NCBI GenBank assembly: GCA_025362575.1 | Contig: JANYIQ010000288.1 | Coordinates: forward strand, 1 to 33,813 | Direction: 5' to 3' | DNA from: Bacteroidia bacterium | Lineage (GTDB): Bacteria > Bacteroidota > Bacteroidia > B-17B0 > Aurantibacillaceae | Length of the DNA stretch: 33,813 nt | In this document: positions 1-33,813 of the stretch, piece by piece | Numbering within the stretch: position 1 is the stretch's first letter | Layout: each line of letters opens with the position of its first letter | Notes under the pieces: model-generated | The model's input: only the letters and a program-made list of their open reading frames with translations | What the model was told of the DNA's origin: nothing | Database searches by the model: none | Translations under genes and position numbers: made by a program

Positions 1-141
1 ATTTAGTAAGGATGAAGCATTCATTTTACAAAGCTCAAGCTTTGCATATTTGGTTATTTGCTGTTTAAAGTAAACTTTTGAAGAGTAAAGTGTTAGAATG
101 TGTTTCGAACACTAATGATTTAATATCCGCGCTAACTGGTG
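1..141. other. Noncoding stretch with three inverted repeats
   Basis: No convincing gene is seen here. The stretch lies downstream of the minus-strand lipoprotein gene. Positions 29-44 read CAAAGCT-ca-AGCTTTG. Positions 63-75 read GTTTA-aag-TAAAC. Positions 100-112 read GTGTT-tcg-AACAC, the best hairpin of the three. No T-run follows on the minus strand, so I do not call a Rho-independent terminator, although the third hairpin may protect the transcript end. Confidence 0.35.
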
Positions 142-657
142 CTACTTTTTAAATTCCATTCTAAACTTCTTACTTAATGTGTTTTCAATTCTCAACTCGT
201 TTTTGGTTAACTTCATTATTCTCCAGTAACCACTATTTTCAATATAATCAAAAAAGAATGGGACATTATTTGGCGTCTCGAGATATAGTTCCTTGTTTTT
301 ATTATGAAGTTCAATATCTACATCTAATGAATTTAAAACTATGGTGCAAGAACATCCAGAGCTTATGAAATTTTTATTAATGCCTTCCAAAAGCCCGTGA
401 TACTTATTTTTGTTACTTGAACCGCTTATACTTAAAGTAATACTATTTGGGTCATTGTAATTTGAATTATAGATTTGTAACTGTTGAATTGTTGAATCGG
501 CACCGTTGACATAATATCTGTCAAATTTCCATATACCAGGCAAACACTTATGCGGATTAACTCTTTGGCCAAATCCGTTCTCAGAATACTTTTTACAGGT
601 CGTAAAAAACAAAACTGCAGTTAGGCAACAAGAAAATATTTTTATTTTATAGTTCAT
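142..657 (-). CDS. Small putative lipoprotein, lipocalin-like
   Basis: 171 aa. The N-terminus is a lipoprotein-type signal: basic n-region with K4 and K6, hydrophobic stretch 9-19, then LFFTTC with the likely lipidated Cys at 21, followed by KK as often in Bacteroidetes lipoproteins. The mature part has a GIWKFDRYYVNG stretch (about 41-52) and alternating beta-like strands, which resembles small lipocalin-like or META-like domains, but no family can be named firmly. A SGCSC cysteine pair lies near residue 102. It is the last gene of the minus-strand run, 48 bases after the halogenase-like gene, and has its own -7 box at 678-685, so it may be transcribed separately. The role is unknown; the likely location is the periplasmic face of a membrane. 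Confidence 0.7.
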   Translation of the reverse strand: MNYKIKIFSCCLTAVLFFTTCKKYSENGFGQRVNPHKCLPGIWKFDRYYVNGADSTIQQLQIYNSNYNDPNSITLSISGSSNKNKYHGLLEGINKNFISSGCSCTIVLNSLDVDIELHNKNKELYLETPNNVPFFFDYIENSGYWRIMKLTKNELRIENTLSKKFRMEFKK

Positions 658-677
658 GTTTCAAAATCGGTCGGGAG

Positions 678-685
678 CAAAGCTA
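678..685 (-). promoter_or_regulatory. Putative -7 promoter box (TAGCTTTG)
   Basis: On the minus strand this reads TAGCTTTG, an exact match to the Bacteroidetes TAnnTTTG -7 element, 20 bases upstream of the lipoprotein ATG at 657. A TTTG occurs further upstream, but not at the usual spacing for a -33 box. The assignment rests on the -7 match and its position. Confidence 0.35.
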
Positions 686-705
686 TGCAAACAACACCAA
701 ATAGT

Positions 706-2100
706 TTATTGCCCTGCCTTTGAGCTATCTTCCATCAAATGCCCGTATATGCTTTCAAAAGTATAACCGCAGGCCGTAATTGTATTCAGGTCTTCGTGAT
801 GGCGGCTTTTAGTTAAATTTAAAAAACGTTTAAAATTCTTTTCGGTTTTAAGCTGATCAATAAAAATGGTGTACTCTTTGTATTTTGAAAAGAAATCGCC
901 TGCTAAAAGATAATGCAATACTTCGTAAGCACTTTTAAAGCCAATGAATTCTTCGGCGGCATTAAATTCGATCTTAGCAAAATTAAATGTTTCGGGTTCG
1001 TAAAATAACCGGATGAATTTTTCGAGAAGCACATAAGCTCCGTCAATGGTTTGGTAAGCCTCTGCAAGGCTGCCATCCATATCTGCAGGGTTTTTAAATC
1101 CTTTGTCAATTGCCTTTGTTACCAGGTTGGCCGATTCAAAAGCTACATAAATACCACTCGAAAAAATAGGATCCAAAAATGCTCCCGAATCGCCAATCAT
1201 AGCATAATTCTTTCCGTGTTTTTTTTCGTTATAATAAGAGTAATCGCCAATGGTTAAAACATCATGTTCCAACCTCGCCTCTTTAAGAATGGAATCTAAC
1301 GCTTTTGCTTCTTTTACTTCCTGCAAATACAATTCCTTCATCCAGGTTTCAGGATGAGTTGCCGAGAATTTTTTCTTTTGTTCTTTTACATAATCATTAT
1401 TTAAACTAACGCCAATGCTCAAATGATTTGGCCCAACCGGTATAACCCAAAGCCATCCTTTTTTTTCACCGCCAAGGTAAATTATCTTTATAAGGCCTTC
1501 GCTAAGCGGTTGATCATAGGTATTATTTAACCAATGGCAAAAAAAAGCGGTTCTATCCAAGCCTTTAAATACTTTTTTACTCTTAAATTTTCTTCCTAAA
1601 AAAGTTCCATGTCCGCTGGCATCCAATAAAAACTTTCCGGCAAATTGATGTTTGTTTTGCGAACTATCTTCGGTTTCTACATGAACCAAATTATCGGGCG
1701 AGTCTAAAACAACATTCTTTACATTGTGTTCTTCAAGTACTGTTGCACCTTTTTTTTCGGCGTTTCGTAGCAGCGCATCATCAAAAGGTGCTCTTAAGGT
1801 ATGGTACGACATGTGCGCCTCATCATCAATAACATGTTTAAAACACCAAACGGATTGATTCTGCCCTTCATTATCTACAAAATTTACGCCCGGTTTTAAG
1901 GTGGCAAATTTCTTTATTTCATCAAGGGCATCGAGCTCTTTTAGTTTGTAATAACAAAACGGAATTAAGGATTCGCCCACATGATCTCTGGGAAATTTTT
2001 CCTTTTCCAAAACAAGAACCGTTCTATTTTTTTGTCGCAGATAAGTAGCTGCCGAAGAGCCGGCAGGCCCGCCTCCTATTATAATAACGTCGTAAACCAT
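706..2100 (-). CDS. Flavin-dependent halogenase-like FAD oxidoreductase
   Basis: 464 aa. An FAD Rossmann motif GGGPAGSS lies at 9-16. FPRDHVGESLIP (36-47) is the signature seen in phenol/pyrrole-type flavin-dependent halogenases. K69 in LKPGVNF sits where those enzymes carry the catalytic lysine. W216-L-W218-V-I220-P221 matches the WxWxIP motif used to recognise flavin-dependent halogenases. A second FAD motif, IGDSGAFLDPIFSSG, lies near 300. Family knowledge: such enzymes use FADH2 and O2 to make HOCl, which is passed to the lysine and used to halogenate an aromatic substrate. Related WxWxIP proteins without proven halogenation also exist, and geranylgeranyl reductase-like members are similar, so activity is inferred. 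No flavin reductase, carrier protein, NRPS/PKS or flexirubin gene is adjacent, so the substrate cannot be guessed. The ATG start is directly before the Rossmann strand. Confidence 0.8.
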   Translation of the reverse strand: MVYDVIIIGGGPAGSSAATYLRQKNRTVLVLEKEKFPRDHVGESLIPFCYYKLKELDALDEIKKFATLKPGVNFVDNEGQNQSVWCFKHVIDDEAHMSYHTLRAPFDDALLRNAEKKGATVLEEHNVKNVVLDSPDNLVHVETEDSSQNKHQFAGKFLLDASGHGTFLGRKFKSKKVFKGLDRTAFFCHWLNNTYDQPLSEGLIKIIYLGGEKKGWLWVIPVGPNHLSIGVSLNNDYVKEQKKKFSATHPETWMKELYLQEVKEAKALDSILKEARLEHDVLTIGDYSYYNEKKHGKNYAMIGDSGAFLDPIFSSGIYVAFESANLVTKAIDKGFKNPADMDGSLAEAYQTIDGAYVLLEKFIRLFYEPETFNFAKIEFNAAEEFIGFKSAYEVLHYLLAGDFFSKYKEYTIFIDQLKTEKNFKRFLNLTKSRHHEDLNTITACGYTFESIYGHLMEDSSKAGQ

Positions 2101-2172
2101 ATTACTAATTTATAACTTTTTGCCGTCAAAACAAACGCCCAATGTCATTAAATTGCAAGGGAAACAAAGCCT

Positions 2173-2943
2173 CTAGAACTTAACCCCCAGGCCAAAAGAA
2201 AGGTGGTTGCTTGTAATATACAGCGAAGAGGGTGCAAAACTGTCTTTAATATAATAAGGCGAAAAACCCATGCGGTAAGAGAGTTCGGCATAAACACAGC
2301 TTCGGGTATTATTGGGGTTATTTTTTTGAACTCCCAGAGTCATGCTTACAAAAGGATTATTTCGGGCAGTGAATAATGGGTTTTTAAACAGCACGTCAAC
2401 CGATTTTTTTTCAACGATCTCACCATTCTGTTTCACTTTCAACTTTCCTGTAATTAATTCTCTGAAATGATAGCCAAACATCCAATAACCTGACCATACC
2501 GAATTATTTTCACGACTAAATGATAATTTCAACTGAATTGGAAAATCGATCTCGTGAATGTACATGCTATAAGTATAATCGAAACTGCCGGTATACAACT
2601 GAATGCTGTCTTGCTTAAAATAATAAGAATTAAAATTCAAGCCGTGTACAAAATATTCGGCACCAATTAACAAAAACGCATTGTGTTTATTGTTTAAACG
2701 AATTTCCTCTTTTAATGAGAAAAGTCCTGACATTTTCTGTGTTGGGTTTTTCGCATGATGTTGATTGACCTTGTAAAAACTGATCACCGGCGACATGGTG
2801 AAGCGGGTTCTTACTACCGGCGATTTTGGCCTTTTTATTGAAGTGTGAAATGTTTTAGGGGGTTCAGAACCAAAAAGCGAAGCGGTGCAAAAGATCAGGA
2901 TGCACAAACACATTTGTTTTGTTATGGTTCCTATTTCTTTCAA
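2173..2943 (-). CDS. Secreted protein, probable outer-membrane beta-barrel
   Basis: 256 aa if started at the TTG at 2943. That start gives a proper signal peptide: K2 and K9, a hydrophobic stretch CLCILIFCTASLFG, then SEPP. The first ATG, at 2913, would remove all positive charges before the hydrophobic core, so the TTG is preferred. The mature part has repeated amphipathic beta strands with aromatic girdles (FSMxL/YxxYSM-type segments), and the protein ends in LSFGLGVKF with a C-terminal Phe, as outer-membrane barrels do. The codon lies just behind the TGA of the upstream SDR gene (2 bases apart), suggesting translational coupling. No named family was recognised, and ligand or cargo is unknown. 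Confidence 0.6.
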   Translation of the reverse strand: MKEIGTITKQMCLCILIFCTASLFGSEPPKTFHTSIKRPKSPVVRTRFTMSPVISFYKVNQHHAKNPTQKMSGLFSLKEEIRLNNKHNAFLLIGAEYFVHGLNFNSYYFKQDSIQLYTGSFDYTYSMYIHEIDFPIQLKLSFSRENNSVWSGYWMFGYHFRELITGKLKVKQNGEIVEKKSVDVLFKNPLFTARNNPFVSMTLGVQKNNPNNTRSCVYAELSYRMGFSPYYIKDSFAPSSLYITSNHLSFGLGVKF

Positions 2944-2945
2944 GA

Positions 2946-3701
2946 TCAGTTTTTACGTAAAACCGTTGTAGCGTTTGCCTGAATGGTTGGCATGATAATA
3001 ATATCGTTAATGTTCACGTGAGCAGGTCGTGAGGCCATCCAGTAAATGGTATCCGCAATGTCTTCCGCCGTTAAAGGCTGTATGCCCGCATAAACTTTTT
3101 TAGCACGATCTTCATCACCATCAAAACGCACCACACTGAATTCTGTTTCTACCATACCCGGATTAACTGCCGAAACTCTAATGCCGTGTGGCAACAAGTC
3201 TATGCGCATGCCCTTATTCAAAGCATCAACCGCATGTTTACTTGCGCAATACACATTGCCGTTTGCATAAGCTTCTTTACCTGCAATTGAACCCACATTA
3301 ATAATATGCCCCCTCTTATTTTTGATCATCAAATTACTTATCTCACGCGTAATATATAAAAGGCCTTTGATGTTTGTATCTATCATCCGTTCCCAGTGAT
3401 CAAGGTTGCCATCTTGTATTGGTGATAAGCCGGCGGCAAGGCCTGCATTATTAACCAGAACATCAATATGAGTGAACGCTTCTGGCAATGCCTTAATTGC
3501 CTTCTCAACTTCTTTTTGTTCGCGGATGTCAAAACAAAGTGAGAGCACTTTTACTTTATATGTTTTTTCGAGATGCTTTTGAAATTCATCAAGTCGTTCT
3601 TGCCGGCGACCTGTAATTACTACATCGTATCCGTTTCTTGCAAATAATTCTGCCGTGCTTTTACCAATGCCAGAAGTGGCGCCTGTAACCAATGCTATCA
3701 T
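2946..3701 (-). CDS. Short-chain dehydrogenase/reductase, YdfG-like
   Basis: 251 aa, classical SDR length. Cofactor motif TGATSGIG is at 6-13, with NNAG at 84-87. The catalytic set is N110, S138, Y151 and K155 (YCASK), all intact. GRRQERL at 31-37 places arginines after the second strand, which favours NADP(H). The pattern resembles the YdfG / serine-3-hydroxy acid dehydrogenase group, which oxidises L-allo-threonine, L-serine or 3-hydroxy acids and also reduces malonic semialdehyde. Substrate assignment is by family only. The gene lies five bases after the end of the amino-acid permease gene and directly before the barrel gene. Co-transcription with the permease is plausible and would fit an amino-acid-related substrate, but this is inference. 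Confidence 0.88.
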   Translation of the reverse strand: MIALVTGATSGIGKSTAELFARNGYDVVITGRRQERLDEFQKHLEKTYKVKVLSLCFDIREQKEVEKAIKALPEAFTHIDVLVNNAGLAAGLSPIQDGNLDHWERMIDTNIKGLLYITREISNLMIKNKRGHIINVGSIAGKEAYANGNVYCASKHAVDALNKGMRIDLLPHGIRVSAVNPGMVETEFSVVRFDGDEDRAKKVYAGIQPLTAEDIADTIYWMASRPAHVNINDIIIMPTIQANATTVLRKN

Positions 3702-3706
3702 AAAAA

Positions 3707-5335
3707 CTATTGTATATTTAATTTACTTTTTCGGTAACCATACATAAAATAAACTACCAAGCCTATTGCCAGCCACACACCAAACATTAACCAATTGGTC
3801 CAGCCCATACCTGTTAACAAATAGCAACACGACAATAAACCCAATACAGGGATCAAAGAATAGTTTTTAATAAAAGATAAAATAGCTATGATCACCCATA
3901 CTAAATAAAACACCAGCATCGGAAAGTTGAAAGAGCCATCATCGTTTACGATCATGCTGGCATGCTTGGCGAAAATAATGATCAGGGATACAATTGTGAT
4001 TGCGGGAACAATGTATTTTGCATTGACATAAGGCATTTTGAATTTACCTTTTTCTTTGGCATTCATGTTTCGCGGTAAAATTAAAACTCCACCACATACT
4101 AATACAAAGGCAAACAAGGTTCCAATACTTGTAAAATCCAACACAAATTTTGGGGTTACAAAAAAGATGGGAATACCAACTACTAAACCCGTAACTAAAG
4201 TTGAGAACGCCGGTGTTTTATATTTAGGATGGATCTCAGCAAATTTCTTCGGTAATAATCCATCTCTGCTCATGCTCATCCAAATGCGCGGTTGTCCCAT
4301 TTGAAAAACCAGGATCACGCTTGTCATTGCCACCACAGCTGCGATAGATACAATGAACAACATCCATTTAATTCCTTTTAAAGCAAATACCTCTGCTAAT
4401 GGATCAGATACATTTAAAGCCGTGTAAGACACCATGCCGGTTAATACTAAAGCAAGAATGATAAATACGATCGTACAAATAATTAAAGAATAGATCATGC
4501 CGCGAGGCAGATCACGTTGCGGATCTTTGCTTTCTTCTGCTAAAGTAGATACGGCATCAAAACCGATATAAGCAAAGAATACTCCGGATACGCCTGCCAT
4601 TACACCACTAAATTGATTTGGCATGAATGGTGTCCAGTTATCAATATCTACGTAAGAAGCGCCCACAATAATTACTAATAAAATAATGGCAAGCTTGATC
4701 ACTACCATCATGTTACTCGCATTACGGGATTCTTTTGTACCCACATACACTAACCAGGTTACCAGTATATTTATCATGATGGCCGGTAGGTCAATTATAA
4801 ATCTTAGGCCCGCTATAATTGGCGCAGTATTCCAGGCGTTGCTTAACTTCCCTTCAGTACCATCTAAAAATGCCTGATGTGCATCCGAATAATTATTCGT
4901 TAGCCATGCAGGAATATGTAAGCCACAACTTTCAATAAGGTTTACAAAATAACCACTCCATGAAAAAGCCACATAAATATTTCCGATAGAATATTCCATT
5001 AATAATGCCCACCCAATGATCCATGCGGCTAATTCGCCAAACGACACATAAGCATAAGTGTAAGCACTACCTGATGCCGGAACGCGAGTAGCAAAATCAG
5101 CATAACACATGGCAGTAAAGCCACAGGCAACAGCGCAAATAATAAATAAAAAGATCACAGCTGGTCCACCCGAAAAGCATGCTGAACCAATACTACTGAA
5201 ACTTCCTGCACCAATAATTGCAGCAATTCCAAAAAAAGTAAGGTCGCGCACGGTTAAAACTTTGTGCATGGCTTCATGCGCAGGAGCTTCTTCGCTGTTA
5301 ATTTGGTGCACCGATTTTTTCCTAAAAACTTTCAT
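3707..5335 (-). CDS. APC-superfamily amino-acid permease, CAT-type
   Basis: 542 aa with roughly 12-14 hydrophobic segments. The first membrane helix carries the APC hallmark FFGIAAIIGAGSFSS, followed by AMCYADFATRVPASGSAYTYAY (split here: AMCYADFATR then VPASGSAYTY) and GELAAWIIGWALLMEYS. These are signatures of the cationic amino acid transporter (CAT) branch. FDAVSTLAEESKDPQRDLP around 270 is the conserved helix-6/loop region. Expected role: proton- or gradient-driven uptake or exchange of amino acids at the inner membrane. Specificity (cationic versus neutral) cannot be read from the sequence. The ATG start follows a clear N-terminal cytoplasmic segment. Five bases separate it from the SDR gene downstream. 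Confidence 0.88.
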   Translation of the reverse strand: MKVFRKKSVHQINSEEAPAHEAMHKVLTVRDLTFFGIAAIIGAGSFSSIGSACFSGGPAVIFLFIICAVACGFTAMCYADFATRVPASGSAYTYAYVSFGELAAWIIGWALLMEYSIGNIYVAFSWSGYFVNLIESCGLHIPAWLTNNYSDAHQAFLDGTEGKLSNAWNTAPIIAGLRFIIDLPAIMINILVTWLVYVGTKESRNASNMMVVIKLAIILLVIIVGASYVDIDNWTPFMPNQFSGVMAGVSGVFFAYIGFDAVSTLAEESKDPQRDLPRGMIYSLIICTIVFIILALVLTGMVSYTALNVSDPLAEVFALKGIKWMLFIVSIAAVVAMTSVILVFQMGQPRIWMSMSRDGLLPKKFAEIHPKYKTPAFSTLVTGLVVGIPIFFVTPKFVLDFTSIGTLFAFVLVCGGVLILPRNMNAKEKGKFKMPYVNAKYIVPAITIVSLIIIFAKHASMIVNDDGSFNFPMLVFYLVWVIIAILSFIKNYSLIPVLGLLSCCYLLTGMGWTNWLMFGVWLAIGLVVYFMYGYRKSKLNIQ

Positions 5336-5355
5336 TATAAAGCTCTAATTTAAAA

Positions 5356-6900
5356 TTAATTTTTGGTGTTTTTAAGGAATTTATTGAGTTTTTCAATTGG
5401 CCTGAAATCCAGGCTCAGCAAGGTACTCATGAAGATGAACGGAATGATCAAGGCCCGGTAACGTTCAATGGCTCCAATATTTGGAGAGGTGACCCCGATC
5501 ACAAGCAAAACACAAAATGCGATGCTCAAAAAATAAAGACACCACAGGCCATTTTTGCGGTCTTTAAAGGAATTGAAAGCAAGAATTAAAAGTGAGATCA
5601 ATATCATTAGATTTTCGAAAGAGTCGATCATGTCAAGTGCATTTCTGGCATCATAGAAAAATGGCTTAAATAATGTTATGTATAACGAATATGGTAATAT
5701 TTTTATGAAAGTAGAAGTGCTATTGTTTATGGCGGGTACTTCGAACGTTGAATTGGCTTTACTGAAATAATAATATAAAACATAACTCGTTGTGGTATCA
5801 ACATTGTTTTGACAGTACAAAGTATCTTTTTCATGCATTGGATCGCAATATAAATAAGAAGCCCCCAAACTTATTTTAGCGGTAGGTCGTGCAATACTTG
5901 AATCAATGGTTACGGTTTTAAAATCATAAGGTAGTCTAAGGAATTTAGAACTGTCTAAAGCCAATAAAAATATTCCGCCGCGTGAAACGTCAATAAAATT
6001 CTTTTGCCGGTCGGAGATTACCTCCACGGGGCTTTTGCTAAAAAAGATCTTTAAGGCAAAGCTTGATACAAAAACCATGACCACAATGGAAGTAAGATAA
6101 ACTATCGCATTATGTTTTATGCTTTTAAAAACAAATACAATTCCAAAAAACAAAACCGTAAATACCAATAAAGGAATAAGTAAATAGGTTTTGAACATGA
6201 AACTAAAAACAACACTTAAGAAAAGCATTAAAATATTTTTCGTTCCGTAACGCTTATCACTCAAAACCCGTTTTAAAGAGATCAAAAGCATGCCCATTAA
6301 AAATAAAGCCGGGCCTTCTTTGAATAGTCCGGAGGTCCAAAACCAAATGCCCGGAAAGGCCAACCAGACAAAAAAGAGAGCTATTTCTTTTTTTGGAAAT
6401 AAAAAGGCAAAGGTTTTGTAGATCCAGTTAATACCTAAAAAAGCCATTAAACTACTGATGAGGGCATGAACAAAATAATTACCGAAAGAAATGAAGTGAA
6501 TGAGCACATTCAATCTTACGATCAAACGATTATCGTTATAAATAAGTTCTTCGGGATTTTTATCCCATATTCCGGTAAGATGAAGGTACTTTTGAAACAA
6601 TTCTGTATTAGCAGATTCATCAGCTACACCAAGCATCAATTTTACGAATTCAGAAAAATTCCATTTTGATACAGAGTAAATAACTTTTGAATCTTCAAAA
6701 AAATGATAAGTATCTGAATAATAAATTCCTCCATAAAATCGCTGATAAACTACATAAAATACGGTGATGCCGGAAACCTTGAACAAAAAAGCAAGTAAGT
6801 AAAATTTATTATTTAACACCTCATCTTTTAAAACGCCGAAGAAGCTCGTCTTGTAGATCACAAAACAAAAGAGCACTAAATATATTGCCGAAATGATCAA
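5356..6900 (-). CDS. Polytopic membrane protein of unknown function
   Basis: 514 aa with about ten or more hydrophobic segments and a soluble-looking stretch around 290-390 that is rich in polar residues and contains a CDPMHEKDTLYC cysteine pair. The general look (short loops, YYSDTYHFFEDS after the second helix, aromatic-rich helices) resembles polysaccharide-assembly membrane proteins of EpsG/Wzy or GT39 type, but no diagnostic motif is present, so I do not name it. The start is a TTG at 6898-6900 that overlaps the TGA of the GNAT gene (TTGA). The next in-frame ATG is about 88 codons in and would remove two helices, so the TTG is well supported. It sits between the permease and acetyltransferase genes in a tight minus-strand run. 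Confidence 0.65.
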   Translation of the reverse strand: MIISAIYLVLFCFVIYKTSFFGVLKDEVLNNKFYLLAFLFKVSGITVFYVVYQRFYGGIYYSDTYHFFEDSKVIYSVSKWNFSEFVKLMLGVADESANTELFQKYLHLTGIWDKNPEELIYNDNRLIVRLNVLIHFISFGNYFVHALISSLMAFLGINWIYKTFAFLFPKKEIALFFVWLAFPGIWFWTSGLFKEGPALFLMGMLLISLKRVLSDKRYGTKNILMLFLSVVFSFMFKTYLLIPLLVFTVLFFGIVFVFKSIKHNAIVYLTSIVVMVFVSSFALKIFFSKSPVEVISDRQKNFIDVSRGGIFLLALDSSKFLRLPYDFKTVTIDSSIARPTAKISLGASYLYCDPMHEKDTLYCQNNVDTTTSYVLYYYFSKANSTFEVPAINNSTSTFIKILPYSLYITLFKPFFYDARNALDMIDSFENLMILISLLILAFNSFKDRKNGLWCLYFLSIAFCVLLVIGVTSPNIGAIERYRALIIPFIFMSTLLSLDFRPIEKLNKFLKNTKN

Positions 6901-7343
6901 GCGTTATTATAATTTTCAAAAGGTTTTATTTCCATAAAACGTTCAGGTGTTGCCAATGCTTTGAAGCCAAATTTTTCATATAAGGAATGAGCATCCTTTG
7001 TAGCCAGCATGAACCGTCGTAAGCCCTTTAAAGCCTTATGATCCATGATAAATTTCATCAGTACTTTTGAAACACCTTTGCCTCTATACTCCTCTAACAC
7101 GAATACATCTGCAAGGTATCCGAAACTTGCATTATCGGTGATCACTCTGGCAAATGCAATTTGTTTATTTGCCCTATAAGCGCCAAAACAAAAACTTCCT
7201 TCAATGCTTCTTTTTACCAATTCTTTTGAAATGCCTTTAGCCCAATAGCTTTCCTTGCTCAAATAATTATGAATAACATCTAATTGCAGCAGATCTTTAT
7301 TGTCTGAATACAAAACATCTTTCACTATTTTCTCGATCTCCAT
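6897..7343 (-). CDS. GNAT-family N-acetyltransferase
   Basis: 148 aa, the usual size of a single-domain GNAT. The acetyl-CoA pyrophosphate-binding motif is EEYRGKGVSKVLMKF (roughly 83-97, the R-x-x-G-x-G/A pattern), preceded by the strand FGYLADVFVL. The C-terminus, ATKDAHSLYEKFGF, is the conserved beta6/alpha4 region with the Tyr often used as general acid. Acceptor unknown: GNATs of this kind modify small amines, peptides or protein N-termini. The stop codon overlaps the start of the downstream membrane-protein gene, and one base separates it from the PD40 gene upstream, so it is almost certainly translated within an operon. Confidence 0.85.
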   Translation of the reverse strand: MEIEKIVKDVLYSDNKDLLQLDVIHNYLSKESYWAKGISKELVKRSIEGSFCFGAYRANKQIAFARVITDNASFGYLADVFVLEEYRGKGVSKVLMKFIMDHKALKGLRRFMLATKDAHSLYEKFGFKALATPERFMEIKPFENYNNA

Positions 7344-7344
7344 T

Positions 7345-8205
7345 TTAATTATTATCTACAATAACAACGAATTTTGTTTTGGAGTCAAAAATAAAGCGTG
7401 TTATTTTCTTAATTCCTGCAGGTGAAAAGTCAAATAGAAGCGTCCAGGCTTTTAGCTTATCATCAAACACAAATAATTGAGCGCCCTCCGATTTGATCAA
7501 TCCTAGTTCGGGATGCCAAATAAAATCTTCGCCTGTACTTTTGTGTACCGCGTATTCATCACTACGTTTTAAAAGGGTATTATAAATACGATATTGAATT
7601 TGGGAACTGTCTTTTATACCGTAAATAAATTTATTGCCATTTATTTTTTTGAAAGCGCGGGTTGGACTGTTACAAAGCCATTTATCTTCTTTACTCAGAT
7701 CGTTATACATTCGCAATGAATGCGGAGCAGTTAATTTATAATACAATAACGTATCGTTACTCAGCCAGGTTGAATAACCAATGGAATCAATTCCGGTATT
7801 ATAACACCTCTTTAAAGTTCCATCTAAGCTATAAAGCCAGAGGCGCTGTGTTGAATCTGCTTCAACTACCACGCAAGAAAAACCTTTTTGATCTGGTGTG
7901 TAAATGGGCGAATACTCGCTTTCTTTTGTTTTAGTAAGTTGAGTGGCTGTTTCTTTAGCGAGATCGTACTTATAAATATCTGCCTGATTATCTTCACGAA
8001 TACTTACGTAAAGAATGCTTTTATTGTCGGGCGTAATAAAAGGTTGGTTGTCGTAACCCTTTCTGCCGGTAATATTCTTCCCTTCACCTAATTTCAATTG
8101 CTTTTTTTCAGTTTTAATTTTGAACAGCCATAGATCGGTCTCCGGTAATTGCGCGTTCATTACAAAGCCCGCTAATAAGAAAATAAAACCATTAAGACAC
8201 CTCAT
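7345..8205 (-). CDS. Periplasmic PD40/TolB-like beta-propeller protein
   Basis: 286 aa. Signal peptide: MRCLNGFIFLLAGFVMNAQ, cleavage after AQ. The mature part has WD40-like PD40 repeats: DNQPFITPDNKSILYVS (about 52-68) and SEYSPIYTPDQKGFSCVV (split: SEYSPIYTPD, QKGFSCVV) are typical blades, with further weaker ones such as YSTWLSNDTLLYY. Proteins of this type are usually periplasmic interaction or scaffold modules related to TolB; no catalytic domain is appended. It overlaps the PAP2 phosphatase gene upstream by 14 bases and abuts the GNAT gene downstream. Whether it works on lipids or envelope with its neighbours is a guess. Confidence 0.75.
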   Translation of the reverse strand: MRCLNGFIFLLAGFVMNAQLPETDLWLFKIKTEKKQLKLGEGKNITGRKGYDNQPFITPDNKSILYVSIREDNQADIYKYDLAKETATQLTKTKESEYSPIYTPDQKGFSCVVVEADSTQRLWLYSLDGTLKRCYNTGIDSIGYSTWLSNDTLLYYKLTAPHSLRMYNDLSKEDKWLCNSPTRAFKKINGNKFIYGIKDSSQIQYRIYNTLLKRSDEYAVHKSTGEDFIWHPELGLIKSEGAQLFVFDDKLKAWTLLFDFSPAGIKKITRFIFDSKTKFVVIVDNN

Positions 8206-8770
8206 AATTCATTTTATTAGCAGCCAATACAAACAGCTTGTAAATTAAATACCCAAAAAGAATTCCATCTAAAGCCCCAAAGAAAATATCGCTGGGATAA
8301 TGTACTCCTAAATAAATACGACTATAACCAACAATTATAGGCCACAGAAAAATTAAGCGGCGCTGATTCTTTTTCCACCAGCCTAAGATCAAAAATAAAA
8401 ATGTTGCCACTCCGAAAGTGTTAGCGGCATGCCCTGAAAAAAAACCAAATTGCCCGCCGTGGTAATCGTGCAGGGTGTGTACTTTGTTTTTTATTTCTGT
8501 ATTATGACTGGGCCGATATCGCTGCACCGTATGTTTAACAAGACGAGAGGATTGATCACAGCAAAGAATGGTTAAGGCAATGCAGATAAGTGCTGAGACA
8601 AAATATTTTGCCTTTTTAATGTGGAAGATATTCCAGACTAAAAAAATAAAAAACGGTGCAAAGATCAAGCCGCCGGAAGCCATCCAAAAAAAATCATCGA
8701 ATATGGGCGCATGCTTTTCATTTATAAAAAAGAACAGCGCTGTGTCTATATTTTTTAACGATTCTATCAA
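8192..8770 (-). CDS. PAP2-superfamily membrane phosphatase
   Basis: 192 aa, five to six membrane helices. All three acid-phosphatase motifs are visible: KHTVQRYRP (K-x6-RP), FFSGHAANTF (the SGH motif with the catalytic His), and SRIYLGVHYPSD (SR-x5-H-x3-D). The family hydrolyses phosphate from lipid phosphates such as undecaprenyl pyrophosphate, phosphatidic acid or phosphatidylglycerophosphate at the outer face of the inner membrane; a role in undecaprenyl-PP recycling or lipid A dephosphorylation is possible. The start is a TTG at 8768-8770, chosen because ESLKNIDTALFFFINEKH before the first ATG (codon 30) is the normal N-terminal part of this family. It begins six bases after rnr ends. Confidence 0.9.
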   Translation of the reverse strand: MIESLKNIDTALFFFINEKHAPIFDDFFWMASGGLIFAPFFIFLVWNIFHIKKAKYFVSALICIALTILCCDQSSRLVKHTVQRYRPSHNTEIKNKVHTLHDYHGGQFGFFSGHAANTFGVATFLFLILGWWKKNQRRLIFLWPIIVGYSRIYLGVHYPSDIFFGALDGILFGYLIYKLFVLAANKMNYEVS

Positions 8771-8776
8771 GAGTTT

Positions 8777-10978
8777 TTATCTTCTTCTTTTGTTATTCCG
8801 TTTATTCTTTCCTTCCACAGGTTTTGAAACCGGATTATCATCCACAAAACCAAAATCCAATTGCTTCTTAAGCAGATCTGCTCTTTTCACAATAATTAAA
8901 ACCGAATCGCCAAGAGCGTAAATTTTTCCTTTGTGTCTTCCAACGTAACGGTAATTATCTTCATCATAAACATAAGCATCATCCGTTAAGTCACGACTCC
9001 TGATCAAACCTTCACATTTATTTTCAACGATCTCAACGAAAATTCCCCACTCAGTTACACCACTGATAACACCTTTGAATATCTGTCCGATCTTATCCGA
9101 CATGTATTCAACTTGTTTATATTTTATGGAAGCGCGTTCAGCTTCAGCAGCGGTGCGTTCCATTTCTGAAGAATGTTTGCACAGTAATTCCAACTCTTCC
9201 TTATTGGAATAATTCACTTTATTTAATCTTGCCTCGAGCAAACGATGCACCATTACATCCGGGTATCTTCTGATCGGCGATGTGAAATGCGTATAGTACT
9301 CGAAACCCAAACCGTAATGGCCTGCGTTCTTTGTTGTATAAATTGCTTTTGGCATACTGCGAACTGTAAGCAATTCGATCATACCGGCTTCTTTTTTATT
9401 CTTTACATCTACCAATAATTTGTTGATGGATTGTGCGGTCTTTTGTTTGTTGCCGGTACTTAATTCATAACCGAAACGTGCTACAAAACTGCTTAGTTCC
9501 ATAAGCTTATCATCATTAGGCGTATCGTGAACGCGATACACACACAGCTTCTCGCTTTTCTTATTCGTATTTTCACCATCTGCAGGTTTTCCTAAAAACT
9601 CTGCCACTTTTTTATTAGCGAGCAGCATAAAATCTTCGATCAGTTTATGCGCATCCTGCTGAGTTTTAAAGAACACACCGAGTGGATTTCCTTCCTCATC
9701 CAAATGAAATTTCACTTCTGCCTTGTCAAACACAATAGAGCCTTTTCGTAAACGATCAGCTCGTAATTTTTTGGCCAGTTTATCCAGAACCAAAATATCT
9801 TCTTTGTATTCGCCTTCTTCGGTTTCAATTATCTTCTGTACATCTTCGTATGCAAAACGTTTGTTACTAAAAATAACTGTTTTTCCAAACCAGGTATCAT
9901 GTATCAGTGCATCATCATCCATTTGGAACACTGCACTGAAACAATATTTTTCTTCACCCGGTCTGAGTGAGCAGGCAAAATTACTTAACACTTCCGGAAG
10001 CATAGGAATACAACGGTCTACCAAATAAACCGAAGTTGCTCTTTGCACGGCTTCCTTATCTAAAACTGAATGGGGTTTTATGTAATGTGTAACGTCGGCA
10101 ATATGCACGCCTACTTCCCACAAACCGTTATCGAGTTTTCGCAGCGAAAGTGCGTCATCAAAATCTTTTGCATCTGCCGGGTCAATGGTCATTGTTGTTA
10201 CTTCCCTGAAATCTCTTCGCTTTGCAATTTCCTGTGCCGTGATTTCGGTAGGAACTTTTTTCGCCGCTGCTTCGATCTCATCCGGAAAATGTTCAGGCAA
10301 GCCATACTCAGCCATAATGGCATTCATCTCTGCTTTATGTTCGCCGGGGTTACCAAACACCTGAATAATTTCTCCCGTTGGGTTTTGATCGCCTGAACGC
10401 CATTCTTTAAATCGTACTAAAACTTTTTGTCCGTCGAGTGCTTTTTGAGCATCTTTCAAATTCACAAAAAAATCAACATGAATTTTTGTATTGCCCGGTA
10501 TAACGAAAGCGAATTTTGGTAAAACTTTTACGGTTCCAACGAATTCCGTTCTGGCGCGTTGAATCACTTCTACCACTTCGCCCTCCTGTCTTCTGCCTCC
10601 ACTGGCTCTCGATGTAATGTTAACTTTAACCAGATCACGATTTAATGCGTCTTTTGTTTTTTTAGCCGGAATAAAAATATCTGTATCTACTCCATCCACA
10701 ATTACAAAGGCCGTGCCTTGCTGGGTGAAATCGATGATGCCGCTTACATATTGCTTATTTTCTTTTGCTCCGAATTTTCCGGCCTCAACTTCTTTTACAA
10801 AACCCTGATCCGTTAATCCGGTTAATACTTCAATTAATTCCAATCGTTCCTGATCAGAATTTAATTCCATGGCTGCGCCGATCTGTTTGTAGTTAAATGT
10901 TTTTTCTGAATTGTGTTGTAAGAAGGCGAGAACCTGTTCGAACAAATATTTTTTGGGTTGTTTCTTTCTTTTACTCAT
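8777..10978 (-). CDS. rnr: Ribonuclease R (RNB-family 3'-5' exoribonuclease)
   Basis: 733 aa, within the usual RNase R range. An N-terminal winged-helix region (about 8-65) is followed by two cold-shock-like OB domains. The RNB catalytic domain starts near 260 with IDPADAKDFDDALS, whose aspartates bind the catalytic Mg ions, and includes HFTSPIRRYPD with the conserved arginines. A C-terminal S1 domain, FKGVISGVTEWGIFVEI (near 635-655), is followed by a basic tail KNKRNNKRRR. The enzyme degrades structured RNA, including rRNA and mRNA fragments. The ATG is followed by a lysine-rich segment typical of the family. It is the first gene of the run continuing into the PAP2 gene. Confidence 0.97.
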   Translation of the reverse strand: MSKRKKQPKKYLFEQVLAFLQHNSEKTFNYKQIGAAMELNSDQERLELIEVLTGLTDQGFVKEVEAGKFGAKENKQYVSGIIDFTQQGTAFVIVDGVDTDIFIPAKKTKDALNRDLVKVNITSRASGGRRQEGEVVEVIQRARTEFVGTVKVLPKFAFVIPGNTKIHVDFFVNLKDAQKALDGQKVLVRFKEWRSGDQNPTGEIIQVFGNPGEHKAEMNAIMAEYGLPEHFPDEIEAAAKKVPTEITAQEIAKRRDFREVTTMTIDPADAKDFDDALSLRKLDNGLWEVGVHIADVTHYIKPHSVLDKEAVQRATSVYLVDRCIPMLPEVLSNFACSLRPGEEKYCFSAVFQMDDDALIHDTWFGKTVIFSNKRFAYEDVQKIIETEEGEYKEDILVLDKLAKKLRADRLRKGSIVFDKAEVKFHLDEEGNPLGVFFKTQQDAHKLIEDFMLLANKKVAEFLGKPADGENTNKKSEKLCVYRVHDTPNDDKLMELSSFVARFGYELSTGNKQKTAQSINKLLVDVKNKKEAGMIELLTVRSMPKAIYTTKNAGHYGLGFEYYTHFTSPIRRYPDVMVHRLLEARLNKVNYSNKEELELLCKHSSEMERTAAEAERASIKYKQVEYMSDKIGQIFKGVISGVTEWGIFVEIVENKCEGLIRSRDLTDDAYVYDEDNYRYVGRHKGKIYALGDSVLIIVKRADLLKKQLDFGFVDDNPVSKPVEGKNKRNNKRRR

Positions 10979-11024
10979 AAATTACACCTTAAATATAAGG
11001 GGAATTTACGAATAAACCCTATAC

Positions 11025-11402
11025 TTAATGAGGGGTACCGCCTATTTCCTCGGCATCGAATTTAACAGTGACAAAAGTGTTTGTTTTAGATTTTACCGTA
11101 ATTGGTTTCGCATTTACATCATGCCAATATTTCACAAAAAAACTAAAGGTATAGGTGCCCGGAAGACGCATCATCACATAAGTTCCGTCCTTTTCGATCT
11201 TTGGCTGTATAACTGTATCATTATTCAGTTTAATGGCCACCCTGCTGAGAGCCGGCTTTCCTTCGGGGGTTAAAAACTTGAAGGTGATCTTTGAGAATTT
11301 TGTTGGGTCGGGACTCACTTTTGTGATCTTACAATATCCTACATGTTGCTGCGAAAAGAGAGTTCCACTGATAATGACGAAAAGGAGAATTAATTTTTTC
11401 AT
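11025..11402 (-). CDS. Small secreted protein with carboxypeptidase-regulatory-like fold
   Basis: 125 aa. Signal peptide MKKLILLFVIISGTLFSQ, cleavage after SQ. The mature 107 residues are all-beta in appearance: ITFKFLTPEGKPALSRVAIKL (split: ITFKFLTPEG, KPALSRVAIKL), then DGTYVMMRLPGTYTFSFFV. The GTY-x-x-x-x-PGTYTF pattern is that of carboxypeptidase-regulatory-like or transthyretin-like domains, where the chain turns around a Gly-x-Tyr. The protein may bind peptidoglycan or protein partners in the periplasm, but no function is known to me. It stands alone between purN (64 bases away) and rnr (46 bases), on the same strand as both. Confidence 0.6.
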   Translation of the reverse strand: MKKLILLFVIISGTLFSQQHVGYCKITKVSPDPTKFSKITFKFLTPEGKPALSRVAIKLNNDTVIQPKIEKDGTYVMMRLPGTYTFSFFVKYWHDVNAKPITVKSKTNTFVTVKFDAEEIGGTPH

Positions 11403-11466
11403 TCGGATATAAGTTTTAAAAGGTCACGAGGCCAGCCATTGGCATACATTGAACTAAAGTATGAAA

Positions 11467-12030
11467 TTAAAGCAACTTTTCAATGGCTTTTGGAAAATAT
11501 TCGTATTCGAGGCCATGAATTTTTTGGGATAGCGATTCAGGTGTTTCTGAATCTGAAATAGTGCATTTTGCCTGCAAAATTATTTCGCCTTTATCGTACT
11601 CACTGTTCACATAATGAATGGTGATGCCGCTTTCTTTTTCCTTGCTTTCAATAACTGCCTTATGCACGTTTAGACCGTACATGCCTTTTCCGCCGTATTT
11701 TGGCAATAATGAAGGATGCAAATTCACGATCTTGTTTGGAAAAGCCGCTACAAATGCCTCCGGAATTTTTAAAAGAAATCCTGCCAAAATGATAAGATCG
11801 ATCTTTTCACCTTTCAAAAATTCAATGATCTTATCTGTATAATTATTTAAAGCATCTTTACTTATGATCTGAACAGTTTTACGATACTTTTCAGCTTTTG
11901 CTACAACACCTGCATCATCGCGACTTGCAATAACAAGTTTGATCTTAATGCGGCTATCGTTTACGAAATAATTCATGAGGTTTTCGGCATTACTACCTTC
12001 GCCCGAAGCAAATATGGCTGCATTTATCAT
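11467..12030 (-). CDS. purN: Phosphoribosylglycinamide formyltransferase (GAR transformylase)
   Basis: 187 aa, matching PurN length. N-terminal phosphate-binding loop IFASGEGSN (6-14). Active-site residues are visible: N and H in KIVNLHPSLLPKYGGKGMYG (split: KIVNLHPSLLP, KYGGKGMYG), which correspond to N106 and H108 of E. coli PurN, and D in YDKGEIILQA, corresponding to D144. The enzyme transfers formyl from 10-formyl-THF to GAR in step 3 of purine synthesis, in the cytoplasm. No other pur gene is adjacent. It is divergent from lgt, with 106 bases between. A -7 box at 12038-12045 lies only seven bases before the ATG. Confidence 0.95.
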   Translation of the reverse strand: MINAAIFASGEGSNAENLMNYFVNDSRIKIKLVIASRDDAGVVAKAEKYRKTVQIISKDALNNYTDKIIEFLKGEKIDLIILAGFLLKIPEAFVAAFPNKIVNLHPSLLPKYGGKGMYGLNVHKAVIESKEKESGITIHYVNSEYDKGEIILQAKCTISDSETPESLSQKIHGLEYEYFPKAIEKLL

Positions 12031-12037
12031 GTTGGTG

Positions 12038-12045
12038 CAAAAATA
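12038..12045 (-). promoter_or_regulatory. Putative -7 promoter box of purN (TATTTTTG)
   Basis: On the minus strand this reads TATTTTTG, matching TAnnTTTG, seven bases from the purN ATG. If real, transcription starts at or within a few bases of the start codon and the purN mRNA is almost leaderless. A T-rich TTTTAG lies at about the -33 distance, but no good TTTG. Confidence 0.4.
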
Positions 12046-12136
12046 CCTTAAAACAAGGATATTAATCTAAAATTAAAAGCATAATTTTGAATAATTAAAA
12101 ACAATCAGTTCGTCATACTTTTTCTTACAATTACCT

Positions 12137-12955
12137 ATGCACACACTATTCGTTAATTGGAATCCTAGTCCTGAAATGTTTACCATTCCTGGAATTGACT
12201 GGCCAGTTCGTTGGTATGGATTAATGTGGGCACTGGCGTTTATTGGCAGTCATTTTTTTATGAATCGCTTTTTTAAAGCAGAAGGTCGTACTGAAAAAGA
12301 TCTGGATATATTAACGCTTTACATTATTCTGGGAACTGTAATTGGAGCTCGACTAGGGCATTGTTTGTTTTACGATCCGGGTTATTACTTATCCCATCCA
12401 CTCGATATTTTAAAGATCTATGAAGGCGGCCTGGCCAGTCATGGCGGAGCATTGGGCATTGTTGCAGGCATGCTTTTATATTGCCGAAAAACCAAAGAGA
12501 ACTGGTTGTGGATCTTTGACAGAATTTGTATCGTTGTTCCGTTTGCGGCTGCATTAATCCGTTTCGGGAACTTAATGAATTCAGAAATAATCGGAAAACC
12601 AACTGATGTGCCCTGGGCTTTTGTATTCAGCAGCGTTGATAACTTACCAAGACATCCCGCACAATTATACGAAGCGTTATTTTGCATTGTATTATTTTTT
12701 GTGATGTACAGTTTATGGAAGAACAAACGTGAAAGCTTAGGGGCCGGCTTTTTATTCGGACTACTTTCTCTGTGTTTGTTCACAGAACGTTTTTTGGATG
12801 AATTTGTAAAAGAAAATCAGGAAGCCTTTGAGCAGGGATTAACACTGAACATGGGGCAAATACTAAGCATTCCGTTTATTCTGATCGGGATCTTCATGAT
12901 CATCAGAAGTAAAAAGCACAAGCCTGAACAAATTCAAAATACAGATCAGGTATGA
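12137..12955 (+). CDS. lgt: Prolipoprotein diacylglyceryl transferase
   Basis: 272 aa, with about seven membrane helices. Family signatures are present: YEGGLASHGGALG (about 95-107, with the conserved His) and RFGNLMNSEIIGKPTDVPWA (split: RFGNLMNSEIIG, KPTDVPWA), the Lgt signature containing the essential arginine. RHPAQLYEA follows, with the second conserved Arg. The enzyme attaches diacylglycerol from phosphatidylglycerol to the lipobox cysteine of preprolipoproteins in the inner membrane. Substrates in this very window could include the products at 142-657 and 18153-18383. It overlaps cysQ by four bases (ATGA). Confidence 0.96.
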   Translation: MHTLFVNWNPSPEMFTIPGIDWPVRWYGLMWALAFIGSHFFMNRFFKAEGRTEKDLDILTLYIILGTVIGARLGHCLFYDPGYYLSHPLDILKIYEGGLASHGGALGIVAGMLLYCRKTKENWLWIFDRICIVVPFAAALIRFGNLMNSEIIGKPTDVPWAFVFSSVDNLPRHPAQLYEALFCIVLFFVMYSLWKNKRESLGAGFLFGLLSLCLFTERFLDEFVKENQEAFEQGLTLNMGQILSIPFILIGIFMIIRSKKHKPEQIQNTDQV

Positions 12956-13782
12956 GTTCGGATCTGAATAATTTATTGCACTTATCCATTCTTGCTTCGG
13001 TTGAAGCAGGCAAAGAGATCTTGAATGTTTATGATACCAATTTCAACGTTCAATATAAGGAAGATGATACGCCTTTAACTTTAGCCGATCAGAGAGCAAG
13101 CAATAAAATTATTGAACTGTTGGCCTCAACGAACATCCCCGTGTTGTCGGAAGAAGGAGAGCATTTTACTTTCGAGAAACGCAAGCCTCTGCAACGACTG
13201 TGGATAGTGGATCCGCTGGATGGCACTAAAGAATTTGTAAAACGTAACGGAGAATTTACGGTTAACATTGCTCTTGTTGAAAATAACAAAACCATACTTG
13301 GCGTTATTTATTCTCCTGTATTCAAGGATCTTTATTTTGCGGCAAAAGGAACCGGAAGTTTTAAAATTGACAGGCACACATTCATTCCTTTGCTTGAAAA
13401 ACTATCTGAATTAAGTTTGGATGATCTGTTATCTCATGCTAAAAAATTACCATTGCTTTCAAAACGTGATTCATATACCGTTGTGGCAAGTCGTTCGCAC
13501 CTCAGTAAAGAAGTTTACGCGCGAATTGAAGAATTGAAATTGAAACATAACAATGTAAACATCGTGAATACCGGCTCCAGTATTAAAATGTGCTGGGTAG
13601 CCGAAGGTATTGCCGATGAGTACCCGCGTTACGGACCAACCATGGAATGGGATACCGCAGCCGGGCAAGCCATTCTAGAAAATGCAGGATGCGAACTGAT
13701 CGATCTTGAAACTCAACAACCCATGCTTTATAACCGCGAAAAGTTATTGAATAATTCGTTTTTAGCGAGAAATAAGAATTAA
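12952..13782 (+). CDS. cysQ: 3'(2'),5'-bisphosphate nucleotidase (CysQ)
   Basis: 276 aa, inositol-monophosphatase superfamily. Metal ligands are visible: EEGE (about 64-67), DPLDGTKEFVKRNGEFTVNI (split: DPLDGTKEF, VKRNGEFTVNI; near 85-104) and EWDTAAGQAIL near 227-237. The FVKRNGEFTVNIALVE run is characteristic of CysQ rather than SuhB. The enzyme hydrolyses PAP and PAPS to AMP and APS, relieving PAP inhibition in sulfate assimilation and in RNA turnover by oligoribonucleases. Its start overlaps the lgt stop (ATGA), so it is translationally coupled to lgt. Its TAA is shared on opposite strands with the convergent gene at 13779 (TTAA). Confidence 0.93.
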   Translation: MSSDLNNLLHLSILASVEAGKEILNVYDTNFNVQYKEDDTPLTLADQRASNKIIELLASTNIPVLSEEGEHFTFEKRKPLQRLWIVDPLDGTKEFVKRNGEFTVNIALVENNKTILGVIYSPVFKDLYFAAKGTGSFKIDRHTFIPLLEKLSELSLDDLLSHAKKLPLLSKRDSYTVVASRSHLSKEVYARIEELKLKHNNVNIVNTGSSIKMCWVAEGIADEYPRYGPTMEWDTAAGQAILENAGCELIDLETQQPMLYNREKLLNNSFLARNKN

Positions 13783-14162
13783 AATACTACGTACTTCTCT
13801 AAATAAATATCCTTGTAGTAATGATCTGAGTTTATTTTCACCACAATAAAACTATGATCAGGAATATTGCTGAACAGATCCTTTATCTTAAATTCAATTT
13901 TATCATCCTGGCTTAAAACCATATCTACCATGGTTTTCATGTAGGGCACGTCGAGGTTGATCACGGCCAATTTCAAAGTATCACCGGCATGAGCATCATA
14001 GGTAAGGGTTTTGTTGGCGTATTCTGATCGTGTGATGGTAAGAGAATCGTTATGATTCAAGATCAATTGTTTTGGCGTTACATTCCCACGAAAGGAAGAC
14101 AAGGCGGTTACAATAATGAAAACAAGTAAGGCGAGGGCTAAGCTTTTATAATCTCGTTTCAT
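13779..14162 (-). CDS. Small membrane-anchored hypothetical protein
   Basis: 127 aa. The N-terminus MKRDYKSLALALLVFIIVTALSS (split: MKRDYKSL, ALALLVFIIVTALSS) is a single membrane anchor or uncleaved signal with positive charges inside. The remaining residues are polar and beta-rich (LTITRSEYANKTLTYDAHAG), without cysteines or catalytic motifs I recognise. It is 21 bases downstream of ftsX on the same strand, so it is likely co-transcribed with it. In many Bacteroidetes the gene after ftsX is a DUF3098 two-helix protein and then uppP. This protein has only one clear helix and does not look like DUF3098. Function unknown. Confidence 0.6.
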   Translation of the reverse strand: MKRDYKSLALALLVFIIVTALSSFRGNVTPKQLILNHNDSLTITRSEYANKTLTYDAHAGDTLKLAVINLDVPYMKTMVDMVLSQDDKIEFKIKDLFSNIPDHSFIVVKINSDHYYKDIYLEKYVVF

Positions 14163-14183
14163 GTTTTTAATTTTATTTAAAGT

Positions 14184-15053
14184 TTAAAAATACAGATCAC
14201 TTGTTTTTAATCGCAGATAACGCATTACCGAGAACATGGCGCTTAAGCCTGAAATAAAAATCCCTAATAAAACAATGCCGCTGAATAGCAAGGCTAAAAG
14301 ATTTTCATCCTGAAGCTGCAACAGATCAGGAATGTATTTTGTACTCAGTATCAAAAATCCTGCAAGAAGAACGCCGGCCAAAATGCCCGAAATAACGCCC
14401 TGACGAATGCCCTTAAAAATAAATGGTTTACTTATGAAAACCCTTGTAGCGCCCACCAGATACATGGTTCGTATTAAAAAACGTTGAGAGTATATGGATA
14501 AACGAATAGTATTACTGATCAATGCAATGGCCACGATCATTAGCAAACCACTGAAAATTAAAATGTATAAACTTACCACTTTTGCATTTTCGTTCACCTG
14601 CTTGATCATGTCTTTGTGATACACTACTTCTTTCACGTAAGGCTTTTGAAGTAAACTTTTTTCGATGCCAACTAACGTGTCGCCATTCGCATAATCTGCG
14701 TTCAATTTTACATCCAAAGATGACAACAAGGGATTGTAACCTAAGAAGGAAATAAAATCTTCTCCCAGATCTTCTTTCAATTTTTCGGCAGCTTGTTCTT
14801 TGGTGATATGAGTTACACTTTTCGCGAAAGCAGAAACAGAAATTTCCTGTTGCAAAATATCAATTTGTGCGGCAGTTGTAGTATCCTTTAAAATAACCTG
14901 AAAGCCAATGTTTTCTTTAATGTGATTAGAAAGTTTTTGTGCGTTTAAAACAACAAGGCCTAAAAGCCCGAGCATGAACAATACCAAAGCAAGACTTATT
15001 ATTACGGTAAGCGAAGATGTTTTAACGCGACGTTTAGCTAGAGTTTCTGACAC
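14184..15053 (-). CDS. ftsX: Cell-division ABC-transporter-like protein FtsX
   Basis: 289 aa with the FtsX layout: one N-terminal helix (about 14-36), an extracytoplasmic domain of about 130 residues (KENIGFQVILKDTTTAAQID (20 residues), then YVKEVVYHKDMIKQVNE), and three C-terminal helices (about 165-185, 215-235, 255-278). The motif RTMYLVGAT between helices is conserved in the family. With FtsE it forms the membrane complex that controls periplasmic peptidoglycan hydrolases at the septum; ftsE is not next to it here, as is common in Bacteroidetes. The start is a GTG (15051-15053), followed by SETLAKRRVKTSS. The gene downstream at 13779 is probably in the same transcript. Confidence 0.9.
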   Translation of the reverse strand: MSETLAKRRVKTSSLTVIISLALVLFMLGLLGLVVLNAQKLSNHIKENIGFQVILKDTTTAAQIDILQQEISVSAFAKSVTHITKEQAAEKLKEDLGEDFISFLGYNPLLSSLDVKLNADYANGDTLVGIEKSLLQKPYVKEVVYHKDMIKQVNENAKVVSLYILIFSGLLMIVAIALISNTIRLSIYSQRFLIRTMYLVGATRVFISKPFIFKGIRQGVISGILAGVLLAGFLILSTKYIPDLLQLQDENLLALLFSGIVLLGIFISGLSAMFSVMRYLRLKTSDLYF

Positions 15054-15082
15054 AGGTGTATTTTTACACTAATTTACCTGCG

Positions 15083-15096
15083 AAACAGGCCTGTTT
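15083..15096. promoter_or_regulatory. Perfect 14-base palindrome upstream of ftsX
   Basis: AAACAGGCCTGTTT is a perfect inverted repeat 30 bases upstream of the ftsX GTG. It lies in the 198-base gap between ftsX and the 3' end of metF. Related CCTGTTT/AAACAGG words recur nearby at about 15140 and 15157. It could be an operator for a dimeric regulator of ftsX, or a hairpin in its 5' leader. A 19-codon plus-strand reading frame at 15117-15176 lies in the same gap and is discussed elsewhere. No homology can be claimed. Confidence 0.35.
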
Positions 15097-15251
15097 ACCA
15101 AGCTGTGCCTATAGAAATGAACAAGGAGCTGTTAAAAGCCCTGTTTAGAAAGGAAAAACAGGAAGATACAGCCTGAAAATACAGTAATAGAGGGGGTTGC
15201 AGTGGTACAGGCTGAACCGGTGCCTTTGCCTTAAAGCTTATATTTTTGTTC

Positions 15252-16205
15252 TTAAAAGATCTCTTTCGCTACTTTTCTTGTGCTTTCGGAAGCGCCCATG
15301 GTATAAAAATGGAGGCAAGGGGCATTGGCTTTAACCAGTTCTTTGCACTGTTCAATGCACCATTTAATGCCCACTTCTTTCACTTCTTTATCTTCTTTGC
15401 ATTTTTCAAGAGCCTCGTAAAAATCGTGAGGGATATCGATCTTGAAGATTTTAGGCAAGGTTTTGATCTGAGCTTTTGTGCTTAGTATTTTTAATCCGGG
15501 GATGATCGGGACGTTGATCCCACTATCCTTACATAATTTTACAAATTCAAAATATTTTTGGTTATCGAAGAACATTTGTGTTACAATATATTCTGCACCT
15601 GCATCTACTTTTGCTTTCAGCCATTTCATATCGCTGTTCATGTTTGGTGCTTCAAAATGTTTTTCGGGATAGCCTGCAATTCCAATGCAAAAATTAGTTG
15701 GCGCAGCGTCTTTCATTTCTTCATCCAGATAATTTCCGTTGTTCATTTCAACAACTTGTTTCACCAGATCAAGTGCGTAATGATGCCCGCCCGGCTCAGG
15801 AACAAAATGCGGTTCTGTTTTTATGCTGTCGCCGCGCAAAGCAAGTACATTATCAATTCCTAAGAACTGAAGGTCGATCAAAGCATTTTCGGTTTCTTCG
15901 CGGGTAAATCCGCCACAGATGATATGCGGAACCGCTTCCACATCATATTTATTCATGATGGCTGCACAGATCCCTACAGTGCCGGGGCGCTTTCGAATAC
16001 TCACTTTTTCGAGGTAGCCACCTTCGCGTTTTTTGTAAATATATTCTTCGCGATGATAAGTAACATCAACAAATGCCGGTTTAAATTCCATTAAAGGATC
16101 AATGCCATCATAAATGCTTTGAATGCTTTTTCCTTTTAAAGGAGGTAAAATTTCAATGGAGAAAAGTGTTTTTTTGCTCTGAGATAATTTGTCAATTAAT
16201 TTCAT
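15252..16205 (-). CDS. metF: Methylenetetrahydrofolate reductase
   Basis: 317 aa, the size of bacterial MTHFR. The N-terminal FSIEILPPL holds the catalytic Glu (E18; E28 in E. coli MetF). Further conserved blocks are FVDVTYH, PHIICGGFTREET, VLALRGDS, GIAGYPEKH and YIVTQMFFDNQKYFEF, which form the TIM barrel and FAD site. The enzyme reduces 5,10-methylene-THF to 5-methyl-THF for methionine synthesis. It follows nfu by 21 bases on the same strand and probably shares its transcript. No SAM riboswitch was found upstream. Confidence 0.95.
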   Translation of the reverse strand: MKLIDKLSQSKKTLFSIEILPPLKGKSIQSIYDGIDPLMEFKPAFVDVTYHREEYIYKKREGGYLEKVSIRKRPGTVGICAAIMNKYDVEAVPHIICGGFTREETENALIDLQFLGIDNVLALRGDSIKTEPHFVPEPGGHHYALDLVKQVVEMNNGNYLDEEMKDAAPTNFCIGIAGYPEKHFEAPNMNSDMKWLKAKVDAGAEYIVTQMFFDNQKYFEFVKLCKDSGINVPIIPGLKILSTKAQIKTLPKIFKIDIPHDFYEALEKCKEDKEVKEVGIKWCIEQCKELVKANAPCLHFYTMGASESTRKVAKEIF

Positions 16206-16226
16206 ATACTGATTGAAATTGCTTTT

Positions 16227-16469
16227 TTATATAATTGCGCCTACCGATTCAATACCTGTAATTTCCGGCACAGCTTTTTTAATGGTCTCTTCAATTCCTG
16301 ATTTCATGGTCATGTGACTCATGCTACAGGTTTTGCAGGCACCTTTTAATTCTAACTTTAAAATATTTTCGGAAGTGATCTCGATTATTTCCACATTACC
16401 TCCGTCTGCTTCCAGATACGGTCTGATGGTATCAAGCGCTTCTTCTACTCTTTGGTGTAATGTATTCAT
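16227..16469 (-). CDS. NifU-like (Nfu) Fe-S cluster carrier
   Basis: 80 aa, a stand-alone C-terminal NifU domain. The cluster-binding motif is GACKTCSMS with C45-x-x-C48. ADGGNVEIIEI (21-31) is the other family signature. Nfu proteins bind a 4Fe-4S cluster at a dimer interface through the two CxxC motifs and pass it to apo-enzymes. It lies 24 bases downstream of the Mrp-family ATPase, another Fe-S carrier, so the pair is probably a maturation unit. Confidence 0.93.
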   Translation of the reverse strand: MNTLHQRVEEALDTIRPYLEADGGNVEIIEITSENILKLELKGACKTCSMSHMTMKSGIEETIKKAVPEITGIESVGAII

Positions 16470-16493
16470 TTAATTATTCAAGATTAATTATTA

Positions 16494-17579
16494 CTAATTC
16501 ATTTCAACGGGTGCCATTGAATTTTTAATGGCCACTTGCTGCGCTACAGCTTGTGCCATTTCCATCATTGCTTTTGATTGCGGGGTATTATCCTGAAGTA
16601 CTGCAGGTCTTCCGGCATCCGAAGATTCGCGGATACTTTGTACTAAAGGGATTTGTGCGATCAAAGGAATGTTCATTTCTGCAGCTAAATGTTTTACACC
16701 ATCTTTTCCAAAAATGTAATATTTATTTTCGGGCAATTCAGTAGGTGTGAACCAGGCCATGTTCTCAACCAATCCTAAAACAGGAACATTAATGGTCGGT
16801 AAATTAAATAAAGCAATTCCTTTTCTGGCATCGGCAATGGCAACATCCTGCGGTGTACACACCACAATGGCTCCTGTTAAAGGAATCTGACTACACAAAG
16901 AAATTTGAATATCACCTGTTCCCGGAGGCAGATCCACAATTAAATAATCTAATTCTCCCCAGGCGGTATCGTTAAATAATTGCATTAATGCTTTTGATGC
17001 CATTGGTCCGCGCATTGCTATTGCCTGATTCGGCCCGGCCATGAAACCAATGGAGTTTAATTTCACCCCGTAATTTTCTACTGGCTTCATTTTCGATTTA
17101 CCTTCGAATTCGGCAGGACCAGGCATTTCTTTTTCGCAACCGAACATGATAGGAAGGGATGGACCGTAGATATCGGCATCTACAATTCCAACTTTAGCTC
17201 CCATTTTTGCTAAACCCACTGCAATGTTTGCAGCAATGGTTGATTTACCTACGCCGCCTTTTCCGGAAGCTACGGCAATAATATTTTTTACCTGAGAAAG
17301 TGTTGCGTTATCGTGAGATTTTTTAGAAGTAACAGTAGCGGTCATGTTCACATTAACTTCCGCTTCCTTATCTACAAAATGTAAAATGGCATTCACGCAG
17401 GCTTTATGGATCATGTCTTTCATGGGACAAGCAGGTGTTGTAAGCACAACAGTAAAAGAAACATCTTTACCGTTTACAACAACATCTTTTACCATGCCAA
17501 GAGTAACAATGTCTTTTTTCAGATCCGGATCATCAACATATTTAAGGGCGTCGATAACTTGTTCGGTAGTAATGCTCAT
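16494..17579 (-). CDS. Mrp/ApbC-family P-loop ATPase with DUF59 domain
   Basis: 361 aa. The N-terminal DUF59/MIP18-like domain (about 4-85) contains TTPACPMKDMI with C51. The P-loop is a deviant Walker A, GKGGVGKS (106-113), followed by VDADIYGPSLP. DLPPGTGD is the Walker B region. ApbC/Mrp proteins load and transfer 4Fe-4S clusters. The CPxC pair normally found after VENM in NBP35/ApbC proteins is absent: the sequence reads VENMAWFTPTELPENKYY. It precedes nfu by 24 bases on the same strand. The upstream small membrane protein is on the same strand with a 40-base gap. Confidence 0.93.
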   Translation of the reverse strand: MSITTEQVIDALKYVDDPDLKKDIVTLGMVKDVVVNGKDVSFTVVLTTPACPMKDMIHKACVNAILHFVDKEAEVNVNMTATVTSKKSHDNATLSQVKNIIAVASGKGGVGKSTIAANIAVGLAKMGAKVGIVDADIYGPSLPIMFGCEKEMPGPAEFEGKSKMKPVENYGVKLNSIGFMAGPNQAIAMRGPMASKALMQLFNDTAWGELDYLIVDLPPGTGDIQISLCSQIPLTGAIVVCTPQDVAIADARKGIALFNLPTINVPVLGLVENMAWFTPTELPENKYYIFGKDGVKHLAAEMNIPLIAQIPLVQSIRESSDAGRPAVLQDNTPQSKAMMEMAQAVAQQVAIKNSMAPVEMN

Positions 17580-17619
17580 ATATGATGAAGCGTTAAGTAG
17601 TGAATTGAAACCGGAAATA

Positions 17620-17886
17620 CTATTTAGCGGTTGGAGTTGGGGCGGCAGCTGCCGTTGTTGTTACAATTGGCGCAACACCTGCAGCAATTTCTTTCATTGG
17701 ATCGGCAAGGCAGCTATCTAAAGCACGTGCTAAAGAATCTGAAGTGCGTTTTGCATTACGATCCATAGCCACACGATCTTCGGCAGCGGGTTCACCCGAT
17801 TTTTTTACGGCAATAACCCCTAAACCAACTATTAAAAGTGCACTAACAACTATAATAAGTTTGTTGTCTTCATAGAATTTGCTCAT
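17620..17886 (-). CDS. Small single-pass membrane protein
   Basis: 88 aa. One membrane helix at about 8-27 (KLIIVVSALLIVGLGVIAV), then a helical segment NAKRTSDSLARALDSCLADP and an Ala/Thr/Pro-rich tail TTTAAAAPTPTAK. No known domain. Its post-membrane part resembles that of the small lipoprotein at 18153-18383 (KR-x-x-DS-x-x-x-A-x-x-A followed by an Ala/Thr/Pro-rich end), suggesting a distant relation. The mrp gene follows 40 bases later. The structured element 17972-18085 lies just upstream. Confidence 0.6.
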   Translation of the reverse strand: MSKFYEDNKLIIVVSALLIVGLGVIAVKKSGEPAAEDRVAMDRNAKRTSDSLARALDSCLADPMKEIAAGVAPIVTTTAAAAPTPTAK

Positions 17887-17971
17887 AGTAGTGTTTTAAT
17901 AAAATAAGACTTAAAAGTAATCAAAATTCAGGCTCAAAAAAATATTATTGAGTGAAATTACGGAAGAGGTT

Positions 17972-18085
17972 GCGTGAGGGATAGAGCCATTGTTTGAGCT
18001 CTTTTTTGCTCTGCCTCTTTTGAGCAAAAAAAGCGAGTGGCGAAAGCCCGACCCGGTCCCGATAGCTATCGGGAGAGGGGCACGC
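17972..18085 (+). ncRNA. Structured intergenic element starting GCGTGAGGGATAG
   Basis: A compact multi-stem structure can be drawn from the bases. The closing stem pairs GCGTG (17972-17976) with CACGC (18081-18085). A second stem pairs GCCAT (17986-17990) with GTGGC (18037-18041). Inside it, a hairpin pairs CTTTTTTGCTC (18001-18011) with GAGCAAAAAAAG (18022-18033). A further hairpin is the perfect palindrome CCCGATAGCTATCGGG (18058-18073), preceded by AAAGCCCGACCCGG. From memory, GCGTGAGGGATAG...AAAGCCCGACCC...GGGCACGCCC elements recur in intergenic regions of Flavobacteria and relatives with a constant frame and variable hairpins. I cannot verify this here. It lies between two minus-strand genes, so it may be a repeat rather than an expressed RNA. 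Confidence 0.5.
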
Positions 18086-18087
18086 CC

Positions 18088-18124
18088 AAAAAGAAAAGCC
18101 CCTCACGGTAAACCGAGAAGGGCC
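18088..18124 (-). terminator. Rho-independent terminator of the small lipoprotein gene
   Basis: On the minus strand the sequence reads GGCCCTTCTCGGTTTACCG, then TGAGGGGC followed by TTTTCTTTTT. The stem GCCC/GGGC with inner CTC/GAG and CGG/CCG pairs spans 18098-18124, and the T-run is 18088-18097. It is 29 bases downstream of the lipoprotein stop codon, so it insulates that gene from the structured element. Confidence 0.75.
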
Positions 18125-18152
18125 TTTCAGCTAACTAACTAAACACAAATTC

Positions 18153-18383
18153 TTAGTGCTTTGCTTCTTCAGCAGGAGCAGCAGTTTCAGTAGCTACTGC
18201 AGCAGAGTCAACAGCAGGAGTTTCAACAACTGCATTGATGCCAGCTTCGATAGCTGCTTGAGTAGAATCACCAATACGTTTTGTTAATTCTTCAGCTTTA
18301 GCTTTGTCTTCTGCAGATGGTCCACAAGCAACAAATGATGTGGCAACTAAAGCTACTGCGATAATAGAAAATAATTTTTTCAT
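18153..18383 (-). CDS. Very small alanine-rich lipoprotein
   Basis: 76 aa. Lipoprotein signal peptide MKKLFSIIAVALVATSFVAC with C20 as the lipidated Cys, then GPSAED. The mature 57 residues start with a charged helix (AEDKAKAEELTKRIGDSTQ) and end in an Ala/Val/Thr/Glu-rich, probably disordered tail. It has no catalytic features. GC-rich codons for Ala and Glu make its composition differ from its neighbours. Own terminator at 18088-18124, hence monocistronic; such short abundant lipoproteins are often highly expressed envelope components, but this is inference. Confidence 0.7.
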   Translation of the reverse strand: MKKLFSIIAVALVATSFVACGPSAEDKAKAEELTKRIGDSTQAAIEAGINAVVETPAVDSAAVATETAAPAEEAKH

Positions 18384-18515
18384 GGTTTTGTTTTTAAGTG
18401 TTTGTAATTTGATTATTTATTCCCTTTTGGGGTATTAGTAACCCGCTGAATCCCAAATTATTTATCTTTATTTTGTATCTAATTGATAATCAAATCTATA
18501 AATTTCAATTTTTAC

Positions 18516-18530
18516 GCCCAGCGCTCGGGC
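18516..18530. other. Short GC-rich hairpin in the sigma-factor leader region
   Basis: GCCC-agcgctc-GGGC forms a four-base GC stem in the 227-base divergent gap between the small lipoprotein and the sigma-factor gene. It lies upstream of the -7 box at 18570, so it is more likely DNA-level (operator) or part of an older transcript end than an attenuator. The rest of the gap is AT-rich with nothing else supportable. Confidence 0.25.
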
Positions 18531-18569
18531 TTATTCATTAAAGCATAATTCTTCATTGCTTAAATGGGT

Positions 18570-18577
18570 TACCTTTG
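18570..18577 (+). promoter_or_regulatory. Putative -7 promoter box of the sigma-factor operon (TACCTTTG)
   Basis: TACCTTTG followed by C matches the Bacteroidetes -7 consensus TAnnTTTG exactly, 33 bases upstream of the sigma-factor ATG at 18611. No convincing TTTG is found at -33. It suggests basal transcription of the operon by the housekeeping sigma factor. Confidence 0.45.
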
Positions 18578-18610
18578 CCTTAGAACCGTATTAATTAACA
18601 CGGGCTTTAT

Positions 18611-19186
18611 ATGTCAAACCCAAAAGCTGCACTTAAAACAGCATTTAGCGATGCCGATTTTATTGAAGGTTTAAAAACCGGCAATAACGCAGCTTTAAGG
18701 GCCTTGTATAAAAAGTACTATAATATCGTTCTTAAAATTGTTGTTAATAATAGCGGAAGTAGCGAAGCGGCTCAGGACATTTATCAGGAAACCATTATTG
18801 TGTTATTTGAAAATGCCCAGAAACCGGAGTTTGTCCTTAATTGCCAGTTGCAAACCTATGTGTATTCAATTGCAAAACGGTTATGGCTTAAACAATTAAG
18901 GGTAAATGGTCACTTTGCCGCTATAAAAGAAGGAGATGAAGAAGAACTGGCTGATGTAAGCGAAGAAGTAAGCGAACATCTGCAAAAAGAAATTGAGCTT
19001 GATAAAATGGCAAAGAGTTTGGAAGAACTCGGCGAACCATGCAAAACAATTATAAATGATTTTTACGTTCATAGGTTAAGTATGGAAGAGATATCTGAAA
19101 AATTTGGTTACACCAATTCAGATAATGCAAAGAACCAGAAATACAAATGCCTCCAACGTTTAAAAAAACAATTTTTTGAAAAGTAA
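18611..19186 (+). CDS. ECF-type RNA polymerase sigma factor
   Basis: 191 aa. Region 2 spans about 25-95: DIYQETIIVLFENAQ (core-binding) and LQTYVYSIAKRLWLKQLR (the -10-recognition helix). An acidic linker (EGDEEELADVSEEVSE) is followed by region 4 at about 130-187, with the helix-turn-helix MEEISEKFGYTNSDNAKNQKYK (split: MEEISEKFGY, TNSDNAKNQKYK). The length and layout fit an extracytoplasmic-function sigma factor. The next gene, 18 bases on, encodes a membrane protein with an anti-sigma-like cytoplasmic part, so regulation by membrane sequestration is likely. No zinc-binding or FecR-type partner is seen. The operon ends at a terminator at 20320. Confidence 0.9.
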   Translation: MSNPKAALKTAFSDADFIEGLKTGNNAALRALYKKYYNIVLKIVVNNSGSSEAAQDIYQETIIVLFENAQKPEFVLNCQLQTYVYSIAKRLWLKQLRVNGHFAAIKEGDEEELADVSEEVSEHLQKEIELDKMAKSLEELGEPCKTIINDFYVHRLSMEEISEKFGYTNSDNAKNQKYKCLQRLKKQFFEK

Positions 19187-19204
19187 AGAGAAAGAGAGAA
19201 AGAA

Positions 19205-20296
19205 ATGAGAACTGTAGATCTATTTGATGATTATTTGCAAGAGCGAGTAAGCAAAGAACAAAAACAGGAATTTGAAGAACGTTTGATCTCGGATGCGGTT
19301 TTTGCCAATGCATTTGAAGAGCACCGCTTGGCGATCACACTTTTGAATAAAAACGAAGAACGCGAACAATTGCGCAAAGCATTAAAAGCCATTCACGAAC
19401 AGGAATTCGGGAAAGAGGCTAAAATAATTCCGATCAAAAAGGAAGGCTCCATTCAAAAATACGCCAAAACTGCGGCCATGGCTGCCAGCGTTGGTTTGGT
19501 AGCTGTACTTTCTACATTAGCTTTATTGAGCACCGGCGGTTATTTGTTGAAACAACAAAGCAACGACATTACTGATCTTAAACGCGACATCGTTGAATTA
19601 AAATATTCTCAGGATGCAATTGTAAAAGGAATAACAAGTGCCGGTGAGAAAAAAATAAAATATGCGCCCGCTAACTTTGAAGGTACAGGTTTTGCTTTAA
19701 ATAACAAAGGATACATCATCACCAGCTGGCACATGGTAAACGGTGCCGATTCTATTTTTATTGAGAACTCAAAAACAGAGCGTTCACTTACTAAAATTAT
19801 TTTCTCTGACCCGAAAACAGATATCGCCATTTTAAAATTAGAGAATACTGACTTGGTTAAGAACTGGCAAGTTCCTTTTTCATTCAATAAAAAATCGGCT
19901 GACATCGGAGAAAAAGTTTTTACTTTAGGTTATCCGCGTAAAGAAGTGGTTTATGGCGAAGGTGTCTTAAGTTCTTTAAGCGGTTATCGTAACGATACCG
20001 TTATGTATCAGATCTCGATTCCTGTTAATCCCGGAAACAGCGGCGGACCATTAATGGACGAACAAGGAAATGTTATTGGTTTGATCCGTGGAAAAATTAC
20101 AAGTGCAGAAGCAACCAGTTTTGCGGTTAAATCGAACGAGATCATAAAAACCATTGAAGGCATTGCAACAGACTCTACCAAAGACGAATTAAACGTGAAT
20201 ACCAAACGCAATATGTTAAAAGGTATCAAACGCAGCGAGCAGATCAAGCGCATTGACCCATATGTATTTAATATTATGGTGTATAAAGCCAATTAA
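19205..20296 (+). CDS. Membrane protein: anti-sigma-like N-terminus fused to trypsin-like protease
   Basis: 363 aa. Residues 1-85 are cytoplasmic and helical (DLFDDYLQERVSKEQKQEFE), similar in pattern to the N-termini of Bacteroidetes anti-sigma factors. One membrane helix spans about 88-113. A short coiled-coil-like stretch (NDITDLKRDIVELKYSQDAI, 120-139) leads to a chymotrypsin-fold protease domain of S1C/DegP type. The triad is intact: H176 (YIITSWHMV), D206 (KTDIAIL) and S279 (NPGNSGGPL). There is no PDZ domain. The gene starts 18 bases after the sigma factor, behind a purine-rich run AGAGAAAGAGAGAAAGAA. I infer that the N-terminus binds the sigma factor and the periplasmic protease senses or cuts envelope proteins. 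The anti-sigma function is not proven by motif. Confidence 0.85.
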   Translation: MRTVDLFDDYLQERVSKEQKQEFEERLISDAVFANAFEEHRLAITLLNKNEEREQLRKALKAIHEQEFGKEAKIIPIKKEGSIQKYAKTAAMAASVGLVAVLSTLALLSTGGYLLKQQSNDITDLKRDIVELKYSQDAIVKGITSAGEKKIKYAPANFEGTGFALNNKGYIITSWHMVNGADSIFIENSKTERSLTKIIFSDPKTDIAILKLENTDLVKNWQVPFSFNKKSADIGEKVFTLGYPRKEVVYGEGVLSSLSGYRNDTVMYQISIPVNPGNSGGPLMDEQGNVIGLIRGKITSAEATSFAVKSNEIIKTIEGIATDSTKDELNVNTKRNMLKGIKRSEQIKRIDPYVFNIMVYKAN

Positions 20297-20319
20297 TCTT
20301 AAATAATTACAATATTCCG

Positions 20320-20352
20320 AAAAGCCATCCGTTAAACACAGATGGCTTTTTA
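20320..20352 (+). terminator. Rho-independent terminator after the sigma/protease operon
   Basis: AAAAGCCATC (20320-20329), an 11-base loop, then GATGGCTTTT (20341-20350) with further Ts. The stem is ten perfect base pairs and the U-run is part of it, as in classical terminators. It separates the sigma/protease pair from the barrel-like genes that follow. Confidence 0.85.
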
Positions 20353-20382
20353 TTTACGTTTATATTTTGTAATTTTATAAGG

Positions 20383-21303
20383 ATGAAGATCAAGTATTAC
20401 TTTCTGCTTTTAGCTCTGTTTTCGGTTTTCGCGAACCTTAGGTCTCAGGATATGATCTATCTTAATAATGGAACTAAATTTCCAGGAATTGTTACCGAAA
20501 TATCTACTTCCGAACTAAGATATAAAAGCACAAACAATCCAACAGGACCAACTTACGTAGTTACAAAAAGTGATGTGCTATTTGTAGAATATAAGAACGG
20601 CACTGTTGATGTGATCAATAAAAACCCTCAGCCGCTTTCGCCCCAGCCAATAGAAACTACTCCTGAAAAAAAAGAAATTAAAAAGGGCCCGAACGATCTT
20701 TATTATCTCAACAAGAATTCCATCATGATAAACGGAATGGCACTTACCAATTCTGACATCACTTTGCTATTTGACCGTGAGTTTGCAAAAAGTCATTTAT
20801 CTGTAACCGCCCTTGCCGGGTACAACTTTAATATTACCACTACCTGGGAAAATTTATACATCAGTACGCTCTTATATAAACCAAAGAAAAATTATGATCT
20901 GGGATTAGGAATTAATTTTTATCCATCCACCCGCCGAAAAACACAATATTTTGTTGGCTTGATGATGAAGTATATGGCCTACAGTTATCAGAAAGAAGTG
21001 ATCACAGAAGAAATTATCGGTGGCTTTGTTTACCAAAGCAGCAGTTATGTGCCCGCGCAGAGCTATCAGCTTGCCACCATGCTGGTAAATGGTTTGCAGG
21101 TGAGAATTTCGCCCACAATTAATTACAAATTACTTGTGGGGATCGGCAGTTACAAATTAACCGGGGATCTGAAAACTGAATATATAAAACAAAACGTGAA
21201 GGGAAATTCCGGCTCTTCATCGAATTCCTCATCCACTTCTAATTCCGCTCCAAATTCACTAGCAAAAATTTATTTTGGAATGTGTTTTGGATACCGTTTT
21301 TAA
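20383..21303 (+). CDS. Secreted outer-membrane-type protein, paralogue 1
   Basis: 306 aa. Signal peptide MKIKYYFLLLALFSVFANLRSQ. The N-terminal module at about 23-78 (DMIYLNNGTKFPGIVTEIST, then LRYKSTNN and SDVLFVEYKNGTVDVI) is a short beta domain that recurs in the next gene. A Pro/Lys-rich linker (80-98) is followed by a C-terminal region of repeated amphipathic strands ending in FGMCFGYRF with a C-terminal Phe, as in outer-membrane barrels. A Ser/Asn-rich insert (NSGSSSNSSSTSNSAPNS in part) lies near 280. No named family; the ligand is unknown. It is one base from the start of the paralogue. Confidence 0.7.
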   Translation: MKIKYYFLLLALFSVFANLRSQDMIYLNNGTKFPGIVTEISTSELRYKSTNNPTGPTYVVTKSDVLFVEYKNGTVDVINKNPQPLSPQPIETTPEKKEIKKGPNDLYYLNKNSIMINGMALTNSDITLLFDREFAKSHLSVTALAGYNFNITTTWENLYISTLLYKPKKNYDLGLGINFYPSTRRKTQYFVGLMMKYMAYSYQKEVITEEIIGGFVYQSSSYVPAQSYQLATMLVNGLQVRISPTINYKLLVGIGSYKLTGDLKTEYIKQNVKGNSGSSSNSSSTSNSAPNSLAKIYFGMCFGYRF

Positions 21304-21304
21304 T

Positions 21305-22114
21305 ATGAGTATTAAAAAAATAATATTTTTAATTGCGTTGAGTTTCTCGATCAGTTCAGTATGTGGTCAGGATAAGATCATTTTAAAGAATGGAAAAAAA
21401 TTCGATTGCAAGATCATAGCCATCAATCCGCACAGTGTTACTTATAAAGATAGTGCTAACGCCGAAAACATGGTCACCGTGCCAAAAGCGGAAGTATTAA
21501 TGGCAGAATACAAAAGCGGTTCTGTTTATATTTTCGGATCCGATCAGCCGGCCGCAAAAACACCTACGGCGAGTACAGGCATTTATGCTGATCGGCAAAA
21601 AGCATGGCGCGATAAAGAAGCCGGTTTTAAAAACAACATCTTAGGCGTTCAGATCCCCGATCTTGTTTTTGGAAGACTTACTTTAACATACGAGCATTTA
21701 TTTTTTGATAAACAAATGGGGCTGGTCATTCCTTTCAGTTTAACATATGACCCAAAAGTCCTGGTGTTCTCAAGCACTGACACCACTGCAAAGGGCACTC
21801 ATGCCAGTCATAATATTGGTTTCATTACAGGTGCAGATCTTAATTACTATTTTGAAACGCGCGGACACACTAAGTTTTTTGTGGGGCCAAGATTCAGGTA
21901 CGGCACAGATATTGCGATCGCTAATGTAACTGCCTATTCGGTTCAGTTTCAAAACGGATTCTTTTTTCCGAGCGCCAATGGTAAACGGGCAAACACTCTA
22001 TCTTTAGGTTTTGGTTTTGTTAGAATTATTTCGATACCAGGAGGAAATTATCTGAATCCTAAACAATCCTATCCCTGGATGTCGTTCACTTACCGACTTG
22101 GATTTAGATTGTAA
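21305..22114 (+). CDS. Secreted outer-membrane-type protein, paralogue 2
   Basis: 269 aa from the ATG at 21305. A longer frame from 21275 overlaps the previous gene and would put ten residues before the signal peptide MSIKKIIFLIALSFSISSVCGQ, so it is rejected. The N-terminal module (DKIILKNGKKFDCKIIAINP, then VTYKDSAN and AEVLMAEYKSGSVYIF) matches paralogue 1 in order and spacing. The C-terminal half has barrel-like strands (YYFETRGHTKFFVGPRFRYG) and ends in FTYRLGFRL. Together with paralogue 1 it looks like a duplicated surface-protein pair. Its last 25 bases overlap the convergent deaminase-like gene. Confidence 0.7.
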   Translation: MSIKKIIFLIALSFSISSVCGQDKIILKNGKKFDCKIIAINPHSVTYKDSANAENMVTVPKAEVLMAEYKSGSVYIFGSDQPAAKTPTASTGIYADRQKAWRDKEAGFKNNILGVQIPDLVFGRLTLTYEHLFFDKQMGLVIPFSLTYDPKVLVFSSTDTTAKGTHASHNIGFITGADLNYYFETRGHTKFFVGPRFRYGTDIAIANVTAYSVQFQNGFFFPSANGKRANTLSLGFGFVRIISIPGGNYLNPKQSYPWMSFTYRLGFRL

Positions 22115-22947
22115 CGTTTCTCATATCCCGCATTGCCTTGCAAACCGCCACTGTGAATGATGAGCACTGTTGAATTTTCCGGAATTTTATCTTTGTTGAT
22201 AAGATCAAAAGCAGCAAAAAATAATTTAGCGGTGTACACATAGTCTAAGGGAATATTATGATCGTTTTCAAACTTACTTTTAAATTCCAATAGTTCAGAA
22301 GTGTGTTTTGCATATCCGCCAAAATGATAATTATTCAATAGGCCTTCTTTATCATCTCCGCCCTTTAAAGCATTTACCACCATCAATTTCTGATGTGGCT
22401 TAATTGCTTTCAGCAAACCTACATAAGTAGCTCCGGTACCCGAAGCACAAAGAACCAGATCCTGGTCCATCGACTCAGTTAAAATTTCGGAACAACCCAT
22501 AATTCCCAATTCATTATTGCCACCTTCATGTATCAAATAAAAATCACCGAATTCCTTTTTCAATTCATTGATGAAATTTTGATCTTCCTTGCGTTTATAA
22601 TTTTCACGGGATACAAAATGCAATTGCATCCCGTTTTGTTTTGCTTCTGCTAAAGTTGAGTTGCTTACCGAACTTTCTTCACCTCTGATTATACCAATGC
22701 TTTTAAAGCCAAGGAGTTTACAAGCGGCGGCCGTTGCAGCGATGTGGTTAGAGAAAGCGCCGCCGAAAGTTAAAATTGTTCTCAATCCTGATCTTTGTGC
22801 TTCCAGCAAATTGTTTTTTAATTTAAACCATTTGTTGCCACTCACTTCAGGGTGGATCAGATCCAAACGCAATACCTCAACACGAATATTTTTTTTAGAA
22901 AATAGATCGGAGTTTAAGGGTTGGATTATGGGGTTATAGGTTAGCAA
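22090..22947 (-). CDS. PLP enzyme: ACC deaminase / D-cysteine desulfhydrase-like
   Basis: 285 aa, fold-type II PLP enzyme. The lysine motif VSGNKWFKLKNNL (about 35-47) resembles the GNKxRKL motif of ACC deaminase and D-cysteine desulfhydrase. FGGAFSNHIAATAAACKLLG (split: FGGAFSNHIAA, TAAACKLLG) is the cofactor-ring/phosphate region, ASGTGATYVGL is the glycine-rich phosphate loop, and IHSGGLQGNAGY is the C-terminal signature. The family removes amine and sulfur from D-cysteine or opens 1-aminocyclopropane-1-carboxylate; residue evidence does not decide between them, and most bacterial members without the ACC-specific residues are D-cysteine desulfhydrases. The start is a TTG directly after an in-frame TAA, because there is no ATG for the first ~100 codons. 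Confidence 0.85.
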   Translation of the reverse strand: MLTYNPIIQPLNSDLFSKKNIRVEVLRLDLIHPEVSGNKWFKLKNNLLEAQRSGLRTILTFGGAFSNHIAATAAACKLLGFKSIGIIRGEESSVSNSTLAEAKQNGMQLHFVSRENYKRKEDQNFINELKKEFGDFYLIHEGGNNELGIMGCSEILTESMDQDLVLCASGTGATYVGLLKAIKPHQKLMVVNALKGGDDKEGLLNNYHFGGYAKHTSELLEFKSKFENDHNIPLDYVYTAKLFFAAFDLINKDKIPENSTVLIIHSGGLQGNAGYEKRYNLNPSR

Positions 22948-22955
22948 TTATTTCA

Positions 22956-22995
22956 CGCAGAGTTTCGCAGATGAATTCGCAGAGTTTCGCAGATG
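22956..22995. repeat. Tandem 18-base direct repeat (CGCAGAGTTTCGCAGATG)
   Basis: Two identical 18-base copies occur at 22956-22973 and 22978-22995, with a 22-base period and AATT between them. A partial copy of the flank, CGCATGAATTCG, follows at 23012-23023. The unit resembles the cgcagag/cgcaaag intergenic repeats seen from memory in many Bacteroidetes and environmental genomes. It fills the 82-base gap between the deaminase-like gene and pepT and is not coding. Confidence 0.7.
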
Positions 22996-23029
22996 TTTCA
23001 ATTCGTACATTCGCATGAATTCGTAATTA

Positions 23030-24277
23030 TTACGATCTCTCTTCCCAGATATTCACTAAATGAACGATGGTCTCAGTAGCTTTTTGCATATCCTGAACAC
23101 TCACCCACTCTTGCTTGCTATGAAAAGCATGCTCACCGGCATAAATATTCGGACAAGGTAAACCCATGAACGAAAAACGAGAGCCATCGGTACCTCCGCG
23201 AATGCTTGATAGAACAGGTGTTACACCGGTGCGTTTAATGGCTTCAACAGCGTAATCTACAACATGCTGACATTTACTTAGCACATCTTTCATGTTACGA
23301 TATTGCTCGATCACTTTAAAAGTATACGAACATTTATCGAAAGGTTTTATAGCGGTTTTCACGATCTCTTCCAGTTCTTTTTCAAGTGCCAGCAAAGTTG
23401 GAGTATCGAAAGCTCGGATGATGAATTTCATTTCAATGCCTTCCAATCCACCGTTAATAGCTACCGGATGCATGAATGGTTCTTTCTTTTCTGTTGTTTC
23501 AGGACTTTTATTTTTAGGTAGTTTATTGATGATCTCTGCTCCAATTTTTATAGCATGCTGCATTTTATCTTTTGCAAAACCGGGATGCGTTGGAAATCCT
23601 TTTATGTTGAGTACAACCATATCCGCACTGAAGGTTTCGTTTTCAATATGCCCCAATGTTTCTCCGTCCATGGTATAACCAAACTCGGCACCCAACTTTT
23701 TCATGTCGGCTTTATCGGCACCGCGACCGATCTCTTCATCGGGCGTAAACAATATTCTAATTTTGCCGTGTTTCACTTCAGGATGATTCATCAGGTAATT
23801 CGCGGCATCCATGATCTCTGCCACTCCGGCTTTGTTATCTGCACCAAGCAAAGTGGTTCCATCAGTGGTAATGATATCGTTGCCGATCTGATCTGCTAAA
23901 CCTGGATGCTCCAAATATTTTATGACTTGTGTAGTGTCTTTTGGCAATACAATATCGCCACCTTTGTATTGCTTATGTATTACAGGACTCACATTTAATC
24001 CCGTACAATCCGGAGATGTATCCATGTGCGAACAAAAACAAATTACGGGAACATTTTTTGAAGTGTTAGATGGGATCGTGGCATAAATATAACCGTGCTC
24101 ATCCATGGCCGCATCGCTAATACCCATTGCTTTTAGCTCTTCCACTAAAATTTTTCCAAGGTCCTTTTGCTTTTCGGTACTCGGGCAAGTTGGTGAATTA
24201 GGATCGGATTGTGTATCGATCTTTGCGTAACGGATAAAACGTTCTGTTACCGTGAAATTATAATTTGAGAAATTCAT
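23030..24277 (-). CDS. pepT: Peptidase T (tripeptide aminopeptidase)
   Basis: 415 aa from the ATG at 24277 (MNFSNYNFTVTERFIRYAKI). A longer frame adds 23 residues that do not fit the family start. Dinuclear-zinc M20 motifs: HMDTSPDCTG, TTLLGADNKAGVAEIM (bridging Asp), FTPDEEIGRGAD (catalytic Glu and Glu ligand), YTMDGE, and AGEHAFHSKQEWV with the final His ligand. The family removes N-terminal residues from tripeptides in the cytoplasm. It lies 112 bases downstream of the beta-CASP gene and 82 bases upstream of the deaminase-like gene on the same strand. Confidence 0.95.
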   Translation of the reverse strand: MNFSNYNFTVTERFIRYAKIDTQSDPNSPTCPSTEKQKDLGKILVEELKAMGISDAAMDEHGYIYATIPSNTSKNVPVICFCSHMDTSPDCTGLNVSPVIHKQYKGGDIVLPKDTTQVIKYLEHPGLADQIGNDIITTDGTTLLGADNKAGVAEIMDAANYLMNHPEVKHGKIRILFTPDEEIGRGADKADMKKLGAEFGYTMDGETLGHIENETFSADMVVLNIKGFPTHPGFAKDKMQHAIKIGAEIINKLPKNKSPETTEKKEPFMHPVAINGGLEGIEMKFIIRAFDTPTLLALEKELEEIVKTAIKPFDKCSYTFKVIEQYRNMKDVLSKCQHVVDYAVEAIKRTGVTPVLSSIRGGTDGSRFSFMGLPCPNIYAGEHAFHSKQEWVSVQDMQKATETIVHLVNIWEERS

Positions 24278-24388
24278 GATCTTAAATTTATTTGTTAATT
24301 GAAACTTACTAATGACGAAAATAAGGATAATGCTGTGTTTTTGCAAGTATGTTTAGATTGCGGCCACAGGTAACCAACCAGCCTTTTG

Positions 24389-25750
24389 CTAAACCTCAAA
24401 CTCCTGATAAAGTTCCGGCACAATGGCATCCCAACCATAGACTTCCTTTATTTTTGCTTTGAAGTCTTTGGCACTTTGTGTTTCACCATGAATGATAAAT
24501 ATTTTTTCGGGGGCTTGTTTTAATTTGCTCATCCAGTTTATTAATTCTCCCTGATCAGCATGAGCAGACAAACCCTCTACAAGCGTAACGCTTGCTTTTA
24601 CCGGCCATAACTTGCCACGTAATTTTATTTCGGTGGCTCCATCCAGCAAAGCTCTTCCTCGTGTACCTTCCCCTTGATAACCTACTAAAAGAATAGTGGC
24701 ATTTGCATCGCCCAAATAATGTTCAAAGTAAGTTAACACTCTGCCACCGGTAGCCATGCCACTTGCGGCAATAATTATTTTTGCAGATTTGCTGGCCGCC
24801 AGCTGTTCTGTTTCTTCAGGTTTTTTTAGGATTTTAATCTCCCGGCACATCTCCACACATTCTTCATCACTTAATTTGTGCCAAATTGGGTTTTTTTGAA
24901 ACACATCTAAAACATGATTTCCCATTGGACTATCCATGTAAACCGGAACAGGCGGAATTAAATTAGCTTTACGTAATTGCCATAAATAATACATGAGCAA
25001 CTGCGTTCTTTCAACAGCAAAGCTGGGCACAATAATGGTTCCGTGTTTTGCTGCTGCTTTGTTTACGGCTTCCATCAATAATTGTTTAGCATTTGTTGGA
25101 TGCGTTCTGTTTCCGTAGGTCGATTCTATGAATAAAATATCAGCGGCTTCGGGTTGTTCAGGTTTATTCATTAAAGCATCTTCTCGTCCCAGATCACCTG
25201 AAAAAACAAAAAGTTTATTCTGAATTTTTAGCTCAATAAAAACTGAACCAATAATATGTGCGTTATATCTTAAGCGAAAAAATATTTCAGGAAATAATTC
25301 TATCCATTGGTTAATTGCTTTAGGGTGAAATAAAGGAAAAACTGCTTCCGCATCTTTTGTATCGTACAAAGGTTTTGCCGGGGCGTGCTTGCTGTACTTG
25401 TATGCATTGGCACGTGCGGCATCTTCTTCCTGAATTTTTGCACTGTCCAATAAAATTAATTTTGCGATCTCAAGCGTGGGCTGACTCGCATAAATGGCCC
25501 CTTTAAAACCCTGCTTTACCAATAAGGGCAAATATCCTACGTGATCTAAATGTCCGTGGGTTAAAATAACACAATCAATGGCTGACGCATCTACCGGTAA
25601 TTTTTCCCAGTTACGTAATCGCAATTCTTTTAATCCCTGAAATAACCCGCAGTCGATCAATATTTTTTTATCTGCTGTTTCAATTAAATGCTTCGAACCG
25701 CTAACAGATCTTGCAGCACCTAGAAATTTTACTTTTATTTTATTAGTCAT
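24389..25750 (-). CDS. Metallo-beta-lactamase/beta-CASP RNA-processing-type nuclease
   Basis: 453 aa from the ATG at 25750; a GTG three codons further out is possible. Zinc motif THGHLDHVGYLP is the HxHxDH signature. STYGNRTHP is the following family block and SGDLGRED carries the bridging Asp. The beta-CASP domain follows with SFAVERTQLLMYYL, ASGMATGGRVLTYFEHYLG (split: ASGMATGGRVL, TYFEHYLG) and the C-terminal SAHADQGELINWM His ligand. These are RNase J/CPSF-73-type nuclease features; the stand-alone bacterial group here is of uncertain specificity (RNA endo- or exonuclease). The start overlaps the ATP-cone nuclease gene by eight bases, so both are probably translated from one mRNA. Confidence 0.9.
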   Translation of the reverse strand: MTNKIKVKFLGAARSVSGSKHLIETADKKILIDCGLFQGLKELRLRNWEKLPVDASAIDCVILTHGHLDHVGYLPLLVKQGFKGAIYASQPTLEIAKLILLDSAKIQEEDAARANAYKYSKHAPAKPLYDTKDAEAVFPLFHPKAINQWIELFPEIFFRLRYNAHIIGSVFIELKIQNKLFVFSGDLGREDALMNKPEQPEAADILFIESTYGNRTHPTNAKQLLMEAVNKAAAKHGTIIVPSFAVERTQLLMYYLWQLRKANLIPPVPVYMDSPMGNHVLDVFQKNPIWHKLSDEECVEMCREIKILKKPEETEQLAASKSAKIIIAASGMATGGRVLTYFEHYLGDANATILLVGYQGEGTRGRALLDGATEIKLRGKLWPVKASVTLVEGLSAHADQGELINWMSKLKQAPEKIFIIHGETQSAKDFKAKIKEVYGWDAIVPELYQEFEV

Positions 25751-26603
25751 TTGGTACACTTGTACTGAGTTTACATAATTGCTGAGCTTCCTTCATAACT
25801 GTACTAATACGCGCCAACTTAACCCCAACCGAATCCAATAATCTTTCGTTGTTCGAGATCTCATTACACAATACAATTTTTTTATCGAGCAGGCGCTGTT
25901 TTTCAACTTTTGTTAATGAAGTCAGGCAAGTGATCGGATATAAACCGAGTGTATCGATCTGATCTTTTAAACTTCCCTTTATGGGATAATCCCATCCAAC
26001 AAGATTTAAACCTACACAAGTTCCATACTGAATGGCATCGCCCGAAAAGCGCGTGTTTGTTACCACCCAGCCCTGATGTGTTTTTGAGATGTGATCAGGA
26101 AGTTTTAGCCAGGCTGATTCCACATCCTTGAATCGAGCCTGAATATATAAGGGGATCTTTACGTCGCAAAAAATTCCGCGCTGATTATGGTATTTACATT
26201 CAATCATGAAAACGTGATTGTTCTTTTTGGCAATCACATCGACCTCATGATTAACGCAACTTCCCTGAACAAACTCTCCCACCTGTGTTTGATAGCCCTG
26301 ACGATTCAATATTTCAGCTATGTATTTTTCAAACGGATAACCGGAAGGCCCTAACTCCATGATGGCCTGCTTCAAATGATAGCGCGCCGCCATGTGCCGT
26401 GAACCTTCCCGTAAAAGCTTAAAGGCCAACTGATATATCTTCTTGGTGGTGATCCCTTCATAGAGTTTCGAAGATATCTGCTCAATGATGGAATCAACCT
26501 GTTCTTTTGAAGCGCCTGCCCGCTGAAGGGAGGTTCTGATCTTATTTTCAGAGTATTTGCTTTTTTCGCCGGATGCCTTTGTTATAAAAATATCATTACC
26601 CAT
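25743..26603 (-). CDS. ATP-cone domain fused to PD-(D/E)XK restriction-endonuclease-like domain
   Basis: 286 aa from the ATG at 26603, which has AAGGAG seven bases upstream. A TTG two codons out is less likely. Residues 4-84 form an ATP-cone (DIFITKASGEKSKYSENKIR, then SLQRAGASKEQVDSI and KKIYQLAFKLLRE), the nucleotide-sensing module known from ribonucleotide reductases and NrdR. Residues about 88-200 form an Mrr-like nuclease: FEKYIAEIL, then HEVDVIAKKNN with D122, and MIECKYHNQRG with E135-C-K137. The combination suggests a nuclease gated by ATP/dATP levels. The substrate is unknown. The neighbours (beta-CASP nuclease, universal stress proteins) suggest a stress role rather than classical restriction; there is no methylase nearby. 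Confidence 0.85.
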   Translation of the reverse strand: MGNDIFITKASGEKSKYSENKIRTSLQRAGASKEQVDSIIEQISSKLYEGITTKKIYQLAFKLLREGSRHMAARYHLKQAIMELGPSGYPFEKYIAEILNRQGYQTQVGEFVQGSCVNHEVDVIAKKNNHVFMIECKYHNQRGIFCDVKIPLYIQARFKDVESAWLKLPDHISKTHQGWVVTNTRFSGDAIQYGTCVGLNLVGWDYPIKGSLKDQIDTLGLYPITCLTSLTKVEKQRLLDKKIVLCNEISNNERLLDSVGVKLARISTVMKEAQQLCKLSTSVPND

Positions 26604-26610
26604 GTTCAAA

Positions 26611-26616
26611 CTCCTT
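26611..26616 (-). promoter_or_regulatory. Shine-Dalgarno sequence AAGGAG
   Basis: On the minus strand AAGGAG lies seven bases before the ATG at 26603. A clear Shine-Dalgarno is rare in this window and decides the start of the ATP-cone nuclease gene. Confidence 0.6.
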
Positions 26617-26644
26617 TTTATTACTTAGGCCATAACTTTATGGT

Positions 26645-27448
26645 TTATTCGTGAATTGCCATTACGGGTACTTTAGCCATAAATATAATCTTTTTTGTAT
26701 TGGTTTCGGAGAAGAAATTATAAAACACCGAATGTTTTTTACTGATAATTGCAACCAAATCTGTTTTAAGTTCTTTAACTTGTTTCTTAATTCCATTCTC
26801 AAAACTTTTAGCCTTTACCGTTTTTACCGGCGTTTTTTTGCCGCTAAAAACAAGGTCCATCATTACCGGATGGATCAGCTCATCTTCAGTTCTTACATGA
26901 AGAAGATCTAATTTAGTTTTGGTTCCAAGAATGAATTTCTCGAATCCTTTTAATGAAGACTTATACAGCTTCTCGTTATTGTCCACCGCTAAAAGAACTT
27001 TGGAGATCTTATGTTTTTTATACTTTTCAGGAACAATGATCACAGGGCAATCCAGTTTTCCTGCAATGTTCACACCATGACTCCCGTAAATGTATTTCGA
27101 GAGTTTAGTCTTCGATTCCAGTCCCATGACAGCTGCTTCCACCTGATGCGCCTTTATAAAATACTTTAATTCTTCCTTATAAGAACCGCTTGTAACAAAT
27201 TCACTTATCTTCAACTTAGGAAAAACTTTTTTAAGCTCTTTTATTTTCTTTTCCGTTTTGTTTTCACTATTCTTTCTTTCCGAAGAATAAGAGATGCCGT
27301 ACAATCCCATATTAGAATGCACCACAGGAGCTTCAAATAAATTAAACAAGACCAGTTTACAATTCAGTTTTTGTGCCAGCAAAGCGGCATATTTACACGC
27401 ATTCATTGATGATCTTGAAAAATCCGTTCCCGCTATTACTGTTTTCAT
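26645..27448 (-). CDS. Universal stress protein, tandem UspA domains
   Basis: 267 aa. The first Usp domain starts with MKTVIAGTDFSRSSMNACKY and contains a LNCKLVLFNLF strand. The last part of domain 1 (YIYGSHGVNIAGKLDCPVII (20 residues)) carries a G-x2-G-x9-S/N-like ATP-binding pattern only loosely. The second half (ISKVLLAVDNNEKLYKSSLK) is a second, more divergent Usp domain. Function is known only as stress endurance. It lies 41 bases upstream of the ATP-cone nuclease gene and 18 bases downstream of the unknown gene at 27467. It is a paralogue of the product at 27862-28686. Confidence 0.88.
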   Translation of the reverse strand: MKTVIAGTDFSRSSMNACKYAALLAQKLNCKLVLFNLFEAPVVHSNMGLYGISYSSERKNSENKTEKKIKELKKVFPKLKISEFVTSGSYKEELKYFIKAHQVEAAVMGLESKTKLSKYIYGSHGVNIAGKLDCPVIIVPEKYKKHKISKVLLAVDNNEKLYKSSLKGFEKFILGTKTKLDLLHVRTEDELIHPVMMDLVFSGKKTPVKTVKAKSFENGIKKQVKELKTDLVAIISKKHSVFYNFFSETNTKKIIFMAKVPVMAIHE

Positions 27449-27466
27449 GTTCGATTTATTTTGAAT

Positions 27467-27847
27467 TTATTTTACGATCCCGATTAAACTACTTAGTTCT
27501 TCGCCTTGCCTATTTTGCTCTTCCAACGTCCAGCCTTCAGTAACTGTTGTCTCAAGCCACACTTTCCCAGATTTGCGAAACACTTGTGTTCCTAATCCGT
27601 AAACATCAGAGAAGGCTTGTTCAAGATCCGCTACACTCATGTAAGGGCTAATGCTTATGTTTCCACTTTCGTGAATGGTGCGGCATTCGCCAAGCGTTTT
27701 ACTACTTTGTTTAATTACTTTTTTTGAAGCCGGTCCGCCCGTTTTGTTAGACTTAGCCAGAAATTGAATTTTAAGATAAGGAAATGCCTCATGAAATTCT
27801 TCCTGAATGGCGTGAATTTTGCGGTTGTCGTTAATTGTAATTTTCAT
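27467..27847 (-). CDS. Conserved small cytosolic protein of unknown function
   Basis: 126 aa without signal or membrane segment. The pattern MKITINDNRKIHAIQEEFHE, FPYLKIQFLAK, a GGPASKK basic linker, TLGECRTIHESGNISISPYM, DLEQAFSDVYGLGTQVFRKS and KVWLETTVTEGWTLEEQNRQ looks strongly constrained, and I recall such sequences in Bacteroidetes stress operons, but no function is known to me. It is one compact alpha/beta domain, with a charged C-terminal helix. It sits between two universal stress protein genes (14 and 18 bases away). Confidence 0.75.
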   Translation of the reverse strand: MKITINDNRKIHAIQEEFHEAFPYLKIQFLAKSNKTGGPASKKVIKQSSKTLGECRTIHESGNISISPYMSVADLEQAFSDVYGLGTQVFRKSGKVWLETTVTEGWTLEEQNRQGEELSSLIGIVK

Positions 27848-27861
27848 ATGGCGTATTTTTA

Positions 27862-28686
27862 TTATTCATGTATTGCCAGTAAAGGCACTTTAGAATGAAA
27901 AGCAATTTGCTTAGTGTTTGGTTCATTGAAAATTATTTTCAAAAGAGAATGTTTGCGCGGAAAAGTTACCAGCATATCCATTTTTTTAGTCTTTACATAA
28001 TTATTCAAGCCTTTCACCACATCCTCATTTTTCACAAAATAAAAATCGTGATTGATGTCTTCAAGTACATGTTCTAACTTAATACCCGCTACGGCTTTTT
28101 TCAAAGTCGGCGTGTTTTCCGATGGCGGCACAACATTAACAACGTGAATTTTTGATTTGAACAAAGCCGCAATCTCCTTTAACGGCTTAAGAATTTTTGC
28201 ATCAGGCAGCGAGAGGAAATCTGAAGCCAGAACAATTTTTTTTGCCGGCTTGAATTTCACTTTCTTATCAATGGCAAGCACAGCACATTTAGATTTACGT
28301 ATGAGGGAAGTAGTTACGCTTCCGATTATTTTTTCTGTTAAATAGCCTCCACCATGCATGCCCATAACAATCAGGTCGATCTTATTCTTTTTCACATAGG
28401 TGTTGATCTCATCAACCGCAAAGCCGTATTTGCAAACACTTTGAATGTTCAGTTTTTTTCCGTGCTTTTTTTGAATGGCTGTTTCCATGCGTTTCATGGC
28501 TGCTTTTGCGCCTTTTTCAATTTCATCGATCGGCGGAATAACCATTACATCGGTGGTAACGATGGGAACATAATAAGCATGAAACAATATCAGGTTTGCT
28601 TTGCTGCGTTTTGCAAGCTCAGCAGCATAATCAATTGCGTTCTTTGAAACTTTAGAAAAATCGGTTGCTACAAGAATTGTTTTCAT
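27862..28686 (-). CDS. Universal stress protein, tandem UspA domains
   Basis: 274 aa. The first domain begins MKTILVATDFSKVSKNAIDY and has MGMHGGGYLTEKIIGSVTTS, matching the Usp ATP-binding pattern G-x2-G-x9-G-(S/T): GMHGG...GSVTTS. The second domain (AKKIVLASDFLSLPDAKILK) is divergent. The pair of tandem-domain Usps around one unknown gene suggests a hetero- or homo-dimeric stress complex that senses nucleotides. It is 10 bases from the DoxX gene upstream and 14 bases from the unknown gene downstream. Confidence 0.9.
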   Translation of the reverse strand: MKTILVATDFSKVSKNAIDYAAELAKRSKANLILFHAYYVPIVTTDVMVIPPIDEIEKGAKAAMKRMETAIQKKHGKKLNIQSVCKYGFAVDEINTYVKKNKIDLIVMGMHGGGYLTEKIIGSVTTSLIRKSKCAVLAIDKKVKFKPAKKIVLASDFLSLPDAKILKPLKEIAALFKSKIHVVNVVPPSENTPTLKKAVAGIKLEHVLEDINHDFYFVKNEDVVKGLNNYVKTKKMDMLVTFPRKHSLLKIIFNEPNTKQIAFHSKVPLLAIHE

Positions 28687-28696
28687 AATATTGTTT

Positions 28697-29119
28697 TTAA
28701 TTCAATAAAAAATAATCCAACGACAACAAATTTGTTGAATGCGGTATTATCAATAAAAATACGGTCAGTATCAATCTCGGGTAAACGTGGCGAGTATCCC
28801 ACATTGGAGTGGTAATACCAAAAGCAACGGACACTACGATCAAATTAATTCCGAGTAAAATCAAGGTATAATATTCGAATAAGCCAAGAATCAGAAAAAC
28901 ACCGCCTATTAATTCCACGTAAGAGGTGAACCAAGAACCGATAACTGTCATGAACCTTGGAATACCTTTATTGGCGAAAGAGTTTTGAAAAGTATCGATC
29001 ACATTTTTTATCTTAACGTTAAATACGGCATCATATCCCTGAAAGAAAAATAACAATCCAAGAAATACTCTTGCGATGAATACGCCTATGGCTTCGTGAT
29101 GCAGAATAATTGTTTCCAT
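28697..29119 (-). CDS. DoxX-family membrane protein
   Basis: 140 aa with four membrane helices. N-terminal helix AIGVFIARVFLGLLFFFQGYD with the DoxX-like R-x2-L-G-L-F-F-x2-G pattern; FTSYVELIGGVFLILGLFEY is the conserved E-x2-G-G-x2-L-x-L-G motif. DoxX proteins are membrane partners of oxidoreductases or rhodanese-like proteins in oxidative stress or quinone handling. First gene of the UspA block on the minus strand; the Crp/Fnr-like inverted repeat at 29265-29276 lies 146 bases upstream. Confidence 0.85.
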   Translation of the reverse strand: METIILHHEAIGVFIARVFLGLLFFFQGYDAVFNVKIKNVIDTFQNSFANKGIPRFMTVIGSWFTSYVELIGGVFLILGLFEYYTLILLGINLIVVSVAFGITTPMWDTRHVYPRLILTVFLLIIPHSTNLLSLDYFLLN

Positions 29120-29264
29120 TTTTTTGTTTTAGTAATGAAACGTATATACCTCGCTTCATTTGTTCATTTTAAATTTATCTGATTTTTCAGTCAATTCAAA
29201 ATAAGCTTATACAAATGTATTTGGCAGCTATTTACTTAGAGCTGAGGTAAATCAGCCAAAAACG

Positions 29265-29276
29265 TGACTTATGTCA
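29265..29276. promoter_or_regulatory. Crp/Fnr-family-like inverted repeat TGAC-N4-GTCA
   Basis: TGAC TTAT GTCA is a perfect four-base inverted repeat with a four-base spacer, as in sites for Fnr/Dnr/HcpR-type regulators (TTGAC-N4-GTCAA-like). The outer T/A positions are only partly matched (GTGAC...GTCAT). It lies in the 286-base gap between clpX and DoxX, upstream of the DoxX/UspA block. The rest of this gap is AT-rich, with no other supportable feature. Candidate hypoxia- or nitric-oxide-responsive operator; the regulator is not in the window. Confidence 0.4.
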
Positions 29277-29405
29277 TAAAGTTACCAGGCCAGTAAATCG
29301 GCTGTGGGAACAAAGTTCAGGAAGAGAAAAAGAAAGGAATTACGGAATTTTAGGGACACTTTGCATTATTCAAAAATACTGCAACCCGAACTAAGATCGC
29401 TGTCA

Positions 29406-30647
29406 TTAGGCCGCCTGCAACTGAGTCAGTCTAGCGTTCTTTAGCTTATCCAGCGCGTAATCCAAAGTAATGGTAAGATTTTTTGGGGCTTTTTCGTCGC
29501 TCGGAATATCAAACATGAGGTCAACCATAATGGCTTCGCAAATGCCGCGCAAACCACGGGCGCCTAATTTAAATTCAATGGCTTTATCTACGATAAGATC
29601 CAGTACTTCATTCTCAAATTCAAGCTTAACGCCTTCCATCTTGAACAAATGTTTGTACTGTTTCATTAAAGCATTTTTTGGTTCGGTTAAAATTAAACGA
29701 AGGGTTGCTCTGTCTAATGGTTTTAAATACGTAAGCACCGGTAAACGGCCGATCAATTCCGGAATCAATCCGAAAGCTTTCAGATCCTGAGGAGAAACGT
29801 ACTGCAATAAATTGGCTTTATCAATTTCTTCAACAGAAACCGATGCTGAGTAACCAACCGCTTGAGTATTTAAACGTGAAGCAATTTTCTTCTCAATGCC
29901 ATCAAAAGCACCTCCGCAAACAAATAAAATATTCTTGGTATTTACTGAGATCATTTTTGCATCCGGATGTTTTCTTCCGCCTTGAGGTGGAACGTTAACT
30001 GCTGAACCTTCGAGTAATTTCAATAAAGCCTGCTGAACACCTTCGCCACTCACATCACGGGTAATGGAAGGGTTGTCACTTTTACGTGCGATCTTATCGA
30101 TCTCATCTATAAATACAATGCCGCGTTCTGCAGCAACCACATCGTAATCAGCAGCCTGTAACAAACGGGTTAAAATGCTTTCCACGTCTTCTCCAACATA
30201 ACCAGCTTCTGTTAAAACTGTAGCATCGGCAATGCAAAAAGGCACATTCAATAATTTAGCTATGGAACGAGCCAATAAAGTTTTTCCGGTTCCGGTTTCT
30301 CCAACTAAAATTACATTCGATTTTTCAATTTCAATTTCTTCTTTATCTAAACCGGCATGCGCCACGCGTTTAAAATGATTATAAACCGCAACGCTCAACA
30401 CTTTTTTAGCATCGTCCTGCCCGATCACATATTCATCCAAATATTTTTTAATGGCATTTGGCTTTAATAAATTTAAGGCCTGTTGAACTTTTTGTTTATT
30501 CTCGGCATTACCTTCTTCGCTTATCATTTTATAAGCCTGAGAAATGCAGGTATCGCAAATGTGACCGCTGATCCCGGCAATAAGAATTTTTACATCTTTT
30601 TTATCGCGATTACAAAATGAGCAGGTTATTGGTCCGGGTTTAGCCAT
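29406..30647 (-). CDS. clpX: ATP-dependent Clp protease ATP-binding subunit ClpX
   Basis: 413 aa. N-terminal zinc finger with C9, C12, C31 and C34 (CSFC...CDTC). Walker A is GETGTGKT (116-123), and Walker B is [12 protein letters not shown]. The pore/sensor blocks [15 protein letters not shown] and [15 protein letters not shown] are typical, and [13 protein letters not shown] is the sensor-2 region. It unfolds tagged proteins and feeds ClpP. clpP is not adjacent. The ATG at 30647 starts [13 protein letters not shown] -7 box sits four bases before it. The gene has 286 bases of noncoding sequence behind it. Confidence 0.97.
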
Positions 30648-30651
30648 ACAG

Positions 30652-30659
30652 CAAAGGTA
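30652..30659 (-). promoter_or_regulatory. Putative -7 promoter box of clpX (TACCTTTG)
   Basis: Minus strand: TACCTTTGCTGT then ATG. The TAnnTTTG match is exact and only four bases from the clpX start codon, so transcription would begin at or near the A of the ATG. No good -33 TTTG at the expected spacing. The same octamer stands before the sigma-factor gene (18570). Confidence 0.5.
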
Positions 30660-30713
30660 TTAAAAATAGGTTAAGGTTTTATATTAATTCTTTGTGAAAT
30701 AAGGGGTCAAATA

Positions 30714-31121
30714 TCACTTCTTATAAAAGCTCTCCGGCTCTATAGGCTTAAGTTCCAGGCCATTTTCGATCGTTTTCATCTTGTAGTATAAATGCATTAA
30801 ACCATGGTCGGAAATGTGGATCAGGTCTTTTTTTACCTGATACGTAAATGAAGAATCGCATGCATTTTCGTTAGTGAATTCGTTGGTTTCGTTCTCATAA
30901 AAACACCGTTTAACTTTTCCGTCGGCGTAAAAAATGGTTCTTTCCTTTACAGGAACTTTATCCTTTATCTTTTTAAAGACCATTATTTTGCTTTCGGTTT
31001 TTTTGCTCAATGAATTGTCTTGATACCATTTTGCAGATTGAAGTTCCTTTGCATAGTCTTTTTGTGCCTCAATCTTGAAACAAAAAATCATTACAATTAC
31101 GAGTATGAAATAAAAACGCAT
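30714..31121 (-). CDS. Two-cysteine secreted protein, tandem family member A
   Basis: 135 aa from the ATG at 31121. The open frame extends 15 codons upstream into the previous gene, but MRFYFILVIVMIFCFKIEAQ is a complete signal peptide, so the internal ATG is chosen. The mature part shares the family pattern: AKWYQDN near the start, a KRC cysteine, ACDSS with the second cysteine, YQVKKDLIHIS, LYYK and a final ESFYKK. The two cysteines probably form a disulfide. The fold looks lipocalin-like; no function is known. Last gene of the array. The next gene downstream is clpX, with a 66-base gap. Confidence 0.75.
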   Translation of the reverse strand: MRFYFILVIVMIFCFKIEAQKDYAKELQSAKWYQDNSLSKKTESKIMVFKKIKDKVPVKERTIFYADGKVKRCFYENETNEFTNENACDSSFTYQVKKDLIHISDHGLMHLYYKMKTIENGLELKPIEPESFYKK

Positions 31122-31122
31122 T

Positions 31123-31569
31123 CTATTTTTTATAAAAGGTTTCAGGATCTGTAACCAAAAATTCAAGATTACCAGTTCTTACAATTTCAAAACGAAAATA
31201 ATAATGATAGGTTCCATCTTGGGTAATATGGATCATGTCTTTTTTAATTTGATATTTTGTCGATGTAGAATCGCAGTTCAAACCTGGTTCTATAAAATAT
31301 TGTTCGCCATTTGGTTTAAAAGCGGGCCGTTTTTCGCTAATCATTTCGCAGAAGGAAACTTTTCCGCTTGGCATAAATCTCACTTCCGCCTTACCATCGG
31401 TTGGCAATGCTTTTTTTAGAAACACTACCCTATCCGAATAAAACCTTGAGCTACCGTACCACTTTTTTGGCAAAATATCATTTTGTGTGAAAACCTTAAC
31501 GGGATCGTCTTGTGCCTGCAATGCAAAAGAGAACAGAAAAAAGAAAATAGTTATATAAAATGTTTTCAT
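31123..31569 (-). CDS. Two-cysteine secreted protein, tandem family member B
   Basis: 148 aa from the ATG at 31569; 19 upstream codons in the frame are excluded because MKTFYITIFFFLFSFALQAQ is a good signal peptide. Family marks: KKWYGSS, SFC (first Cys), LNCDSTS (second Cys), YQIKKDMIHIT, YYFRF and the end PETFYKK. It is the closest to member A in the second half. One base separates it from member A, and 13 bases from member C. Confidence 0.78.
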   Translation of the reverse strand: MKTFYITIFFFLFSFALQAQDDPVKVFTQNDILPKKWYGSSRFYSDRVVFLKKALPTDGKAEVRFMPSGKVSFCEMISEKRPAFKPNGEQYFIEPGLNCDSTSTKYQIKKDMIHITQDGTYHYYFRFEIVRTGNLEFLVTDPETFYKK

Positions 31570-31582
31570 GTGGATACCGAAA

Positions 31583-31996
31583 TTATTTTCCGTAAAAATC
31601 TTCTGCCTTAGCCTGAACAAACTCAAAACCTTTGTCGGGCGTTGCTTTTGGTTTAAAATAATAATGATTCATTCCGCCTGTAATATGAATGATACCGTTA
31701 CTGATCTGATACTTTCCTGTGGAGTCACATTCTATTAATGTAAGCTTTCGTTCTTTTCCTTCTTTATCAAAAAGCGATCCGCGAATGGAATCACAGCGCT
31801 TCATTTTTCCGTTCTGCAAAAAATTTGCTTCCCATGTTTCGGGTTTGTTAATGGGATTCGGCGAAAAGAACATTGATTTACCAAGAAAACCTCCGCTTAC
31901 ATACCATTTATTAGCCAGTAATTGTTTTTGCAGATCTTTCTGAGAGAAAAAATGATTCGACAGGAATAAAAAAGACAAAATATAAAAAAACTTCAA
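31583..31996 (-). CDS. Two-cysteine secreted protein, tandem family member C
   Basis: 137 aa with a TTG start at 31996 (MKFFYILSFLFLSNHFFSQ). A GTG two codons earlier (32002) directly follows an in-frame TAA and is the alternative; there is no ATG. The TTG is preferred because all paralogues start M-basic-x. Family marks: NKWYVSG, a TWEANFLQNGKMKRCDS block with the first Cys, IECDS with the second Cys, YQISNGIIHIT, HYYFK and EDFYGK. It shows the W-E-A-x-F motif shared with D and E. Confidence 0.7.
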   Translation of the reverse strand: MKFFYILSFLFLSNHFFSQKDLQKQLLANKWYVSGGFLGKSMFFSPNPINKPETWEANFLQNGKMKRCDSIRGSLFDKEGKERKLTLIECDSTGKYQISNGIIHITGGMNHYYFKPKATPDKGFEFVQAKAEDFYGK

Positions 31997-32006
31997 TTGC
32001 ACTTAA

Positions 32007-32468
32007 TTATCTGTAAAACTGTTGAGGGTCTAAGATGGCAAGTTCAAGTTTCTCCATTTTTTCTTTAGGATCAAGCGGAAGGCGAATGATATTATAAAAA
32101 TACGACGTTCCTTCTTTATTGATACGCAATTTATTTCCTCTGATCACATAAGAAGCAGAAGAATCGCATTGATAACGCTGGTATTTTGTAAGGCTGTCTA
32201 CTTCAGCTCCGGCAGCAATATCCTGCTCAAGAGAATCGCAACGCATGAACTTGCCTTTATCACTTCCTAAAAACATAGCTTCCCAATGGGCTGCTTTGCC
32301 AACCGGTTTTGAAGTAAAGATCACCGATTCTTTTTTATTGAAGTCGGTTGTGGCATACCATTTGTGAGTTAATAGTTTTGCTCCGAGGTCTTCTGCAGGT
32401 GCGCGTTGCGAAAATGTATTATAAGCAGTCGCAGCTACCAGAAATAGAACACAAGTTATTTTTTTCAT
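32007..32468 (-). CDS. Two-cysteine secreted protein, tandem family member D
   Basis: 153 aa, ATG start, signal peptide MKKITCVLFLVAATAYNTFS then Q. Family marks: HKWYATT, HWEAMFLG, KFMRCDS (first Cys), YQCDSSA (second Cys), YVIRGNKLRIN, YFYN and the end PQQFYR. Between the two cysteines it carries a longer loop (LEQDIAAGAEVDSLTKYQRY, 20 residues) than its relatives. It lies 12 bases from member E and ten from member C. Confidence 0.78.
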   Translation of the reverse strand: MKKITCVLFLVAATAYNTFSQRAPAEDLGAKLLTHKWYATTDFNKKESVIFTSKPVGKAAHWEAMFLGSDKGKFMRCDSLEQDIAAGAEVDSLTKYQRYQCDSSASYVIRGNKLRINKEGTSYFYNIIRLPLDPKEKMEKLELAILDPQQFYR

Positions 32469-32480
32469 AAAGGTTATCGA

Positions 32481-32894
32481 TTATTTAAAGTCAGCTACTG
32501 TTGTTGGTGTTAATTCGTACCCTGAATTATTCGGTAAAGCTTTCATTTTGTAATAATAGCTTGCCGGCGGGTAATTAATATTGATCACATCGTTCTTTAC
32601 TTTATAAGTATATAACGAATCGCAATAGTATGTGTTAGGTTTAATTTCAATTCCTGAAGGGTCGATCACGGAAGTTTTTGTTGTTAGGCAATGGTGCATG
32701 CTTCCTGTTGAAGAAAATTTTGCTTCCCAATCCGGACCATCTGCAGCAACAGATGTTAAAGTTAAAGCCGTACCATTTACAGCACCTTTAACGAACCATT
32801 TACCGCTTTGAATACTTTTTGCTGCATTTTTCTGTGAAAAAGAAGCAAAACCTAATCCTAATGCCAGTGCTAATGTGAAATAAACTTTTTTCAT
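32481..32894 (-). CDS. Two-cysteine secreted protein, tandem family member E
   Basis: 137 aa from the ATG at 32894; 12 upstream codons in frame are excluded because MKKVYFTLALALGLGFASFS then Q is a standard signal peptide. Family marks: GKWFVKG, DWEAKFSSTG, MHHC (first Cys), YYCDSLY (second Cys), YKVKNDVININ, YYYKMK and a truncated end VADFK. First gene of the array and the most divergent. The gap to lpdA is 44 bases of AT-rich sequence with no clear -7 box. Confidence 0.75.
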   Translation of the reverse strand: MKKVYFTLALALGLGFASFSQKNAAKSIQSGKWFVKGAVNGTALTLTSVAADGPDWEAKFSSTGSMHHCLTTKTSVIDPSGIEIKPNTYYCDSLYTYKVKNDVININYPPASYYYKMKALPNNSGYELTPTTVADFK

Positions 32895-32938
32895 GTTTGA
32901 TATTTTTAATTTCAAGTAATAAATGTACAAAAATTAAT

Positions 32939-33813
32939 TTAAATATGCAAGGCTCTCTTGGAAGTGGCGTCAAGACAGGCTTCCTTAAGGCTCTCGGTAA
33001 AGGTTGGATGGGCATGACAGATCCGTGCTATATCCTCAGAACTTGCCCTGTATTCCATGGCCACAACGGCTTCGGCTATCATATCAGCAGCTCTTGGACC
33101 GATCATATGAACGCCTAAGATCTCATCTGTAACCTCATCGCTGATCACTTTCACAAAGCCATCCGTATCCATGCTGGCGCGGGCACGGCCACTTGCCTTA
33201 AATGGAAAAGATCCTACTTTATATTTAACGCCGCGTTCTTTTAATTGTTCTTCAGTTTCTCCAACCGCTGCTACTTCGGGCCAGGTATAAACAACACCCG
33301 GAACCAAATTATAATTGATGTGCGGTTTTTGTCCTGCCATTAATTCAGCAACATAAACGCCTTCTTCTTCTGCTTTATGAGCCAGCATGGCACCCTTCAC
33401 CACATCACCGATCGCATAGATATTATCAACGTTCGTTTTCAAATGATGGTCTACTTCCACTCTGCCTCTGTTATCCATCTTAACTCCGGCTTTATCCAGA
33501 CCTAAATTATCGGTATACGGTTTGCGGCCAACGGCAACAAGAACATAATCTCCTTTTAATTCAATAGTTGCGCCTTTATCACTATCTGCGGTAACGGTCG
33601 CCTCCTTACCCTTTGAAGAAACACCTGTAACTTTATGTTTCATGTAAAATTCAAAACCTAAGGTTTTCTTTAACACGCGTTGTAACTCTTTTCCAAGCGC
33701 AGCATCCATTCCGGGGATCAGGCGATCCATGAATTCTACCACACTTACTTTTGCACCAAGGCGCGCGTAAACACTTCCTAATTCAAGACCAATAACTCCA
33801 ACGATTACTACGA
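32939..33813 (-). CDS. lpdA: Dihydrolipoyl dehydrogenase (partial, 5' end outside the window)
   Basis: The 3' 290 codons; the frame stays open to the window edge. The NAD-binding region IGLELGSVYARLGAKVSVVEFMDRL (split: IGLELGSVYARLG, AKVSVVEFMDRL) is followed by VGRKPYT, then the second FAD motif NIYAIGDVV, and the dimerisation domain VPGVVYTWPEVAAVG. The catalytic His-Glu pair is in CHAHPTFTESLKEA. The redox CxxxxC motif lies beyond the edge and cannot be checked. It is the E3 component of 2-oxo acid dehydrogenase complexes and of glycine cleavage. The first bases, reading VVIVGVIG, lack the usual first glycine of GxGxxG (see findings). Confidence 0.92.
   Translation of the reverse strand, partial: VVIVGVIGLELGSVYARLGAKVSVVEFMDRLIPGMDAALGKELQRVLKKTLGFEFYMKHKVTGVSSKGKEATVTADSDKGATIELKGDYVLVAVGRKPYTDNLGLDKAGVKMDNRGRVEVDHHLKTNVDNIYAIGDVVKGAMLAHKAEEEGVYVAELMAGQKPHINYNLVPGVVYTWPEVAAVGETEEQLKERGVKYKVGSFPFKASGRARASMDTDGFVKVISDEVTDEILGVHMIGPRAADMIAEAVVAMEYRASSEDIARICHAHPTFTESLKEACLDATSKRALHI

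Follow-up and report, generated by a model that had tools for sequence, protein, structure and literature searches.

Tandem-duplicated, predicted lipocalin-like exported proteins of Aurantibacillaceae carry a two-cysteine loop common to GldN and other envelope proteins

Introduction

Near one end of a 33,813-nucleotide contig of a Bacteroidia bacterium (order B-17B0, family Aurantibacillaceae; GenBank assembly GCA_025362575.1, contig JANYIQ010000288.1, the whole of which is called the window here), five small genes for secreted proteins stand in a row on the minus strand, each with a single pair of cysteines. The locus raises the question of what these proteins are, how they came to be arrayed, and what a conserved cysteine pair might do in them. 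An initial annotation, made from the sequence alone, had described the five genes as tandem paralogues of a family that it did not recognise.

Results

Five exported paralogues between lpd and clpX

The array consists of five intact frames arranged head to tail, with intergenic gaps of 1-13 bp, and its genes, cysteine loops and flanks are as follows (all on the minus strand):

32939..33811, minus: dihydrolipoyl dehydrogenase (lpd), upstream flank, partial, cut by the contig end (NCBIfam TIGR01350, E 3e-102)
32481..32894, minus: copy A (lpd-proximal, 137 aa), predicted lipocalin-like secreted protein (ORF; AlphaFold model 2)
32622..32690, minus: Cys69-Cys91 loop of copy A (AlphaFold model and loop profile)
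32007..32468, minus: copy B1 (153 aa), paralogue (ORF, locus comparison, tree)
32166..32240, minus: Cys77-Cys101 loop of copy B1 (loop profile)
31583..32002, minus: copy B2 (139 aa, GTG start), paralogue with the most GldN-like cysteine loop (ORF, loop profiles)
31727..31795, minus: Cys70-Cys92 loop of copy B2, a GldN-type match, KRCDSI..FDxxGxE..CDST (loop profiles)
31123..31569, minus: copy B3 (148 aa), paralogue with a longer loop (ORF, alignment)
31273..31350, minus: Cys74-Cys99 loop of copy B3 (loop profile)
30714..31121, minus: copy B4 (135 aa), paralogue with a shortened loop (ORF, alignment; AlphaFold model 1)
30858..30905, minus: Cys73-Cys88 loop of copy B4, shortened, the weakest match to the shared loop (loop profiles)
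29406..30647, minus: clpX, downstream flank (NCBIfam NF003745, above cut-off)

Open reading frames and alignment agree with the earlier description of five consecutive genes of 135-153 aa with signal peptides. All ten pairs of copies match one another by BLASTP (23-33% identity; E 8e-20 to 0.03, calculated for a database of proteome size, 1.3 million residues), and the five-copy alignment holds 15 invariant columns, both cysteines among them, including Q20, K31, W32, F64, G68, C73, C88-D89-S90, Y94, I103, Y112, E123 and F132 (first-sequence numbering). Two motifs named in the initial annotation stood in part: in KWY/KWF the K and W are invariant but the third position is not, and of the (D/E/Q)xF(Y) ending all copies have (D/E/Q)xF, while the trailing Y is found in four of the five. 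A scan of the array for sigma-70-type promoters gave no signal (9 found vs 10.8 expected).

The family was likewise not recognised by curated models: scans of the array proteins against Pfam, NCBIfam and PHROGs returned no match over cut-off, the best being Lipocalin_4 (PF13648) at a below-cut-off E of 0.066 for one of 21 family members, and a PDB sequence search gave chance-level matches only, with no potempins among them. A profile search built from the five sequences did find relatives, and a search of public genome contigs gave four, all MAGs labelled Bacteroidia, Bacteroidetes or Sphingobacteriaceae. A candidate link of the array to phages was dropped, since no relative was found in viral contigs.

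All five copies begin with a hydrophobic signal peptide and have a Q at the mature start in an aligned column. They thereby conform to the Q-rule of Bacteroidota, in which a Q directly follows the signal peptidase I cleavage site (PMC5837995), the cleavage site here being predicted. A lipobox cysteine is absent from all five signal peptides, no model of the T9SS C-terminal secretion domain (about 70-100 residues) in Pfam or NCBIfam matches any of the five copies, and a single predicted barrel fills the mature protein (~115-132 aa) up to its C-terminus. With neither a lipid anchor nor room for such a domain, the array products are most likely soluble periplasmic proteins. In a sister genus (g3), four relatives without the cysteine pair bear a lipobox (L016, L017, L018, L020), so the family exists in a lipid-anchored form too.

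A predicted lipocalin-like barrel

Two AlphaFold models, one of copy B4 (model 1, from five sequences; pLDDT 76, pTM 0.66) and one of copy A (model 2, from 13 sequences; pLDDT 81, pTM 0.68), both show about eight strands preceded by a short helix, and in model 2 the eight strands are predicted to form an up-and-down type of barrel. When compared with solved structures, model 1 matched best to potempin E of Tannerella forsythia (8ehc, 8ehd; Z 8.3 over 83 residues at 3.1 Å), with a Bacteroides lipocalin-like protein at Z 7.8; model 2 scored Z 7.7 with a Bacteroides lipocalin-like protein and Z 7.4 with potempin E, which was among its top five matches. The Bacteroides structures (4iab, 4i95, 4gzv, 4qrl) spanned Z 5.8-7.8 with no significant sequence match to the array, and identity to potempin E over the fold alignment was 14-24%. 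Z values of 7-8 are moderate and fall within the range of a common arrangement; the case for the fold comes from the agreement of two models from different first sequences and from the lipocalin-like nature of most of the high-ranking solved structures. The lipocalin-like barrel at which the initial annotation had guessed is thus what both models predict. In addition, W33 is invariant in 21 of 21 family members and a G stands two residues before it in some rows only, so that several copies read G-K-W; a G-x-W at the first strand is typical of lipocalins.

Like the Bacteroides lipocalin-like proteins and Lipocalin_4, the array proteins appear to be exported proteins of Bacteroidota, small in size and built as a lipocalin-like barrel. 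Lipocalin-like exported proteins being already known, we regard the array, on its predicted fold alone, as a lipocalin-like exported family that has so far lacked an annotation.

Tandem duplication at a fixed locus

Among the eight genomes sampled from the genus, the window's included, an lpd-[n copies]-clpX locus is present in five others, with one copy in G054, two in G052, G053 and G058, and three in G056; the flanks are lpd and clpX in all six genomes with an array, and the five copies of the window form the longest array found. Copy numbers of 1, 2, 2, 2 and 3 at one and the same site in relatives establish, as far as gene order and sequence can, that the array grew by tandem duplication at a fixed lpd/clpX locus, as had been proposed. 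Copy A, which is 39-62% identical to the lpd-proximal copies of the five other genomes, is a conserved orthologue present in every genus genome with an array, and copy B1 has an orthologue in one of them (G056_b, 46% identity). In a tree of 21 members, whose deepest supports are good and several of whose inner forks are weak, the lpd-proximal copy, one per genome, stands apart from a faster group made up of the window's other four copies and the clpX-side copies of relatives. By this tree, the split between the conserved lpd-proximal copy and the fast clade, which marks the oldest duplication, is older than the species. The window's genome also has a dispersed paralogue without cysteines, on a different contig (G000:C133:14242-14664).

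The strong divergence of the copies had initially been read as that of ligand- or partner-diversifying proteins, a reading that found no support: between two close genomes, the only such pair, the lpd-proximal copy differs by 0 amino-acid vs 9 silent changes and the second copy by 3 vs 8. In this one pair, with its few changes, both copies appear constrained, the second less so, with no sign of positive selection, a pattern compatible with selection at single sites.

A cysteine pair that probably staples a hairpin

Each mature part holds exactly two cysteines in all five copies, the second within CDS, in line with the earlier reading, and the stretch between them varies in length (14, 21, 21, 23 and 24 residues). 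The two cysteines align at equivalent positions in the five copies and in nine cysteine-bearing relatives: in the 21-member alignment, 14 rows have both, seven have neither and none has a single one, L019 having one that is two residues off. The cysteine-free rows fall in two places of the tree, and several of these relatives still retain the loop, which suggests that the staple is dispensable. In the model of copy A, two successive strands (65-72 and 87-100) carry one cysteine each, and D78-x-x-G81 falls between the cysteines. From their joint presence or absence in relatives and from the models, we infer that the two cysteines form one intramolecular, cross-strand disulfide that closes a hairpin.

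A loop common to the array, GldN and small lipoproteins

The five-row array profile, used alone, also matched GldN (PorN; PF19841), a T9SS periplasmic ring or track protein, in seven further family genomes, at per-genome E values from 7e-5 to 9e-4, and the GldN of the window's own genome at E 1.8e-3. The stretch matched was the cysteine loop. One matched GldN scores E 1.6e-60 with PF19841, and the PF19841-matching GldN stands directly after genes that read by sequence as gldL and gldM. Within the order, a 33-residue loop is common to the two, of the form CDS-x19-CDS with a D-x-x-G-x-E turn, and in both GldN and the closest array copies the cysteines are separated by 21 residues. For copies B3 and B4 the match to the GldN loop is poor. 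The array proteins are otherwise unlike GldN: none of the five copies matches PF19841, and they are not in the gldKLMN operon.

A loop profile run within the genus found further carriers, namely GldN-like lipoproteins of ~200 aa and lipoproteins of 64 and 87 aa. With profiles that left out the family being searched, so that circularity was avoided, an HMM of array-family loops matched 11 of 11 GldN (E 2e-10 to 3e-5, the best value for a search space of 40,000), six of six GldN-like lipoproteins and both mini-lipoproteins; its real matches scored 22-42 bits, vs at most 13 bits for shuffles in which the cysteines were held in place. The reverse profile matched copy B2 and two relatives at E 3e-7 to 2e-8 and other family members at E 3e-3 to 0.3, leaving copy B4 unmatched. 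In a profile-profile comparison, the array family and GldN aligned over 39 columns only (probability 96%, E 2.4e-9). Homology of the array and GldN over their whole length was rejected, the alignment being confined to the loop. Nor was there support for a loop recently copied out of the GldN in the same genome: own-genome loops were no closer than those of other genomes.

The loop occurs in 36 of 87 genomes and in nine of the ten genera of the family, to which all genomes returned for the order belong. Outside the family, neither a class sample nor the 391 other genomes sampled from the phylum gave a match at E<=1e-4. In the order's GldN, both cysteines are present in 32, neither in 12 and an odd arrangement in one, vs neither in 20 of 20 GldN from elsewhere in the class. 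Three genomes (G014, G024, G031) combine cysteine-free members of the array family with a cysteine-bearing GldN, so the two do not strictly co-vary. Judged by sequence, the two-cysteine loop is not private to the array family but common to GldN and other envelope proteins of the order. We found no description of such a loop in the open-access literature, which is weak evidence of absence; the closest paper, PMC12635249, concerns GldK, SprF and PorG and not the loop of the array and GldN.

The mini-lipoproteins of 64-87 aa (G053:C4:59593-59685, L143 and L176; G052:C58:25930-26022, L175; G009:C40:29494-29580, L178) are made up almost entirely of a signal with a lipobox, a linker and the CDS...CDS loop, and have no Pfam match. 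The ~200-aa GldN-like lipoproteins (L192, G054:C69; L193, G058:C27; L128, G055:C364; L138, G052:C63) comprise the loop and the GldN-type region that follows it, lie outside the gld operon, form tandem pairs in three genomes and are not recognised by Pfam. One GldN (L202, G020:C2:75946-76719) has four cysteines in another arrangement at the loop position (CPPE...CGIC...CPD).

Possible roles of the array proteins

We propose that the five array genes encode proteins that are probably exported, soluble in the periplasm and folded as a lipocalin-like barrel of eight strands, and that these almost certainly arose by repeated tandem duplication at the lpd-clpX locus. Their cysteines, on neighbouring strands, would in all likelihood form one intramolecular disulfide stapling a protruding beta-hairpin, and the resemblance of this module to that in GldN, the GldN-like lipoproteins and the mini-lipoproteins of the order is very likely real and not due to chance. 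More doubtfully, though as the likeliest mechanism, the hairpin might dock one common envelope partner, e.g., GldM, another T9SS track component or an outer-membrane protein, with the barrel as a variable payload that holds a ligand or a second protein near the docking site. Docking is favoured because some of the lipoproteins are hardly more than a lipid-anchored loop, an arrangement that is hard to explain if the loop serves only to stabilise its host fold. A common partner is also plausible at the periplasmic layer of the T9SS ring, which is formed by PorN/GldN and at which the PorM motor arm has been modelled as touching PorN/GldN (PMC12635249). Counting against docking, the array adjoins housekeeping genes and not T9SS genes. 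Barrel, fixed-locus duplication, stapled hairpin and docking loop together make an account that we consider plausible though somewhat short of probable. Its broadest form, in which the order spread a stapled hairpin over unrelated envelope proteins as a docking tag for one partner and the array proteins act as adaptors associated with the T9SS or the track, their barrels being interchangeable, we think possible but rather unlikely.

Beta-hairpins with D-x-x-G turns are common, and the likeness of the loops could be convergent. The array proteins may then be ordinary lipocalin-like binding proteins of the periplasm or envelope, for a small hydrophobic ligand or a protein, with the cysteine pair as a structural staple and the GldN likeness as convergence in one lineage. 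This we take seriously without thinking it probable: it fits two lipocalin-like models, cysteine-free relatives that keep the loop, and a cysteine-free GldN region outside the order that is also a loop before a YxxKEDWFFD strand, but the likeness exceeds the cysteines (cysteine-fixed shuffles stay far below the real matches), tiny lipoproteins without a barrel carry the loop, and it is absent elsewhere in the class and phylum samples. Since potempins are protease inhibitors, the fold comparison brings up a further role, in which the barrel blocks a protease and the copies diversify against different ones. Among solved structures potempin E (8ehc) ranks first or ties for first, and small barrel-type inhibitors are known, the staphostatins being described as 'lipocalin-like' (PMC2873492); yet potempin E and the Bacteroides lipocalin-like proteins tie in Z, the potempins were missed by the sequence search of the PDB, and no secreted protease lies beside the array or its orthologues, whose flanks are lpd and clpX, making inhibition of this kind improbable.

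Very improbable, in our assessment, is a reactive role for the hairpin disulfide, in which exchange with some free thiol, for instance that of the GldK track cysteine, would anchor the protein covalently on the T9SS/gliding track as it moves. In Bacteroidota, both transport and gliding require GldK-SprF and GldK-PorG disulfides (PMC12635249), these T9SS-associated proteins resemble the array in having paired cysteines in their periplasmic parts, and the track component GldN has the same two-cysteine loop in the order. However, SprF and PorG use strained Cys-x-Cys in C-terminal tails for intermolecular bonds, whereas the array cysteines are 15-25 residues apart across a hairpin, favouring a stable intramolecular staple; moreover, the reactive GldK cysteine faces the outer membrane, and PorN/GldN forms a separate ring layer away from it. 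That the copies are neutral or redundant, with no distinct roles, would suit a copy number that ranges from 1 to 5 between species and clpX-side copies that evolve fast, but five intact frames, conserved cysteines and core residues, and fewer amino-acid than silent changes in both copies of the close genome pair leave it extremely unlikely.

To our knowledge, short modules common to unrelated folds have rarely been described in bacterial envelopes. Should the loop be a docking tag, it would name a set of unannotated T9SS accessory proteins in one order and provide a sequence handle for finding the loop's partner; it also bears on recent work on how cysteine chemistry connects proteins of the outer membrane with the T9SS/gliding track. 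Should the loop be only convergent, the array would remain a clear case of an unannotated lipocalin-like family whose tandem expansion is well placed.

Additional observations

Three proteins of ~330 aa (L021, G003:C1; L022, G042:C3; L026, G004:C1) have an N-terminal domain that matches the array family and a long C-terminal part without a Pfam match, and are possibly a fused form of the barrel. Elsewhere in the window, positions 142-657 (minus strand) encode a 171-aa lipoprotein (TCKKYSEN..., then W-K-F-D) with no Pfam match, which may belong to another lipocalin-like family and resembles small lipoproteins in other genus genomes (L040; beside GldN-like genes in L192 and L193). At 24389-26609 (minus strand), overlapping genes encode a beta-CASP/RMMBL metallo-hydrolase and a protein with ATP-cone and Mrr_cat domains, the latter of restriction-endonuclease type, a stretch that is absent between the M20 peptidase gene and clpX in several relatives.
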